64,000 nucleotides of DNA from Oceanipulchritudo coccoides (GCF_010500615.1 NZ_JAAGNX010000001.1:697531-761530); one strand, 5' to 3'. Positions 1-64,000 are shown, counted from the stretch's first letter. The notes: generated from the letters alone by a model not told the origin. Numbers and translations are program-made.

Positions 1-40
1 CCGACTCCTTGCGCCGACTCCTTGGGCCCGACTCTTTGGC
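1..40. repeat. three tandem 13-base units
   Basis: Three near-identical units of the form CCGACTCCTTGSG follow one another (1-13, 14-26 and 28-40), the last with one extra base before it and two substitutions. They lie upstream of serS at the window edge, so the array may extend further left. Function unknown. Confidence 0.6.
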
Positions 41-109
41 AACGCCTCATTGAGCTTTCCTCAAATTTTGCGCTTTCCAGCTCTGTGCGCATTTGCATCG
101 TCATCGCCT

Positions 110-1384
110 ATGTTGGATTTAAGATTTTTCCGTGAGAATCAGGAAACAATTCGTGCAGGTATTGCCCGGAAGAAGTTTTCCTGTGACCTCGATGTGGTCA
201 TGGAGCTGGATGAACGCCGGCGGACCATTATTCGTGATGCTGAGGAAAAGCGAGCAGCCCAGAAGGCGGCCAATGCCGAAATGGCCAAGCTCGACAAGGG
301 GTCCGACGCCTTCAAGGCCAAGCTCGAGGAAATGCGCGGACTGGCCCAGCAGGTAAAGGCCTTGCAGTCCCAGCAGGCGGAAGTGGAGACCGAATGGGAC
401 GCAGCGTACCTCGCTGTTCCCAATATTCCGGATCCTTCCGTCCCCGATGGGGAATCCGAAGACGACAACGTCGTCTTTCATTCGCACGGCGATGTTGAGG
501 CGGTGTCCCCGGATGCGGCGCCTCACTACGACATTTCATGGTTTTCGCACTATGTGGATCTTGAACGTGGTACCAAGATCACGGGTGCCGGGTGGCCGGT
601 TTTCCGTGGCCAGATGGCCCGTCTGGTCCGCAGCTTGCTCGATTTCTTCCTAGAGGAAAATACCCGTGCGGGATTTGAGGAAATTCATCCGCCGCTGTGC
701 GTGAATCCCGCCAGTGCCATGGCTACGGGTGCGCTCCCCGACAAGGAAGGGCAAATGTATCACGTCCTTGAGGATAACCTTTACCTGATCCCGACCGCGG
801 AGGTTCCTGTGACCAACTTCTATCGCGATGAGGTTGTCTCAACCGATTCGCTCCCCTTGAAGGCCTGCGCTTATTCGCCCTGCTTCCGGCGTGAAGCCGG
901 CAGCTACGGGAAGGATGTCCGCGGGCTCAACCGGGTCCATCAGTTCGACAAGGTTGAACTCGTCGAATGGGTCCATCCGGAGAAAGGCGCGGAAGCCCTT
1001 GAGGAATTGCGCGAACATATCCAGATGCTGGTCGAAAAACTCGGTTTGCCGTACCGGACGCTCCTGATGTGCTCCAAGGACATTGGCTTTCCGCATGCCA
1101 AACAATACGATGTCGAAGTATGGGCAGGCGGCCAGAAGCGTTGGCTGGAAGTTTCCAGTGCGAGCTGGTTTACCGATTTCCAGGCCCGGCGGGCCAATAT
1201 CCGCTTCCGCGACGAAAACGGCAAACTACAGGTGGTTCATACTCTTAATGGTTCCGGGCTCGCCATTCCTCGCGTTCTTGCCGCCATTCTCGAAAATAAC
1301 CTTCAAGCCGACGGTAGCGTTTTGCTTCCCGATGCGCTGGTCCCGCATTTCGGGAGTGACCGCCTGACGCCTCCCGGGGCGTAG
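110..1384 (+). CDS. serS: Seryl-tRNA synthetase
   Basis: Class II aminoacyl-tRNA synthetase that charges tRNA-Ser (and tRNA-Sec where present) with serine in the cytoplasm. The start at 110 gives a protein of 424 residues beginning MLDLRFFRENQE, the usual SerRS beginning; the in-frame TTG at 50 would add 20 residues unlike the family. The N-terminal third is the long antiparallel coiled-coil arm (charged and alanine-rich, about residues 30-105) that grips the long variable arm of tRNA-Ser. The catalytic core follows, with the motif 2 region around PCFRREAGSYGKD and the motif 3 region NGSGLAIPR. Length is normal. The tilS start lies 4 bases after the stop, so the two are probably co-transcribed. 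Confidence 0.96.
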   Translation: MLDLRFFRENQETIRAGIARKKFSCDLDVVMELDERRRTIIRDAEEKRAAQKAANAEMAKLDKGSDAFKAKLEEMRGLAQQVKALQSQQAEVETEWDAAYLAVPNIPDPSVPDGESEDDNVVFHSHGDVEAVSPDAAPHYDISWFSHYVDLERGTKITGAGWPVFRGQMARLVRSLLDFFLEENTRAGFEEIHPPLCVNPASAMATGALPDKEGQMYHVLEDNLYLIPTAEVPVTNFYRDEVVSTDSLPLKACAYSPCFRREAGSYGKDVRGLNRVHQFDKVELVEWVHPEKGAEALEELREHIQMLVEKLGLPYRTLLMCSKDIGFPHAKQYDVEVWAGGQKRWLEVSSASWFTDFQARRANIRFRDENGKLQVVHTLNGSGLAIPRVLAAILENNLQADGSVLLPDALVPHFGSDRLTPPGA

Positions 1385-1388
1385 GCTC

Positions 1389-2819
1389 ATGACAGCTTGG
1401 AAAAGTCTCGCCGCGCGTTTTGCCGGCGAAATCGGGGATCTGCCACTCAGGCAGGAGGCCCTTGATTACCTCAAAGGCATTCCTTCGTCACAGACCGTTC
1501 TCGTTGGGTGTTCCGGTGGGGCCGATTCGATATTTCTGGTTCTTGCCCTGCTGGCCCGGCTTGAGGATGCCGGAAATCGCCTCCAGATCGTGCATTTCAA
1601 TCATTCATTGCGGGGGGATGCTTCCGAAGAGGACGAGGCCTTCGTCTCTGCTTTCGCCCGGGAGATCGGGCTGCCTTTCCACTCCAGTCGTGCTGAATCA
1701 CCAGTCCCTGTGGATGAACACAGCCTTCGTGCCCTGCGATACGCCTGGATGAGTGAGGTTTACAAGAAAGTTGGGGCAGGGGCCCTCTGTCTTGGGCATC
1801 ATGCTGACGACCTGATCGAATCCCAACTCATGGCCCTTTTTAGCGGATCGGGACCGGCTGGCCTTGCTGCCCCCCTTCCGGTTAAGCATTTCAGCGGTAA
1901 GCAAGTCCGTTTGCGGCCACTGCTTGCCCTGCGCCGCCGGCAAATCGAAAAACTTCTCCGGACCGTTGAAGCGCCCTGGCGCGAGGATGAGAGCAACAGC
2001 GACACGGCTTACACCCGTAATTGGATCCGACATCAATTAGTACCCAGTTTGCGCACAGGATTCCCACAGGATATCTACGCTGCCAGCGCCCATACGCAGA
2101 CCCGCATGAAGGAGTCGGTTGAGGCGCTTGATTACGTTTTAGATACTTTCTCGCTGAATTTCGATGATCCCCTACGGATTGACCTCGGACCCTTGGCGGA
2201 ACAGCCACGGGCGCTGGTCAGGCGGGCAATCATGTCCTGGTGGATCCGTCATCATTCCGAGCGGCGGCTCGATACGGCCATTCTTGAAGGCCTGCTGCAT
2301 GCATTTTGTGATGGCTGCCAAAAGGCCAGTTATTCAATCGGGGATCACCTTGTCCTCGCCATCAATTCCAACTGGCAACTGCATTTGCGACCGGAGCAAC
2401 CCGAGCTCCCGCGCGACTGGTCAGGTGGAGCCAATTGGTCATGGTCGGCCGGGCCCCTTTTCCTGCCTGATGGAAGCTGGCTCAGCGCGGAGCGGGTCGA
2501 TTGGCAAAATTCTCCGGTTCCAGCATATCAGCAAGCTGACCCGGCTAATGAGGCATACATCGCTGAATGGCCGTCCTGCATACATGTTCGACAATGGGAA
2601 CCGGGTGACCGCTATCAGCCACTGGGCGCACCCGGACGACGCAAACTGCAGGATCTGTTCACCGATGCAAAACTCCGGCCTGAACAAAAACGGACTTTGC
2701 CAGTCTTACTAAATAGGCAAAATGAAATTCTATGGATCCCCGGCTTTCCACCCAGCGAGGAAGCTCGGATTCAGCCTCATGGCAATTCTGCTCTGAAGTT
2801 GACTTACCATAGGCAATGA
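1389..2819 (+). CDS. tilS: tRNA(Ile)-lysidine synthetase
   Basis: Modifies C34 of the CAT-anticodon isoleucine tRNA to lysidine, using ATP and lysine, so that it reads AUA and is charged with Ile instead of Met. The N-type ATP pyrophosphatase P-loop SGGADS is near residue 42-47, followed by an LGHHADD segment near residue 135 typical of the family. The C-terminal part ends in the TilS tail domain ([11 protein letters not shown] near residue 400, then GRRKLQDLF). At 476 residues it is of normal length for forms with both extra domains. It sits between serS (4 bases upstream) and ftsH (20 bases downstream), a tilS-ftsH adjacency common in bacteria. Confidence 0.93.
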
Positions 2820-2838
2820 TCACTTTTCCCACTGTATC

Positions 2839-4854
2839 ATGGCGGAATTACCAAATCAAAAGCGCAATAAGCCTCTCAATAATGGCGGCCAATTCCGGAT
2901 GCTGAGCATCTGGCTTCTGGTCTTCTTTGTCATTTTCACCCTGCTGTATTTTGCAAATTCGGATCTTCAGAAGCCGGATGAATTGACCATCCGGGAAGTT
3001 CTTCAGGAAGCCCAGAAGGGCGAGGACAGCCGAATTATTTCCGGGGCAACGATCAAGTCAGCCCCTCAGGGAGGGACCAAGTGGCATGAAATTCGCGGAT
3101 TGCTCAAGCAGTCGGGTGGGGAGGATATCGCCTTCATCGCTGAGGGACAACTCACGGATGATTCCCTGCAGGTTCTTCAAACCTCCGGCCTTTTCAAGGA
3201 AGAGCCGGCAAGCACGCTGATCGCGGATCTTTTGCTCACGCTTTTGCCGATCATCCTGATCGTGGTCATTCTTTATTTCCTCTTTGTTCGCCAGCTCCGG
3301 AGCGCCGGTCGTGGGGCGATGAATTTTGGAAAGAGTAAAGCCCGCATGCTTACCAGGGATCGTGAAAAGGTCACTTTTAAGGAAGTGGCGGGTTGCGATG
3401 AGGCAAAGGAGGAAGTCGCCGAAATTGTGACCTTCCTCAAAGATCCCAAGCGATTCCAGAAGATTGGTGGACGCATTCCCAAGGGAGCCCTCCTGATTGG
3501 GTCTCCCGGGACTGGTAAAACTCTCTTGGCCCGCGCCATTGCCGGAGAGGCGGATGTTCCCTTTTTCAGCATCAGCGGATCTGATTTTGTCGAAATGTTT
3601 GTCGGTGTCGGGGCAGCCCGTGTTCGCGATATGTTTGAGCAGGGCCGGAAAAACGCTCCCTGCATTATCTTTGTCGACGAAATTGATGCCGTTGGTCGGC
3701 AGCGTGGCGCCGGACTTGGCGGCGGAAATGACGAGCGCGAGCAGACCCTTAATTCGCTCCTCGTCGAAATGGACGGGTTTGATGGGCATGAAGGCGTCAT
3801 TATTGTCGCTGCCACCAATCGTCCCGACGTGCTTGACAGTGCGCTTTTGCGGCCCGGACGGTTTGACCGCCAAATCATGATTGATCTTCCCGACCTGCAT
3901 GGGCGTGAAGCAATTTTGAAGGTGCACGCCAAGAAGATCAAGCTGGGTGAAGAAGTGGACTTGCTCACCGTGGCACGTAATACGCCCGGTTTTTCCGGCG
4001 CTGATCTGGCCAACCTGCTTAATGAGAGCGCCTTGATCGCCGCCCGGTATAATAAAAAGGTGGTGGATCGCCACGATATTGAGGAAGCCCGCGACAAGAT
4101 CGCTTTCGGGCGCGAGCGGCGGAAATTGATGGATGATGACGACAAGCGCATGACGGCTTTCCATGAAGCGGGACACGCCCTTGTCCAGGCGATCATAGAT
4201 GACGGCCATTTGCCTCTGCACAAGGTCACTATCATCCCCCGGGGTCGTGCTCTCGGCCTGACCATGATGCTTCCCAAAAAGGACATTCTCGGGCAGTCAC
4301 GAAAGAACCTCGTCAACCAGATCTGCTGTGCCATGGCTGGTCGTATCGGTGAGGAATTGGAGACAAATGACTACAGCAACGGTGCGGCTAACGACATCAT
4401 GCAAGCTACGAAAATTGCACGCCACATGGTTTGCGATTGGGGAATGAGTGACTTGGGACCGGTCGCTTTTGGCGAAAACCAGGAACATGTCTTTCTCGGC
4501 AAGGAGATTAACCGGACTCAGAATTTCAGCGAGGCGACGGCCGAGAAGATTGATTCTGCAATCAGCGAGATCGTCAAAGCACAGTACGAGCGGGCCAAGG
4601 AGATTATTGAAAACCATCGGGATGCCTTGAAGAAGATCGCTGCAGCGCTCCTTGAACACGAAACGATCGAGGGCGTCCACGTACATGAGATTATCGAGCA
4701 TGGGGAGATTCGTTCCCCGATCGAGACAATCCAGGACAAGGCTGGTAGCGGCGATGACGAGGAACCCGAGGAGGAACCAAAGGCCAAAAAGGCCGAGGAC
4801 GATTCCAAGGATGATGGGGAACTGGCTGCGGACACGGCACCAGCACCGGCTTGA
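2839..4854 (+). CDS. ftsH: ATP-dependent zinc metalloprotease FtsH
   Basis: Inner-membrane AAA+ protease that degrades misassembled membrane proteins and short-lived regulators as a hexamer. Two membrane segments are visible (about residues 18-40 and 132-150) flanking a periplasmic domain. The AAA domain has a Walker A written GSPGTGKT (the common form is GPPGTGKT), Walker [13 protein letters not shown], and the second region of homology with RPGRFDRQ. The zinc site HEAGH is near residue 440, with a downstream ANDIMQAT helix region. The C-terminal 45 residues are an acidic, lysine- and alanine-rich tail beyond the usual end. It follows tilS by 20 bases, and a palindrome stands directly after the stop. 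Confidence 0.97.
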
Positions 4855-4857
4855 GGA

Positions 4858-4876
4858 GACAGGCGAGACGCCTGTC
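4858..4876. repeat. Perfect 8-bp hairpin after ftsH
   Basis: GACAGGCG and CGCCTGTC form an 8-bp perfect stem around the loop AGA, four bases after the ftsH stop. No T-run follows on either side, so it is not a classical intrinsic terminator. The right arm begins a direct repeat (4870-4894 and 4908-4931, consensus GCCTGTCACACYCAGGATGG), which suggests a mobile or REP-like extragenic element more than a simple terminator. Confidence 0.6.
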
Positions 4877-4924
4877 ACACCCAGGATGGCCTTGTCCAAC
4901 TCGAGAAGCCTGTCACACTCAGGA

Positions 4925-4968
4925 TGGCTTGCCAGCCGAAGCCCCGACCCTGTCGGGGCGAAGGATGG
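4925..4968 (-). repeat. tRNA-3'-abutting hairpin repeat, copy 1
   Basis: Outer sequences TGGCTTGCCAGCCGAAG and GCGAAGGATGG bracket a perfect 8-bp hairpin, GCCCCGAC-CCT-GTCGGGGC, at 4941-4959. On the minus strand the element follows the CCA end of tRNA-Thr with no gap; its last TGG is the complement of that CCA. Related copies abut the other two tRNA genes of the window (41518-41563 and 45225-45270), with the flanks conserved and the hairpin core different. It could form a 3' trailer structure or terminator for the tRNA transcript; this is inference. Confidence 0.65.
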
Positions 4969-5041
4969 AGCCACCCATCGGATTCGAACCGACGACCTGC
5001 TCATTACGAATGAGCTGCTCTACCAACTGAGCTAGGGTGGC
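4966..5041 (-). tRNA. tRNA-Thr (anticodon CGT)
   Basis: A complete 76-base cloverleaf on the minus strand. The acceptor arm GCCACCC pairs with GGGTGGC, the D arm is GCTCAGTTGGTAGAGC, and the anticodon stem GCTCA/TGAGC carries the loop TTCGTAA with anticodon CGT (reads ACG). The T arm contains GGTTCGAATCC. The CCA end is encoded in the DNA. It stands alone between ftsH and rplY. Confidence 0.95.
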
Positions 5042-5230
5042 CTTTGGTAAAAGGGCTGAAATCTGGAAAGTGCCCATTCTCTTGGCAAGCAGAAATTAAG
5101 CGCTTTTCAGACCTTTGTCCCCCAGGATTTAAAAATTCCCGAACTTTTGATTTGCGTTCATTGGGCGCATTCGTATCCGTCACTCCTTTTCCCTGATCGA
5201 TAAATCGAGAACGAAGACAAGCTTTAGGCA
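5042..5230. other. Spacer between tRNA-Thr and rplY
   Basis: 189 bases without a convincing gene. It must hold the promoters of both the leftward tRNA-Thr and the rightward rplY run, but I see no strong -35/-10 pair and no clear leader hairpin. Confidence 0.4.
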
Positions 5231-5923
5231 ATGAAACAAATTACTCTCACCACAAAACCACGCAACGACCTGGGTCGGACTGCGAGCAAGCACTTGCGAC
5301 AGAATGGAACCATTCCGGCCGTTATCTACGGCGAATCCGGCTCCCGCAATCTGGCCCTGAACGCACATGAGTTCAAGATGGCTTACCGGAAGTTTTCGGG
5401 CAGCGCGGCTCTTCTTGAGCTGAAAGGCGAGGGCGAGGATGATGCGATTTACGCCATTATCCAGGAACTTCAGCGCAATCCGCGTAACGATTCTTTCGTG
5501 CACATTGACTTTAAGGAAATTGTCCGAGGTCAGGACATGGAAGTGGATATACCGGTCCATACAAAGGGGATCGCTGACGGTGTCCGCAATTACGGCGGTG
5601 TTCTCGAAGTCAGCGCCAACACGCTCCGCGTACGTTGTCGCCCTCGCAATCTGCCTGAATTTATCGAAATTGATGTGACGGCCCTGGAAATCGGCAAATC
5701 CATTCACTTGGAAGAAGTGACTGCCCCCGAAGGAGTCACCTTCCTTGACGACTCCGACCTGGTGGTTGTTGGTTGTGTTGGAGCTTCCGCTGGTGCCAGT
5801 GGCTTGACCGAGGAGGAAGAGGAAGCTGCTGCTGAAGAGGCTGCCGCTGCCGCTGCCGCTTCCGAAGGGGAAGAAACCTCTACAGACTCATCCGAGTCCG
5901 AATCTGACTCCGAAGAGAAGTAA
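5231..5923 (+). CDS. rplY: 50S ribosomal protein L25, long CTC form
   Basis: Binds 5S rRNA in the large ribosomal subunit. Residues 1-95 match the L25 domain (KPRNDLGRTASKHLRQNG start, IPAVIYGE segment), and residues 96-185 the extra beta domain of the TL5/CTC form (VDIPVHTKGIADGV; LEVSANTLRVRCRP). The last 45 residues are a low-complexity tail of Glu, Ala and Ser, ending in SESESDSEEK, which is unusually acidic for a ribosomal protein. Pth follows 26 bases downstream, the rplY-pth order seen in many bacteria. Total length 230 residues. Confidence 0.94.
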   Translation: MKQITLTTKPRNDLGRTASKHLRQNGTIPAVIYGESGSRNLALNAHEFKMAYRKFSGSAALLELKGEGEDDAIYAIIQELQRNPRNDSFVHIDFKEIVRGQDMEVDIPVHTKGIADGVRNYGGVLEVSANTLRVRCRPRNLPEFIEIDVTALEIGKSIHLEEVTAPEGVTFLDDSDLVVVGCVGASAGASGLTEEEEEAAAEEAAAAAAASEGEETSTDSSESESDSEEK

Positions 5924-5949
5924 CCCTTCTTTTCACAATTGTTCTTTGC

Positions 5950-6558
5950 ATGTCTACGGTGCGTGTCATCGCCGGACTGGGAAACCCCGGGACGCGATAC
6001 GATGGGACACGCCACAATATAGGTTTTGCCGCGGTCGATTACCTCGCCGCTGCCCATTCCGCTTCATGGAAGCAGGAGAATCGCTTTTGTGCCCACGCCG
6101 CCTCCATCGTCATCGCTGGTAATCCGGTTCTGCTGCTCAAGCCGCAGACCTACATGAATGCCAGCGGAAAGGCTATTGGCAATGTATGCCGCTTCTACAA
6201 GTGGTTGCCAGCCTCTGTTTTGGTCGTTGTGGACGAGTTCCAATTGGAATTGGGCCGCACGAAGCTCTCCCTGGCCGGAAGCGCTGGGGGGCATAATGGT
6301 GTCGAGGATATCATCCAGCGGATGGGACCAGCATTTCCAAGGTTTCGCATTGGAATCGCCCCTCCCAATCCGACCCCGATGGGCATGACCGACTACGTTC
6401 TGGGTAAATTTTCACCCGATGAAACAAACACTCTCGCCAATTGCTGGGAACGAATTTTGTCTGAACTCAATTTAATTGTTCAGCAGGGTCCAGACCTCGC
6501 TATCAACACCATTAATCAACGCATTCAAAAGAATGAGCCAAATCAGCAGGAAATATAA
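5950..6558 (+). CDS. pth: Peptidyl-tRNA hydrolase
   Basis: Cleaves the ester between peptide and tRNA on peptidyl-tRNAs dropped from the ribosome, recycling the tRNA. The family signature is clear: GLGNPGTRYDGTRHNIGF at the N-terminus with the catalytic His in RHNIG, then KPQTYMNASG and an acidic VVVDEFQLELG segment where most Pth have HDDLDLPLG. GGHNGVEDI and FRIGI follow. Length 202 residues is normal. Its last 26 bases overlap rpsF in another frame, so translation of the two is probably coupled. Confidence 0.95.
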   Translation: MSTVRVIAGLGNPGTRYDGTRHNIGFAAVDYLAAAHSASWKQENRFCAHAASIVIAGNPVLLLKPQTYMNASGKAIGNVCRFYKWLPASVLVVVDEFQLELGRTKLSLAGSAGGHNGVEDIIQRMGPAFPRFRIGIAPPNPTPMGMTDYVLGKFSPDETNTLANCWERILSELNLIVQQGPDLAINTINQRIQKNEPNQQEI

Positions 6559-6829
6559 ATTAACCGTTATCCTCGACACCCGTGGATACGATGCACCCGT
6601 GGAATCCCTTCAGGAGAAGGTGACCACGATGCTCACAGAACTCGGTGGAGAAGTCTCGGCCATGGAAAACCTGGGTCGCCAGGAATTCATCCGTGTGACA
6701 GAAAAGGATCACACTGGAGATACGTACCTCCTTGTCGAAGCCTCGGGCCCTCCCAGCTTCCCGGGCGACCTGCAGGAGCGCATCCGCCTCGATAAGCAGA
6801 TCAAGCGAATTTTGGTCCAGTCCGCCTAA
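6533..6829 (+). CDS. rpsF: 30S ribosomal protein S6
   Basis: Small-subunit protein of the platform that binds 16S rRNA together with S18. The 98-residue product starts at the ATG at 6533, inside the end of pth; a longer frame starting at 6476 only reads pth in another frame. YKLTVILDTRGYD forms the first strand, and GGEVSAMENLGRQ and DTYLLVEASGPP are the later conserved parts. It is followed 16 bases later by ssb with a strong ribosome-binding site. S18 (rpsR), its partner in the ribosome and usual operon neighbour, is not encoded here. Confidence 0.93.
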   Translation: MSQISRKYKLTVILDTRGYDAPVESLQEKVTTMLTELGGEVSAMENLGRQEFIRVTEKDHTGDTYLLVEASGPPSFPGDLQERIRLDKQIKRILVQSA

Positions 6830-6845
6830 TTGGGAGGAGAAGCAA

Positions 6846-7274
6846 ATGGCATCCTTCAATAAAGTCATTCTGATGGGCAACCTGACCCGTGACCCGGAAG
6901 TCCGGACCACGCCTTCAGGCCTCAAGATCGCTAAATTCGGCCTTGCCGTGAACCGGAAATACCGGACGCGGGACAATGAGCTGAAGGAGGAGACGACTTT
7001 TGTTGATATCGATGCCTTTGGTACCCAGGCGGAAACACTCGAGCGCTACTGCGAAAAGGGCTCCCCGCTGTTAGTCGAAGGTCGCCTTCGTCTTGATCAG
7101 TGGCAGACCAGCAATGGCGAAAACCGTTCCAAGCTCAGTGTTGTTCTGGAAAATTTCCAGCTCATGGGCGGGCGGTCTGCAGCACCTGAAAGCAAAAGCA
7201 GCGAGGCAACCGCTCCGAAGCCACAGCCTTCCAAGGACAATACGCTTAAAGGGGATGACGATATTCCTTTTTAA
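6846..7274 (+). CDS. ssb: Single-stranded DNA-binding protein
   Basis: Coats single-stranded DNA in replication and repair and recruits partners through its C-terminal tip. The start at 6846 is set by GGGAGGAGAAGCAA just before it and gives MASFNKVILMGNLTRDPEVR, the usual SSB start. The OB fold covers residues 1-108 and includes FVDIDAFGTQAETL and GSPLLVEGRLRLDQW. The linker is short (about 25 residues, Ser/Ala/Pro-rich) and ends in the canonical acidic tip DDDIPF. Length 142 residues. It lies between rpsF and rplI, as in many bacteria. Confidence 0.96.
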   Translation: MASFNKVILMGNLTRDPEVRTTPSGLKIAKFGLAVNRKYRTRDNELKEETTFVDIDAFGTQAETLERYCEKGSPLLVEGRLRLDQWQTSNGENRSKLSVVLENFQLMGGRSAAPESKSSEATAPKPQPSKDNTLKGDDDIPF

Positions 7275-7326
7275 TTACTGACATCCATTTAATCATACCA
7301 ATCTTTACCAGAGGAGAAACAAACTC

Positions 7327-7818
7327 ATGGCTAATTCAGAACTTCTATTACTTAAACAGGTTGATCACCTTGGCGACGAGGGCGATACCGTAAATGTCAA
7401 GACGGGTTATGCCCGCAATTACCTGCTCCCCCGCGGGATCGCGATTCCCGTGACCCGGGCCAACCGCAAGCAGATCGAATCCCTTAAGGACCGTGCCGAA
7501 AAGCGCCGCGCCTCCGAACTGGAAGCGGCCCAGGCCGTTGCTGCCAAACTTGAGCCGATCAACATCGCCTTCGCCGTGAAGACCGGCCCGGGCGGCAAGA
7601 TGTTCGGTTCTGTGACCGCACAGGAGCTTGTCAGCCGGATCGCTGAGAATGGGGTCGAGCTCGAAAAGAAGCAGGTCAATCTTTACACACCGGTCAAGAG
7701 TCTTGGTAAGCACACAACCCGTATCCGCCTCCACCCGGAAGTGAGCGTGGACTTCGAATTTGAGGTGGTCTCCGAAAATCCGATTGAGGAAGACGGGGAA
7801 GAACCTGCTGAATCCTGA
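7327..7818 (+). CDS. rplI: 50S ribosomal protein L9
   Basis: Binds 23S rRNA at the base of the L1 stalk and projects from the large subunit. The N-terminal domain is typical (LLLLKQVDHLGDEGDTVNVK, then GYARNYLLPRGIAIPVT), a long charged helix spans about residues 45-75, and the C-terminal domain contains GKMFGSVTAQELV and HTTRIRLHPEVSVDFEFEVV. A strong site, AGAGGAG, precedes the start by 11 bases. The last 12 residues are acidic. Length 163 residues. Confidence 0.95.
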   Translation: MANSELLLLKQVDHLGDEGDTVNVKTGYARNYLLPRGIAIPVTRANRKQIESLKDRAEKRRASELEAAQAVAAKLEPINIAFAVKTGPGGKMFGSVTAQELVSRIAENGVELEKKQVNLYTPVKSLGKHTTRIRLHPEVSVDFEFEVVSENPIEEDGEEPAES

Positions 7819-7880
7819 GTTCCTGACAGAGGGTCAAGTCGCAAGTATCGTGGAGGAAATCCTGACGCATCAGATCGGCC

Positions 7881-9296
7881 ATGACTGACGAGCGCGGAAA
7901 GATTCCACCACATAGCCCGGAGGCCGAGGAAGGCCTGCTTGGGGCCTGCCTGATCGATCCCGGGCAGGATGTCATTTCTGCCTGCATGGAAGCGGGTCTG
8001 CGTGCCGAGTCGTTTTTTGTGCCGACCAACAAGGTCATCTTCCAAGTGATGATGGACTTGTACTCGGCCAATAGTGCGGTCGATGAGGTGACCACTCTGG
8101 ACGCCCTTTCCAGCCGGACAATCGGCAGCATTGATTGGCTCAAGAACAAGCAGTCAATTTCCGATCCCAAAACCCCTCTTTTAAAATTGATTGGCGGAGC
8201 CAGCCAGCTCACGCGCCTGAGCAGCCGCATCGAGTCCTTTGCCAACGCCAGCCACTGGAGGGAGATTGTCCGGAAAAAATGGCTTTTGAGACGCCTGATC
8301 CTGACCACATCGAACATTGCGGAAGAGGCCTACGCCAACCAGGATCAGCTGGATCATTTTCTCGGTGATGCCGAAGCACGTATTTTTTCCATCCAGGAGG
8401 ACGGCTCAGCCGATACCACCCAGAAATTTGACAGTGCGATTGGGGATGCGCAAAACCTGATCCAGAACATCTTGCTGGGCCAGCAGGATTCCGGAGTCAT
8501 GACCGGCTATAAGGACATCGACAAGATGACCTTTGGGCTGCACAACGGCCAGATGGTGGTTTTGGCGGCAAGGCCATCCATGGGAAAAACCTCCCTCGGA
8601 ATGAATATAGCCGAAAATGCGGCAAAACCGAAGAAGGGAGAGGCCCGCGGAATTCTTGTTTTCAGCCTTGAAATGCCCGCTGAGCAACTCGCCATGCGGA
8701 TGCTTTGTGGCCGGGCCCGGGTCAACATGCGTCGCGTTCGCGACCGTATGATCAGCCCGGAACAACAGAGGATGCTCCATACCACTGCCAAGGAGCTTAA
8801 TGACGCTCCAATCTGGATCGATGATTCGAGCAGTCTCAACATCCTGCAGATGCGCGCCAAGGCACGGCGTGTCAAGAAGCAGAATGACGTCTCCCTTATC
8901 GTTGTGGATTATCTTCAACTGATCAGCGGGACCGATCCCCGGGTTCCCCGCGAGCAGCAAATCTCTGAGATCAGTCGCGGAATCAAGGCCATGGCCAAGG
9001 AGCTCAAAGTTCCGGTTCTGGTCCTGAGCCAGCTCAACCGCGCCTCCGAAAAGGAGAATCGGCAGCCGCGGATCTCGGATTTGCGCGAATCCGGCTCGAT
9101 CGAACAGGACGCGGATGTGGTTTTCCTTCTTGCCGCAAAGCAAAACTCGGAAGATAACCCTACCGTTCCGCAAGCCGCCCGTGATCGGGACCTCATTATT
9201 GCCAAACAGCGGAATGGGCCAACCGGCATTGTATCCATGACCTTCATCCCCGAATTTACTCGCTTCGAAGACTACACCCAACAGCCTGATGCTTGA
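7881..9296 (+). CDS. dnaB: Replicative DNA helicase
   Basis: Hexameric helicase that unwinds the replication fork. The N-terminal domain starts PPHSPEAEEGLLGACLIDP, equivalent to the usual PhsieAEqavLGall; it carries an extra stretch of about 25 residues (near 85-110) compared with short DnaB forms. The RecA-like C-terminal domain has Walker A ARPSMGKTS near residue 232, Walker B LIVVDYLQLI near 338, and SQLNRASEKE and DLRESGSIEQDADVV beyond it. Length 471 residues is normal. It follows rplI in the common rplI-dnaB order, and its 3' end overlaps or closely approaches bamA. Confidence 0.95.
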   Translation: MTDERGKIPPHSPEAEEGLLGACLIDPGQDVISACMEAGLRAESFFVPTNKVIFQVMMDLYSANSAVDEVTTLDALSSRTIGSIDWLKNKQSISDPKTPLLKLIGGASQLTRLSSRIESFANASHWREIVRKKWLLRRLILTTSNIAEEAYANQDQLDHFLGDAEARIFSIQEDGSADTTQKFDSAIGDAQNLIQNILLGQQDSGVMTGYKDIDKMTFGLHNGQMVVLAARPSMGKTSLGMNIAENAAKPKKGEARGILVFSLEMPAEQLAMRMLCGRARVNMRRVRDRMISPEQQRMLHTTAKELNDAPIWIDDSSSLNILQMRAKARRVKKQNDVSLIVVDYLQLISGTDPRVPREQQISEISRGIKAMAKELKVPVLVLSQLNRASEKENRQPRISDLRESGSIEQDADVVFLLAAKQNSEDNPTVPQAARDRDLIIAKQRNGPTGIVSMTFIPEFTRFEDYTQQPDA

Positions 9297-11646
9297 TTTT
9301 ATGAAAGGCCTTTTCCAGATCCTGACTTTTTTTGTCCTGTTTGCTGTGACCTCAGCAACGGGATTAAATGCCCAAGCAAACGACCCGATCGTTTCCGATA
9401 TCGAAATCGAGTTTGTCGATATCCGCAACGTCAGCGATGAGGCCATTCTGGCGCGCCTTCAGGTCCGTGAGGGAATGCCATTCAACCAGAATCTGGTCGA
9501 TCGTTCTGTCAGGAGCCTTTATAATACCCGGTTGTTCGATTTTATCGAGGCTCGAACGGAGGACATGGCCGGTGGTCAGGTGCGTGTCATCTTCACGGTC
9601 CAGGCGCGTTACAAGATTGGAAAGATTGCCATCGAAGGAAACGACCGCCTGAAAACCCGTCGCCTGCGGCGTGAGGTGAACAGCCGGGTGGGGCAGAGCC
9701 TTGATGAAAGGCGAATCCGGCGCGATGCGGACAAGATCCTGACTTTCTACCGCGAAAAGGGCTACACTGAGGCCCGTGTAGACTATTCCATCGATCGGAA
9801 TCCAACGAACGGGCAGGGTGTGGTGACATTTCTCATCAACGAGGGACAAAAACTCAAGATTGACGAAGTTACCTATGTCGGGAACACCGCTTTCTCCGCC
9901 CGTGCCTTGAAAAAACAGATGGAGACCCGCAAGCGCTGGTTCCTCTCCTGGCTGACGGGTTCCGGCCGCTTCGATGAGGCGAAATTCCAGGAAGATCTGG
10001 AGCGGCTTCGCACGCTTTACCTGAATGCTGGCTATCTGGATGTCAGTATTCCTGAATCAAATGTGACCCTTGATTACCCGAGCGCGGGAGAGATTGATAT
10101 TACAATCCGGATTGACGAAGGTCGCCAGTATCGGGTCGGAGATATCAGATTTGAGGGGAACACTGTCTTTCCGACGCCGCTCCTCTATGCTTCGCTGGGT
10201 CTTCTTCCAGGGGATGTGTTCTCGCCTGAGGATCTGGATAAGGATGTGGAACGCATTTCCAATATCTACGGGGCAGTCGGCTATCTTGAAACCTCCGTTC
10301 GCCCGGAGCGCCGGGCCAACATTGGAACGGGTGCCATCGATCTCATCTATAATGTGCGCGAAAGTGACAAGTTTGAGGTCGAGTCGATCCTTATCGAAGG
10401 TAACACGAAAACCAAAAGCATTGTCGTCATCCGTGAGCTGGCCCTCTCACCGGGGCGCGTATTCAACATGGTCTACATGAAGAATAGTGAGGCTATTCTC
10501 AGGAATACCCGTTTCTTCGATGAGGTGCAGCTTTCCCCCGAATCGACCAATATCCCCGGCAAGAAGAACCTCAAGGTTCGCCTCAAGGAAGGCCGGACAG
10601 GGAACTTCCAGTTCGGGGCAGGATTCAGCTCCCTGGAAAGTGCGGTTGTTTTCTTCGAAATTTCCCAGTCCAATTTCGACCTTTTTAAATTCCGATCCCC
10701 CTTCATGCAGGGCGATGGGCAGAAGTTCCGTTTCAAGGGGTCTGTCGGTTCCTCCTCAAACGAGGTTGTCCTTGCCTTTGAAGAACCCTGGCTCTTTGAG
10801 CGCCGCCTCGCATTCGGATTTGAGCTTTTTCGCCGTGAGACAGACTTCAACAGCTCCACTTACAACGAGCTGCGCACAGGGGTGGAACTTTACCTCCGCA
10901 AGCGTCTCTTTGGCTTGATCAATGGCCAGGTCGCGTACCGGTATGAAATTGTCGACCTTCAGGACGTTACCGCTGTCGCCCCTGAATTGATCCGGACAGA
11001 GGCTGAAAGCAGTCCCCGCTCCATCTCCAAAGTCACATTTACCCTGTGGAGGGACACGCGTAATGATCTGATCTTCACAACGCGGGGAAGCCGGATTTCA
11101 CTGGCCACAACCTTTGCCGGGGTCGGTGGCGACACAGAATATATCAAGGTAGAGGGGCGCAGTGCATTCTTCCTCCCGACCTTTGAGTTTGGTGATCAGG
11201 TCCTTTCCATTTTGGGCCGGGTTGGATCACTCTGGGAATATAGTGATCAGGCTGTCCCTTTCTTCGACCGTTTTTACCTTGGTGGCCCGGATTCTGTTCG
11301 CGGCTTTGACTATCGGGAAGTCGGGCCAGTTGACAGCCGCGAGCCAGTCGGGGGCAACTCCTATGGTTTTGGGAGCCTTGAATACTCCATCAAGGTGGCG
11401 GATCCACTCCGTTTGGCTATCTTTTACGATTGGGGCTTCGTCAATGTGGATGACTTCGATTTCAGTCCCTCCACCTATAATGACAATTGGGGGATCGGAA
11501 TTCGCCTCCTCGTGCTCGGCAATCCGCTCCGGCTGGATTTCGGTATCCCGATCACCACAACCCAGATTCTCGATGAAAACGGCAATGTCATTTCGGACAA
11601 TGACGATGGCAGCCAATTCCATTTCTCCTTCGGAACCCGTTTTTAA
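9289..11646 (+). CDS. bamA: Outer membrane protein assembly factor BamA
   Basis: Folds and inserts beta-barrel proteins into the outer membrane. A signal peptide (MKGLFQILTFFVLFAVTSATG) ends near NAQA. Repeated POTRA domains cover about residues 35-430 (IAIEGNDRLKTRRLRREV, VTYVGNTAFSARALKKQM, IRFEGNTVFPTPLL, ILIEGNTKTKSIVVIREL). The Omp85 barrel follows, with GGPDSVRGFDYREVGP and a terminal phenylalanine (FSFGTRF), as needed for barrel recognition. Length 785 residues is normal. The start may be the ATG at 9289, overlapping dnaB by 8 bases, or the one at 9301, 4 bases past the dnaB stop, which gives a cleaner signal peptide. The skp-like gene follows. Confidence 0.94.
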   Translation: MLDFMKGLFQILTFFVLFAVTSATGLNAQANDPIVSDIEIEFVDIRNVSDEAILARLQVREGMPFNQNLVDRSVRSLYNTRLFDFIEARTEDMAGGQVRVIFTVQARYKIGKIAIEGNDRLKTRRLRREVNSRVGQSLDERRIRRDADKILTFYREKGYTEARVDYSIDRNPTNGQGVVTFLINEGQKLKIDEVTYVGNTAFSARALKKQMETRKRWFLSWLTGSGRFDEAKFQEDLERLRTLYLNAGYLDVSIPESNVTLDYPSAGEIDITIRIDEGRQYRVGDIRFEGNTVFPTPLLYASLGLLPGDVFSPEDLDKDVERISNIYGAVGYLETSVRPERRANIGTGAIDLIYNVRESDKFEVESILIEGNTKTKSIVVIRELALSPGRVFNMVYMKNSEAILRNTRFFDEVQLSPESTNIPGKKNLKVRLKEGRTGNFQFGAGFSSLESAVVFFEISQSNFDLFKFRSPFMQGDGQKFRFKGSVGSSSNEVVLAFEEPWLFERRLAFGFELFRRETDFNSSTYNELRTGVELYLRKRLFGLINGQVAYRYEIVDLQDVTAVAPELIRTEAESSPRSISKVTFTLWRDTRNDLIFTTRGSRISLATTFAGVGGDTEYIKVEGRSAFFLPTFEFGDQVLSILGRVGSLWEYSDQAVPFFDRFYLGGPDSVRGFDYREVGPVDSREPVGGNSYGFGSLEYSIKVADPLRLAIFYDWGFVNVDDFDFSPSTYNDNWGIGIRLLVLGNPLRLDFGIPITTTQILDENGNVISDNDDGSQFHFSFGTRF

Positions 11647-11655
11647 TTTGAACAA

Positions 11656-11675
11656 AGACCGGTTTACCGGGGTCT
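11656..11675 (+). other. Hairpin between bamA and skp-like gene
   Basis: AGACCGG-TTTA-CCGG(GG)TCT can fold into a stem with a two-base bulge, 10 bases after the bamA stop. No T-run follows. It may be a processing or stability element of the bamA-skp transcript; weakly supported. Confidence 0.3.
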
Positions 11676-11720
11676 GTTCATCATTGACCTTTAACGCAAA
11701 TCCAACACAAGATCGAACCA

Positions 11721-12305
11721 ATGACACATGTTAAGAAATACCTCCTGCCTGTCTTCCTGATGGGCGCCCTCGTTTTTAATCTGGCTTCTGCTGAGATGAC
11801 GGTTGTGACCGTCAGTATGCAAAAGCTCTTCGACGGGTATTATAAATCCGGCGAGGCCAACCAGCGTCTGGAAAGCATCCGGGAGCAGGCCGTGGCAGAA
11901 GCACAGGACAAGGAAAAGGAACTGCAGGAAATGGCTGAGCAAATCCGCTCCATGCAGGAAGAGCTTCAGAATCCAGTCCTTTCCGAAGACTCCAAGGCTG
12001 AAAAGCAGGGTGAGCTCCAGGCACTCGCCGAGCAGGGCCGTGCCAAGCAGGCTGAATTCCAGCAGTGGCAGCAGCAGACCATGGGCAATCTCAACCAGCG
12101 CAGCCAGGAAATCCGGAACACGCTGATTGAAGAGATCGTCAAAATCGTCAACGACATTGCCCTCAAGGATCACAGCGCTGACCTCGTTTTCGACACTTCC
12201 GACATCCTCGGAAGCGGCGTTCCAACCGTCCTTTATGCGGACTCGGATCTCGACATCACCGATGAAGTGATGATCAAGCTCAACGCTGACGCACCGAATA
12301 ACTAA
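11721..12305 (+). CDS. OmpH/Skp-family periplasmic chaperone
   Basis: Skp-type proteins hold unfolded outer-membrane proteins in the periplasm on the way to the Bam complex. The N-terminus is a clean signal peptide (MTHVKKYLLPVFLMGALVFNLASA). The mature part starts with a short beta strand (TVVTVSMQKLFDGYYKS) and then a long Gln/Glu-rich coiled coil (about residues 50-140), the tentacle region of the family. The C-terminal 45 residues return to beta structure (ADLVFDTSDILGSGVPTVLY). It stands between bamA and lpxD, the usual Skp position. Length 194 residues is slightly more than E. coli Skp. An intrinsic terminator follows. Confidence 0.88.
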   Translation: MTHVKKYLLPVFLMGALVFNLASAEMTVVTVSMQKLFDGYYKSGEANQRLESIREQAVAEAQDKEKELQEMAEQIRSMQEELQNPVLSEDSKAEKQGELQALAEQGRAKQAEFQQWQQQTMGNLNQRSQEIRNTLIEEIVKIVNDIALKDHSADLVFDTSDILGSGVPTVLYADSDLDITDEVMIKLNADAPNN

Positions 12306-12328
12306 GCAGTTTTATACCCTTTATCATC

Positions 12329-12365
12329 AGCCCCGATCGCCATGTTGTGCGGTCGGGGCTTTTTG
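12329..12365 (+). terminator. Intrinsic terminator after skp-like gene
   Basis: AGCCCCGATCGC and GCGGTCGGGGCT form a 12-bp stem with one T-G wobble around an 8-base loop, followed at once by a T-run. It ends the bamA-skp transcript, so lpxD should have its own promoter in 12366-12414. Confidence 0.9.
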
Positions 12366-12414
12366 TTGCATAAAAACATTTGAATCCTTTCTCCCGAGCG
12401 AACAAGTTCTAGGC

Positions 12415-13443
12415 ATGAAATGGAGCCTGACCGTGACGGAATTGCTTGACTGGCTGGGAAATCCAGTGGCTGAGGGGAAATATGACGGTGAGATCACGGG
12501 AATTGCCGACCTGCGGGAGGCAGTGCCTGGAGATTTGACATTCTTATCGACTGGAAAATATGCCAAGCATCTCGATGATTCAGCGGCGAGTGTGGTCCTG
12601 CTTTCGGAGGATCAAGCGGGCTCTCCAGCGGGGAACCAAGTCTGGGTCCGGGTCAAGGATCCCTCGCTTGCCTTGGGAACGGTTTGTGAGCACCTCGAGC
12701 GAGTCCTCATTCCAGCCCTTCAGACAGGGATTCATTCAACCGCTATCGTTGACCCGACGGCTGAAATCGATCCATCTGCCTCGATTGGGCCCAATTGTCT
12801 CATTGGGGCAAACGCGCGGATTGCCAAGGGCGCTATACTTGATTCCAACGTGCGGGTTGAGCATGGAGCCACTGTCGGGGAAGGAACACACCTGCATCAC
12901 TCTGTCGTCATTGGCTGGGGTTGCGTCGTCGGAAAGGCCTGTTGCCTCTTTCCCGGAGCGGTCATCGGGGCGGACGGATTTGGGTTTCACTCGGACAAGA
13001 CCGGCCACCACCGCCTGGCCCAGATTGGTAAGGTTGTCATCGAGGACAGCGTGGAAGTGGGCGCTAATGCCTGCATCGACCGGGCCCGGTTTTCGGAGAC
13101 CCGGATTGGGGAAGGGACGAAAATCGATAATCTCGTCCAGATTGGCCACAATGTGAAAGTCGGGAAGCATTGCATCATATGCGCCTGCATCGGCATTTCC
13201 GGTAGCGCAGAACTGGGGAATTTCGTGGTGCTGGCCGGACAAGTGGGCATAGCCGGACACCTGAAGATCGGGGATGGGGTCACAGCCACGGGGCAGAGCG
13301 GCATTACCAAGGATATCCCGCCCGGAACCGTGCTCAGTGGCACGCCTGCCCGCCCTCATAGGGAGGAGTTACGCAAACAGGTTCTTCTGAAGAAACTACC
13401 GGAACTTGCCGAACGCCTGAAAGCGATTGAGGACAAACTGTGA
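12415..13443 (+). CDS. lpxD: UDP-3-O-acylglucosamine N-acyltransferase
   Basis: Adds the second 3-hydroxyacyl chain in lipid A synthesis, using acyl-ACP. Residues 1-100 are the uridine-binding N-terminal domain (ADLREAVPGDLTFLS; KYAKHL). Residues 105-310 are a left-handed beta helix of hexapeptide repeats (IDPSASIGPNCLIGANARI and many like it) with the catalytic-histidine region IDNLVQIGHNVKVG and the acyl-pocket segment GADGFGF. A short helical C-terminus (LRKQVLLKKLPELAERLKAI) closes the 342-residue protein. The rest of the lpx set (lpxA, lpxB, fabZ) is not next to it; prs follows instead. Confidence 0.95.
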   Translation: MKWSLTVTELLDWLGNPVAEGKYDGEITGIADLREAVPGDLTFLSTGKYAKHLDDSAASVVLLSEDQAGSPAGNQVWVRVKDPSLALGTVCEHLERVLIPALQTGIHSTAIVDPTAEIDPSASIGPNCLIGANARIAKGAILDSNVRVEHGATVGEGTHLHHSVVIGWGCVVGKACCLFPGAVIGADGFGFHSDKTGHHRLAQIGKVVIEDSVEVGANACIDRARFSETRIGEGTKIDNLVQIGHNVKVGKHCIICACIGISGSAELGNFVVLAGQVGIAGHLKIGDGVTATGQSGITKDIPPGTVLSGTPARPHREELRKQVLLKKLPELAERLKAIEDKL

Positions 13444-13523
13444 AAAGCGCGCATTTGGGAGATATTTGTTTGCCCCGTTTTGCGGAAGGCGGCATTGAAT
13501 TTCTCAACGCTTGGAGATGATTT

Positions 13524-14471
13524 ATGCAAATTGGTGAAATGAAAATACTCATGGGGAGCGCGAATGTTCCCCTTGCGAAGGCCGTGTGCGAGTTTGTCGG
13601 GACGGAGCCCACACACGTCACCTTGAAGCGTTTTCCGGACAAGGAAGTCTTCGTCAAGATTGACGAAAATATCCGGGGAAAAGATGTCTTTATCATTCAA
13701 CCAACCTGCCCCCCGGCAAACGATAACCTGATGGAGTTGCTCATCATGATTGATGCGGCTCGTCGCGCCTCGGCCAACCGGATCAATGCGGTCGTTCCCT
13801 TTTATGGATATGCACGGCAGGACCGCAAGGACCAGCCGCGTGTCCCGATAACGGCCAAGCTGGTGGCCAACCTGCTTGTCACTGCTGGCGCCAACCGGGT
13901 CCTGACAATGGATCTGCACGCACCGCAAATCCAAGGCTTTTTTGATATACCGGTCGACCACCTCTACGCCTCGACAGTCTTTTTTGATTACCTGAAGAAA
14001 TTCAAGGATGAGAACCTGATTGTCATCTCCCCGGATGTCGGGGGCATCAAGATGGCGGCAGCTTACGCTTCCATGCTGGGTACTGATTTTGGCTTTGTCG
14101 CAAAGAAGCGTATGGACGCCACGCAAGTCGAAGCGACGAGTGTCGTGGGCGATGTGGAAGGGAAGTCCGTTCTCATTGTCGATGACTTGACGGAGTCGGC
14201 CGGGACACTCCAGGCAGCCGCAAAGATACTCAAGGAGCGCGGGGCCGCCAAGGTCCGTGCAGCCGTGAGCCACGCCGTTCTCAATAGCAAGGGATACGAG
14301 CGCATGCAGGAGGGCTTCCTGGATGAGCTGATTTCGACCAATTCAACGCCGGTCGATTGTCGTGGCCTCCCCATTACGATCCTGTCGATTGCCCCCTTGC
14401 TGGGTGAGGCCATGTTGCGGATCAATAATCACCAGAGTGTGACCTCCCTTTTCCGCATCAAGGGCTTCTAA
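13524..14471 (+). CDS. prs: Ribose-phosphate pyrophosphokinase
   Basis: Makes PRPP from ribose 5-phosphate and ATP for nucleotide, His and Trp synthesis. A GGAG site precedes the start. The family motifs are present: RFPDKEVFVKIDENIRG, the flexible-loop and catalytic region GYARQDRKDQPRVPITAK, MDLHAPQIQGFFDIPVDHL, SPDVGG, and the PRPP loop IVDDLTESAGTL, which differs a little from the more common DDMIDTGGT. Length 315 residues is normal. It lies between lpxD and the degP-like gene. Confidence 0.93.
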   Translation: MQIGEMKILMGSANVPLAKAVCEFVGTEPTHVTLKRFPDKEVFVKIDENIRGKDVFIIQPTCPPANDNLMELLIMIDAARRASANRINAVVPFYGYARQDRKDQPRVPITAKLVANLLVTAGANRVLTMDLHAPQIQGFFDIPVDHLYASTVFFDYLKKFKDENLIVISPDVGGIKMAAAYASMLGTDFGFVAKKRMDATQVEATSVVGDVEGKSVLIVDDLTESAGTLQAAAKILKERGAAKVRAAVSHAVLNSKGYERMQEGFLDELISTNSTPVDCRGLPITILSIAPLLGEAMLRINNHQSVTSLFRIKGF

Positions 14472-14542
14472 AGACCTTTGTTTCGCACTTTATCCGGTTT
14501 TCCGGAAGAAATTTTGAATTCCCCGGGTGGGGTTGCGTCAAA

Positions 14543-14567
14543 TGAGATAATGGAAAATATTATCTCA
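14543..14567. promoter_or_regulatory. Inverted repeat ahead of the degP-like gene
   Basis: TGAGATAAT and ATTATCTCA are perfect 9-base arms separated by 7 bases, ending 6 bases before the chosen degP start at 14574. It could be a repressor or activator operator, or an mRNA hairpin covering the translation start, which lacks a Shine-Dalgarno sequence. Confidence 0.5.
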
Positions 14568-14573
14568 CACACT

Positions 14574-16064
14574 ATGAAGCTATCCACCCACACAAAACCT
14601 TTCGCGTCGTCCCGTCGGCTTTTTGCGCTCGGGCTAATGGTCATTGCTGGCACTGGGCTGCATGCAGAGACGGATTTTCCTTTGAGCACGGAACCTGTCG
14701 ATGATGGTTCAGCCCCGCATCTCGCCAGCTATGCGGATATTCTTGAGCCCGCCCGCTCGGCTGTGGTTTCCGTGACAACAGCCAGCATCGTGGAGATCAT
14801 GCGGAATCCTAACCGGAGCCCGATCGAGGAATTCCTGCGCCGCTATTACGGCATGCCGGACAGCACACCCAATCCCCGCCAGCGTCAGGCTCCTGAGGAA
14901 CCCATCGAGCGGCGCATTCCGAACGGTCTCGGTTCCGGCGTTATTATTTCCAGCGACGGATACATTCTCACCAACAACCATGTGGTTTCCGATGAATCTG
15001 GAGATCCGGCTGACGAAATCACCGTGCATCTGGATGACGGATCGCAGGTGGACGCCGTTCTGGTTGGTCGAGATGAACGAACGGATGTGGCCTTGCTGAA
15101 GATTGAGCAGGATGACCTGCCTTTTATCCAGATGGCCGATAGCGATATGCTCCGGGTCGGGGATATTGTGTTTGCGATTGGTAACCCGCTTGGGGTGGGA
15201 CAGACCAGCACGATGGGGATTGTTTCCGCGACCAAGCGGAGCAATCTGGGCCTTCTTGGAAATCAGGGCTACGAGAATTTTATCCAGACAGATGCTGCCA
15301 TCAATCGGGGTAATTCCGGAGGAGCGTTGGTTGATGCAAAAGGGCGCCTGGTTGGTATCAATACAGCAATTTTCTCGCAGACCGGCGGCAATATCGGGAT
15401 CGGTTTTGCGGTCCCTTCCAGCCTGGCCCGCACTGTCGTCCTCGAGCTCATTGAAAACGGGAAGGTTCGCCGTGGTTATCTGGGGGTCTCGATCAGTGAC
15501 TTGAATCAGGACATGGCAGAAGCCTTCCAGACCGGAACAACTGATGGAGCGCTTGTCGAGGTTGTCCAGGAAGGCACGCCCGCCGCACGCGCTGGAATGA
15601 AGCGGGGAGATGTGATCCGCAAGATCGACAACTATCCGGTTGAATCGGTTGCCGACCTGCGACTCAAGGTGGCATCCCTGCGTCCCGGCACTGAGGTGTC
15701 AGTTCTGGTCATCCGCGAAGGTGAAGAGGAAACCCTCAAGGTCACGCTTGGGAGTCTCGATGATCCAACGGCGGTCGTGACCAGTGAGGAGTCCCCCATA
15801 GACGGGGTCGGGCTGGAGCCCGTTACTCCGGCTATTGAGGACGAGTGGAATCTCAACGTGGACACCGGCCTGCTCATTACTGAAGTCAATCCACGGTCGC
15901 CACACGCACAGGTTCTTGCCCGGGGAATGGTCATTCTCGAGGTGAATGATGAGCCGGTTGAGACAGTCGGTCAGTTGAACAACCTGCTTGTTCCCGGCAA
16001 GGTGAATAAGCTCTGGGTTGTCTACCGTGGTAATCGCGGGTTTATCGCCCTCCGGATGGAGTAA
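14574..16064 (+). CDS. Periplasmic serine endoprotease, DegP/DegQ type
   Basis: HtrA-family protease that degrades or refolds damaged envelope proteins. The start at 14574 gives a signal peptide (MKLSTHTKPFASSRRLFALG... ending GLHAET); upstream in-frame ATG/TTG starts lack one. The catalytic triad is visible as His in ILTNNHVV, Asp in DERTDVALLKI and Ser in RGNSGGALV. PDZ1 (YLGVSISDLNQDMAEAFQ to VTLG) and a second, shorter PDZ (TGLLITEVNPRSPHAQVL to the end) follow, as in DegP/DegQ. Length 496 residues is normal. An inverted repeat directly upstream suggests regulation, as expected for an envelope-stress gene. Confidence 0.93.
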   Translation: MKLSTHTKPFASSRRLFALGLMVIAGTGLHAETDFPLSTEPVDDGSAPHLASYADILEPARSAVVSVTTASIVEIMRNPNRSPIEEFLRRYYGMPDSTPNPRQRQAPEEPIERRIPNGLGSGVIISSDGYILTNNHVVSDESGDPADEITVHLDDGSQVDAVLVGRDERTDVALLKIEQDDLPFIQMADSDMLRVGDIVFAIGNPLGVGQTSTMGIVSATKRSNLGLLGNQGYENFIQTDAAINRGNSGGALVDAKGRLVGINTAIFSQTGGNIGIGFAVPSSLARTVVLELIENGKVRRGYLGVSISDLNQDMAEAFQTGTTDGALVEVVQEGTPAARAGMKRGDVIRKIDNYPVESVADLRLKVASLRPGTEVSVLVIREGEEETLKVTLGSLDDPTAVVTSEESPIDGVGLEPVTPAIEDEWNLNVDTGLLITEVNPRSPHAQVLARGMVILEVNDEPVETVGQLNNLLVPGKVNKLWVVYRGNRGFIALRME

Positions 16065-16082
16065 GGCGTTGGCGGAAGGCCG

Positions 16083-18158
16083 CTACGCACTTGCCTTCAG
16101 TCCAAGACGAATAAGCAAGGCTTCCGGATCCGGGTCACGGCCCATGAAACTCCTGAAGAGGTTCTCCGGCTGATCGGAATTACCACGTGCCAGGACTTCA
16201 TTCCGGAAGGCCAATCCCGTCTGTTGATTAAGGATTCCTTCGTTGGTAAACCGGGTAAAGGCATCCGCATCGAGGACCTCCGCCCATTTGTAACTGTAAT
16301 ATCCCGAGGCGTAACCGGTGGAGCTTGAGAACAGGTGCTCAAAACGGCGTGCCATACTTGGATACTTCTTGCTCATCGGGGGCAGGTATTCATCAATCTC
16401 GGAATTAACGAAGGCGTCGAAGTCCTTGTCTTGTTCGGGATCAAAGCGCAAGTGCAGGGCAAGATCCAGTTTGGCAAAGCACAGCTGGCGCATTTGCATC
16501 CCGCCAGCACCAAAATTCCGGGCCTTCTTCATTTTCTGGAAGAGTTCCTCCGGGATTGGTTCACCGGTTTCATAGTGCCGGGCAAAAAGATCGAGGCTCT
16601 CACGTTCCCAGCACCAGTTTTCCATGATCTGGGACGGTAACTCGACAAAATCCCAGGCCACATTCGTGCCGCAGAGGCTCCGAATCTTGACCTCACTCAG
16701 GACGTGGTGGAGGAGATGCCCGAATTCATGGAAAACCGTTTCCACGTCGCGGTGGTTCAGCAGGGCCGGCTTGTCGCCGACGGGTGGTGTCAAATTGCCT
16801 GCGATGAAGCCAAGGTGCGGCGACAGCTCACCTCCTTCGGAGGATTTGCCCGTAATCAAGCCATTCATCCACGCGCCCCCGCGCTTGGTCTCCCGTGGAA
16901 ACCAATCCGCATAGAAGGAGCCGAGGTGCCGTCCCGAAGAGGCGTCAGTCACTTTATAAAGCTGGACTGATTCGTGCCATGTATTCGGTTTGGGATCAGT
17001 CTGTTCCTCGACGCAAATACCGAAAATCTTCTCCACAAGGGCGAACATGCCGGTCATGACCGACTGAACAGGAAAATAGGGGCGCAGGATTTCCTCATCA
17101 AAATCATAGGTTTCGAGGCGGAGCTTTTCAGCCCAGTAGCTCATCTCCCATGGATGGAGCGGACCTTTCTCGCCACCGGTTTTGGCTGCCTTGTAGGCCA
17201 TCAGTTCCTCATTTTCCTTATTAAAGGCGCCGAGCGTCTTCTTGTGGAGATCCTCGACAAATTGCAAGGCCTGTGCGCCGGACTTGGCCATTCTCCTTGA
17301 AAGGACCCAATCGGGGAAGACCTTTCTACCTAGCAACTTCGCCTTCTCATTGCGAAGGGTGATGATTTCCCGGATCAACGGCTCGTTATCAAACTCCGGT
17401 GTATTGGCCACATTCGCGGAGGCTTCATAGAGCTCCTTCCTCAGGGAATCGGAATCGGCAAAGCGCAACACCGGGAAAAAGGATGGCGCTTGCAGGGTGA
17501 AGCGGTACTTCGGACTTTCCTCGGTGCCTTGCCCCTTGGACAGGGCGGAGAGGCGGGCCGACTCAATAAACGACTCCGGGAGGCCCTTCAGTTCATCGAC
17601 AGACTCGACAATCTTTTCGTACTTGTTGGTCGAATCGAGGACATTCTCGGAGAACTGTTTCGTGACTTTCGCCAATGTTGCCTCAATTGCCTGCAGTCGA
17701 TCGCGGGTCTTGTCGTCCTGATTAGCCCCTGCGTCCTCAAAGTCTTTCAGGGTCTCTTCCACAAAGCGTTTTTCCACTTTGCCGAGTTTATCAAAGCCCT
17801 CCCCGGCGCGAAAATTCCTCAGCTTCGCATAGAGTTTCTGGTTGAGGGGAATGGCCGAGAAATAGGCGGATACCTTTGGAAGAACCTCCTTGTGGGCCTT
17901 TCTTAATTCGGGGTGGTCATTTACGGAATCCAGATGGTTCACCTTGGACCAGGGCGCTGAGACAATCTCACCGGCCACCTCAAGTGCCAGAAAGGTGTTG
18001 GCAAAGGTCTCTTCGCCATCTTTCAGGGATTCGATTACGGCAAGCGCGGCGCTGCCCTGCTCAATGGCCGCTTCCATGTCGGGCACGACGTGATCAGCGG
18101 TCAGGGAGGTCCAATTGACGGCAAATTCTTTTTTTAGAAACGGTTGGGTAGTACTCAT
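16083..18158 (-). CDS. M3-family oligopeptidase (oligopeptidase A type)
   Basis: Zinc metallopeptidase of the thimet oligopeptidase family that breaks down short peptides in the cytoplasm. The zinc motif HEFGH is at about residues 477-481 (VFHEFGHLLHHVLSEV), with the distal ligand region ENWCWERESL about 30 residues on. GYASGYYSYKWAEVLDADAF near the C-terminus is also typical of OpdA/PrlC. There is no signal peptide and the 691-residue length is normal. It converges with the degP-like gene (18 bases between stops) and diverges from the reductase gene at 18265. Confidence 0.92.
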   Translation of the reverse strand: MSTTQPFLKKEFAVNWTSLTADHVVPDMEAAIEQGSAALAVIESLKDGEETFANTFLALEVAGEIVSAPWSKVNHLDSVNDHPELRKAHKEVLPKVSAYFSAIPLNQKLYAKLRNFRAGEGFDKLGKVEKRFVEETLKDFEDAGANQDDKTRDRLQAIEATLAKVTKQFSENVLDSTNKYEKIVESVDELKGLPESFIESARLSALSKGQGTEESPKYRFTLQAPSFFPVLRFADSDSLRKELYEASANVANTPEFDNEPLIREIITLRNEKAKLLGRKVFPDWVLSRRMAKSGAQALQFVEDLHKKTLGAFNKENEELMAYKAAKTGGEKGPLHPWEMSYWAEKLRLETYDFDEEILRPYFPVQSVMTGMFALVEKIFGICVEEQTDPKPNTWHESVQLYKVTDASSGRHLGSFYADWFPRETKRGGAWMNGLITGKSSEGGELSPHLGFIAGNLTPPVGDKPALLNHRDVETVFHEFGHLLHHVLSEVKIRSLCGTNVAWDFVELPSQIMENWCWERESLDLFARHYETGEPIPEELFQKMKKARNFGAGGMQMRQLCFAKLDLALHLRFDPEQDKDFDAFVNSEIDEYLPPMSKKYPSMARRFEHLFSSSTGYASGYYSYKWAEVLDADAFTRFTNEGILNQQTGLAFRNEVLARGNSDQPENLFRSFMGRDPDPEALLIRLGLKASA

Positions 18159-18264
18159 ACGGAATAATCAACCCCTTCGAGCGATAGAGGCAACTCCTGC
18201 GAAAGGTTTTTTGTGAGAGGATTAAGTCTGGAAATTTGTCCTGAGCTGGATGAGGATGGTCTCG

Positions 18265-19248
18265 ATGAATCAATCAACAGCCCTGACATATTCTTCCTTC
18301 GGCAAGCCACTTGATGTGATCCAGCTTGAAGAGCGGCCTGTTCCGGATCCGGGGAACGGGGAGGTCAAGCTGCGCCTGTTGGCCGCCCCGGTGCATCCCT
18401 CCGATATTGGGATGATTCTGGGAAAGTATGGCAAGTTACCGGATTTACCGGCTGTTGGGGGCCGCGAAGGCGTTGCCGAGGTGGTGGAAACCGGGAGTGG
18501 CGTTGATTCCCTCAAGGTGGGCGACCGGGTGGTCGTGCCCGGCAGTGCGGGATCGTGGCAGACCTTAGTGACTGTCCCGGCAGCTGACTTGATGGTGGTT
18601 CCCAATGAGATTCCAGTTGAAATGGCGGCCATGGTGATGGTGAACCCCCCCACAGCGTGGAGAATTCTCCGTGACGCCCATTTGGATGATGGGGACTGGG
18701 TCGTGCAAAACGCCGCCAACTCAGCGGTGGGTCTGCATGTCATTGAAATGGCCCAGCATCTTGGATTGAAGACCCTCAACGTCGTTCGTCGCGAAGAGCT
18801 TGTGGAGCCACTCCTCAAGCACGGGGGTGACGTCGTTGTGTTGGAGGATTCGGGCTATGAGAAGAAAGTCGCCGCGCTGACCGGAGGAGAACCTGTCAAG
18901 CTGGCCCTCAACTCGGTTGGAGGGGAGAGTGCCCTGAGACTGGTGAACGCGCTTTCTGAGGATGGAACGCATGTCACCTTTGGCGCGATGACCTTTGATG
19001 CCGTCCGTTTTCCCACGCGCCAATTGATCTTCAACGGTCTCGAGATGAAGGGATTCTGGATGGACAAATGGCTGAGGGGCCAATCCAAAGCGCGCGTGCA
19101 GGTGATGTTCGACAAGATTTTCGATTTAATGGGGAAGGGCATTGTCAAACCCTCCGTTGAGAGCACGTATTCAATCGATGACTACAAAAACGCTTTTGAG
19201 ACGGTGGCCAAGCCGCGCCTGGGCAAAGTGCTCTTCCGTTTTGATTGA
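18265..19248 (+). CDS. Medium-chain reductase, 2-enoyl thioester reductase (ETR/MECR) type
   Basis: NADPH-dependent oxidoreductase of the medium-chain dehydrogenase/reductase superfamily. The zinc-less pattern and segments HPSDIGMILGKYG, GREGVAEVVETG, VMVNPPTAWRIL and QNAANSAVGLHVIEMAQHLG most resemble 2-enoyl-ACP/CoA reductases of the ETR branch. VPGSAGSWQTLV is also usual there. The start at 18265 has GAGG upstream; the ATG at 18250 is an alternative. Substrate is not shown by the sequence; quinone reductase is the other reading. The SNF2 gene follows 11 bases after the stop. Confidence 0.82.
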   Translation: MNQSTALTYSSFGKPLDVIQLEERPVPDPGNGEVKLRLLAAPVHPSDIGMILGKYGKLPDLPAVGGREGVAEVVETGSGVDSLKVGDRVVVPGSAGSWQTLVTVPAADLMVVPNEIPVEMAAMVMVNPPTAWRILRDAHLDDGDWVVQNAANSAVGLHVIEMAQHLGLKTLNVVRREELVEPLLKHGGDVVVLEDSGYEKKVAALTGGEPVKLALNSVGGESALRLVNALSEDGTHVTFGAMTFDAVRFPTRQLIFNGLEMKGFWMDKWLRGQSKARVQVMFDKIFDLMGKGIVKPSVESTYSIDDYKNAFETVAKPRLGKVLFRFD

Positions 19249-19259
19249 TATAGACTGAG

Positions 19260-22139
19260 ATGGGCACGCTGGATTTTCCGGATTTCACGAACGAGAGTCT
19301 GGCTGAAATGGGAAGCTGGACCGACCTCAGGGAGGCCCGGCACCTTGTCAAAGCTGATAGTGTCGGTGAGCTGAGTTGGGAACATCCCGTATTGAGCGGG
19401 GAGGTTTCAGGCGATGGGCAGCTCTTCAAGCCCTCCTTGAATCTGCGCTCACTGACCTTCATACAAAACCAGTGCCAGTGCCGCGTTGGTAGTAGCGGGA
19501 GAGTTTGTGCGCATGCTCTTGCCCTGTGTCTGGCCATGAGAAAACACATCTTGCAGGAGGAATCCATTCCCCCGGCGGTGCCTGTCGAGAAAGCAGAGAT
19601 ACCAGAACCAGATGATGGACCCATAATCAGTAGCCTGAAAATTGCCGAAAGTGGAGAGACCCTCTCCACACGTTTCTGGTTGCCGCCAAATCTGGAAGCA
19701 GCGGCTAAGCGCCAGGGTATTGTTGTCAAAATGGAGTTTCTTGTCGGGAAGGAAGCCTTTTCCCCGGAAAAGCTCTTCAAGGGAAAACCTTACAGAATCA
19801 CTGAAAATGCCGGGCGGATCCTGTCCTTCCTGGAAAGGATTTGCGGGGGATCCTTTTACAGCGTGATCCAGTTAAAGCCGGACCAGTTGAAGTTCCTTAT
19901 CGAAACTGCAGACGATACAATCCGGTTTAGTGAGGGCCAAGGGACTCCAGAGGAAACGCCACTCGAGCAAATACGGGAGCGGATTCTCCCGATGCTGCCG
20001 GACACGCCACCTGCTCAAGCCATACCTAGCAGGGGACAGACCCGCAGACCGGCTGGGGTGCGTCGGAGCGTGACACCTCGAACCCGCCAACCGGTGTCGG
20101 AACGGGTTTTGCTACCGGACAACTGGATGGTGGTGGATGGTTCACCCAAGTTTCTTTCTATCCTTTTGCGTGAACGTGAACACCCCCAATACAAGCGCTG
20201 CGCAGATTGGTTGCGCTCGGAAGGGTTTCGCAAGGAACCCAGCAATGGCAAGTGGTGGTTAAGGGACCAGCACAAGGTGTTGAACTTTCTCGCCTTGAAC
20301 CGTGAGCGCCTTGAGGCAAATTACGATCCCGGATATACCGAAAATTTCCGCCAGCGCACGGCGATCATCAAGCCGGTCCCGCTCACCTGTGAGACGGTCC
20401 GCCAAGGTGATCAATTCTCTCTGCGGATGGAAATGAAGGCCGAGGGGATTGAGGTGCGTGATGTCCGTAATGCCTTGCTGACGGGACGCCATTACATTGT
20501 CGGGGATGAATTGATTTACCTGATTGAGAAGGCTGCCCTTGAACAATTTGAGCGGGCAAGTCGTTCATTGGGAGGGGATCCGCACATGCCCATGACGGGG
20601 GTCTTCGAAGCCCGCCTTTCCAGCGCGGATCTCGCCCATACGGAAGGCTTGATTGATGATCTTGATCTGGAGATTGATCTGCCTGACGATTGGAAAAAAC
20701 GCAGTGCGGCCATCCGTGAAGTGGGCAGGCTTGAACAACCTCCGCTACTGGAAGAGGTGAGCCAACGCCTCCGGGCATACCAGTTGGTCGGGGTTGCCTG
20801 GATGTGGCACCTCTACCGCAATCAACTCGGCGGAATTCTGGCTGATGAAATGGGCCTTGGGAAAACCATCCAGGCAATCGGATTGCTTCTGAGCTGGAAG
20901 GCCGAGGGCGAATTTAAAGGACCCTGTCTTGTGGTTGCTCCCGCGAGCCTTCTGGGGAATTGGCAACGCGAATTATCTGTCTGGGCACCGGGATTGTCCG
21001 TTTACTTGCATCATGGTCCTTCCCGTCGAAGCGAGCTGGATGAAGACGCCATTCCCGAGGACCTTTGCCTGACTTCCTACAGCACCTTGCGCAACGACCG
21101 GGATCAGTTTCAAAAGTGCTCCTTTTCCCTGGCTATTGCGGATGAGGCACAACACGTGAAGAACCGTCGTTCACACGCAGCCCGCTCTCTTCGCTCAATC
21201 GCCGCCTCTTCGCGCTTTATCCTCACCGGAACGCCAATTGAGAACTCCATTGAGGACTTGCGGGCCCTTTTTGATTTTTGCCTGCCCGGATACCTGAAGC
21301 GTCCGCCGTCTGATCTGCGGGGCGAGGACCGTTCCTGGCACGACAAGCAGCACCTGGAGAAGGCAGCACCCTACATCCTTCGCCGTGGAAAGGCTTTGGT
21401 CGCTCCGGAACTGCCTGAAAAGATCGAGCAGACCATCTGGTGCGAGCTGGAGCCCGGTCAGCGTGACTTGTATCAGGGTGTTCGCGAAAAGACCGAACAG
21501 ACGCTCCTGCAAATGGCGGCTGCTGGCGCATCGGAAAATCGGCTGCGCTTCACGATGTTGACGGAGTTGCTGAGGCTTCGACAGGTCTGTGCGGATCCTG
21601 GCCTCCTGAACCCGGAGTACGCCTTGGAGGATTCGAGCAAATTCCGGGTTTTCAAGGAACTCCTGTCGGAGGCAATCGACGGAGGACACCGGATTCTTGT
21701 CTTTTCTCAATTCGTGAAATTACTGAAGCGGCTTCGAGGATGGTTTGAAGCGGAGGAGATCGGTTATGAGTATCTGGATGGATCAACCCGTGACCGGTTG
21801 GCCGTCTGTGACCGTTTCAACGAGGATGAATCCATTTCCGTCTGCTTGATTTCCCTCAAGGCCGGCGGCACCGGACTCAACCTGACAGGGGCCGATACCG
21901 TGGTGCATTTCGATCCTTGGTGGAATCCCGCCGTGGAGGACCAAGCGACTGACCGGGCTCACCGGATTGGCCAGAATCGTACCGTGACCAGCTATAAACT
22001 CGTGACAGAAGGCACCGTCGAGGACAAGGTGCTCGCATTGCAGATGAAAAAGTCCATGCTCCTTAAGGATTTGCTTGATGAGAGTGCTCACCAATCCGCT
22101 AAAGTTGATCTAACGACCTTAAAATCCCTATTGTCCTGA
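19260..22139 (+). CDS. SNF2-family helicase with N-terminal SWIM zinc finger
   Basis: Swi2/Snf2-type DNA-dependent ATPase of the bacterial HepA/RapA-like group. A SWIM finger (CQC ... CAHAL, about residues 70-90) lies in the N-terminal region, followed by about 400 residues of poorly conserved sequence. The motor has motif I DEMGLGKT near residue 530, motif II as ADEAQHVKN (DEAQ box), LTGTPIENS, and the C-terminal RecA half with VFSQFVKLL, SLKAGGTGLNLTGAD and QATDRAHRIGQ. Length 959 residues. Role in transcription recycling or DNA repair is only inferred from the family. The downstream permease gene begins 3 bases after the stop. Confidence 0.92.
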   Translation: MGTLDFPDFTNESLAEMGSWTDLREARHLVKADSVGELSWEHPVLSGEVSGDGQLFKPSLNLRSLTFIQNQCQCRVGSSGRVCAHALALCLAMRKHILQEESIPPAVPVEKAEIPEPDDGPIISSLKIAESGETLSTRFWLPPNLEAAAKRQGIVVKMEFLVGKEAFSPEKLFKGKPYRITENAGRILSFLERICGGSFYSVIQLKPDQLKFLIETADDTIRFSEGQGTPEETPLEQIRERILPMLPDTPPAQAIPSRGQTRRPAGVRRSVTPRTRQPVSERVLLPDNWMVVDGSPKFLSILLREREHPQYKRCADWLRSEGFRKEPSNGKWWLRDQHKVLNFLALNRERLEANYDPGYTENFRQRTAIIKPVPLTCETVRQGDQFSLRMEMKAEGIEVRDVRNALLTGRHYIVGDELIYLIEKAALEQFERASRSLGGDPHMPMTGVFEARLSSADLAHTEGLIDDLDLEIDLPDDWKKRSAAIREVGRLEQPPLLEEVSQRLRAYQLVGVAWMWHLYRNQLGGILADEMGLGKTIQAIGLLLSWKAEGEFKGPCLVVAPASLLGNWQRELSVWAPGLSVYLHHGPSRRSELDEDAIPEDLCLTSYSTLRNDRDQFQKCSFSLAIADEAQHVKNRRSHAARSLRSIAASSRFILTGTPIENSIEDLRALFDFCLPGYLKRPPSDLRGEDRSWHDKQHLEKAAPYILRRGKALVAPELPEKIEQTIWCELEPGQRDLYQGVREKTEQTLLQMAAAGASENRLRFTMLTELLRLRQVCADPGLLNPEYALEDSSKFRVFKELLSEAIDGGHRILVFSQFVKLLKRLRGWFEAEEIGYEYLDGSTRDRLAVCDRFNEDESISVCLISLKAGGTGLNLTGADTVVHFDPWWNPAVEDQATDRAHRIGQNRTVTSYKLVTEGTVEDKVLALQMKKSMLLKDLLDESAHQSAKVDLTTLKSLLS

Positions 22140-22141
22140 AA

Positions 22142-23257
22142 ATGCGAATCGACCGATACATCCTGTTCGAATGGCTGAAGGTATTCATCCTGACAATGGT
22201 CGTTATTTTCGGGCTGCTCCTGCTCAGCGATATCCAGGACAACCTTCAGGACCTGATTGGATTCGGGGCCAGCCAGCTGGATATCCTGAGTTACTACATT
22301 GTCCTTCTTCCCGCGTTTATTCCGGTGGCCCTGCCGGTGGGTTTCATGGTTTCCCTTCTCTTTTTCCTGACACAACTTCACCGGAACCATGAGATCACGG
22401 CTTTGCGAGCGGCCGGGTTCAGCCTCTTTCGCATCACGCGAACCCTTTGGGCGACCGGGGTTGTGTTTACCGTCATGCTGTTCCAGTTAAATGCCAATCT
22501 CATCCCCTGGTCGGTGGAGGAGGCACGCCAGATCTGGAATGATCTCGAATTTTCAAAGGCCCTCGAGGAGGCGCCTGTCGAGGAAGTCGGGCTCTTGTAC
22601 AACCTGACTTTTTATAATCGCAAAGACAGCCGCCTCTGGTTTTTGAATCGCTTCAACGAGTACAATTACCGTGCTTATGGAATTACTGTCTCGGAGGTGG
22701 GAGAGGAGAGTGGAATCGAGTATCGGCGCATTGTTGCCAACGAGGGATACTATGATGATCTCAAGCGGGTATGGACTTTCCTCTCCGGCCGGGAAATCAC
22801 CTTTGATCCGGCCGATGGTCAGCCCATCCGCAGCCTGGGGTTTGAACAGAAGTTGATTCAGGAATTCAGTGAGGATCCCGAGCTCATGAAATATCTCGAG
22901 CAACGGCCCAAGGACCTCTCCCTCCGTGAATTGAACATGGTGGTGGACTATCTTCGCCCGGCAGGAGATCCCCGCCTGGCCCGTTATGCGGTCAGTTTCT
23001 ATGATCGCCTGCTCAGCCCTGTCAGCTGCCTCATCATCCTCGGTCTGGCCATTCCCTTCTCTGTTTCAGGGGTCCGGACAAATCCCTTTGTTGGTGTCAG
23101 CAAAGCCATGGGACTCTTTGTCCTTTATTACATTCTCGTGAACGTGGGGCAATTTGCCGGAAGCAGCGGGATTTCCCCCTTCTGGTCGGCATCCATCCCG
23201 AATCTGGTCGCCTTTGGCCTGATTGGCTACTATTACTTCCGTCTACAGCGACCCTGA
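22142..23257 (+). CDS. LptF/LptG-family permease (YjgP/YjgQ)
   Basis: Inner-membrane component of the ABC system that extracts lipopolysaccharide and passes it to the LptA bridge. The N-terminal MRIDRYILFEWLKVFILTMVVIF and early helices (about residues 12-30, 50-80, 97-117) precede a large periplasmic beta domain (about 120-270); further helices follow (SPVSCLIILGLAIPFSV; LFVLYYILVNVGQFAG). This is the family layout of six membrane segments around a beta-jellyroll. LptF and LptG cannot be told apart here. It sits 3 bases after the SNF2 gene and shares one base with the methyltransferase gene. Confidence 0.88.
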   Translation: MRIDRYILFEWLKVFILTMVVIFGLLLLSDIQDNLQDLIGFGASQLDILSYYIVLLPAFIPVALPVGFMVSLLFFLTQLHRNHEITALRAAGFSLFRITRTLWATGVVFTVMLFQLNANLIPWSVEEARQIWNDLEFSKALEEAPVEEVGLLYNLTFYNRKDSRLWFLNRFNEYNYRAYGITVSEVGEESGIEYRRIVANEGYYDDLKRVWTFLSGREITFDPADGQPIRSLGFEQKLIQEFSEDPELMKYLEQRPKDLSLRELNMVVDYLRPAGDPRLARYAVSFYDRLLSPVSCLIILGLAIPFSVSGVRTNPFVGVSKAMGLFVLYYILVNVGQFAGSSGISPFWSASIPNLVAFGLIGYYYFRLQRP

Positions 23258-24408
23258 TGAAATTGACTTTAAAAAAAGAATCCCGCCGGGCGCGGGTCCG
23301 CACAGGGCATCCCTGGGTTTTCATAAACGAGTTGGAGAATATCCCCGACCCAAAATTCGATGGGCAGGCCCTACCGCTGGAAGATGCCCGCGGGCGACAT
23401 CTCGGTATGGGAATTGTGAATACACAATCCCAGATTGCCTGGCGCCGGTACTCGACTGGACACGATGCCTGGAATCGTGAGTTTTTCGAAAAGGCTATTA
23501 TGGCGGCCGAACAAAACCGGGACGAGGAACCGTTCCGGCGGCTCATCTGGTCGGAAGCGGATGACTTGCCCGGCTTGGTGGTGGACCAGTTTGACGAGGT
23601 TCTTGTCGTTCAGGCCCTGACAAAGGCAATCGACGAGGCCCTGCCTGTGATCATTGAATTGTTGCAGGAGCGTTTATCTCCGCGGGAGGTTCTCTTGCGA
23701 AACGATGCACCGGCCCGGAAAAAGGAAGGCTTGGAGATTTATGCCCGCACCCTGAGCGGGGAACCCCTCAAACCCTTCTGGGCGGAAATCTACAATGTTC
23801 AGTATTATCTCGATCTGGAGGGAGCCCAGAAAACAGGCTTTTATCTGGACCAGCGACAGGAGCATTTCAAGGTTGCCACTCTTGCCCCCGATTGGCGTGT
23901 GCTCGATGCCTTTTGCAATCAGGGCGCATTTGCCCTCAATTGTGCAATTGCCGGAGCGCGCGAAGTGGTTGCTATCGACAGCTCACAGGAGGCTCTTGAA
24001 CAAGGACGCCGCAATGCGGAAAAAAACGAGGTCGAGATTCAGTTCCTCAAGGAGAATGTCTTTGATTACTTTTCCAACAACCGGGAAGAGCGCTTTGACA
24101 TGATCATCCTTGATCCGCCTTCATTCGCTCCAAACCGTCGTTCCCTTCAGGGCGCCGCCAAAGGTTACAAGGAGCTGCATGTGCGCGCTTTCAATTGTCT
24201 CAATCCGGGGGGGATCCTGGCAACCTACTGCTGTTCACACCATGTTACCCGTAGCCTCTTCAGGGAAATTATTGAAGAAGCTGCCTCCGATACAAGGCGC
24301 AAAATCCAGATCATGTATGAAACAGGCCAGCCCCTTGATCATCCGGTCATCATGAATTTTCCGGAGTCGGAATACTTGAAGGGGTTTGTCTTGCGTGTGC
24401 TACGCTGA
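23257..24408 (+). CDS. Class I SAM-dependent rRNA methyltransferase, RlmI-like
   Basis: Likely methylates a cytosine at C5 in 23S rRNA. The N-terminal 75 residues look like a PUA RNA-binding domain (LKKESRRARVRTGHPWVFINE). A middle domain precedes the Rossmann fold with motif I LDAFCNQGAFALNCAIAGA and the acidic VVAIDSSQEAL. Motif IV is ILDPPSFAPN, and the motif VI Cys region is ATYCCSHH. This domain order and the 383-residue length fit COG1092 (RlmI/RlmK branch). Its ATG overlaps the upstream stop as TGATG, so the two genes are translationally coupled. Confidence 0.88.
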   Translation: MKLTLKKESRRARVRTGHPWVFINELENIPDPKFDGQALPLEDARGRHLGMGIVNTQSQIAWRRYSTGHDAWNREFFEKAIMAAEQNRDEEPFRRLIWSEADDLPGLVVDQFDEVLVVQALTKAIDEALPVIIELLQERLSPREVLLRNDAPARKKEGLEIYARTLSGEPLKPFWAEIYNVQYYLDLEGAQKTGFYLDQRQEHFKVATLAPDWRVLDAFCNQGAFALNCAIAGAREVVAIDSSQEALEQGRRNAEKNEVEIQFLKENVFDYFSNNREERFDMIILDPPSFAPNRRSLQGAAKGYKELHVRAFNCLNPGGILATYCCSHHVTRSLFREIIEEAASDTRRKIQIMYETGQPLDHPVIMNFPESEYLKGFVLRVLR

Positions 24409-24422
24409 GTACTGGTGGACCC

Positions 24423-24439
24423 GGTTGGTGTTCACCAAT
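24423..24439 (-). terminator. Possible hairpin at the YcaO-like gene end
   Basis: TTGGTG-TT-CACCAA forms a 6-bp stem spanning the last codons of the leftward YcaO-like gene and the gap before the convergent methyltransferase gene. There is no T-run on the exit side, so terminator activity is uncertain. Confidence 0.25.
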
Positions 24440-25340
24440 AAAAAGTATTCAGGGCACCGTTCAGGTATTTCTTCGAGGGCATGCGGTAAAGGACCCGCCA
24501 GACTGTAGCGTACTGGGTCCAGGGACCCTCGACTTTTTCGTCAACGAGCACCTCCGGTGCAGGAGCCTCGCCTCGCTTGTTGATCGCTGACCGGACATGC
24601 TCCAGAAATTCCCGATGACCCTCCGGGAGCGAGTAGTAGAGGACGCGTCGTTCCATCGGGTTTGAGACTGTCTCGAGGTCGTCCTGCTCAAAACCCGGAT
24701 TGTCCAGGTAGTAGTGCGAGAGTGCCGCCTGAGCACGTTCCATTTCAACCGTTGCCTGCCAATATGCCGCTTCTGGCTTTCGGGCTGCCGAATATCCATA
24801 AGCGTAGTAGCCTCCCTTGGATTTGCACCAAGTCAGGATTACGGAATCCTTTCCAAGCGGATTTTCGATCCTGTAGGCAGAGACGCCCTTGTCGGGAGCC
24901 TCATACTCCTGCATCGGCAACAAGCCTTCCCACCAGGCAACAAGACAATACCGCTCTGCCGCTTCTGATAGTGCTCGTGCCCGGACTTGGCTGTCGAATA
25001 GTCCCGGAAATGCCGCCATGCCCGAAGAGGTCGCGTCTTCATCAAATCCGTGCAGTTCATAAAATCCCCCTTGGCAGAGATAGTACAAGGCCCAACGCTC
25101 AATCGCTTCCGAGATGGCTTTGTGCCGCGCGACCATCCCCGATTCATGGGTGCCTGTCCCGTCCGCCGTACTGAATACTTCATTCGTTTCCCGCTCAAGA
25201 TAGAGGCGCTCCGACAAGCTTGCATTCGCTTGAAATAATGCGCGCCCTCGGACCTCAATGCGACTGTACTCAATCTTTTCGATGGGCCCATTGTGACGCG
25301 ATAGGACCCGCGCATATCGAATCGGTGCCAGATTGAGCAT
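24432..25340 (-). CDS. Divergent YcaO-like protein
   Basis: YcaO proteins use ATP to activate amide bonds, most often in peptides, to form azolines, thioamides or amidines. Three segments follow the family pattern in order: GTGTHES with A..KAISEAIERWALYYL (residues 61-88), RARALSEAAERYCLVAWW (120-137) and a YGYSAARKPEAAYWQATVEMERA-like segment (181-203), which parallels the family's G-G-(x)n-DPExALxRALxExxxxR motif. The conserved Glu and Arg residues expected at the ATP site are there. At 302 residues it is shorter than typical YcaO proteins (about 400 or more) and has no fused E1-like domain. No Shine-Dalgarno is seen. A small ORF of the same strand ends 34 bases upstream. Family assignment is by eye and needs profile support. 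Confidence 0.55.
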   Translation of the reverse strand: MLNLAPIRYARVLSRHNGPIEKIEYSRIEVRGRALFQANASLSERLYLERETNEVFSTADGTGTHESGMVARHKAISEAIERWALYYLCQGGFYELHGFDEDATSSGMAAFPGLFDSQVRARALSEAAERYCLVAWWEGLLPMQEYEAPDKGVSAYRIENPLGKDSVILTWCKSKGGYYAYGYSAARKPEAAYWQATVEMERAQAALSHYYLDNPGFEQDDLETVSNPMERRVLYYSLPEGHREFLEHVRSAINKRGEAPAPEVLVDEKVEGPWTQYATVWRVLYRMPSKKYLNGALNTFYW

Positions 25341-25374
25341 GGGTCGGATTCTTTAACTAACCCTAGAATTCAGA

Positions 25375-25560
25375 TTAGTACTTTTTACTAGATCCACACG
25401 GCAACGTTCCGATTGAGCCCTTAACATCCTGAATCAACTGCACGCCGGGGTTATTCGAATTCAATAGATCAAGTTTATCGGCGGACTTGACGAATCCAAG
25501 CGAGAGTAGCAATGTAGCGATAATGTGATGAACAATCATCTGGATGCGGCTTACTTTCAT
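25375..25560 (-). CDS. Possible 61-residue exported or precursor peptide
   Basis: A small ORF with ATG start directly upstream of, and on the same strand as, the YcaO-like gene (34-base gap). The product begins with a basic n-region (MKVSRIQ) and a hydrophobic run (MIVHHIIATLLLSLGFV), like a signal or leader segment. The remaining 34 residues are polar and end GTLPCGSSKKY, with one Cys, several Ser and Gly. Its first 36 bases overlap the start region of the divergent sensor kinase gene, and a GGGAG site lies too far upstream (about 14 bases). It may be a real secreted peptide, a substrate for the YcaO-like protein, or a chance ORF. Confidence 0.4.
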   Translation of the reverse strand: MKVSRIQMIVHHIIATLLLSLGFVKSADKLDLLNSNNPGVQLIQDVKGSIGTLPCGSSKKY

Positions 25561-28500
25561 GGGAGTGAAATTAGCTCCCCGCAGCAGCCAGATCCGACCA
25601 CCGCATGTGCCTTATTTAAGGTAGATTTTTCCCTTTACTTTAGCCAATTCATTCTGCTCACCCTGTCCCTCTGGCTTTTTCCGTTGGCCCTTGTCGAGGG
25701 CGACTGGAGACCGGACTTGGGCAACCCGTATCTTCGAGAGCTACCGGCGGGGGATAAGGTGGCCAGTGAGTACACCTGGAATGTTGTCTGGGATCGAAAA
25801 GGACGAGCCTATCTTGGCAGGGAGCGCTTATGGCGCTGGGACGGGATGGAGCTTCAACCGATGGGGCCGGATCACTTTCGCCTACTGCGCGGACTGGCAT
25901 TGGATGCGGACGGAATGCTGTGGCTGGGAGGCGTGAACCAGTTCGGCGTATTAAACCCGGAAGACGGGAGTTACGAGTCACGAATGGATTGGATCCCGGA
26001 AGAGCACCGAAATTTCGGGGAAGTGTGGAAGATCCACCACAATGAGGAAGGGTTGTGGATGGGGACCCATAACCGGCTCTTTCGATTCAAGGATGGGGTT
26101 GTACAGGTTTGGAAGTTTGCCGGGCTTCATCGGGTGATATTCCATTTTGTCGGCGAGTCGGTCTTCGCGCATGAGGCCGATATTGGTCTCTGGAAAATCC
26201 AGAATGGAAACCGGGAATTGGTGAATGAGGAGTATGAGTTAGCGCTTAAAAGTCTAATCTACCTTGAAGCCTTGGCTAACGGAGACTTATTGGGCCTTTC
26301 CGATCGGGGTTTGTTTTTAATAAATCCGAAAAATCTTGAGATTTATAAACATGTCAAAATCGAAGAATTCTCTGATGTAATTATAAGTTCAGTCATTAGA
26401 ATTCATGGCTATTTAGTGGTTGGAACTATCTCTCATGGATTATTTATTCTTGATCAAAGCGGAAGCCTCATTGGTCAACTTGATGTTGGATCAAGTGTTA
26501 AAGGCGAAATTATCCTATTCGTTACAAAGGATATTTGGGGTAAGTTGTGGATTCTTACAGATCGCTCGATCTGGATTTCAGATTTTAATCTCTCAATAGG
26601 GGTTCTTAAGGATCTGGGAGGTTTATTCGATGGTCGAGTAAATGGAATTATTTGGAGAGAATCCAGAATTGGAGTTTCCTCTGATATCGGGTTTAGCGAA
26701 ATCTTGTTACAGAAAGGCAAATTACCCATCCATCAAAAATGGTCACATTATTCATCCAAGTTCACCGTACAGTATGCTGGCGGGTATTTATTTGACCGCT
26801 ACAGCAAGATATTATGGACGGACGGTGAGGAATTAAGGGAAGTGTACAATTTTCCTGGTGAGATCATGTCATTCACGGTGGCGGATGGAGACGTGCTGTG
26901 GGTTTCCCTCAGTGACCGGTTGTTGGCCACCCGATTGGACCTGTCGGGAGGATTGGAGTTGCTGTGGGAGATGAGCACAGCGACGAGCATTTTGAGGCTG
27001 GGAGCGGATGAAGGGGGCCGTGTTTGGGGATGGTCACCCCATGCCCCGCTTCTTGAGATTGGAAAATCGGGTGGGTCGGAGATGGAGCCTCGTTGGCATG
27101 AAGAGATCTGCGGATTGGATTTACGGAGGGAGAACCACGAATTTACAATGACTGAGGAAGGGCCGGTCCTTGTGTTCAAGGACAAGTTGTTGCGTCAGGA
27201 TTTGGTAACGGGGTCATGGATGGTGGGCCGGTTCGAGCACCTGAATGGAATGCCCGAGGCGGTAAAGTTCCGGTCTATGGGTGGAATGCTGAAGGGCTGG
27301 TTGATTTACCGTGATGAGAAACTCGGCTGTACACTGATGAAGGAGTTGGAATGGCCGTCGCAAGGCGATCCTGTCTGGCAGGTAATTCCCTGGATTGACA
27401 TGACTTCCCTTGGCCAAATCACGGTGTTTGAGGTTGTGGATGGGGATCCGGCGAAGTTTCTTGTTGGCGGCTCAAGGGGCCTGTTACTGGCGGAGGAATC
27501 CCTGCCGGACGAGCTTCCTGAGCCACAAGCTCCGTTAATCTACGGGAATGGGGATCTATTTGAGAGTCCGCCCTCTCTTGAGTCCCGATTCGGGGAGGAG
27601 CTGTATGGCTTTCGCTTCAGTCCACCGGATGGGCAGGTTTTTCATCCTCTGCGTTTTGAGACCCGTTTAAAAGGCCTTGATAGTGGGTGGCGAGCGGCCG
27701 ACTTCTCGAGCGGGAGGGAATTGGGGCAGCTCATTGAAGGGACATACAACTTCGAAGTGCACACATTGGATCCCTTCGGCCGGGCCAGTCCTGTCGCCAG
27801 TGTGCGGATTCAGATTCATCCGCCCTGGTACCGGACAGTCTACGCCTATCTGGCACTTGTTCTGGTCACCTTGTCATTGCTCTTGCTGATCATCTGGATC
27901 ATTCTGCGGTGGTCCCGCAGACAACAAACCTATCTGGCTGGTCTTGTCCGTGAACGCACAGCGGACCTTGAGAAGGCAAATGAGTTCAAGGATGACTTTA
28001 TCGCCAATTTGAGCCACGAAATCCGGAATCCATTGAACGGTGTCATCGGTCTGATTGAGCAACTCAAACCCGGGACTCCGTTGCCGGATCGCCATGTGGG
28101 GGCCTTGCAGGGAGCGGCCCATTATCTGCAGACAACGGTGGAGGAAGTCCTTGATTTTGCCAAACTCCAGTCGGGTGAGCTGCAGATTGAAAAGGGCCTC
28201 GTTGACTTAAACAAGGTGGTCAATGGCGTGGTGGAAATCTACCGCTCTGCAGCGTCGAGAAAAGGCGTTGGGCTGACGGCCCAAGTGCGTGTGCCGGAGG
28301 GAATCGGTATTCTGTCCGATGCCGCCAAGATAAACCAGATCATTGGAAATCTGACCAGTAACGCTGTTAAATTCACGAAGGCTGGTTCAGTGCACATCGG
28401 CGTTGTTTTTATACCTGACGCGGAGGAGAGTGGAACGGTGCGCATCTGGGTTGAAGATTCGGGGCCGGGTATTCCCGAGTCCGAGAAGGCAAAAATATTC

Positions 28501-29421
28501 GATAAGTTTTATCAGGCCAAAGGCGGTGTTCAGAAAACACGGGGAACAGGCCTTGGCCTAGCCTTGGTGAAACGGTATGTGGATTGCCTTTCAGGTCAGG
28601 TTGAATTGAAGTCGGAACTCGGCAAGGGGTCCACTTTTCAGGTGGTCCTGCCAGTGGAAACGACCTCCCTTGAAGACGGGGAAACGGATATAGCTGGCAT
28701 CCAGGCAACCCGGTTGGAGGGTCTGGCCGTGCTTGTTGTTGAGGATATTGAATACAACCGGATTGTGTTGGAGGGACAATTGTCCCGGCTCGGTTGCAAG
28801 ATTGACTTTGCGGAAGATGGGCTTGAGGGGCTTGAAATGGCCATGAACAAGACATACGGGGTGATATTTCTCGATTGGGACCTTCCCGGCATGAAGGGCC
28901 TCGAGGTGGCTCGCCGGTTGCGGCAGGGCAATCACCTGGCCGAGGGAACCCATCTCATTGGCATGACCGCCTTCGCCACATCCGATGTCCGTGAAAAATG
29001 CCTCGCTGCCGGTATGGACGATTTCCTTACCAAGCCTCTCACGGGGCAACAGGTTGGGAGTCTTCTAACCAGACTGATCAAGGAGCGACCCTTGATCAAG
29101 GGCCGGGGGTTGCTTGCCGAGATGGACAATGGTCAATCGTGGGATGCAAACCTGGATCGCTGGTCAGTCTTTTATCATGGTTATCTGGATGAGCTTAAAG
29201 CCGCCATGGATACGAAGGAGCCAGAGGCTATCCGCAAAGCCGCTCACCGGCTTCTCGGGCACTTGAACATGCTGGAACTGCGTGATCTTCCCAACACCTT
29301 GAAAGACCTGCTCACTGTCGCACAGGAGGGTGACCTCATGGGCATCCATAAGGAGTGGGAAATCCTCTCGAAACAACTTGATCGATTCAGCGACGAGTTG
29401 GATCAGCTACGGCAGTCATGA
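25528..29421 (+). CDS. Hybrid sensor kinase: propeller sensor, Y_Y_Y, HisKA, HATPase, REC, Hpt
   Basis: A single-protein phosphorelay. A hydrophobic segment (LYFSQFILLTLSLWLFPLALVEG, near residues 37-60) should anchor or export the N-terminus. Residues 65-680 are repeated beta-propeller blades of the two-component-regulator type (for example WNVVWDRKGRAYLG; LALDADGMLWLGG). A Y_Y_Y-type beta domain (about 690-770) precedes the membrane helix at about 771-795. HisKA has His near 830 (NLSHEIRNPLNG), HATPase has N and G boxes (NLTSNAVKFT; DSGPGIP; GTGLGLAL), REC has acceptor Asp near 1116 (FLDWDLPG), and Hpt has His near 1240 (AAHRLLGHL). The start is GTG 25525 or ATG 25528. A stretch near 26281-26760 is far more A+T-rich than its surroundings. 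The response regulator gene converges 17 bases away. Confidence 0.9.
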   Translation: MNNHLDAAYFHGSEISSPQQPDPTTACALFKVDFSLYFSQFILLTLSLWLFPLALVEGDWRPDLGNPYLRELPAGDKVASEYTWNVVWDRKGRAYLGRERLWRWDGMELQPMGPDHFRLLRGLALDADGMLWLGGVNQFGVLNPEDGSYESRMDWIPEEHRNFGEVWKIHHNEEGLWMGTHNRLFRFKDGVVQVWKFAGLHRVIFHFVGESVFAHEADIGLWKIQNGNRELVNEEYELALKSLIYLEALANGDLLGLSDRGLFLINPKNLEIYKHVKIEEFSDVIISSVIRIHGYLVVGTISHGLFILDQSGSLIGQLDVGSSVKGEIILFVTKDIWGKLWILTDRSIWISDFNLSIGVLKDLGGLFDGRVNGIIWRESRIGVSSDIGFSEILLQKGKLPIHQKWSHYSSKFTVQYAGGYLFDRYSKILWTDGEELREVYNFPGEIMSFTVADGDVLWVSLSDRLLATRLDLSGGLELLWEMSTATSILRLGADEGGRVWGWSPHAPLLEIGKSGGSEMEPRWHEEICGLDLRRENHEFTMTEEGPVLVFKDKLLRQDLVTGSWMVGRFEHLNGMPEAVKFRSMGGMLKGWLIYRDEKLGCTLMKELEWPSQGDPVWQVIPWIDMTSLGQITVFEVVDGDPAKFLVGGSRGLLLAEESLPDELPEPQAPLIYGNGDLFESPPSLESRFGEELYGFRFSPPDGQVFHPLRFETRLKGLDSGWRAADFSSGRELGQLIEGTYNFEVHTLDPFGRASPVASVRIQIHPPWYRTVYAYLALVLVTLSLLLLIIWIILRWSRRQQTYLAGLVRERTADLEKANEFKDDFIANLSHEIRNPLNGVIGLIEQLKPGTPLPDRHVGALQGAAHYLQTTVEEVLDFAKLQSGELQIEKGLVDLNKVVNGVVEIYRSAASRKGVGLTAQVRVPEGIGILSDAAKINQIIGNLTSNAVKFTKAGSVHIGVVFIPDAEESGTVRIWVEDSGPGIPESEKAKIFDKFYQAKGGVQKTRGTGLGLALVKRYVDCLSGQVELKSELGKGSTFQVVLPVETTSLEDGETDIAGIQATRLEGLAVLVVEDIEYNRIVLEGQLSRLGCKIDFAEDGLEGLEMAMNKTYGVIFLDWDLPGMKGLEVARRLRQGNHLAEGTHLIGMTAFATSDVREKCLAAGMDDFLTKPLTGQQVGSLLTRLIKERPLIKGRGLLAEMDNGQSWDANLDRWSVFYHGYLDELKAAMDTKEPEAIRKAAHRLLGHLNMLELRDLPNTLKDLLTVAQEGDLMGIHKEWEILSKQLDRFSDELDQLRQS
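25561..25579. other. Short inverted repeat
   Basis: GGGAG and CTCCC are separated by nine bases, directly in front of the 61-residue ORF (minus strand) and inside the 5' end of the kinase gene. A possible operator or chance pairing. Confidence 0.2.
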
Positions 29422-29438
29422 AATTCTCATTACAGGAC

Positions 29439-30113
29439 CTATTCGTGAATATGGTAGCTTTCACTGAGCCCCATCTTGCGAAAGGAAGCTTTCCAGAACC
29501 CGGACTCCTGGGCGAAGCGAATCAACTCCGGGGTGCTGTGAACATCCAGCTTCCGGAATAGATTGCGCCGATGTGATTGAATAGAGGTGTCGCTGAGGCC
29601 AAGCCGCTGGCCAATTTCCAGATCGGATAGCCCGCCACCGATATAAGTGAGAATTTCCTGTTCCCGTTTGCTCAAGATTTTCTGGAAGGCGAGGGGATCG
29701 GCCTTCAATTTCCGGATTGTCAACTGCAGGCTTTTTGAAAAATAGCGCTTGTGTTGCTGTATTGCCCGGATGGCCTCGACCAGGACATCCATAGAGGCTT
29801 CGTTTTTGTCGATGAATCCCGAGAGGTTTAGTTGGTGGACCTGATGGATAGTCTTGATATCAGTCTCCGAGGAAATGGCCAGGATCCGGGTTGTCGGGTA
29901 TTTGTCGAGGACCGCCCGAGCGACCAGAATTCCTGACAACTTTGGGATAAGGATATCCAGAATGACCAAGTCCGGCTTGGAGTTGAGGATCATCTCAAGC
30001 GCTGACTCGCCGTCACCCGCTACGCCAACGACTTCCATCGAGAGCTTCTCCTTCAGCAGATTGACGAGGAATTCCTGGAACAGCAACTGGTCCTCAACGA
30101 CAATAACCTTCAT
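29439..30113 (-). CDS. Response regulator, NarL/FixJ (LuxR) type
   Basis: Receiver domain (residues 1-120) with acidic pocket VVEDQ at the N-terminus, phosphoacceptor Asp53 (VILDILIPK), Thr/Ser region ILAISSETD and conserved Lys in GFIDKNEAS. The C-terminal LuxR-type helix-turn-helix (about 144-205) includes LSKREQEILTYIGGG and IGQRLGLSDTSIQSHRRNLFRKLDV. Length 224 residues is typical of the NarL group. It is the probable output of the hybrid kinase encoded convergently next to it: phosphate would pass from that kinase's Hpt domain to Asp53. Target genes are unknown; the nearby YcaO-like unit is one candidate. Confidence 0.92.
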   Translation of the reverse strand: MKVIVVEDQLLFQEFLVNLLKEKLSMEVVGVAGDGESALEMILNSKPDLVILDILIPKLSGILVARAVLDKYPTTRILAISSETDIKTIHQVHQLNLSGFIDKNEASMDVLVEAIRAIQQHKRYFSKSLQLTIRKLKADPLAFQKILSKREQEILTYIGGGLSDLEIGQRLGLSDTSIQSHRRNLFRKLDVHSTPELIRFAQESGFWKASFRKMGLSESYHIHE

Positions 30114-30155
30114 GAAATTAGCTCTAACAGTAGCGATGTCTGGTGTAAAGTCTGC

Positions 30156-31628
30156 TCAATGATCCCACGGCATCCTTACAGACTCGCGGGGGAAGGACCA
30201 TGGTTCAGAGCGTTCCCACAGCTTGCCCGGATTCAGAATGCCATTCGGATCCAGTGCTTTCTTTATGGCTTTCATGGCAGCAATCTCTGCCGCCCCGTGC
30301 TGCAGGGAGAAAAAGGGTGACTTGGCCAAGCCGATTCCGTGCTCTCCGGAAATCGAACCGCCAAGTTCAATGACCTTATCCATCAGCCTGACAATTGCCT
30401 CCCGGGCTTTGATACTGTCCTTCTCCGAGGCATCGTCGTACATGATGTGTGCGTGGAAATTCCCATCAGCGGCATGTCCGAAAGTCGGGGTCGGAAGCTT
30501 TGTCTCGCGATGAAGGTTTTCAATAAAGTCCAATAGTTCCAGTTGGTGCTCAAATGGCACAACAACATCCTCATTCAATTTTCTTGGGCCGAGTTCAAAC
30601 ATCGCTTGAGAGCATGAACGCCTGACCTTCCACAGCAGTTCAGCCGTCTTTTCATCAATAGCCGTGATCCAGTCGCTGGTTGCCTGTTTGACCGTGGTCA
30701 AGACTCCCTGCATGGCGGTCTCGACCTCATGCTGATGGCCATCCACCTCGATGATCAAGATGGCCGGAGTTTCCTTGTCCTTCCATTTGATCAGGCACTG
30801 CGGCAAGTCATCGAGCAGGTGCGGATGTTTTCGTTCCCAGAACGAGAACGTGCAGGCGACAGTCTGGGAGTCCAGAAATTCCAACGCGGATGGGGTGGTG
30901 CCGGTCCTGAGGATTTGCTGGGAGCATTCAATTGCCGTTCGCGCATCTGGAAATACGGCGAGGCAAGTTGCCCGGAGCGGCGGCCTTGGAACAAGCCGCA
31001 TGACCGCTCCCGTGATGATGCCCAAGGTTCCTTCCGATCCAATCCACAAGTCACGGATGTTGTATCCGGCGGAGAACTTCTTCAAATTGGCTCCCCAGCG
31101 GACGAAATCCCCGGAGGCGAGAAAACCTTCCAGCGCGAGGACATAATCGCGAGTCACGCCGTACTTAGCGCCGCGCATGCCTCCCGCGTTGGTGGCAATT
31201 GTCCCGCCAACGGTCGCATGCTTCAGGGAGCCCGGGTCCGGCGGATAACTCAGCTGATAATCCGCCGCGGCCTGGTCGAGTTCCTCAAGAGTGACCCCCG
31301 GTTGGACAAACGCCATTCGGGCAACCGGATCAATGTGGATGTTTTTCCAACGGGAAAAGTCCAGCACCCAGCCATTTTCGGAGGGTGAAGTGGCGCCAGT
31401 GGTGGCGCTTCCAGCTCCCCGGGTGGTCACGGGAATGCTGAATTCGTTGGCCAATTCAAGAACTGTGGCTACCGCCTCTTCGTCCTCCGGGTAGATCCGG
31501 GCGGAGGGCATCCGGCTGTATCGCATGTTGTCCATTGATGCCGCGTACCGCTCTTGCTTCGAGGTCGCGACTTGGTCCGCGCCCAGGCGCTCAATCAAGG
31601 CCTTCGTTGCTTTTTCTGATTTGGACAT
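30156..31628 (-). CDS. FAD-linked oxidase, GlcD / D-lactate dehydrogenase type
   Basis: Oxidises a 2-hydroxy acid such as glycolate or D-lactate with FAD. The PP-loop-type FAD domain (about residues 40-215) has VTTRGAGSATTGA and GGTIATNAGGMRGAKYG. The C-terminal FAD-oxidase domain holds the His-rich substrate and metal region FGHAADGNFHAHIMY and ends with GSISGEHGIGLAK near residue 440, then PNGILNPGKLW. Length 490 residues matches GlcD and Dld proteins without a fused iron-sulfur domain. No glcE or glcF partner is nearby, so the D-lactate reading is slightly favoured. It diverges from ndk. Confidence 0.88.
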   Translation of the reverse strand: MSKSEKATKALIERLGADQVATSKQERYAASMDNMRYSRMPSARIYPEDEEAVATVLELANEFSIPVTTRGAGSATTGATSPSENGWVLDFSRWKNIHIDPVARMAFVQPGVTLEELDQAAADYQLSYPPDPGSLKHATVGGTIATNAGGMRGAKYGVTRDYVLALEGFLASGDFVRWGANLKKFSAGYNIRDLWIGSEGTLGIITGAVMRLVPRPPLRATCLAVFPDARTAIECSQQILRTGTTPSALEFLDSQTVACTFSFWERKHPHLLDDLPQCLIKWKDKETPAILIIEVDGHQHEVETAMQGVLTTVKQATSDWITAIDEKTAELLWKVRRSCSQAMFELGPRKLNEDVVVPFEHQLELLDFIENLHRETKLPTPTFGHAADGNFHAHIMYDDASEKDSIKAREAIVRLMDKVIELGGSISGEHGIGLAKSPFFSLQHGAAEIAAMKAIKKALDPNGILNPGKLWERSEPWSFPRESVRMPWDH

Positions 31629-31707
31629 TCAATACCTTAGCCCAGCTGGATTAACCTTGCCAGATCTCCCCACAGTTTCCTACTGGTTTTAAAAATTCAC
31701 ACTAATT

Positions 31708-32124
31708 ATGGAAAAGACTCTCATTATTCTCAAGCCCGATGCATTTGAAAAGCGGAAAGTCGGGGCAACCCTTTCCCGCTTCGAAGATGCCGGTTTCAAT
31801 ATTGTCGCCGCAAAACTACTCCAGCTCGACAGTCCGATGCTGAAGGAGCACTACGCGCATATTGCTGACAAACCCTTCTTCCCGGAGATCGAGGCCTTCA
31901 TGAGCTCGCGTCCGGTTTTGGTGGTGGTGATTGAGGGGAATTCCATCATTGACCGTGTGCGCAACCTCGTTGGCCCGACCAATTCGCTTGTTGCGGCAGC
32001 GGGAACAATCCGTGGCGATTGGGGCACTAACATGATGCTGAACATTGTCCATGCCTCGGACAGTCCCGAGAATGCCGCTGCTGAGATTAAGCGCTTCTTC
32101 GCCGAGGGTGAAGTGTTCGCTTAA
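31708..32124 (+). CDS. ndk: Nucleoside diphosphate kinase
   Basis: Equalises nucleoside triphosphate pools by passing the gamma-phosphate through a phosphohistidine. The catalytic His115 is in NIVHASDSPENA (most homologues have VHGSDS). The nucleotide-binding start EKTLIILKPDAFEKR and the GPTNSLVAAAGTIRGDWG segment are typical. Length 138 residues is normal. It converges with ispDF, 16 bases away. Confidence 0.96.
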   Translation: MEKTLIILKPDAFEKRKVGATLSRFEDAGFNIVAAKLLQLDSPMLKEHYAHIADKPFFPEIEAFMSSRPVLVVVIEGNSIIDRVRNLVGPTNSLVAAAGTIRGDWGTNMMLNIVHASDSPENAAAEIKRFFAEGEVFA

Positions 32125-32140
32125 AGCCCCACAGGGTTTA

Positions 32141-33331
32141 TCAACCGGCCAGTGTTGCGACCGCGTGGGCCGCAATACCAGCCGCTTTCCCAAGCGCCCC
32201 GATCTGTTCCTGGGTGGTGGCCTTGATGCCGATTTCTGTTTCCTGAAGTCCAAGGGTTTTGGAAAGCTGGCGTTTCATGCGCTCAAGATAGGGGGAGATC
32301 TTTGGTTTTTCAGCGATCAGGCTGGCGTCCACATTGAGCAGGCGATAGCCAAGCCGATCCGCTTCCTTGCAGGCCTTCTTGAGGATTTCCTGTGATGAAA
32401 TGCCCTTTATTCCCGCATCTGTATTGGGAAAATAATGTCCGATATCAGGGAGTCCGCAGCCCCCGAGGATGGCATCGGCAATGGCGTGGCTGAGGACATC
32501 CGCATCCGAGTGCCCGACCAGTCCCACATCTGAAGAGATGGCAATCCCGCCCAATATCAGGGGCAGGCCTTCTTTCAGACGGTGGATATCGTAACCGAAG
32601 CCAACTCGGAATGGGGGTCGTGAGGAATTATTCATGGTGTTCCTGGAAAGGAGTTTTTCGAGAAGTGGAAGATCAGCTGGACGGGTTAATTTCGGGTTTT
32701 GAAACACCGATTCCACAAGCAGGACGGGCAACCCCATTTCCTCGACGACGGCAAGATCATCGGTGACGGTTGCCTGCAGAGACTGATGCGCTTCCTCGAT
32801 CAGCGCTCTTGGAAAGGCCTGCGGTGTTTCCATTGCCCAAAGGTGCTCCCGAGGAAGCAGCTGACCCTTGGCGGGTTGCTCCAGCGGTAATTGCTCAAAT
32901 TGCCGAATCGTGTCCGTGACGCGGTGCGCAAGGGAAACTGCACAATCCATTTCCGTTACGGCGCTGCGGACCGCCTTTAACGCTGTAAGGTGGACAGCCG
33001 GCCGGGCGCAGTCGTGAATGGTCACGTATTTGCATTCCGAAGGAAGGATTTCCAATCCATTGAGCACGGATTCCTGACGCGCTGATCCGCCAAGTGTGTA
33101 GAAGACCGGCAAGCTAATCCGCTTTTTCCGGACAATGCTCTTCAGTTCCTTCCGCTGAAGATCATCCCTCGAAACAACCACCAGCGCATCCTGCGTTTCG
33201 CTTTGGATAAAGGCGTCCAGGACATGCTCAAAAACAGATTGCCCACCGATCTGGATGAGGATCTTGTCCCGTATCGAGGCGCCCATGCGATCACCTGAAC
33301 CACCGGCGAGAAGGATTGCGACATGCTCCAT
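32141..33331 (-). CDS. ispDF: Bifunctional IspD-IspF
   Basis: Two steps of the non-mevalonate isoprenoid pathway in one chain. Residues 1-228 are IspD (CDP-ME synthase: ILLAGGSGDRMGASIRDKIL, and IHDCARPAVH), which joins CTP to methylerythritol phosphate. Residues 234-396 are IspF (MEcPP synthase: RVGFGYDIHRLKEG, GHSDADVLSHAIADAILG, DIGHYFPNTD, and the C-terminal GIKATTQEQIGALGK). IspF metal ligands Asp and His (GYDIH) are present. Normally the two are separate genes; fused forms are known in several bacteria. The next pathway gene, ispE, diverges 47 bases away, so three of the steps are clustered. Confidence 0.95.
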   Translation of the reverse strand: MEHVAILLAGGSGDRMGASIRDKILIQIGGQSVFEHVLDAFIQSETQDALVVVSRDDLQRKELKSIVRKKRISLPVFYTLGGSARQESVLNGLEILPSECKYVTIHDCARPAVHLTALKAVRSAVTEMDCAVSLAHRVTDTIRQFEQLPLEQPAKGQLLPREHLWAMETPQAFPRALIEEAHQSLQATVTDDLAVVEEMGLPVLLVESVFQNPKLTRPADLPLLEKLLSRNTMNNSSRPPFRVGFGYDIHRLKEGLPLILGGIAISSDVGLVGHSDADVLSHAIADAILGGCGLPDIGHYFPNTDAGIKGISSQEILKKACKEADRLGYRLLNVDASLIAEKPKISPYLERMKRQLSKTLGLQETEIGIKATTQEQIGALGKAAGIAAHAVATLAG

Positions 33332-33378
33332 TCCAATAGCTTTGACTTGTCAGCCGCTTGAAATCAAATCTTGTTTTG

Positions 33379-34278
33379 ATGTCCTCCGAATCCCGCTCAG
33401 TGACTATTGCCTGTCCGGCCAAGATCAACCTCACACTCGCTATTCTGGGCCTCCGGGAAGATGGATTTCATGATTTGCACAGCGTGGTCGCCCAAACTGA
33501 CTACGGCGACAAGCTGGATCTTGTCTGGTCGGGTGCGGGTGATCCCTCAAAGGATCGTGTAGTTGTCGAAGGAGCGCTTATCCCGGAGGAGGTGAATTCA
33601 GTCCTCGCGGCCATCCGCCTTTTCCGGCTCAAGACGGGCTTTCATAAAGGGTCCATTACCGCTTGTTTGGAAAAGCAAATCCCGGTGGGCGCGGGCTTGG
33701 GTGGGGGAAGCAGCAACGCTGCCGGAGCCTTGAAGGCCCTGGCGAAACTCTTCCCGGATCTTTTCTGTGAATTAGACCTTTCTGAGCTCTCATCACAGAT
33801 TGGAAGTGATTGTCCGCTCTTCTTGAGCGACTTGCCCGTTCTCATGGAGGGACGCGGTGAACGGATCACGCCGCTTGCAGACAACTTGGCATCTCGCTTG
33901 AGGGGAAAGTCCGTCATTCTCTTCAAGCCACGGTTTTCGATCAACACGGCTGAGGCTTACCGCAGGCTGGCCGCCGGGAAATATTACACCAGCATCGGAC
34001 AAGCCGAGGCGGTCTATTCGGATTGGAAGGGTTCCAACTCTATTTTACCGGCACCGCTGAATGACTTTGAGCGCTTGCTGGGGTCCTGGATGCCGACTCT
34101 GCCTCTAGTTCTGGAGCGTTTGCGTTCCATTCACGGCATTGATGCGCGTCTCTCCGGAAGCGGAAGCGCTTGTTTTGCCTTTTCAGAGGGGGATTCGTCT
34201 GCTAAATCAAGGGTCATCGAAGAAATGCAGCAGGCTTGGGGTGAGGTGAATTGGATCGAGGAAATTCGCCTGAAATAA
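33379..34278 (+). CDS. ispE: 4-diphosphocytidyl-2-C-methyl-D-erythritol kinase
   Basis: GHMP-family kinase that phosphorylates CDP-ME, the step between IspD and IspF. The start at 33379 gives MSSESRSVTIACPAKINLTL; a TTG at 33358 would extend it by 7 residues. The phosphate loop is PVGAGLGGGSSNAAGAL near residue 100, and the C-terminal GSGSACFAF segment is the third GHMP motif. CPAKINLTLAILG with the conserved Lys is family-typical. Length about 299 residues is normal. It diverges from ispDF. Confidence 0.93.
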   Translation: MSSESRSVTIACPAKINLTLAILGLREDGFHDLHSVVAQTDYGDKLDLVWSGAGDPSKDRVVVEGALIPEEVNSVLAAIRLFRLKTGFHKGSITACLEKQIPVGAGLGGGSSNAAGALKALAKLFPDLFCELDLSELSSQIGSDCPLFLSDLPVLMEGRGERITPLADNLASRLRGKSVILFKPRFSINTAEAYRRLAAGKYYTSIGQAEAVYSDWKGSNSILPAPLNDFERLLGSWMPTLPLVLERLRSIHGIDARLSGSGSACFAFSEGDSSAKSRVIEEMQQAWGEVNWIEEIRLK

Positions 34279-34337
34279 TTCCTTGCAATGGGTCGGATCT
34301 CATTTCCGAATGCTAAGGTTCCTTTTCAGTTATTCAA

Positions 34338-36122
34338 ATGGTAAAAAACAATCAGGGAGAACGTAAATTTTCAGGCATCGCCGCCGCCCCGGGCGTCGTC
34401 CATGGCCCCCTGTTCAGTTTTCACCAAGGCGAATTGGAAGTCCCCCGTTACTCGGTCCCTCCGGAGCGGAAAGAGGAAGAAATAGCCCGTTTTGAGCAGG
34501 GCCTGATGGAGACGCGCCGACAGATTTCGGCGATTCGTGCTGAGGTGGAGGAAAAAGTCGGCGAGGAGGAAGCCTCCATTTTTGATGCGCACCAGTTGGT
34601 CCTTGAGGACCGTGCCCTGATTGAAGACACGATCCAGGAAGTCGTGGAAACCGGCTTCAATATTGAATACTGCTTTCACGAGGTCGCGAATCGCTATATC
34701 GATGCCTTTGCCCAGATTGATGATGATTACATCAAGGAGCGCGTTACCGATATACGGGATGTCACCAAGCGGTTGATTTTTAACCTGCTCGGGCGTGATC
34801 ACAAGAACCACGGATTCTCCGGCATGGGGAAGCACGTCTTGATCTCGACTGATTTAAGCCCTTCGGAAACGGCTCTTCTCGATGTTGATGAAGTGATGGG
34901 GATTGTCACCGAATCCGGAAGCCGGACCAGTCACAGCGTGATCATGGCCCGGTCACTCAATATTCCCTGTGTAGTGGGTGTTCATGACATCCTTGAAGCG
35001 GCTGATTTCGGGGAAGAAATTCTCGTCGATGGATACAAGGGCTTTGTCTATTTAAATCCTTCCCAGGAGACGCTTGAGCGCTATGGGCGACTTGCCACCG
35101 AGCAAAGGCACATTGAGGAGCGTTTTCTTGAAGAATTGAACGAGCCCTGTGTCACGCTTGATTCAGTCGAATTGAAGGTCATGCTGAACATTGAAGGGGT
35201 TGAAGGGCACGACCGCATGCAGAAGAGTGGGGCGGGCGGCATCGGCTTGTTTCGCACGGAGAATCTTTTCCTGTCATCTTCCACGTTTCCCTCTGAAGAT
35301 GAACAATTTGAAGTCTATAAAGGCCTTGTGCAGTGCATGAGTCCGAATCCTGTGACGATCCGAACCCTTGACCTGGGCGGGGACAAGAATCCTCACCGGA
35401 GCCTGACTGGATATCAGGAAGCCAATCCGTTTATGGGCTTTCGCGGGATTCGCTTCTGTCTGGAGCATTCGGATCTCTTCAAGGATCAGCTTCGGGCAAT
35501 CCTTCGGGCGAGCCAGTTCGGCGCGGTGAAAATCCTCTATCCAATGATTTCCAGCCTTGTTGAGCTGAAGCGTGCCAATGCTTTGCTCGAAGAGGCAAGG
35601 AAGGAACTGGAAGCGGAGAATGTCCCGATCGGATCCGATATTCAAAAGGGCGCCATGATTGAGGTGCCCAGTGCGGCCGTCATTACGGACCTTCTGGCGG
35701 ATCACTGTGATTTCTTTAGCATCGGGACAAACGATCTCATGCAATATCTGCTCGCTGTCGACCGGATCAACGATCGCATCGCTTACTTGTACGAGCCAAA
35801 TCAGCCATCCGTAATCCGCACCCTCAACTTCATTTTCAAGCAGGGCAAGATGCGGAACGTTCCGGTGAGCGTTTGTGGTGAGCTGGCTGCTGATCCGTTG
35901 TTTGCTCCACTCCTGATTGGCCTCGGTGCCTCGGACTTATCGGTTTCCCTGGGATCACTTGCCCAAATCAAGTATCTTATCCGACGCTTTAGCCTGCACG
36001 AGACCAAATTACTGGCTATCCGCTGCCTCCGTTGTGAGGACCCCGAAGCGATCAAAAAAGAGCTCGAAGCCTTTTATGAGAAAGCCATGGGCGAGACGAT
36101 CAAAGTGCTGAAGAGCATCTGA
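34338..36122 (+). CDS. ptsI: PEP-protein phosphotransferase (PTS Enzyme I)
   Basis: Takes phosphate from phosphoenolpyruvate onto a histidine and passes it to HPr. The N-terminus (FSGIAAAPGVVHGPLF) and phosphohistidine region ESGSRTSHSVIMARSLNIP (usually GG.TSHAAI) are recognisable, and the TIM-barrel PEP site contains GAGGIGLFRTENLFL, the TIRTLDLGGDK region and FFSIGTNDLMQYLLA. The Cys-bearing VCGELAADP segment lies near residue 515. Length 594 residues fits Enzyme I without the GAF domain of PtsP. No HPr gene or sugar permease is adjacent, so the PTS may be regulatory. Confidence 0.9.
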   Translation: MVKNNQGERKFSGIAAAPGVVHGPLFSFHQGELEVPRYSVPPERKEEEIARFEQGLMETRRQISAIRAEVEEKVGEEEASIFDAHQLVLEDRALIEDTIQEVVETGFNIEYCFHEVANRYIDAFAQIDDDYIKERVTDIRDVTKRLIFNLLGRDHKNHGFSGMGKHVLISTDLSPSETALLDVDEVMGIVTESGSRTSHSVIMARSLNIPCVVGVHDILEAADFGEEILVDGYKGFVYLNPSQETLERYGRLATEQRHIEERFLEELNEPCVTLDSVELKVMLNIEGVEGHDRMQKSGAGGIGLFRTENLFLSSSTFPSEDEQFEVYKGLVQCMSPNPVTIRTLDLGGDKNPHRSLTGYQEANPFMGFRGIRFCLEHSDLFKDQLRAILRASQFGAVKILYPMISSLVELKRANALLEEARKELEAENVPIGSDIQKGAMIEVPSAAVITDLLADHCDFFSIGTNDLMQYLLAVDRINDRIAYLYEPNQPSVIRTLNFIFKQGKMRNVPVSVCGELAADPLFAPLLIGLGASDLSVSLGSLAQIKYLIRRFSLHETKLLAIRCLRCEDPEAIKKELEAFYEKAMGETIKVLKSI

Positions 36123-36151
36123 TCTGGAAATCTGGTTTAGAAAACGAAACC

Positions 36152-37087
36152 TCAACGAGGCTTGAGCCCGGTGGCGAGTAGCGTCTCAAAGCAAGGTTCC
36201 TTTGGCTCCTTGGAGACGGGATCGACGGAGACTGATTCAAAACCGCAGGACTTGATCCAGTGGTAAAGACGGTTGGGCGGAAACCCGAGCCAACGGTCGG
36301 CATAGAGCTCCCGGGCTTTTTCGAAAGTATGCTGGTTGAGATCAAGAACAACCAGCTGTCCGCCGGGGCGCAGGATCCGCCATGCTTCAGCAATTGCCTC
36401 TTCTGGCTTCCGGGCGTGATGGAGGGCCTGGCTGAGCAGCGCCAGATCGACAGAATTATCGGGAAGGGGAACGCTTTCAATGTCTCCCAGCTTGTAGGAG
36501 AGGTTGTCAATCCCGTGCTCCCGGGCAAGCTCGGTACCGACTTTCACCATGGCAGGTGAATTATCGATACAGATGACCGAACGGGCCTTGCGGGCCAGAA
36601 GCTGTGAAAGAACACCCTCACCGGCTCCCAGGTCGACCACATCAATTTTCGGGGTCAAAAGGAGGAGAAAGTGCCCGATGGCTTCCCATGAGCGTCCCGG
36701 GCAATAATTCTTGCCCAGTTTCCCCGCCACCATGTTGAAATAGGCTTCCGATTCGGCCCGGCGCCTGGAAAGCACGCGGTCAAGATTGAGCGCATCCTCC
36801 TCGAATTCCGGTTGTTTTGCTGCTGCTTCAAGGGCGCAGTCATACAAACGCCGCAAGACCGGTTCATTGGGTGGTGTGCTCGAATAGAAACTTTTCTTCC
36901 CTTCCCGGCGGTCATCAACCAACCCGGCCTGACGCAGCAGGGCCAGATGGGAGGAAATGCGGGACTGACCCATGTCCATGATACCTTGCAGTTCAACGAC
37001 CGATAGCGGCTCGGTCTGAAGAAGGGCAAGGAGACGCAAACGGGTTGCGTCGCTGAGGAGTTTGATCAATTCAACGGGATCGGCCAT
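36152..37087 (-). CDS. ArsR-family regulator fused to SAM-dependent methyltransferase
   Basis: Residues 1-100 form a winged helix of the ArsR/SmtB type (LIKLLSDATRLRLLALLQ; MGQSRISSHLALLRQAGLV). Residues 145-300 are a class I methyltransferase with motif I VVDLGAGEGVLSQLLA, the acidic VICIDNSPAMV and a UbiE-like SVDLALLSQALHHARKPEEA. Regulator-methyltransferase fusions of this type are known in many bacteria; substrate and ligand are not clear. No metal-binding Cys pair is evident in the helix usually used for metal sensing. ATG at 37087 overlaps the greA stop as TGATG (a TTG at 37090 is also in frame). Confidence 0.87.
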   Translation of the reverse strand: MADPVELIKLLSDATRLRLLALLQTEPLSVVELQGIMDMGQSRISSHLALLRQAGLVDDRREGKKSFYSSTPPNEPVLRRLYDCALEAAAKQPEFEEDALNLDRVLSRRRAESEAYFNMVAGKLGKNYCPGRSWEAIGHFLLLLTPKIDVVDLGAGEGVLSQLLARKARSVICIDNSPAMVKVGTELAREHGIDNLSYKLGDIESVPLPDNSVDLALLSQALHHARKPEEAIAEAWRILRPGGQLVVLDLNQHTFEKARELYADRWLGFPPNRLYHWIKSCGFESVSVDPVSKEPKEPCFETLLATGLKPR

Positions 37088-38952
37088 CAATTGCGATCCA
37101 CCCAGCGGGTGATGTCCTTGATGGTCCAGCTTTCCTCATGGCCATCAATTTCGACGGCAACCTGTTCTCCCTTGGTCTTGCCGAGCAATGCGCGGGCGAG
37201 GGGAGTCTGATAGGAAACGATCTGTTGGTCAGGATCACCATCCCATGCTCCAAGGATACTGTAGCTGACGGATTGCTTGTTGGAGGCCTGCTCCAAGTCA
37301 ACAATGCTGCCGATGCTGACCATGCTGGTCGTCGCATCGGTGAAGTCCGTGGTACGGGCCTTGTTGATTTCAGTCTCCAGCTCATTCTTCCGGGAAAGAA
37401 GGATGTCCTGCTCCTGCCGGGCCATCTTGTACTCGGCATTTTCACGCAAGTCACCATGAGCGCGAGCTTCTGCAATTTCCTCCTTGTTCTGAGGGATTTT
37501 CTCGGTGATGAGGACTTCGTATTCCTTCTTCCGTTCTGCAAGGCTCTTCTCGGAAACAACCAACTCCTCGGACTCGGAGCTTTCGCTTGTTGTCGGCTCA
37601 CCGCCGACGATCGACTGGATGCTCGGGTAGAGTTTGATGAACCGTGCAAGAAGGGACTTCTTGGAAAGGTCTTCAAATCCCTGATTGAGGATCAGGGTCT
37701 GGGCGAGGTCGTGGCCGGTCTCGGTTGAGGCATCGGTCAGCAGGTCGCTGATTAGTTTTGTGTCATCGCTGACAAGGTCGGCAAGCGGGATACGCCGCGT
37801 GCTGGTATTCTGCAGGGCCTCGTAATCGATGGCGAAGAAGATCGCGCTCAAAAGACGGGGAGTCATGAGCCCTTCCAGCATTGGTGCGTACTTCTTTGAG
37901 GCGCGGTTTTTGAGTATCCACGTCAATACGGGAGCCTTGAGGTTTTGCTCCACAAGCCAGCGGTCAAAGGTGCTCGAGATTTCCTTCATCTTGTCATGAT
38001 CAAGAAGGAAATTGATACATTCCGCCGTCAGCTTGCCCGAGCTGTTCTTCAGCAAATCAAAAGCAATCCGTTCCCACTGGTCGGGAAGGGTGCGTTCAAT
38101 CAAGTCCAGAAAGCGGCTGTAGTGGGAAGCTGGCACCTGGTCAGCAAGGCCGATCAGGTCGTTTGAGGCATTAATGATCGAAGCAGAAGTCGGCTCGAGG
38201 CTCTCGACATCAGAATGGATAAAACGGGCCAGGTCATTACGAACCCAGATCCCGTACAAGCGCTCACCCGGGTTCAGTTGCTTGGTCTCAGCGAGGGAGG
38301 TGGCCAGCTCGGAAAGAATTGTCGGCAGCTCTTCCTTGATGTCCTCATGCTTGACCGAGAGATCGATCAGCTTGCTGGCAAGGGCGATTTTCTTTTTCGG
38401 AGCTTTTGTTTCAAAGAATTCATCGAGGACTTCCTCTTCAGCGCGCACAGGCTCGTCCCGGAGGATGAAAGGTTCCGTCTTTTTCGCCGGAACGGCAATA
38501 CGGGGATCCTTGACAAGGGCCTTCTTTGTCTGGGTCCACCATTTCTTGAATTTGGCGGAACCCATGAGGCGCCCGAGGACGGTTTCAATTTCCAAAGCGG
38601 TGGCTGATTTGGTCTCTGAGCGCTCGAGAATGTCGGCAATCAGGTCTGTTGGCCGGCTTTTGACCATTTCGTCGATGACCTCCTTCTCGTTTTGGGCCCG
38701 TACGAGAATATCGTTCTCGGCGAGAATTTCCAATTTTTCCACGCAGAAGGCCGGATCCATCGGATGGGCCTGCTGTCCCTCCATGAAATCAATAATGAGG
38801 CGGTTTTCCCGCTCATCGTAGTCCTTGATCTGGCCGAGTCCCCACGCGCGATGCACGCAGTAGGCGCCGGGTTGCATAGCCTCGAGTTTCGCCCTTGATC
38901 GCCGCAAGGCAGGACGTTTCTGGATCAGCAAGTCGATTGCTTCCTTATTCAT
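37087..38952 (-). CDS. greA: Long GreA-type transcription elongation factor
   Basis: The last 150 residues are a complete GreA/GreB module that rescues backtracked RNA polymerase by stimulating transcript cleavage: the coiled coil with the acidic tip GDLRENAEYKMARQEQ, and the FKBP-like C-terminal domain (GSIVDLEQA, QTPLARALLGKTKGEQVAVEI). The preceding 460 residues are not GreA. Residues 28-75 (GAYCVHRAWGLGQI; RLIIDF) resemble a small Tudor/CarD-like beta domain, then comes a mostly helical region, with an acidic Ser/Glu-rich linker just before the GreA part. Normal GreA has about 158 residues; long forms exist in Chlamydia. It is coupled to the ArsR-methyltransferase gene. Confidence 0.88.
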   Translation of the reverse strand: MNKEAIDLLIQKRPALRRSRAKLEAMQPGAYCVHRAWGLGQIKDYDERENRLIIDFMEGQQAHPMDPAFCVEKLEILAENDILVRAQNEKEVIDEMVKSRPTDLIADILERSETKSATALEIETVLGRLMGSAKFKKWWTQTKKALVKDPRIAVPAKKTEPFILRDEPVRAEEEVLDEFFETKAPKKKIALASKLIDLSVKHEDIKEELPTILSELATSLAETKQLNPGERLYGIWVRNDLARFIHSDVESLEPTSASIINASNDLIGLADQVPASHYSRFLDLIERTLPDQWERIAFDLLKNSSGKLTAECINFLLDHDKMKEISSTFDRWLVEQNLKAPVLTWILKNRASKKYAPMLEGLMTPRLLSAIFFAIDYEALQNTSTRRIPLADLVSDDTKLISDLLTDASTETGHDLAQTLILNQGFEDLSKKSLLARFIKLYPSIQSIVGGEPTTSESSESEELVVSEKSLAERKKEYEVLITEKIPQNKEEIAEARAHGDLRENAEYKMARQEQDILLSRKNELETEINKARTTDFTDATTSMVSIGSIVDLEQASNKQSVSYSILGAWDGDPDQQIVSYQTPLARALLGKTKGEQVAVEIDGHEESWTIKDITRWVDRN

Positions 38953-39061
38953 ATAGTTTCAATTAATTCAGGTGTCTCTCTTCAAGCTTGGCAAAAAAGT
39001 GATCGTTGCAACTCATAAGTTTATCGCACAGAGAATGTTCCATGGAGAAATATATTTAATA

Positions 39062-40285
39062 ATGGAAGCGCATCGTGAGAAAGAGGACTGGCGGGAGGCA
39101 ATTGCATTGCTTGTAAAATTCTGCCGCGGAGAGGCCCATTTGGATATTCTCCTGGATAATGCCCACCAGCTGCACTCGCGTTGGCTGGTGATGGAGACTT
39201 TCCGTCAATGGCTGGTCATCGACGCCCTTCTGGCACCACATCTGAAGCGGGCTCCGCGTCCGGAAGCGCATAACCTCCTGCGTCTGGCAGTCGCGGAGTG
39301 TCTTTACCGGGAGGAGGCTGACCGCCCCAAGGTGGTTCACTATGCGGTTGAAGTGGCCCGGGGGATCAAGTTGAGCAAACCGGAAGCCGGTTTTGTCAAC
39401 GGGGTCCTGCGTTCGGTCCTTCGGGCCGGCAAATTCTCCGATGCAGGCCCGGAAAAGAGCCATCCGGACTGGTTGGTGAAGCGCTGGAAGAATTCCCTCG
39501 GCGAAGCAGCCACGCAACAGCTCCTCAACTGGAACCAGTCGATTCCGGGCCTCTACGTGCGAGCTGGGGAAAAGCCCGAATATTGTGATGAAACGGACTG
39601 GGCTGGCTATTTCAAGGTCCAGCAGTCCCGGAGTCCGGACGCAATTGCAGACGTAAAAGCGGGGAAAGTATACATCCAGGATCCCTTCACGCGGATCCCT
39701 GTTGATCTTCTGGACCCCAAACCGGGGGAAAGCATCCTTGATCTATGTGCTGCACCGGGTGGCAAAAGCCGTCTTCTTTCCGAACGGATGAGCGGCAAAG
39801 GTCGATTGATCCTCGTTGATAAGCCGGGCAACCGACTGGAGCGCCTTATTTCAAATTTTGCCCGGTTGGAAAAGCCCGGCCCACTGATCATCGGGAGCTT
39901 GTTGGAGAATCTTGAGGCACTGGCCCCTGAACACAATCTGGAGTGCGCGAGCATGGACGCCGTGTTGATCGATGTTCCCTGCAGCAATACGGGAGTCATC
40001 CAGAAGCGACCGGATGTTAAATTGAGACTGAAGGAAGCGGATATCCTTGCACAATCGGAGCAACAGCTGAAGTTGCTTGAATTGGCGGCGCGCTGGGTCC
40101 GTCCGGGAGGGCGTCTTGTCTACAGTACTTGCAGCCTTGAGCCCGAGGAAAACACCGCTGTGGTGGAAGCCTTCTGCAAGGCGCACGGCAAATGGAAGCT
40201 GGTCCGTGAGAAATTGAGCCAGCCATGGGAATGCGGACACGATGGAGGCGGGGCTTTCTTATTGACGATAGAGGCTGACGCGTAA
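39062..40285 (+). CDS. 16S rRNA (cytosine-C5) methyltransferase, RsmB-like
   Basis: Methylates a cytosine of 16S rRNA. Residues 1-130 look like the NusB-type RNA-binding domain of RsmB (NLLRLAVAECLYREEADRP; NGVLRSVLRAGKF). The Rossmann methyltransferase has motif I LDLCAAPGGKSRLLSERMSG, motif IV DVPCSNTGVIQKRPD with the first active-site Cys, and motif VI YSTCSLEPEENTAVV with the catalytic Cys. Starts at GTG 38972, ATG 39035 and ATG 39062 are all in frame; 39062 is chosen since the conserved part begins just after it. About 407 residues. Confidence 0.88.
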   Translation: MEAHREKEDWREAIALLVKFCRGEAHLDILLDNAHQLHSRWLVMETFRQWLVIDALLAPHLKRAPRPEAHNLLRLAVAECLYREEADRPKVVHYAVEVARGIKLSKPEAGFVNGVLRSVLRAGKFSDAGPEKSHPDWLVKRWKNSLGEAATQQLLNWNQSIPGLYVRAGEKPEYCDETDWAGYFKVQQSRSPDAIADVKAGKVYIQDPFTRIPVDLLDPKPGESILDLCAAPGGKSRLLSERMSGKGRLILVDKPGNRLERLISNFARLEKPGPLIIGSLLENLEALAPEHNLECASMDAVLIDVPCSNTGVIQKRPDVKLRLKEADILAQSEQQLKLLELAARWVRPGGRLVYSTCSLEPEENTAVVEAFCKAHGKWKLVREKLSQPWECGHDGGGAFLLTIEADA

Positions 40286-40303
40286 AAAAAGGGAGAGCCC
40301 TAT

Positions 40304-41509
40304 ATGAAGGATCCTAAAGCGCTTTTTCCTTTCCTCTTCGCCTCAAGTTGGCTTGGAGATTTGTTACTCACAATTCTTGCCTTCTTTCTGGCCTTTACCC
40401 ACGACGGGCCCTTGACGCCCTTGGTCTTCGCAACAGTTGGCTTGTGCATCCTTGCCGGTAACCTGCTCCCGATCGGATCTTACCTGATCTTCACGCGTTG
40501 GCGGGCAGAGGAGCTTCGGGCGGAACAAGCAGAGGCAACCGTTCGTGTCCGGGACGCCCTGAGGCGGTCTGAGGAAGTCATGGCCCGCCTTGACGAAGCC
40601 GACGGATCCCTTTCGAAGACCATTTTGATCGCCCGTCAAGTCCCTGAACGTATTGCTGAATCGCTACATTCAATCGAGGATTTGTCCGGCAAGTTGAACA
40701 CGCTTGAAGCAGCCACCTTTACCGAACTGCTGGAAGGCAACTCGAGCAAGTTGGAGGCCCTCCAAAAAGATTCCCACTCGGTACAGCAGACCATTGACGC
40801 TCTCAAGGGCGAGCTTGGAGATGTACCGGCTTCAATTGGAAAGTTGATGAAGAGCTCGCTGGCCCAGTCTAAAAAGACGAAAACGGACGAAAACGATGTT
40901 TCGCTTGGTGAGCGCCTGGATATGGTATTCGAATCCCTTGAGACGGTTCAGGATTCCCTCGATGGACTTCTCAACCGGATTGCCGAATTGCCCACTGCAG
41001 CCCCGGAAGTGCCGGTCGCTGTTCCTTCCGAGGAATCCGGGCCCGATATCGCTGGCCCGAAGCCCGAAGCAGAACCTGAACGTGTGGAGGTGATCGAGGA
41101 AGAGGAAGACGGGCAAATCATCGAGGAGCCTGAAGCAGAAGAGCAAATTGAGCCTGAACCTGAGCCTGAGCCTGTTGCTTCGGAACAGGAGGAAATGACC
41201 CTCGGGGAAACTGAAGCGGGCGAGGATCATGGCGCCATCGCTCCTGATGTTGTCCAGTTGAGTGCCCATGCCATGGTGGGCATCAGCAACAAGATTTATA
41301 TTCGTGGCGACGAGCCATGGCTTTCATGGGACGAAGGCCAACAGATGGAACTGATCGGGATCGGCGAGTTTGCCTGGTCGACGGATAATCTCAAGGAACC
41401 CATCGAAGTGGCCCTCTTTCTGAATGACGAGATTCCGGCAGAAGGCGGAAATATCCTTCTTGAACCGGGCAAGCCGGTCGATGTTCAGCCAAAATTTCCC
41501 AAATCTTGA
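40304..41509 (+). CDS. Membrane-anchored coiled-coil protein with C-terminal beta domain
   Basis: Not a family I can name. Two hydrophobic segments lie near residues 8-30 and 38-62, then a polar helical region (about 65-200) with heptad-like Leu/Ile spacing, most likely a coiled coil. Residues 235-310 are very acidic and Pro/Glu-rich (EPEPEPEPVASEQEE). The last 85 residues (AMVGISNKIYIRGDEPWLSW, FAWSTDNL) resemble a starch-binding/CBM-type or Ig-like beta sandwich of the kind used in GISNKLYIRG segments. It follows the rsmB-like gene by 18 bases. A cell-envelope or scaffolding role is possible. Confidence 0.6.
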   Translation: MKDPKALFPFLFASSWLGDLLLTILAFFLAFTHDGPLTPLVFATVGLCILAGNLLPIGSYLIFTRWRAEELRAEQAEATVRVRDALRRSEEVMARLDEADGSLSKTILIARQVPERIAESLHSIEDLSGKLNTLEAATFTELLEGNSSKLEALQKDSHSVQQTIDALKGELGDVPASIGKLMKSSLAQSKKTKTDENDVSLGERLDMVFESLETVQDSLDGLLNRIAELPTAAPEVPVAVPSEESGPDIAGPKPEAEPERVEVIEEEEDGQIIEEPEAEEQIEPEPEPEPVASEQEEMTLGETEAGEDHGAIAPDVVQLSAHAMVGISNKIYIRGDEPWLSWDEGQQMELIGIGEFAWSTDNLKEPIEVALFLNDEIPAEGGNILLEPGKPVDVQPKFPKS

Positions 41510-41517
41510 AGGGAGAG

Positions 41518-41563
41518 TGGCTTGCCCTCCGAAGCTCCGAGCAAAGCAAGGAGCGAAGGATGG
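41518..41563 (-). repeat. tRNA-3'-abutting hairpin repeat, copy 2
   Basis: Same layout as the element beside tRNA-Thr: TGGCTTGCC.TCCGAAG and GCGAAGGATGG flanks around a hairpin whose arms GCTCC and GGAGC are at 41534-41538 and 41550-41554. On the minus strand it follows the CCA end of the CAT-anticodon tRNA without gap. Confidence 0.6.
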
Positions 41564-41637
41564 TACCAGGGGGCGGAATTGAACCGCCGACCTCAGGCTT
41601 ATGAGTCCCGCGCTCTAACCATCTGAGCTACCCTGGC
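41561..41637 (-). tRNA. tRNA with CAT anticodon (elongator Met or Ile2)
   Basis: A 77-base cloverleaf. Acceptor GCCAGGG pairs with CCCTGGT (position 1-72 is a G-T wobble), D arm GCTCAGATGGTTAGAGC, anticodon loop CTCATAA, T arm GGTTCAATTCC, encoded ACCA end. The anticodon stem CGGGA/GCCTG has an A-G opposition next to the loop (31-39) and one G-T pair. The paired first position excludes an initiator tRNA. Whether it is elongator Met or the lysidine-modified Ile2 cannot be settled from the anticodon; tilS at 1389 shows that an Ile2 must exist. Confidence 0.9.
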
Positions 41638-41692
41638 GCAATAAAGGGTGAGAATTGATAAACTGAGGGGGCTCAAGTCAAGCCAACCCTTT

Positions 41693-41726
41693 AAAAAAAA
41701 CGGCCCTGCCGCATTGGCAGGACCGT
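41693..41726 (-). terminator. Intrinsic terminator of glnA
   Basis: Read on the minus strand: ACGGTCCTGCC, loop AATGC, GGCAGGGCCGT (11 bp with one wobble), then a run of eight T. It lies 28 bases past the glnA stop. Confidence 0.93.
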
Positions 41727-41753
41727 TGAAAAAGGAACTTTGAAAGATGTCGA

Positions 41754-42764
41754 CTAGCTGGTCGGGACTTCCTGGATCGTCTTGAGAACACGGCCCACCA
41801 CCTTGTAAGGGTCGGCTTCAGAGTTCGGGCGACGGTCTTCGAGGTAGCCCTTGTAGTCATTCTTGACGAAGCTGTGCGGAACGCGGATCGAGGCCCCGCG
41901 GTCGGCCACGCCCCAGCTGAACTTGTCGATCGACTGGGTTTCGTGCAGGCCGGTCAGGCGCAGATGATTGTCTGGACCGTATGCGGCGATGTGCTCGTCA
42001 CGATTCTTGTCGAAAGCGTCCATGAGCTTGAGGAAGTAATCCTTGCCACCTGTATCGCGAAGGTAATCCGTCGAGAAATTACAGTGCATGCCGGAACCAT
42101 TCCAGTCGCCTGAAAGCGGCTTACAGTGGAGCTCAATGTTCACACCGTATTTTTCAGTCAAGCGCATGAGGAGGTAGCGGGCTACCCAGACATCGTCCGC
42201 AGCGGTCTTGGACCCCTTGGCGAAAATCTGGAACTCCCACTGGCCTTTGGCCACCTCGGCGTTGATGCCTTCGTGGTTGATGCCGGCGTCAAGGCAGAGC
42301 TCGAGATGCTCGTCAGCAATCTGACGGGCAATGTCGCCAACATGATCGTAGCCGACGCCCGTGTAGTATTTGCCTTGGGGATTCGGATAACCGAATTCCG
42401 GGAAGCCGAGAGGACGGCCGTCCTGCATCATAAAGTATTCCTGCTCCAAACCAATCCATGTGCCTGGATCATCGAGGATCTTGGCCCGGTAGTTGGTCGG
42501 GTGTGGATCACCGCTCGGGAGGTAAACCTCACAGAGAACGATGAAGGCGTTGTTGCGACCTGCGTCCGGATAGAGACGGACAGGCTTCAGGATACAGTCG
42601 GAATCACTGCCGTCAGCCTGCAGGGTTGAGCTTCCGTCAAATCCCCATTCTGGGCAATCTTCTACAGAAGCGGGTGCCTTGTCGGCAATCCGGGTTTTTC
42701 CACGCAGGTTCGGCTCGGGCGAGTAGCCGTCGAGCCAGATGTACTCAAGCTTGTATTTAGCCAT
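41754..42764 (-). CDS. glnA: Glutamine synthetase, type II (GSII)
   Basis: Condenses glutamate and ammonium with ATP in the cytoplasm. The chain starts with the beta-grasp part (KYKLEYIWLDGY; GFDGSSTLQADGSDSD), then the catalytic domain with metal site WIGLEQEYFMM, the GINHEGINAEVAKGQWEFQI segment, substrate region SGDWNGSGMHCNFSTD, and the C-terminal NHLRLTGLHETQSID and RGASIRVPH. The length (336 residues) and these motifs are those of the eukaryote-like GSII branch, not the 450-residue GSI, so it lacks the GSI adenylylation tyrosine loop. It is a stand-alone gene with its own terminator. Confidence 0.95.
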   Translation of the reverse strand: MAKYKLEYIWLDGYSPEPNLRGKTRIADKAPASVEDCPEWGFDGSSTLQADGSDSDCILKPVRLYPDAGRNNAFIVLCEVYLPSGDPHPTNYRAKILDDPGTWIGLEQEYFMMQDGRPLGFPEFGYPNPQGKYYTGVGYDHVGDIARQIADEHLELCLDAGINHEGINAEVAKGQWEFQIFAKGSKTAADDVWVARYLLMRLTEKYGVNIELHCKPLSGDWNGSGMHCNFSTDYLRDTGGKDYFLKLMDAFDKNRDEHIAAYGPDNHLRLTGLHETQSIDKFSWGVADRGASIRVPHSFVKNDYKGYLEDRRPNSEADPYKVVGRVLKTIQEVPTS

Positions 42765-42921
42765 AATTTCGATTTGTTTCAGGTGTCAGTTTTAGGCAGA
42801 AAGTCCAACGTCATGCCGGATTTTCGCCAAGTCGCCAGAAATTTATGCATGATCCGGGCCAAATTTCCAGTTTGATGATTTTTCCCGGGAAAGTTCCCCA
42901 CAATCAACCAATTTTACAAAG

Positions 42922-43419
42922 ATGCAGGAAATCAAGGATTCAAAGCAGGCCACAGTACGGATCGGTTATGACGGAAGTGTGCACAAGACCTTTCGCGGGC
43001 CGCTGGCCAAACGGCGATTTGAGAACGAATTGCGGGTGTTGAAATATCTTGAACGGCAGAATTGTCCGTTTGTGCCGAAAGTCCTGCAGGCGGATGTCGA
43101 AAAATTATACATGGCGACCACGAATTGCGGGACCATTGTGGATAAAATTAGCCAGCAAAAGCTGGAACACCTTTTTCAGGAACTGGAACAGTATGGGGTG
43201 CGTCACAATGATCCATTTGCCCGGAATGTAACGTACAACGCCGACCTTGGGCGCTTTTGCCTCATAGATTTCGAGTTTGCGACAATCCTGGAATCCGGGG
43301 AGGGCTTTTCACTCGAGGAGCTGGAGGATTTGAACAAGGACAAGAAAAACCTCAAGGCACTTGAGGAGCTGCGCCAGATCGAGGAAGAGGCCAAGCGCGA
43401 AAAGGAGGGCCAAAGCTGA
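42922..43419 (+). CDS. Miniature protein-kinase-fold protein
   Basis: A 165-residue protein carrying the full set of protein-kinase signature residues in a very short chain: Lys22 (HKTFRG) for ATP, Glu34 or Glu36 on the C helix (FENEL), the catalytic loop HNDPFARN with Asp97 and Asn102 (parallel to HRDxKxxN), and DFE at 116-118 (parallel to DFG). A glycine loop is barely present and the C-lobe ends soon after DFE, so activation segment and substrate-binding helices are mostly absent; the tail (135-165) is a charged helix. The layout resembles RIO/Bud32/lipopolysaccharide-kinase-like folds. Its stop overlaps the PP2C start (TGATG). Confidence 0.72.
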   Translation: MQEIKDSKQATVRIGYDGSVHKTFRGPLAKRRFENELRVLKYLERQNCPFVPKVLQADVEKLYMATTNCGTIVDKISQQKLEHLFQELEQYGVRHNDPFARNVTYNADLGRFCLIDFEFATILESGEGFSLEELEDLNKDKKNLKALEELRQIEEEAKREKEGQS

Positions 43420-44249
43420 TGGGCGCCAGGGAATCCGATGAATGCGACTTGCGCTGGTGGGGCTTGACCGACAAAGGCCCCTTCAGGAAGAACAACGAGG
43501 ATGCCTTTCTCGCCCTCACATTCGATGAGAATGAAGTGCGTCTCCTTGGCAAGGAAGGGGAGGCCGACTTTTCCCTCGGGGATTTTGTCTTTGCAGTCAG
43601 TGACGGCATGGGCGGAGCGCGGGCAGGGGAGTTTGCCAGCCGCATCGCAGTCCAGAAGATCACCGAACGCTTCCCGAAGAAATTCCGGACTGAGGCCATT
43701 CAACAGCCTGGTGGGCACGAGGCAGCCTTGGAGCGACTGACCGGCTACATTCACGCGGAGATGCGGGTTATGGGCATGCACTACGAGGAGTGCAGTGGAA
43801 TGGGGGCCACCCTGAGCCTGCTCTGGCTCACTCCCGGCAAGGGCTACTTCTGTCATGTCGGGGACAGCCGTATTTATCATCTCACGGCAGATGGAAGCAT
43901 GACCCAGCTGACTGAAGACCACACCCATGTGGGCTGGTTGTTACGCGAGGGGAAAATGAACGAGCGCGAGGCTCGCTTTCATGAGGGCCGCCACATGCTC
44001 CAGATGGCTTTGGGCGGATCGACCACCAACTTAAATCCCCATATTGGGTCAGTGGATATTTCTCCCGGCGACAGCTTTGTTCTCTGCACTGATGGTTTGA
44101 TCGAGGGCCTGTGGGACAATACCATCCGGCGGCTTATGAAAGAACCGCCGCCCCTCCTTGCCGGCTTGCCACCAGCCCAACGCCTTCTCTCCGAAGCCCT
44201 TTCCGAGTCAGGACGCGACAACACGACTGTTATAGTCCTTCAACTTTAA
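43419..44249 (+). CDS. PP2C-family serine/threonine phosphatase
   Basis: Metal-dependent phosphatase. Motifs in order: GLTDKGPFRKNNEDAFL (first Asp and Glu), FAVSDGMGGARAGEFAS with the central metal-binding Asp, SGMGATLSLLWL, HVGDSRIYHL, TEDHTHVGWLLREGK, CTDGLIEGLWD and ESGRDNTTVIVLQL at the C-terminus. Length 276 residues is normal and there is no membrane segment. It is translationally coupled to the tiny kinase-like protein upstream, so it probably reverses that protein's phosphorylations. Confidence 0.93.
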   Translation: MGARESDECDLRWWGLTDKGPFRKNNEDAFLALTFDENEVRLLGKEGEADFSLGDFVFAVSDGMGGARAGEFASRIAVQKITERFPKKFRTEAIQQPGGHEAALERLTGYIHAEMRVMGMHYEECSGMGATLSLLWLTPGKGYFCHVGDSRIYHLTADGSMTQLTEDHTHVGWLLREGKMNEREARFHEGRHMLQMALGGSTTNLNPHIGSVDISPGDSFVLCTDGLIEGLWDNTIRRLMKEPPPLLAGLPPAQRLLSEALSESGRDNTTVIVLQL

Positions 44250-44258
44250 GCAAAAAGA

Positions 44259-44306
44259 TTCCCGGCTGCCGCGGACTGACACCAGTAGACGCGCAACAAC
44301 CGGGAA
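44259..44306. other. Possible structured leader before AMP nucleosidase
   Basis: Arms TTCCCGG (44259-44265) and CCGGGAA (44300-44306) enclose a second pair CGCG/CGCG (44270-44273 and 44290-44293). The fold could form a hairpin with an internal loop in the 165-base gap between the PP2C and AMP nucleosidase genes. It does not match a riboswitch I know. Confidence 0.3.
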
Positions 44307-44414
44307 CGGGTTTGAGGGAAAGACAGGTAGATAGGTAGAGTTGTTTCACAAAGCAGTTTGCATGCCACTGCAGTTCTCCTTGCCGAAGGACGATTCACGG
44401 CTCATTCTCCCGTC

Positions 44415-45185
44415 ATGACGCTAAAAGAGAACATTGTGAGGGACTGGTTGCCCCGATACACCGGCATCCCCCTTGAAGATTTCGGCGAGTATATCCTGCT
44501 GACCAATTTTGACCGCTATGTTGAGCTGTTCGCCGAATGGCACGACGTTCCAGTGATTGGCAAGGGCTTGCCGATGCACGGAGCCACCGCAGGGGACATC
44601 ACCATCATCAATTTTGGCATGGGCAGCGCAACAGCAGCAACCGTGATGGATCTGTTGACAGCGATTGACCCGAAAGCCGTTTTGTTCCTTGGCAAGTGCG
44701 GCGGCCTGAAGAAGCGCAACCGCCTCGGCGACCTGATTCTACCCATTGCCGGAATCCGGGGTGAAGGAACAAGTAATGACTATTTCCCACCCGAGATTCC
44801 TGCCTTGCCAGCATTTGCCCTGCAAAAGGCAATTTCCCGGACAATCCGTGAACATCGCCGGGATTACTGGACGGGTTCGGTCTATACGACCAACCGGCGC
44901 GTCTGGGAACACGATCAGGAATTCAAGGATTACCTGGAAAGCAACCGGATCATGGCTGTCGACATGGAGACAGCGACCATCTTCATGGTCGGCTTCTTCA
45001 ACCAGATCCCAACCGGTGCGCTCCTCCTCGTCAGTGACCAGCCAATGATCCCGGAGGGGATTAAATCGGCGACCAGCGATGCCAAGGTGACAGCTCAGTT
45101 TGTCGAGAATCACCTCCAGATCGGTGTGGATTCACTGAAGCAGCTGATCAATGGCGGGGAAACCGTCCGGCATCTGAAGTTTTGA
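44415..45185 (+). CDS. AMP nucleosidase (short form)
   Basis: Hydrolyses AMP to adenine and ribose 5-phosphate. The phosphorylase fold is shown by NFGMGSATAATVMDLLTAIDPKAVLFLGKCGGL, the active-site VDMETATIFMVGF segment near residue 180 and LVSDQP near residue 205. The start at 44415 (ATG) is preferred to the TTG at 44358, since the conserved part starts at MTLKENIVRDWLPRYTG. This is the 256-residue form without the large N-terminal domain of E. coli Amn. Confidence 0.88.
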   Translation: MTLKENIVRDWLPRYTGIPLEDFGEYILLTNFDRYVELFAEWHDVPVIGKGLPMHGATAGDITIINFGMGSATAATVMDLLTAIDPKAVLFLGKCGGLKKRNRLGDLILPIAGIRGEGTSNDYFPPEIPALPAFALQKAISRTIREHRRDYWTGSVYTTNRRVWEHDQEFKDYLESNRIMAVDMETATIFMVGFFNQIPTGALLLVSDQPMIPEGIKSATSDAKVTAQFVENHLQIGVDSLKQLINGGETVRHLKF

Positions 45186-45190
45186 CCTGA

Positions 45191-45204
45191 CTGCCTGAAG
45201 GCGG
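45191..45204. repeat. GCCTGAAGGC palindrome, copy 1
   Basis: CTGCC-TGAA-GGCGG hairpin with a TGAA loop, followed by GGACTCCAACTTGTTCCAGAA. The same palindrome recurs on the other side of tRNA-Val at 45427-45440. Confidence 0.55.
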
Positions 45205-45224
45205 GACTCCAACTTGTTCCAGAA

Positions 45225-45270
45225 TGGCTTGCCAGCCGAAGCTCCGAGCTCCGCGATGAGCGAAGGATGG
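45225..45270 (-). repeat. tRNA-3'-abutting hairpin repeat, copy 3
   Basis: Same flanks (TGGCTTGCCAGCCGAAG and GCGAAGGATGG) as the other two copies, with a shorter and less perfect hairpin (GCTC at 45244-45247 with GAGC). On the minus strand it follows the CCA end of tRNA-Val without gap. Confidence 0.62.
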
Positions 45271-45344
45271 TGGGTGCGACTGGACTCGAACCAGCGACCC
45301 CTACCGTGTGAAGGTAGTGCTCTAACCAACTGAGCTACGCGCCC
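45268..45344 (-). tRNA. tRNA-Val (anticodon CAC)
   Basis: A 77-base cloverleaf: D arm GCTCAGTTGGTTAGAGC, anticodon stem CTACC/GGTAG with loop TTCACAC, T arm GGTTCGAGTCC, encoded ACCA end. The acceptor stem GGGCGCG with CGCACCC has one C-A mismatch at 4-69; the remaining six pairs are Watson-Crick. Confidence 0.92.
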
Positions 45345-45426
45345 ATAAGATCCCGATTAATGAGGCTCGATTGAACCCGGTCAATACTTATAGGGTGAAA
45401 GCGGGGTGTTCCAACTTGGAATGGGA

Positions 45427-45440
45427 CCGCCTGAAGGCGG
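45427..45440. repeat. GCCTGAAGGC palindrome, copy 2
   Basis: CCGCC-TGAA-GGCGG, a perfect 5-bp stem with a four-base loop, in the context TTCCAACTTGGAATGGGACCGCC. It matches the copy at 45191-45204 and lies just past the end of the leftward threonine aldolase gene. Confidence 0.6.
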
Positions 45441-45470
45441 GACTTGAGCCGGAATCTAGATCCGTCCTGC

Positions 45471-46553
45471 TCAATGCTTCTGTACCGGATGATCCTTGGT
45501 GTGGTCTTCCTTGGAGGAGGTGAGCTCAGTGGTGTCGTTGATAAACTGGTCGACATCCTCGAAAGTGGTGTCCCATGAGCACATGAGGCGGCAACCGCCG
45601 GCGGCAATAAAGTCGTAGAAGGACCAGCCGCGGGCGTAGAGGCCGGCGATGACGCGCGGCTTCATCTTGGCAAAGACGGCGTTGGCTTGCCGTGGGTAGA
45701 GGACTTTCACGCCGGGGATATCCTTAAGCCCGTCCTCGAGGCGGGCGGCGCAGTCGTTGGCATGTCCGGCGCGGCGCAACCATGCACCATCCCTGAGCAT
45801 CCCGAGCCATGGCGCGCTCAGGTAACGCATCTTTGAGCAAAGCTGGCCCGCCTGCTTGCAACGGTATTCAAACTCCTTGGCGAGGTCCTTGTTGAAGAAG
45901 ACAACGGCTTCCCCGATCGCGAGGCCATTCTTGGTGCCGCCGAGGCAGAGGACATCGACTCCCGCCCGCCAGGTGATGTCCTTTGGCGGGCAATTGAGGA
46001 AAGCGAGCGAGTTGGCAAAGCGGGCCCCGTCCATGTGCAGGTAGAGGCCCAGTCCGTGCGTGATAGCACCCAGTTGCCGCAACTCGGCGGGCGTGTAGAC
46101 GGTACCGACTTCGGTGCTCTGCGTGATGCTCACGACCTTGGGCTTCGGAAAGTGAAGATCAGTCCGACGATGAACAACCTCCTCCACGGAATCCGGGGAG
46201 ACCTTTCCGTCCTTTCCTTCAACGAGGAGGATTTTGGAACCGCCGGAGTAAAATTCCGGTGCGCCGCATTCGTCGGTTTCCACATGAGCCAGGGAATGGC
46301 AGATGACGCTGTGGTAGCTGCGGCAAAGGCTGGCCAGGGCGAGCGAATTGGCGGCAGTCCCGTTGAACGTGAAGAAGACTTCGCAATCAGTCTCAAAAAT
46401 CCGGCGGACGGCCTCGCAGGCGCCTTTCGTCCATTCATCTGTCCCGTAGGCGCTGGCATGGTCGCGGTTGGCTTCCTCCATGGCCTCCCATGCTTCGGGG
46501 CAGATGGGCGCATTGTTATCACTGGCTAAATTTCGGGGGCGAGTCTGTTTCAT
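45471..46553 (-). CDS. Low-specificity L-threonine aldolase
   Basis: Pyridoxal-phosphate enzyme that cleaves threonine (and allo-threonine) to glycine and acetaldehyde. The PLP-binding lysine is in [18 protein letters not shown], the Asp and Arg region in [16 protein letters not shown], and [16 protein letters not shown] is the phosphate-binding segment. Length 360 residues is normal. The preceding base context shows a GlnS gene diverging. The gene ends close to the GCCTGAAGGC palindrome. Confidence 0.92.
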
Positions 46554-46634
46554 GGTGTTCGGGTTGAAGCAATTATCTTCATTGCAAAATGGTCAACAAC
46601 CATAAGAGTCGGTCGTTTTTATAAGGGATTGATC

Positions 46635-48311
46635 ATGAGCGAAACAGAAAGCAGGTCCAAGAATTTTATCGAGGAAATCATTGATGCCGATTTGGCGTCG
46701 GGAAAGCACAGCCAGATTGTGACCCGATTCCCGCCGGAGCCTAACGGCTATCTGCATCTCGGGCATGCCATGTCTATTTGCCTGAACTATGGCTTGGCGC
46801 AGGAATACAAGGGCCGCTTCCACCTGCGCTTTGACGATACGAACCCGATCAAGGAGGAGGCCGAGTATGTTGAATCCATCAAGACCGACATCGCCTGGCT
46901 GGGAGCCGACTGGAAGGAGCATTTGTATTTTGCCTCTGACTACTTTGAGCAGTTGTTCGAGTGGGCCTGTCACTTGATCCGCGAGGGCAAGGCTTACGTC
47001 GATGATTCCAGCGGCGAAGAAATCCGGCAGATGCGCGGTAACCTGACTCAGCCCGGCAGGGAGAGCCCTTTCCGCAATCGCAGCGCCGACGAGAACCTGG
47101 ATCTTTTCGAACGCATGCGAAAAGGGGAGTTCGGAGATGGTGAAAAAGTCCTGCGAGCCAAAATCGACATGGCCAGCCCCAACCTGAACATGCGCGACCC
47201 CGTCCTTTACCGGATTGCCCATGCCCATCACCACCGTACGGGCGATGATTGGTGCATTTATCCGATGTATGATTTTGCACATGGACAAAGCGACGCCATC
47301 GAGGGAATCACGCACAGTATCTGTACATTGGAGTTCGAGGACCATCGGCCTCTCTACAATTGGTTTGTCGAGAACCTGCCGGTCCCGCACAAGCCACGCC
47401 AGATCGAGTTTGCCCGCTTGAACACGACCTACATGATCACCTCCAAGCGCAAGCTGCTGCAATTGGTGAAGGAAGGCCATGTCACCGGATGGGACGATCC
47501 GCGCATGCCGACCTTGAGCGGGATCCGTCGCCGCGGCTATACCCCGGAATCCCTGTGGGAATTCTGCAAGCGGGTCGGCGTCGCCAAGCGGAACAAGCTC
47601 AATGATCTATCATTACTCGAATTTTGTCTGCGCCAGGATTTGGAGGCCAAGGCGGTCCGCCGAATGGCGGTGCTGGAGCCGCTCAAGGTGGTCATCACGA
47701 ATCTTCCGGAGGACGCGAAGGAGACTTATTCCGGGCCGAATCATCCGGGCGATCCCTCGATGGGTGAGCGGGAAGTGGTCCTGACTCGTGAGATCTATAT
47801 CGAGAAGAACGATTTCATGGAGGAACCGCAGAAGAAGTATTTCCGTCTGGCCCCGGGCAAGGAAGTTCGCCTGCGCTATGCCTGTTACATCACCTGCACG
47901 GATGTCATCAAGGATGCCGATGGCAACATCATGGAAGTCCATGCCGAGATGGATCCTGAATCACGAGGCGGCAGCACCCCGGATGGCCGGAAAGTCAAGG
48001 GAACCATTCACTGGGTTAGTGCGACTGAGAATGTTCCTTTTGAGGCGCGAGTCTATGAGACCTTGTTTTTGAAAGAGGATCCCGGTGAGGTCGAAGAAGG
48101 ACAGACCTTCCTCGATAACCTGAATCCGAATTCGCTCGCGGTTTCGACTGCTTTCGGTGAGCCCGCCCTGCGTGGGGCCGCCGTAGGAGAAAAGTTCCAG
48201 TTTGAGCGGAAGGGCTATTATTGCGTGGATTTGGACTCCCGCCCAGACGCTCTTGTCATCAACCAGTCCGTCGGATTACGCGACAGCTGGGGTAAAAAGC
48301 AGGGGAACTAA
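46635..48311 (+). CDS. glnS: Glutaminyl-tRNA synthetase
   Basis: Class Ic synthetase that charges tRNA-Gln directly. The start at 46635 (ATG, AAGGG upstream) is preferred to a TTG 6 bases before. The catalytic HIGH-like motif is in [15 protein letters not shown], and the KMSKS-like loop is MITSKRKLL near residue 265. GlnRS-specific segments [27 protein letters not shown] and [20 protein letters not shown] are present. The anticodon-binding beta domains follow. Length 558 residues is normal. Its presence implies that tRNA-Gln is charged directly and not through GatCAB alone. Confidence 0.96.
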
Positions 48312-48353
48312 GGCGCGGCTTTATGTCGCAAATTCGCGGGGTAAATGCGCTCG

Positions 48354-49055
48354 TTACGACGCAATCGCCTTATGCAAGGCGACAATTGAGCCTGTAAGGC
48401 CGGTGGCAGTGACGGTTTTGAAGCCAGCTGCGCGAATTTCCTCTGCAAGGGCGGACTTTCTGGGGAACTGGTTGATGCTGCCGACGAGGTACTCGTAGGC
48501 ATCCCGGTTACCGGTAGCCCACTTGGCAACGGATGGCAGGATCCTCTGCAGGTAGAACCGGTAGAAAGGTTTCAACCACGGATCTGGTTGCGTGAATTCG
48601 AGGACGAAGAGGGCACCACTCTCCGGTTTGAGAATGCGATGCATTTCGAGCAGTCCCTTGTGCCGGTCCTCAAGGTTTCGCAAGCCGAAGGAGATTGTCA
48701 CTGCCTCAACGCTGTTATCGGGAAGCGGGAGATTCAGGCAGTCGCCAAAGGCAAAACTGAGCTCTCCCGGAAGAGGCTTTGCGGCCTGCTTCTGCCGCGC
48801 CACATCGAGCATTGGTTCACAAAAATCAAGCGCATGAATCGGGCAATCCGCCGGGAGCTTCTTCCGCAGGGCAAATGCCACATCGCCGCTGCCCGTGGCA
48901 AGGTCCGCGACCGCCGAAGGGTTGTGACGGCGGACAGCATTCACCAACCTGTAGCGCCAGTACCAGTCAATTCCACCGCTCAGGATATGATTGGCGGAAT
49001 CATAGCGACCGGAAATTCCGGAAAACATCGATTGGACCGCTTTCCCCTCAGGCAT
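48354..49055 (-). CDS. ubiE: Ubiquinone/menaquinone C-methyltransferase
   Basis: Methylates demethylmenaquinone (and the ubiquinone precursor where present) with SAM. The start at 49055 gives [19 protein letters not shown], the usual UbiE/MenG beginning; a longer open frame only reads clpX backwards. Motif I is [15 protein letters not shown], followed by [10 protein letters not shown], and the family-specific [20 protein letters not shown] and NAYEYL-like [10 protein letters not shown] near the C-terminus. Length 233 residues is normal. It overlaps the clpX-like stop by 8 bases; in a Verrucomicrobiota host a menaquinone role (MenG) is likely. Confidence 0.93.
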
Positions 49056-50649
49056 CGGAAGATTCCTCGGGTTTCTTGTTCTGGAAACTGTCCACGACCA
49101 TTTTCGATAGCTCGCTGTCCGGGTTTTCGACCATTGCACCGGTGATCTCAAATTTCGTTTCCTCAAGGTTACGGGAAATGATTTTAAGCCCGTATTCAAG
49201 GTCCTTGAAGCGCTCCTCGCAGACTGCTCGAATCGTTTTGTCACGATCCACCGCAATATCGATCAAGCGGTTCCGGGCCTCCTCACTGAAGCTGACGGTC
49301 AGGCCTGTCTCCTTCTGGAACCGCTCGGAGAACGACTCAATTTCCTCGGCGAGCACGTTGCGACGCATGTGGCTGTTCGCCTTGAGGAGATCCTTCAATG
49401 ATTCGTGGGGATTGGCCACGGTCTCCTGGGTGACTTCGAAGGATTTGGTCCCTGCCGAGGGTAACTCGAATTTGAAGTAGCGGAAAACCCGCTCAAAAAC
49501 CGTCATCAGCCCGCGGGCACCGGTCTTTTCCTTGTGGGCCCGTCCGGCAATTTCCTCAACCGCCTCAGTGGTCATTTTGAAATCGATTCCGTATCCCTTG
49601 AAGTCCTGCTCATACTGCTTCAAGAGGTTGTCCTCGGCGCTCATGAGAATTTCACAAAGGTCGCTGGCAGACAAGGGATCACAGGCCACGCGGACCGGCA
49701 ACCGGCCCACGAATTCAGGTTCGAACCCGTACTTGATCAAGTCGGAGGTCTCGACACGATGGAGATACTCGCTGGGATCGCGGTCAACCACCGCCTGGGT
49801 GTTGCCGAAGCCGATGGAGGTTGCTTCCAGCCGCTTCTTGACCGACTCAGCCAGCTTGTCGAAGGCCCCGCTGACGATGAACAGGATATGTCCCGTGTTG
49901 ATGGAGCGCTTGCGGGGCTTTCCCCCGCGGCTGGCTTCCATCATGGCACTCATCTGGCCCATCATGTCGGTCGGGCTGAAAAGATTAACGTCGGTGTCCT
50001 CCATCAGCTTGAGGAGATTGATCTGCACGCCGCGGCCGGAGACATCCTTTCCACCGGCAACGTTTGAAGCCGCGGCAATCTTGTCGATTTCGTCAATGTA
50101 GATAATCCCGTATTGGGCGAGCTCGGTATTGTTGCCAGACATCTTGTAAAGGTCTCGTACGAGGTCCTCGACATCCGACCCGACATAGCCGGTTTCTGAG
50201 AACTTTGTCGCGTCGGCCTTCACAAATGGCACCCCGATCAGCTTCGAGATGTGCCGCATGATAAAGGTTTTGCCGACCCCTGTTGGCCCGAGCAGGAGAA
50301 TATTCTGCTTGTGGTAGTCCCGTTCGGTCAATTTGGGGTTGTCGATGCACTGGCGAACATGGTTGTAATGGTCACAAATGGCCACCGACAGGACTTTCTT
50401 GGCTTCCTGCTGCTGAATGACAAAGCGGTCGAGGTAATCCCGGATCTCCCGTGGCTTGAAACTGAAGTTGCGAATCCTTTCAAGGGTTTCCTCAGCCTCC
50501 TTGTCCGGTTCCTGGACTTCCTCGGTTTGGGCCGCGCCTGGTCCGGGCTGGTTTCCAGGGAAGGGGCCGGCAAATTGCACGTTGCCACTCTTCAAAGCGT
50601 CCTGTAGCTTCTCCTGCAATTCTTCCAAAGGTGTCTTGTCCTTACTCAT
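49048..50649 (-). CDS. clpX: ClpX-type AAA+ unfoldase without zinc finger
   Basis: Unfolds substrates and feeds them to ClpP. Residues 1-90 are a Gly/Pro- and Glu-rich region that replaces the N-terminal zinc-binding domain (no CxxC pairs). The AAA+ core has Walker [10 protein letters not shown], Walker [10 protein letters not shown], and the sensor and arginine-finger regions. The loop that binds ClpP is present as [10 protein letters not shown]. The D-small domain continues to about residue 440, then about 90 extra residues follow. Length 533 residues compared with about 424 in E. coli. It may serve with ClpP or as an independent unfoldase. ubiE starts inside its last codons; an HU/IHF gene diverges. 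Confidence 0.85.
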
Positions 50650-50748
50650 AAATTGATGTTTTATTCTGGCTTTCTTGACAGCATGTGCCTGATCATTAAG
50701 CAATTGCTCATAGTTAATCGAATTGTCCAAAGTATAACCTGAAATCAA

Positions 50749-51075
50749 ATGTCTGCAAACCTGACAAAGAGAGATATCGTCCTGAGTATTCACAATGAGG
50801 TCAAGCGTGAGTACCCGGAAGTCTCGCAGAAGGCGATTCGAGAGATTGTCCAGAAGACCCTCGACGAAATTTCCAAGGCCCTTTCCAACGGTAAGAATGT
50901 CGAATTGCGGAATTTTGGTGTATTCGAGGTACAGGTTCGCAAATCCCGTATTGGGCGTAATCCGAATAAGCCGGAAAAGGATGTCATCATTCCTGAGCGC
51001 GCCGTCATCAAATTCAAAGCGGGTAAGGAACTGAAGGCGAATTTGAAGGATCTGGATTTGACCCAAGTGGACTAA
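50749..51075 (+). CDS. HU/IHF-family DNA-binding protein
   Basis: Small basic DNA-bending protein. The N-terminal helices (SANLTKRDIVLSIHNEVKRE; AIREIVQKTLDEISKAL) and the beta-arm region (LRNFGVFEVQVRKSRIGRNPNKP, then PERAVIKFKAGKELK) are typical. At 108 residues it has about 15 more than HU, mostly at both ends, and the GRNPNKP arm tip is more IHF-like. It diverges from the clpX-like gene and is followed by hisS 22 bases later. Confidence 0.93.
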   Translation: MSANLTKRDIVLSIHNEVKREYPEVSQKAIREIVQKTLDEISKALSNGKNVELRNFGVFEVQVRKSRIGRNPNKPEKDVIIPERAVIKFKAGKELKANLKDLDLTQVD

Positions 51076-51097
51076 CCCGGCTTCGGCCGCCCAAGCG

Positions 51098-52453
51098 ATG
51101 TTTGAGGTCCTACCCGGATTCAGGGATTTTTATCCTGAAAATTGCACCAGGAGAAATTTTATCTTCCAGCGTTGGAAGGATTGGGCGAAGCGCTTCGATT
51201 TTCTTGAGTATGATATCCCGACACTCGAACCGCTTGAGCTCTTCACGCAGAAAAGCGGGGAGGAAATTGTCGGACAGCTTTTCCATTTTGAAGATCAAGG
51301 GGGCCGTGCAGTTGCCCTGCGTCCTGAGTTGACTCCATCGCTCGCGCGCATGGTGGGCAGCCGGATCAACAGCCTGCAACGACCGGTGAAATGGTTTAAT
51401 ATCGCCGAAAATTTCCGCTACGAGCGAAAGCAGAAAGGCCGCCTGAGATCGCATTACCAGTTTAACGGGGATATCTTCGGTGAGCCGGGTCCGCAGGCCG
51501 ACGCGGAGATTATCGCCCTCGTCATCAGTGTTCTGAGCGGGTTTGGGTTCAAGCCGACCGATCTTAAATTACGGCTGAGCGACCGTACCTTGTGGTCAAT
51601 CTTCCTGCAGGGCTTGGGATTTGAAGGTGACCGGGCATTGGAAGTGCTCGCCGTTATCGATAAAATGGAGCGTCTCTCCAAGGAGGATCTCGTTACCCAG
51701 CTGACGCCTTTTTTTAACGATGCCGTGGATGACTTTCTCTCATCGGTTGAATTGTTGCGCTCCCAGCGTGATATTGAGGGATTACAGTCGGCCATGGAGC
51801 GGCTTGCGCCCACTGCTGAGATCAAGCAGCTGGCTGTTGACCGTCTGACCCAGTGGCGTGATCTGCTGGCTTCCCTCGAAGCACTTGGGGTCTCCGAGTA
51901 TCTTCAGATTGACCTTGGGATCGTCCGGGGACTCGCTTACTATACCGGTTTTGTCTTTGAGGTGTTCCTTTTGGATGAGGATGGCCATTCCACTGGGCGT
52001 GCCCTTGCCGGGGGCGGTCGATATGATCACCTTGTTGCCCTGCTTGGCTACCCAGCCGTCCCTGCGGTTGGGTTCGGCATGGGCGATGTGGTCCTTGGGG
52101 ATGCCCTTGCAGAAAAAGGCCTGATGCCACCATTGGTCAATGCTCCGGATTTTCAATGTATTATCGGTGGTCCCGAGGAACGCCAGTTGGCGCTGGAAGA
52201 CGCGGCTATTTTGCGATCCATGGGTTACCGGGTGTCGTATCCGCTCAAGCAAGTTGGATTTGGCAAGCAATTCAAGCAGGCTGGGCAGAGTGGGGCGGCT
52301 TTCGCCCTCATCTATGGGAGCGAAGAGCGCGAACAGGATCGCGTCAAAATCCGCGATTTGCGCAGCGGTGGAGAATTGGATTTACCGCGTCCGCACTTGC
52401 CCCAGCACATTTCCGGTGTTATCAGTGAAGGTATTCCTGAAAAGGATCAGTAA
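51098..52453 (+). CDS. hisS: Histidyl-tRNA synthetase
   Basis: Class II synthetase for tRNA-His. Motif 2 is FNIAENFRYERKQKGRLRSHYQFNGDIFG and motif 3 is RALAGGGRYDHLV. The HisRS-specific segment IDLGIVRGLAYYTGFVFEVF differs from the common VRGLDYYTGTVFE in having Ala in place of Asp and Phe for Thr. The C-terminal anticodon domain (QCIIGGPEERQLALEDAAILRSMGYRV) is complete. Length 451 residues is a little above average; 20 bases later the SPFH gene begins. Confidence 0.92.
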   Translation: MFEVLPGFRDFYPENCTRRNFIFQRWKDWAKRFDFLEYDIPTLEPLELFTQKSGEEIVGQLFHFEDQGGRAVALRPELTPSLARMVGSRINSLQRPVKWFNIAENFRYERKQKGRLRSHYQFNGDIFGEPGPQADAEIIALVISVLSGFGFKPTDLKLRLSDRTLWSIFLQGLGFEGDRALEVLAVIDKMERLSKEDLVTQLTPFFNDAVDDFLSSVELLRSQRDIEGLQSAMERLAPTAEIKQLAVDRLTQWRDLLASLEALGVSEYLQIDLGIVRGLAYYTGFVFEVFLLDEDGHSTGRALAGGGRYDHLVALLGYPAVPAVGFGMGDVVLGDALAEKGLMPPLVNAPDFQCIIGGPEERQLALEDAAILRSMGYRVSYPLKQVGFGKQFKQAGQSGAAFALIYGSEEREQDRVKIRDLRSGGELDLPRPHLPQHISGVISEGIPEKDQ

Positions 52454-52474
52454 AAACACCCAATTATTATATTT

Positions 52475-53374
52475 ATGAGCAAAAGTAACATCACCCTCAT
52501 TGTAGGGATCATTCTAGTATTTCTGGTCGTCATGTTTGGCACACGCTTCGTGAAGACCATCCCCGCCGGACACGCGGGCGTTGCCACCCTGTTTGGCGAA
52601 GTCGTTGATCAGGACTATGGATCGGGACTGCATTTCCCGGTGAATCCCCTCTACGAATGGTTTCTTTACGATATCCGTGAAGACACGATCACAGAGCAGG
52701 CCAAGGTGCCAAGTCAGGATCAGCTTCAGACAACCATCGATGTCAGTGTTCGGTTCAGCATCAATGAATCGCTTGTCTCGACCACCTATCAGCAATTTGG
52801 TTCCAAGGAGCGGATTGTCGAAAAGCAGCTGAGTCCGGCCTTGAGGTCGATTTTGCGCGAGGCTGGCAAGACCATTCCCCGGGCTGAGGATTTCTTCCTC
52901 GAGGAAACGCAGGCCTTCCTGCAGGATTACCTGAGCACGTCTCTCCGGGCCGATCTGGAACCCAAGGGCCTCAATATTGACCGGGTCCTGATCCGCAGTA
53001 TTGACCTGCCCCCGTTCATCATGCGCGCCATCGAGGCCAAAAAGGAGCGTGAACAGGAAGTCGAAAAGCAAAAGGCTGAGCTGGAGCGTTACAGGACTGA
53101 GCAACAGCAGAAAATTGCCCAGGCAACCGCTGAACGTGAGGCTGCCGAACAGCAGGCCGAGAAGGTAAAGGTCCTCGCCGATGCGCAGGCCTACGAGATT
53201 CGCCAGTTGAATGAGGCTATTGCCGAGAATCCAGCATATCTTCAGTTGCGGGCAATGGATGCCCTCAAGGAGATTTCCAAGAATCCCAGCAGCAAGATTT
53301 ACTTCCTTAACGGGGACAGCCCGCAACCGCTTCCGTTGATGAATATCGGGGACGTCCTGAAGACTGGCAAGTAA
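52475..53374 (+). CDS. SPFH/band-7 (prohibitin-like) membrane protein
   Basis: Scaffold of the stomatin/prohibitin/flotillin/HflC superfamily, often linked to membrane microdomains or control of FtsH. One N-terminal membrane helix (ITLIVGIILVFLVVMFGTRF) is followed by the band-7 domain (about 28-210: VKTIPAGHAGVATLFGEV, LQTTIDVSVRFSIN, LNIDRVLIRSIDLPPFI) and an Ala/Glu/Gln-rich coiled coil (about 190-250). The last 45 residues (NPAYLQLRAMDALKEISKNP) are prohibitin-like. Length 299 residues. There is no hflK/hflC pair here. Confidence 0.87.
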   Translation: MSKSNITLIVGIILVFLVVMFGTRFVKTIPAGHAGVATLFGEVVDQDYGSGLHFPVNPLYEWFLYDIREDTITEQAKVPSQDQLQTTIDVSVRFSINESLVSTTYQQFGSKERIVEKQLSPALRSILREAGKTIPRAEDFFLEETQAFLQDYLSTSLRADLEPKGLNIDRVLIRSIDLPPFIMRAIEAKKEREQEVEKQKAELERYRTEQQQKIAQATAEREAAEQQAEKVKVLADAQAYEIRQLNEAIAENPAYLQLRAMDALKEISKNPSSKIYFLNGDSPQPLPLMNIGDVLKTGK

Positions 53375-53488
53375 AGCCAACCCAGATTCCGGCATCTTGA
53401 ATGCCCCGTTTCAAATTATTGACTGAGGCGCCTTGGGGATTGCCTATGTGGGTTTCATGCGCATTTTGATCGGTCAGGTCAGCTTGCC

Positions 53489-55591
53489 ATGAATGGTTCA
53501 ACGAAACTTGTTTTTTTCCTCCTCCAGTGTGCCCTTGTTTCGGTTTGTGCTGGAAGGGATTTCTTCACTCAGGCTGACTTTGATGACCTGATCCAAGAGC
53601 TTTATCACCTGAATGATTTGAATCCTGCGCTTGCCCTTGAAAGCGCCGCGCCAGCGAGGGAATTCGCTGAAGAAAACGATAGTATTCGTAATCAAGCTTA
53701 CCTTTTGACGGCTCTTGCCCCGTCGAATATGATTCAGCGGGGGCTTGCCCCAGTACGACAGGACTTGATCAAGCTGCTTAATCCAGCTCAAGAATCCGAA
53801 AGCTCGTTTGAGCTTGTGCCTCTTGTTCGTCTGGCAATCGCTGATCTCTGCCACCGGCATGGCGAGCTTCGTCTGGGTTTTTATCATTCCAGTGAAGCTC
53901 TCAAGGGTGCCAACGGGAAAACACCCGAGTGGATCCGTTTTAGAATAATCAAACAAATTTCCAGACTAAGTGAGTCGGCTTTGTTCTTTCACAAGTCCCT
54001 TTACCAACTTGCAGAGATTAAGCGCCTGGCCGGTTTTGAGCGATGGATGCATCCAGTCGAATACGGGTTAATTCAAGCAGAATTATTTCTGCGGATGGGT
54101 GATGAACTGGAGATGGATTCTGCCCTGCTGGATGTTTCCAACCAGATGACTTCTGGCTTGGACCCTGATCTTGTCGGGTGGTATTTAATTCAACAGGCTT
54201 GGAGCAGCATTGCCGAAGACAGGCCCAGCCTTGCCGAGGAGCAACTCGAGCAGGCCAGGAATTGGCTGGGCGACAGTTTGTCATTAATTCTGAAGGGGGA
54301 TGCCATTTTCCTTGAGGCTGTCATTCAGCACTACAACTTGCCGGATGCCGCTGTCAGTGCACTTCTTGATAGGGCTCAGCAACAGTATCAATTGGCAGGC
54401 AAATCAAGCCGGTTTCCGGAAATGCTGATCCGGGTTGTCCATACCTTTTTTGAAAACCGGATTGTTGATGTGCCCACTGTGTTTCTCGAACAGCTTGAGG
54501 GCTTCAGTCACGATGAGTCGCATCTACTCTATTGTTCCGAAGGCTTGTCGGCCACGGCAGAGCTTCTTCGTCGTGAGGGAAGGGAAGAGGAGAGTCTGGA
54601 AAAACTCAGGTTGAGCCGTCGGCATCTTGCACAATTTATGACGGAATTCGATTTCAGGCAGACTGAATTCCGAAGGGGAAATCCGGCACGCCTCTTCGCG
54701 GTTTCCCAATCATGGGAGGTATCGATTTTCTACTACATACTTTTGACGCTATCGATTCTTGTGATCATCACCCTTCTTTTCTCCATTAAAATCAGGACCC
54801 AAAGGCATGTGAACCGCCAATTATCAGATAGCGTGGAGAAGGCCCTCCTGGCCGAACAAGCGGCCGAGGCTTCGAATCTCCTGAAAAGCCAGTTTCTGGC
54901 GAATGTCAGCCATGAATTAAAGACACCCATGAGCGGCTTGGTCGGGATGGCCAGCTTGCTTGACGAATTGCTCACAGATCCTGTCCAGCGTCAATACCTG
55001 GCGACAATTCAAACCTGTAGTCAGAACCTTCTGGTCCTGATGAATGACCTGCTGGACCTCGGACGGATCGAGTCGGGCAATCTGGAGATCGAGGAAAAGC
55101 CATTTGTCGTTCGGGAATTGATCAATCACTGTCTTGAGCTGGCCAGGACATCGGTGAAACAGGGAGGCCTCGAACTGGGATCGACAGTGGAAGCTTCTGT
55201 CCCTCAAACATTGCTGGGTGATTCCATCCGGATCGGGCAGGTCCTGAATAATCTTCTGCACAACGCGATTAAGTATACCCCGGCGGGATCAATCGTCCTG
55301 TGCGTGAGTTTTGAGCCTCTTGCAGGGTGCAAGGGGAACCTTGTCCTGAGACTCAAGGATACAGGTATCGGCATTGAGTCACATCATCTTCATACGCTCT
55401 TTGAACCCTTTAATCGGCTGGGTCTTGAAGGAGTCGCTGATTCGGACGGGACAGGACTGGGTCTGGCGATTTGCCAGAAGTTGGTGGAGCTCATGAGCGG
55501 GACTATTTCTGTCGAGAGCAAGCCCGGTTCCGGATCCTGTTTCACGGTCAGTATTCCACTCAATTGCCCGGAATCTGGATCCACCAATTAG
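53489..55591 (+). CDS. Histidine kinase with periplasmic TPR-like sensor
   Basis: A membrane sensor kinase. The signal peptide (MNGSTKLVFFLLQCALVSVCAG) is followed by about 380 residues of helical, TPR-like sequence with no named motif, then a membrane helix (YYILLTLSILVIITLLFSI, about 415-436). HisKA has His475 (NVSHELKTPMSGLVGM), and HATPase has N box LNNLLHNAIKYT (about 585) and G boxes DTGIGIE and GTGLGLAICQ. There is no receiver domain, and no response regulator gene is adjacent. Length 700 residues. The N-terminal half is less G+C-rich and less conserved than the kinase part. Confidence 0.88.
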   Translation: MNGSTKLVFFLLQCALVSVCAGRDFFTQADFDDLIQELYHLNDLNPALALESAAPAREFAEENDSIRNQAYLLTALAPSNMIQRGLAPVRQDLIKLLNPAQESESSFELVPLVRLAIADLCHRHGELRLGFYHSSEALKGANGKTPEWIRFRIIKQISRLSESALFFHKSLYQLAEIKRLAGFERWMHPVEYGLIQAELFLRMGDELEMDSALLDVSNQMTSGLDPDLVGWYLIQQAWSSIAEDRPSLAEEQLEQARNWLGDSLSLILKGDAIFLEAVIQHYNLPDAAVSALLDRAQQQYQLAGKSSRFPEMLIRVVHTFFENRIVDVPTVFLEQLEGFSHDESHLLYCSEGLSATAELLRREGREEESLEKLRLSRRHLAQFMTEFDFRQTEFRRGNPARLFAVSQSWEVSIFYYILLTLSILVIITLLFSIKIRTQRHVNRQLSDSVEKALLAEQAAEASNLLKSQFLANVSHELKTPMSGLVGMASLLDELLTDPVQRQYLATIQTCSQNLLVLMNDLLDLGRIESGNLEIEEKPFVVRELINHCLELARTSVKQGGLELGSTVEASVPQTLLGDSIRIGQVLNNLLHNAIKYTPAGSIVLCVSFEPLAGCKGNLVLRLKDTGIGIESHHLHTLFEPFNRLGLEGVADSDGTGLGLAICQKLVELMSGTISVESKPGSGSCFTVSIPLNCPESGSTN

Positions 55592-55647
55592 CAGGAAGGC
55601 TTCATTGATGCGTTTCAGCGCTTGAAATCCTCAGAGTGGCAGGAATA

Positions 55648-56301
55648 ATGTCCACCATGAGGCAAAGCCTATCCATATTTTCCGTCCTGCTTCTCGTTGT
55701 CGGTTTGACCGGCTGCCGGGGCAAGAATGAGCTTGAATTGTACTATCCCGGCGACACGAAGGTCTGGCAGACCAGCGATTCCGAGGAGATGCAAAAGGTA
55801 TCTGATTCCCGACCGCTTGTTGAGCTGGAGACGAACAAGGGCCGCATTGTCATTGAATTGTTCGACCAGGAAGCTCCGGTTTCGGTCGCCAATTTTCTGG
55901 AGTACGTGAATAACGGGTTCTACGAAGGCACGATATTCCACCGTGTTGAGCCGGGAATGGTCATCCAGGGAGGCGGTTTTACTGAGGACATGGAGCGAAA
56001 AGAGACTTTGCCCACGATCATCAATGAGGCAGGAAATGGCCTTCGCAACAACCGTGGCACAATCGGCGCGGCCCGGACACGTGATATGAACAGCGCAAAC
56101 TCCCAGTTTTACGTTAACCTGGTGAACAATTCGGGCTTCAACGGTGATGGCGTGACCAGCGGATATGCCGTTTTCGGCCGGGTGTACGAGGGCATGTCCG
56201 TGGTGGACGCGATTGCCCTTGAGGACACGGGAACTGTGAGCGGATTGAAAAATGTCCCCTTGGAGCCGGTGATCATCCTATCTGCCCGGCAGGTCAGGTA
56301 A
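55648..56301 (+). CDS. Lipoprotein peptidyl-prolyl cis-trans isomerase (cyclophilin)
   Basis: Assists folding at X-Pro bonds. The start at 55648 has AGGA just upstream and gives a lipoprotein signal peptide with lipobox LTGC, so the mature protein should be anchored by a lipidated Cys, in the inner or outer membrane. Cyclophilin motifs are FYEGTIFHRVEPGMVIQGGGF, GTIGAARTRDMNSANSQFYVNL and YAVFGRVYEGMSVVDAI. Length 217 residues before processing. A GTG at 55636 is also in frame. Confidence 0.92.
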   Translation: MSTMRQSLSIFSVLLLVVGLTGCRGKNELELYYPGDTKVWQTSDSEEMQKVSDSRPLVELETNKGRIVIELFDQEAPVSVANFLEYVNNGFYEGTIFHRVEPGMVIQGGGFTEDMERKETLPTIINEAGNGLRNNRGTIGAARTRDMNSANSQFYVNLVNNSGFNGDGVTSGYAVFGRVYEGMSVVDAIALEDTGTVSGLKNVPLEPVIILSARQVR

Positions 56302-56322
56302 GGGGCCTGCGGGATTCCGTGT

Positions 56323-57204
56323 ATGGCAGCGAACCCATCGGTGTTGTATTCCCAGTGGGATGCATTTTCGCTCCTTGACTGTGGCAGTCGCCGCAAACTT
56401 GAGCGGTTTGGTGATCATATCCTGATCCGTTCCGAGCCCAAGGCGTGGTGGAGTGAAAACGGAAAACTTGCCGAATGGCACAAGGCCGATGCTGAAATTT
56501 CCGATGCTGGAAGTAAGTGGCAGCTGCGAGGTCGGCCCGTGCGCTCCTGGCAGATGAAATACGATGAGCTTGTTTTCGAGGCCCGCCTGACGGATATGTC
56601 AAAGCACGTCGGGGTCTTTCCGGAGCAGGAACCGCATTGGCGCTGGCTCAAGGAGCGCCTTGGCCGGCGCAACCGACCCCGCGTGCTGAACTTGTTTGGC
56701 TACACCGGTGCGGCCACCCTGGTGAGTGCAGCTGCCGGGGCCGAAGTCACCCATGTGGACGCCTCCAAGCCGTCGATCAACTGGGCGCGTCACAACCAGG
56801 CGCTGAGCGGTTTGAAAGATGCCCCGGTGCGGTGGATTCTTGATGATGCCTTCAAATTCGTGGCGAGGGAAGTGCGGCGGGAGCGTGAATACGATGTTAT
56901 TCTTCTGGATCCACCGAGCTTTGGCCGTGGCCCCAAGGGGGAAATCTGGAAAGTCGACCAGCAGATTTGCTCATTGTTGAAAAACATCCGGACAATCCTG
57001 TCCCCAAAAGGTGGAATAGTCGTCCTGACAATGTACAACCTTGAGGCCTCGTCACTCATGCTCAAGGGGCTGATGGAAGATTTTTTCCCGGGTGGATCCC
57101 TCGAATTTGGAGAACTTGCGCTTTCCTGTTCAGAATCGCGGCACGCGCTTCCCCTGTCTTTGTTTGCCCGGTGGGAAAGCCAGAGGGCCAAGGTGAAGGA
57201 TTGA
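56323..57204 (+). CDS. Class I SAM-dependent methyltransferase, RlmI/RlmK branch
   Basis: Likely rRNA methyltransferase. Motif I is VLNLFGYTGAATLVSAAAGA, the acidic motif II VTHVDASKPSINW and motif IV ILLDPPSFGRGPKGEIW. The last agrees with the RlmI/RlmK/RlmL families (DPPxF). Unlike the 383-residue protein at 23257, it has no clear PUA domain; its N-terminal 85 residues (ILIRSEPKAWW) are a different small domain. Length 293 residues. The small unknown gene begins 4 bases after the stop. Confidence 0.86.
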   Translation: MAANPSVLYSQWDAFSLLDCGSRRKLERFGDHILIRSEPKAWWSENGKLAEWHKADAEISDAGSKWQLRGRPVRSWQMKYDELVFEARLTDMSKHVGVFPEQEPHWRWLKERLGRRNRPRVLNLFGYTGAATLVSAAAGAEVTHVDASKPSINWARHNQALSGLKDAPVRWILDDAFKFVAREVRREREYDVILLDPPSFGRGPKGEIWKVDQQICSLLKNIRTILSPKGGIVVLTMYNLEASSLMLKGLMEDFFPGGSLEFGELALSCSESRHALPLSLFARWESQRAKVKD

Positions 57205-57208
57205 TGGG

Positions 57209-57517
57209 ATGGAGTTTTTCACCACAGACCTGAATGGTCTCACCTTGATCAATCCCGAGCGGGAGGATCGTCGTCACATTTTGGAGTCGGTGCTTCAGGA
57301 TCCGGATGCGGACTATCCGGAAGTGTATCTAACCACGGATGTTGGCATAGTCATCGGCTACCGTACGGGAGGCGTTCTTTTCCAGGAGGAAGACGGGGAA
57401 ATCACCCGCCTCATTGCCGATTGCAGTTTGGATGCCGCGGAGAAAGTCTGGACGGCCTTGGCAACCGGTCGTGAAGAGGCTCTTGATGAGCTTCCCTGGA
57501 CTTACCTGGAGGACTGA
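57209..57517 (+). CDS. Small protein of unknown function
   Basis: A 102-residue acidic protein (FTTDLNGLTLINPEREDRRH, YPEVYLTTDVGIVIGYRTGG, EKVWTALATGREEALDELPW) without a signal peptide, membrane segment or known motif. It looks like a compact alpha/beta domain. It is packed between the methyltransferase gene (4 bases upstream) and the EamA gene (8 bases downstream), so it probably belongs to one transcription unit with them. Confidence 0.6.
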   Translation: MEFFTTDLNGLTLINPEREDRRHILESVLQDPDADYPEVYLTTDVGIVIGYRTGGVLFQEEDGEITRLIADCSLDAAEKVWTALATGREEALDELPWTYLED

Positions 57518-57525
57518 GGTAGCTC

Positions 57526-58458
57526 ATGGTTCCAGCCTTCATCACAACTATCCTTTGGAGCTATTGCGTCATCGCGGCTCGTCGCTCCGTTGCCCAGCTG
57601 GGTGAAAATCTTGCCAATCTGGCACGAATCCTTGTCGCGGTATTCGCCCTCGGGCTGATGGCCCATTTTCTCGGCAAGGGCCTTGGGGGTGGAGGGTTTG
57701 TCTATTTTTTCCTGAGTGGGGTCATTGGGTTTGGATTTGGGGATATCGGGGTTTTCTATGCCTTGCCGCGAATTGGATCGCGGCTGACCCTGCTTATGGC
57801 CCAGTGTGCAGCCGCCCCGATTGCGGGGCTTACCGAATGGGCCTGGATGGGCACGACAATCGGTCTGACGCAGATTCTGGCGATTGGCATCATCCTGTGC
57901 GGAATCGTTGTCGCCCTCGCGCCAAAGAACATTCCTTCCGCTGATTTGCCGACCTTCATTGCCGGAATTGCTTTTGGATTGCTGGCTGCTGTGGGGCAGG
58001 GGTTTGGCGCTGTCCTCAGTCGGAAGGCTTATGAATCGGCTCGTCTCGCTGGATCATGGACAGAGACCCAGAGCATTTCCGAAAGCCTTTGGATGGGGGC
58101 CACTACGGGATATCAGCGCCTGATTGGAGGCGCTTTGGTCATTCTGCTTTTTTACCTGATGAGTTTGATCATCCGATCCTGGCGTACATTTCCGAGGGGC
58201 GAGCATGGAAAGGCGCCCCTCCAGAGCAAGCTGAGCTACGTTTTTCTCAATGCCTCCGCAGGCCCGATTTTCGGGATTATCTGCTTTCAATGGGCACTAG
58301 CCACGACACCCAGTGCCATTGTCCAGCCGATCATTGCCATGACCCCGCTGGTTGTCATGCCGATGGCATGGTTCCTTGAAGGAGATCGTCCCAGTGGGCG
58401 GGCCGTTGCTGGTGCCCTTGTGAGTGTGGTCGGGGTCATCCTTCTGGCGATTAGCTGA
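57526..58458 (+). CDS. EamA-family (DMT) permease
   Basis: An inner-membrane carrier with ten predicted hydrophobic segments in two halves, as in the drug/metabolite transporter superfamily. The first half starts MVPAFITTILWSYCVIAARR and the second near residue 135 (LPTFIAGIAFGLLAAVGQGFGAVL); the last helices are SAIVQPIIAMTPLVVMPMAWF and AGALVSVVGVILLAI. The middle carries a longer loop (about 175-235) with charged residues. Substrate cannot be told. Length 310 residues. Confidence 0.82.
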   Translation: MVPAFITTILWSYCVIAARRSVAQLGENLANLARILVAVFALGLMAHFLGKGLGGGGFVYFFLSGVIGFGFGDIGVFYALPRIGSRLTLLMAQCAAAPIAGLTEWAWMGTTIGLTQILAIGIILCGIVVALAPKNIPSADLPTFIAGIAFGLLAAVGQGFGAVLSRKAYESARLAGSWTETQSISESLWMGATTGYQRLIGGALVILLFYLMSLIIRSWRTFPRGEHGKAPLQSKLSYVFLNASAGPIFGIICFQWALATTPSAIVQPIIAMTPLVVMPMAWFLEGDRPSGRAVAGALVSVVGVILLAIS

Positions 58459-58514
58459 TCCGGTAGCGCAAAAGGGATTGCCCATCCTGAAAGGCTGCGC
58501 TTAGTTCTGGAGGT

Positions 58515-59015
58515 ATGAAGGATAATGAATCGGCACGGGTGGGAATCATTATGGGAAGTATTTCCGATTGGGAAACCATGCAGGAGGCGGCGGCCCTTCT
58601 CGATGATCTGGGCGTTTCCTATGAGAAGAACATCGTGAGCGCCCACCGGACACCTGAGAAGATGGTGGAATATGCGCGCACAGCGGCCGACCGCGGCTTG
58701 AAGGTGATTATCGCCGGGGCCGGTGGGGCGGCCCACTTGCCCGGAATGACTGCCTCGATGACGCACCTTCCGGTCCTTGGGGTCCCGGTCCGCAGTCGTG
58801 CCCTCAGTGGGATGGATTCGCTTCTTTCAATTGTCCAAATGCCGGCAGGAATTCCGGTTCCAACTCTGGCAATCGGGGAGGCCGGGGCTAAAAATGCCGC
58901 GCTCAGTGCCGCGGCAATTCTTGCCCTTGAAGATGAAGGCCTACGCGACCGTCTCATAGCTTACCGGGAAGGCCTTCGGGCGAAGGTGGAGGCCATGGAG
59001 TTGCCTGAGGCATGA
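58515..59015 (+). CDS. purE: N5-carboxyaminoimidazole ribonucleotide mutase
   Basis: Class I PurE, which converts N5-CAIR to CAIR in purine synthesis, using the product of PurK. The signature is at the N-terminus: [27 protein letters not shown], then [13 protein letters not shown] with the catalytic His, and [13 protein letters not shown]. Length 166 residues is normal. A GGAGGT site precedes the start. It overlaps purK by ATGA. Confidence 0.96.
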
Positions 59016-60151
59016 AGACCCTTTTGCCAGGATCAACCATCGGCATGCTTGGCGGCGGGCAGCTCGGCAGGATGTCGATCCTTGCCGGGCGCAAACTTGG
59101 ATACCGTTTCATAGTCCTTGAGCCCAGTTCCCACAGTGCCGCCGGAATGGTTGCCGACCAACAGGTGGAGGCGGCCTATGATGACCCGGATGGCCTCCGG
59201 GCCTTTGCAGGACAAGTTGACCGGGCAACCCTTGAGTTTGAGAATATCCCTGCCCGCTCACTGGAGATACTCGCTGAATCGGTGGAGGTGTTTCCGGGGC
59301 GACTGGCCCTTGAAGTGTGCCAGAATCGCGGGCGCGAAAAGCAGTTTCTGAAGGATAACAAGATTCCCTGCGCGCCCTTTGCGATTGTCAGGAGCCTGCC
59401 TGAACTTGAGGAGGCAATTGGAAGAATCGGATTGCCCGCAGTCCTGAAGACAGCGGATTTTGGATACGACGGGAAGGGACAGGTCCGGATTGATCCGGGG
59501 ATGGATCTTGCACAGGTCTGGTCTGCCTACGAAGGCCACGCGGCAGTCCTTGAAGGATGGGTGGAATTCAGCGGCGAGTATTCTGTAATCTGCGGTCGAA
59601 ACGCAGAAGGGCAGTCCTGTGTGTATCCATTAATTCATAACACCCATCGCAATCATATCCTTTTCACATCTGTCAGCCCGGCTGGTGTGAGTGCTGTCCT
59701 CGAGAAGCAGGCGCAGGAGCTTGCCTTGAGCATTGCTGATGGCCTCGACCTTGTCGGGCTGGTCGCCGTGGAGCTTTTCCTGACTGGCAACGGCTGGGTG
59801 GTCAACGAGATGGCCCCGCGCCCGCATAATTCGGGCCACCTGACGTTTGATTCCCACATGACGAGCCAGTTTGAACAGCATATCCGGCTGGTCTGTGGCC
59901 TTGCCCCGGGATCCGCGCAGCAGCACACGCCTGCCTGCATGCTCAATGTTCTGGGTGATGTCTGGAAGAACGGTCCGCCCGACTGGGCAGGAATTCTCGA
60001 GGATCCGCAGGCAAAGCTGCATTTGTACGATAAGGGGGAACCCCGTCCGGGTCGCAAGATGGGGCACATCACATTTCTGGGTGACAATCCGGAAGATTGC
60101 CTCGCCCGTGCTATTGAATGTGACAAACGATTGTACGAGGCAATCCGATGA
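59012..60151 (+). CDS. purK: N5-carboxyaminoimidazole ribonucleotide synthase
   Basis: ATP-grasp enzyme that carboxylates AIR with bicarbonate. The start [25 protein letters not shown], the ATP-grasp parts ([35 protein letters not shown]) and the metal-ligand region [15 protein letters not shown] are family-typical, and the C-terminal domain ends with [21 protein letters not shown]. Length 379 residues is normal. ATGA overlaps link it to purE upstream and to oleC downstream. Confidence 0.95.
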
Positions 60152-61764
60152 GCGGTGATTCCTCGGCCAATGTTGCGCGCTTTCTGCTTCAGCGGGCCCG
60201 TGAGCAACCCGAAGGCTGTGCCGTGATGGCGCCCAATGGTCGCATTCAAGGCGGACAGATTCGCTACGAGTCGTTGAGCTTTGCGGAGTTGCAGGTGCAA
60301 TCCGGCAAAGTCGCTCATGGGCTGCGCGCAAGCGGTATCGGACCGGGCCAGCGGGTACTCCTGATGGTGAAACCCGGTAGTGATCTCATCCGTTGCTGTT
60401 TCGCCCTTTTTAAAGTGGGTGCAGTCCCAGTGGTGATCGATCCGGGAATGGGGCTGAAGTCCTTTCTCAGTTGTGTCGAGAGAACACGCCCGGCGGCAAT
60501 CCTGGGGGTTCCCCTGGCACAATGGATCAGCCGCCTCTTTTACCGCAAATTCCATTCGGTGGAACACCGCATCGTGGTGGGACGCGGATTCAAGAAGTGG
60601 TATGAATCCTTTTCGGCTGAGGATTATCCGATCAAGGAGACCCGCCCCGACGAGCTGGCCGCGATCCTCTTTACCTCCGGTTCAACCGGTGCTCCAAAAG
60701 GCGTATGCTACGGACACGGTCAATTTGATGCGCAGGTCCGGCTGATCCGTGATACCTTCTCCATTGAGCCTGGCGAGGTGGACCTGCCCATGCTGCCAGT
60801 GTTCGCCCTTTTTAATCCGGCTCTGGGAATGACGACGGTTGTCCCGGAGTTGAACCCCGGAAAGCCAGCCACAGTCGAACCTGCCAAAATTCTTCAGGCA
60901 ATCAACCAGTGTGGTGTGACCAACAGCTTTGGCTCCCCGGTGTTGTGGAAGAAAATCGCGGCTTACGCGGCGACGACAGGTCAGACCTTTCCCGGTATGC
61001 GGCGAATCCTTATGGCCGGTGCTCCGGTCCCGCCGCAGCTTGTGCGCCGCCTTCAACCACATTTTCCAAACGCCCGGATCTGGTCGCCCTACGGTGCCAC
61101 GGAGTGTCTTCCGGTCAGTGCGGTCGACGGGGAGACCATTTTGCGTGAAGCGAAGCAGTCGGTTCAATCAGGGGCAGGCACCTGCGTCGGAAAACCTGTA
61201 TCGGAAGTACAAATACAAATAATCCGTATCACGGATTCGGTAATTGCCACGCTTGAGAAGGCGGAACTGCTCCCTGCAGGCGAAATCGGCGAGATTATCG
61301 CCACCGGTCCCAGCGTGACCAAGTCTTATGACGGCCTTCCTGAGGCCACCGCGCGGGCCAAGATACGGGATGGGGAAGGGCGCCTTTGGCATCGCATGGG
61401 AGATGCGGGATATTTTGATGCCTCCGGACAATTGTGGTTCTGCGGCCGCATTGCCGAACGCGTGATGACACGGGAAGGCCCGATGTATACGGACCGATGC
61501 GAAGGCATTTTTAACACAATCCCCGGTGTCAGTCGTTCCGCCTTGATTGGACTGGGCGAGGCACCCTGCCAGGTGCCGGCAATTGTCATTGAGCCGGAGA
61601 AGGGGATGAAACCCAGCGAGTGGGATATTCTCAAGGTCGCAAAGGACCATGAGGTGACGCGTCCTATTGAGAAAGTATTTTTCTATTCCTCATTTCCGGT
61701 GGATGTGCGCCATAATGCAAAGATTCACCGGCTCACCCTCAGCAAACGCTTTCAGGAAAAATGA
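60148..61764 (+). CDS. oleC: Adenylate-forming beta-lactone synthetase, OleC type
   Basis: Acyl-AMP-forming enzyme of long-chain olefin synthesis; OleC turns a 2-alkyl-3-hydroxyacid into a beta-lactone with ATP. The sequence has the OleC-like N-terminus (ANVARFLLQRAREQPEGCAV; LMVKPGSDLIRCCFALFKVG, GAVPVVIDPGMGLKSFLSCV), the AMP-binding P-loop FTSGSTGAPKGVCYGH, YGATECLPVS (A5-type motif) and a C-terminal MTREGPMYTDRCEGIFNTI with HNAKIHRL near the end. Length 538 residues is normal. Its close coupling to an OleD-type gene supports this call over a general acyl-CoA synthetase. oleA and oleB are not in the window. Confidence 0.83.
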   Translation: MSGDSSANVARFLLQRAREQPEGCAVMAPNGRIQGGQIRYESLSFAELQVQSGKVAHGLRASGIGPGQRVLLMVKPGSDLIRCCFALFKVGAVPVVIDPGMGLKSFLSCVERTRPAAILGVPLAQWISRLFYRKFHSVEHRIVVGRGFKKWYESFSAEDYPIKETRPDELAAILFTSGSTGAPKGVCYGHGQFDAQVRLIRDTFSIEPGEVDLPMLPVFALFNPALGMTTVVPELNPGKPATVEPAKILQAINQCGVTNSFGSPVLWKKIAAYAATTGQTFPGMRRILMAGAPVPPQLVRRLQPHFPNARIWSPYGATECLPVSAVDGETILREAKQSVQSGAGTCVGKPVSEVQIQIIRITDSVIATLEKAELLPAGEIGEIIATGPSVTKSYDGLPEATARAKIRDGEGRLWHRMGDAGYFDASGQLWFCGRIAERVMTREGPMYTDRCEGIFNTIPGVSRSALIGLGEAPCQVPAIVIEPEKGMKPSEWDILKVAKDHEVTRPIEKVFFYSSFPVDVRHNAKIHRLTLSKRFQEK

Positions 61765-62771
61765 AAATCCTTGTGACTGGCGGCGGTGGCTTTCTGGGTC
61801 GCTATATTGTGGATGGCCTTCTCTTGAAAGGTCACAGGGTAGTGGCTTTTCAGCGCAGAGCTCATCCGGAGCTTGAGGCACGCGGGGTTGAAGTGGTTCG
61901 CGGTTCCCTTGGGGAACGTGAGTCCCTCACCCGGGCCTTGCAGGGATGTGATGCCGTTGTCCACACAGCCGCCAAAGCCGGGGTCTGGGGTTTACGGAAG
62001 GATTTTTTTGAAATTAACCACGAGGGCACCCGGAACGTCTGTGACTGTATGCAGGCCCAGGGAATCCAGAAACTGGTCTACTGCAGCACGCCCAGTGTTG
62101 TCTTTAACGGGGAGGCCTTCGAGGGTGCGGATGAATCGCTCCCGTACGGACGCAATTGGCTCTGTCATTACGCGGAAAGCAAGGCACTCGCAGAGGAACA
62201 TGCCTTGCAGTGGGGGAGAAGTGGCCACGGCAAGGTAATCGCTCTCAGGCCACATTTGATCTGGGGGATTGGCGATCCCCATTTGCTTCCAAAAGTCATC
62301 CAGCGAAGCAGGGCGGGGCGCCTTCGTATCATTGGTGACGGAAATAACCGGGTTGATATCAGCCGGGTAGAGAATGTGGCCGCGGCACATTTGCTCGCTC
62401 TCGAGGCTCTGGATAGGCCAAGCGCGGTGAACCGGCCCTATTTTATTTCCCAGGGTGAGCCGGTCCGCTTGTGGGAGTGGATCAATTCTCTTCTGCGCAA
62501 AGTGGATGTTCCCGTTTTGCAAAAGAAGATATCCCTTTCCGCTGCCTACCGGATCGGAGCCGTCTGCGAAGGACTTTGGGCGCTTGCCCAGCGCCAGTCG
62601 GTTCCGCCGATGACGCGCTTCGTGGCTGTGGAGCTGGCCAAGAGCCACTGGTTTTCCATAGAGGCTGCGCGCCGAGAGCTAGGCTACCGTCCGGAAGACT
62701 TTCCGATTGAGGAGGGGATGGACTGCTACGCCAAGGCCTGGTTGGAGGGGAATACGCCAGAAGAGGCATGA
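61761..62771 (+). CDS. oleD: NAD(P)-dependent reductase, OleD type
   Basis: Extended short-chain dehydrogenase/reductase that in OleD reduces the 2-alkyl-3-ketoacid from OleA to the 3-hydroxyacid used by OleC. The coenzyme-binding start is KILVTGGGGFLGRYIVDGLL and the active-site YxxxK is in HYAESKALAEE. VVHTAAKAGVWG and CSTPSVVFNGEAFEGADESL are typical of this 3-beta-HSD-like group. Length 336 residues is normal. ATGA overlaps oleC, so the two reading frames are coupled. A dihydroflavonol-reductase-like call is the broader alternative. Confidence 0.82.
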   Translation: MKILVTGGGGFLGRYIVDGLLLKGHRVVAFQRRAHPELEARGVEVVRGSLGERESLTRALQGCDAVVHTAAKAGVWGLRKDFFEINHEGTRNVCDCMQAQGIQKLVYCSTPSVVFNGEAFEGADESLPYGRNWLCHYAESKALAEEHALQWGRSGHGKVIALRPHLIWGIGDPHLLPKVIQRSRAGRLRIIGDGNNRVDISRVENVAAAHLLALEALDRPSAVNRPYFISQGEPVRLWEWINSLLRKVDVPVLQKKISLSAAYRIGAVCEGLWALAQRQSVPPMTRFVAVELAKSHWFSIEAARRELGYRPEDFPIEEGMDCYAKAWLEGNTPEEA

Positions 62772-62822
62772 TCGACCCCGGTTCGTTGACTTCCTTTCTT
62801 AAGCGAATATCTAAAAGGTATT

Positions 62823-63278
62823 ATGGCAGCCCGACTTCCCGGACATTTCTATTTTGAGACAGAGACCTACTACGATCAGTTGGACGGTCAGATGATCCTG
62901 CACCATCCCCGATACTTCGTCTTCATTGAGCGGGCCCAACAGGCTTGGATGGAGGCGGTTCTGGGAGCACCCCGCTTTGACTGGCGGAATTTTCCGGACA
63001 TGTACCTGGTCGTACGCAAGCTGGAGGTTGAATACCTCTTTCCCATTGAGGGAGTATGCGACATCACAGTGGTCCTTTGGCCGGAGAGGATTCGCGCCGC
63101 CAAGTTAGTCATGGGTTTTGAAATCCGCAGTCCGGATCTTGAGCGGGTTTATTGCCGGGGCACCCGAGTGAATTGCAAGGTCAACTGCGAGGATCACAAA
63201 CCGGTCTTCTGGACCGACAGGTTTATCGATCTGGTTGAGAGCGCCTGCCTGATGGCAAAACAGGCTCGACAGATTTAG
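62823..63278 (+). CDS. Hotdog-fold acyl-CoA thioesterase (4HBT type)
   Basis: A 151-residue single hotdog domain. The helix and active-site segment YYDQLDGQMILHHPRYFVFIERAQ parallels the 4HBT motif (Asp near the start, then His, Tyr and Glu). MYLVVRKLEVEYLFPIEGVCDITVVLWP is the following strand set. It probably hydrolyses an acyl-CoA or acyl-ACP thioester. AAAGG lies upstream. It starts 51 bases after oleD and so may belong to the same unit, where it could supply or remove acyl chains. Confidence 0.8.
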   Translation: MAARLPGHFYFETETYYDQLDGQMILHHPRYFVFIERAQQAWMEAVLGAPRFDWRNFPDMYLVVRKLEVEYLFPIEGVCDITVVLWPERIRAAKLVMGFEIRSPDLERVYCRGTRVNCKVNCEDHKPVFWTDRFIDLVESACLMAKQARQI

Positions 63279-63303
63279 GTCTCCTGACCAAGGCTCTTCC
63301 TCC

Positions 63304-64000
63304 ATGAAGGGTTTCCAGAAGGAATGTAATATCCGTTGTGCGGTTATTGGATACGGCGGTGCCTTCAATATGGGCAAGGTCCATCTCGACCAGATGCAGG
63401 CCGCCGGCATGAAGCCAGTCGCCGTGGTGGAAATAGACGCATCGCGGCTGGAGGTTGCCAAAAGCGACTTTCCGGGTATCCAGATTTTCACGACAATAGG
63501 CAGTATGCTGAAGGAGGCAAAGCCGGACCTTGTAACAATCATCACGCCGCACAATACACACGCAGAACTCTCCATGAAGTGCCTTGAATCCGGGGCAAGC
63601 GTGGTCTGCGAGAAGCCCATGGCAATCACGCTCGAAGAATGTGACCGGATGATTGCCGTGGCAGAATCCAAAGACCTTTTATTGTCTGTCTATCACAATC
63701 GCCACTGGGATGGCTGCATCCTGGAGGCAGTCGATCGTATCCGGAACAAGGATGAAATTGGTGAAGTGTTTCGGGTGGAAGCGCATATGGGTGGATTCAG
63801 CCAACCCGGCGACTGGTGGCGATCCAGTCGCAGTATTTCGGGAGGGATTCATTACGACTGGGGCGTGCACCTCATTGAGTATGCACTTCAGGTGATTAAT
63901 TCCAAAGTGGTTGAGGTGAGCGCCTTTTCAAAGGAAGGGGTCTGGCAGACTAAGTGGGGTAAGGATACCAATCAGGACGAACTGACGGCCATTGTCCGCT
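63304..64000 (+). CDS. Gfo/Idh/MocA-family oxidoreductase, cut at the window edge
   Basis: NAD(P)-dependent oxidoreductase with an N-terminal Rossmann fold (RCAVIGYGGAFNMGKVHLDQM) and the family EKP motif in VVCEKPMAITLEECD; the second domain begins with SVYHNRHWDGCILEAV, and GGIHYDWGVHLIEYAL carries the usual conserved Asp and His. The frame is open to the end of the window (232 codons seen), so the C-terminus is missing. The substrate is probably a sugar or inositol-like compound, by family only. It starts 25 bases past the thioesterase stop. Confidence 0.88.
   Translation, partial: MKGFQKECNIRCAVIGYGGAFNMGKVHLDQMQAAGMKPVAVVEIDASRLEVAKSDFPGIQIFTTIGSMLKEAKPDLVTIITPHNTHAELSMKCLESGASVVCEKPMAITLEECDRMIAVAESKDLLLSVYHNRHWDGCILEAVDRIRNKDEIGEVFRVEAHMGGFSQPGDWWRSSRSISGGIHYDWGVHLIEYALQVINSKVVEVSAFSKEGVWQTKWGKDTNQDELTAIVR

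Follow-up and report, generated by a model that had tools for sequence, protein, structure and literature searches.

The 64,000-nucleotide stretch of DNA analysed here (the window; Oceanipulchritudo coccoides, NZ_JAAGNX010000001.1:697531-761530) contains a small peptide gene, a YcaO-like gene, a large sensor kinase gene and a regulator gene side by side, which raises the question of whether these genes work together, and if so to what end. An earlier note had read the locus as a peptide with an enzyme to modify it and a sensor dedicated to it, a reading that it called attractive but unproven. The four open reading frames on which this reading was based were borne out in position and length, and are listed here with a putative core inside the peptide and a palindrome upstream of the peptide gene.

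24432-25340, minus strand: YcaO-family enzyme, stand-alone, 302 aa
25375-25560, minus strand: candidate precursor peptide gene, 61 aa, with a signal-peptide-like leader, a linker and a C-terminal core
25378-25419, minus strand: putative core GSIGTLPCGSSKKY, boundary inferred, with an LPCG tail; tandemly repeated part elsewhere
25525-29421, plus strand: hybrid sensor histidine kinase, listed frame, 1298 aa
25608-25623, no strand: palindrome TGCCTTATTTAAGGTA, 16 nt, probable response-regulator box, 47 nt from the peptide ATG
29439-30113, minus strand: LuxR/NarL-type response regulator (REC and GerE by Pfam), 224 aa

Is the enzyme a YcaO? The fold match was decisive. In a VIA-align search with an AlphaFold2 model of the 302-aa protein, built with 56 relatives (pLDDT 94.3), the first 13 rows were all YcaO entries (Z 12.1-17.6), including McbD (6gos, Z 17.6, 265 residues aligned), 6ci7 (17.0), LynD (4v1v, 16.6) and EcYcaO (4q86, 12.5), as well as the M. 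kandleri YcaO, a YcaO peptidase and MjYcaO, while the next, unrelated row had a Z of 6.0. Judged by its modelled fold, the protein is a true YcaO over most of its length. A Foldseek search of the PDB returned no YcaO among the matches listed, and a sequence profile run against PDB chains found MjYcaO only, and weakly (E 0.3). The profile check proposed earlier gave a divided answer, since PF02624 matched with an E of 9e-5 but its 22.4 bits lie under the gathering cut-off of 25.7, which is a threshold of the model and not a biological property. At E<=1e-3 the same profile matched 50 of the 56 aligned family members (best 1.6e-9), one relative exceeding the cut-off together with its neighbouring pieces. 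Because the window protein scores below the cut-off and a PF02624 search across the whole genome missed it, routine annotation would probably miss it too. The NCBIfam model for SagD-type cyclodehydratases, TIGR03604, gave 21.7 bits against a cut-off of 219.25.

At the residue level, E78, E81, E126, E129 and E199 are invariant in 56 YcaO homologues, and three motifs compared by eye with EcYcaO keep their order (SALGEYFER / KAISEAIER for motif 1, NGMSAGNTRNEARVQGLSEVFER / SGMAAFPGLFDSQVRARALSEAAER for motif 2, and ALERTVTE / AYWQATVE for motif 3). The acidic residue of EcYcaO eight positions before E199 (Glu, E191-equivalent) corresponds to Gln118 in the window protein, again aligned by eye, and given this change metal binding may differ from that of EcYcaO. 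An hhalign residue mapping to three canonical YcaOs (E 1.6e-4) placed the motifs out of register and was not used.

Conservation of the small ORF had been named as a further test of the proposal. With a leader profile trained on other genomes, the window ORF scored an E of 1.2e-6 and was the sole match among all window ORFs of 30-150 aa. In split-half profile tests covering ~8,200 ORFs, the ORF in the gap between YcaO and kinase came first within its locus in 64 of 73 cases, and just 3 further ORFs scored E<1e-3. Nearly every intact gap of the relatives holds an ATG-started ORF of 39-123 aa on the YcaO strand, whose dN/dS in close pairs is mostly ~0.1-0.35 (0.11-0.34 in most). The split-half tests and the dN/dS values rule out a chance or antisense ORF as the source of the peptide. 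Relatives that retain the YcaO gene have the ORF too, in frame and with purifying selection acting on it, and this pattern of conservation marks it as a real gene, one for which NCBIfam has no model.

The peptides share a leader more than a tail (identity 0.39 vs 0.24), an example from the Opitutaceae being MKxxxRLxLGxxSSLLLAVGFxRAADRLDPM. Cys occurs in the tail of 69 of 73 peptides, most commonly in the context P-C, and the core Cys is missing in L039, L040, L052 and L085. The LPCG tail of the window peptide is common to L019, L020 and L022. The three Cerasicoccus species have the tails PTWPCEV, PTFPTEV and PTYPTEV, with Thr for Cys in two of them, and both are residues that a cyclodehydratase could accept at that position. 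Cerasicoccus leaders are unconvincing Sec signals, and a frameshift suspected in one of these peptides (L025) was rejected, the same frame being kept in all three species. In L029/L030 and others, it is the segment corresponding to the window core that is repeated in tandem: cores occur three times in L029, L030, L101, L106 and L070, five times in L093, twice in L113 and L060, and four times in L155, for example as CAQLPCYHRDFN x3, AFSELPCQF x5 and FCDTVCNF x4. By analogy, these repeats resemble those of precursors from which one product is released in several copies. L038, L039 and L111 have an additional peptide in which no Cys core is evident, the copies in L038 and L039 being shown by the full profile.

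How constant is the grouping of these genes? Homologues of the YcaO turned up in 15 of 89 related genomes, the window's own genome having a second copy, and an alignment-based scan of genome contigs returned 80 loci, nearly all from Opitutales/Opitutaceae; a contig scan with the single window YcaO protein as query gave no match. When 387 genomes were sampled evenly across the phylum, all 14 carriers belonged to the window's order. The gene unit is conserved across an order of Verrucomicrobiota, the Opitutales. Four Bdellovibrionota YcaOs were considered as members of the cassette and rejected.

A divergent homologue of the same hybrid kinase lies beside the YcaO in 70 of the 75 loci with at least 700 nt upstream of that gene, and among the five loci that lack it are those of Bdellovibrionota and some whose frames are broken or short. 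A LuxR-type regulator is near the cassette in 43 of the 57 loci with enough flank. All-against-all clustering of neighbours within ~9 kb, which counts recurrence and is not a domain scan of each gene, identified the kinase, the YcaO and the regulator as the only large genes with wide recurrence; no exporter, peptidase, protease, E1/C-protein or TfuA was recurrent. The same clustering found neither a conserved immunity gene nor conserved carbohydrate-utilisation genes at the locus. TonB-type receptor-like genes, identified by inspection only, lie near the cassette in four loci. YcaO distances correlate with those of the kinase (r 0.94), the sensor (r 0.84) and the regulator (r 0.81), and genomes carrying two cassettes keep the two sets separate.

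The palindrome suggests a link between the regulator and the peptide gene. Of 71 loci, 35 have a box of this kind no more than 160 nt from the peptide ATG; the background is 2.3% in random windows and 1.3% in shuffled windows. This enrichment is partly post hoc, the box having been found by reading these gaps; the co-variation with the regulator is independent of that. About half of the loci lack a recognisable box. Where present, its distance to the ATG is class-specific (~48, 70 or 91 nt), and its class follows the recognition helix of the regulator: KHRFN/KHRLT goes with TACCG...CGGTA, SRRRDIM with [AC]ACCT...AGG[TC]G, and HRRN with [TC]ACCT...GGTA. Over 26 loci the Mantel r was 0.73, with 0 of 2000 permutations as high, and the partial r given YcaO distance was 0.55. 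Because box class tracks the recognition helix, we read the palindrome as the very likely site of the cassette's own regulator at the peptide promoter. Together with the co-occurrence in 70 of 75 loci and the correlated divergence, this co-variation backs the idea of a dedicated sensor. Genome scans found 5 box sites in the window's genome and 8 in another genome, G029, with none in the reversed control. One genomic copy lies 47 nt upstream of another LuxR-type regulator, and two lie upstream of PEP-CTERM-like surface protein genes, in G000 and G003; with two sites only, picked after the fact, we do not claim these genes as a regulon.

What could the sensor read? By Pfam and the sensor model, the kinase consists of a signal anchor, a double propeller plus Y_Y_Y-type sensor, a TM segment, HisKA, HATPase, REC and a C-terminal Hpt, this last only Hpt-like by Pfam (E 0.0034, below the cut-off). 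Its phosphorelay residues H831, D1117, K1170 and H1241 are invariant in 17 homologues. The very large extracytoplasmic propeller described earlier holds as a propeller sensor, amended to a double propeller with a Y_Y_Y-type domain. Where the kinase itself starts is uncertain, since its first codons share 36 nt with the small ORF and its listed frame takes in the palindrome. The sensor model (pLDDT 88) matched, over its full length, the periplasmic domains of Bacteroides hybrid two-component systems (TM 0.70 for BT4663, 0.69 for BT3049), and the window's genome has no other copy of the sensor at E<1e-5. In close pairs the sensor is the fastest-changing large part, diverging faster than the kinase module or the YcaO. 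The sharpest case is that of L070 and L093, from one MAG, in which the kinase modules are 95% identical and the sensors 43%, with a sharp boundary, while the YcaOs are 65% identical and the peptide cores differ; this mosaic could reflect gene conversion or MAG assembly.

With a probability of roughly 60%, we propose that the locus is a self-contained, autoregulated peptide-signalling cassette, in which the peptide is modified by the YcaO and read by the propeller sensor, with feedback through the regulator. The gene at 25375-25560 would encode the precursor, with its conserved hydrophobic leader and a C-terminal core that is short and variable and usually contains Cys. The gene of the stand-alone YcaO follows immediately downstream, and the enzyme would use ATP to activate a backbone amide of the core, the simplest chemistry being cyclodehydration of Cys, Thr or Ser beside the conserved Pro. 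The leader would direct export of the peptide through the inner membrane, probably via Sec, and the core, released by some protease, would bind the double-propeller periplasmic sensor. Phosphate would then pass from His831 through Asp1117 and His1241 to the LuxR-type regulator, a route suggested by the invariance of these residues. Acting on the palindrome upstream of the peptide gene, a step strongly supported by the co-variation, the regulator would control the peptide, the YcaO and possibly the kinase. Autoinduction as the sign of this feedback is an assumption, and the signal could act between cells or on the producer alone. On the whole, the YcaO fold and the conserved, in-frame small ORF under purifying selection support the earlier suggestion that a peptide stands here with an enzyme that modifies it and a sensor of its own.

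The main rival, which we consider unlikely, holds that the kinase senses a glycan and that the peptide is not its ligand but a product under its control, small, made by the YcaO and serving at the surface, as an antimicrobial or in the matrix. The sensor does share its fold with BT4663, which senses heparin/heparan sulphate, and with BT3049 and BT4673, and a box upstream of the peptide gene, with copies upstream of the PEP-CTERM surface protein genes in G000 and G003, would suit an output role; however, carbohydrate-utilisation genes are not conserved at the locus, and variation in the sensor goes with variation in the peptide, against a background of similar kinases and YcaOs. Less probable again is an antibacterial peptide modified by the YcaO and induced through the kinase when it detects competitors or damage to the envelope. 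Antibiotics are common among YcaO products, variable and repeated cores would suit antimicrobials too, and the TonB-type receptor-like genes near four loci, assigned by inspection only, point the same way, but neighbour clustering showed no conserved immunity gene, exporter or peptidase. Finally, an unmodified peptide that serves the kinase as a periplasmic co-ligand or inhibitor, with a YcaO that modifies another protein or is catalytically dead, is very improbable: EcYcaO does modify ribosomal protein uL16 with no precursor peptide gene nearby (PMC13063428), a position that is probably a metal ligand has changed and core Cys is absent from some peptides, yet wherever an Opitutales locus is intact the YcaO almost always has the peptide beside it, five glutamates show no variation among 56 sequences, and the core Cys/Thr adjoins Pro.

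Returning to peptide signalling, a broader proposal falls slightly short of even odds: glycan-type propeller receptors may have been recruited for YcaO-modified peptide pheromones, giving an undescribed, diversified class in the Opitutales in which sensor and core are swapped on a conserved kinase and private regulator-box pairs separate co-resident cassettes. Searching open-access full text, with subscription journals outside its scope, we found no description that combines YcaO, histidine kinase and Verrucomicrobia; each type of component is known, and the combination appears to be new. Peptide quorum sensing through two-component receptors is best known from Gram-positive bacteria, and the YcaO products known so far are mostly antibiotics or modified housekeeping proteins. 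If the proposal is true, it would give Verrucomicrobiota a signalling system, none having been found described for this phylum in the open-access literature searched. It would also provide naturally occurring receptor-ligand pairs for propeller sensors, and modified peptides of an unexplored group, whose precursors none of the annotation models tried can see. Since cultured Cerasicoccus and Coraliomargarita strains carry the cassette, it is directly testable.

The Agr and ComX-ComP types of system combine a small peptide gene, a processing enzyme, a sensor kinase and a regulator in one locus. The cassette resembles them in this grouping, and in the divergent sensor halves on near-identical kinase modules seen in L070/L093. 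Unlike them, it is Gram-negative, has a YcaO in place of AgrB or a prenyltransferase, a periplasmic propeller sensor and a phosphorelay hybrid kinase, and no exporter was found among neighbours within ~9 kb. Bacteroides BT4663, BT3049 and BT4673 share with the window kinase a periplasmic double propeller plus Y_Y_Y-type sensor, TM, HisKA, HATPase and REC, with a TM-score of up to 0.71 over the whole sensor. The BT4663 type carries a fused AraC-type domain, whereas Pfam found no AraC-type DNA-binding domain on the window kinase chain, which has a C-terminal Hpt and a separate LuxR-type regulator; unlike the BT4663 type, the cassette is not part of a glycan-utilisation locus, and its kinase is a fixed neighbour of YcaO and peptide.

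A predicted RiPP cluster of Bacteroidales, BGC5 (PMC10352776), likewise contains a kinase and a response regulator, a likeness drawn by description only. Stand-alone YcaO clusters are known in Actinobacteria (PMC8442711), and as in those of the streptamidine family and bottromycin (PMC8442711, PMC4603692), the YcaO of the window has no fused or adjacent E1/C-protein and is adjoined by a short precursor gene with a conserved leader and a variable core. Those clusters are Actinobacterial or from Firmicutes and include further enzymes, and we found no dedicated hybrid kinase receptor described for them; the cassette of the window, in contrast, has a signal-peptide-like leader and consists of peptide, YcaO, kinase and regulator.

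In the listed frame of the window's hybrid sensor kinase (25525-29421, plus strand), all GTG and ATG starts within 25525-25680 lie 5' of the palindrome at 25608-25623, the probable response-regulator site; translation may in fact begin at a rare start codon 3' of this palindrome. In one MAG with two cassettes (L070 and L093), the transmembrane and kinase modules are nearly identical, the sensors are not, and the identity breaks sharply. In 11 loci, including L042, L066, L071, L073, L074, L082, L088 and L090, the YcaO gene is followed, about +1060 from its start, by a gene whose 261-aa product looks like part of a histidine-kinase-type protein.

The window's genome (G000) carries another, diverged cassette of subfamily B (L018/L034; G000:C3:463184-464014), which has a peptide, a kinase and a regulator of its own and a YcaO ending in KFVA. 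At loci L038, L039 and L111 the peptide genes are paired, one of each pair having no evident Cys core.

Copies of the palindrome also occur outside the cassette. A perfect one, TACCTGAATTCAGGTA (L139; G000:C3:238097), lies 47 nt 5' of an orphan LuxR-type response regulator gene that adjoins adenosylhomocysteinase. Others precede genes for PEP-CTERM-like surface proteins, by 191 nt at L137 (G000:C2:512165), near an exosortase-like gene, and by 33 nt at L140 in a relative (G003:C116:2713); G000 and G003 each have about 20 PEP-CTERM matches.

Beside the YcaO relatives of three Bacteriovoracaceae MAG loci (Bdellovibrionota; L108, L109 and L110) the divergent kinase is absent. Directly 5' of each, sometimes overlapping, is a gene for an OppA/DppA-type solute-binding-like protein; these proteins have a C-terminal motif in common, LPPxDFxWIG/LG, and their C-terminal tail might be a YcaO substrate.
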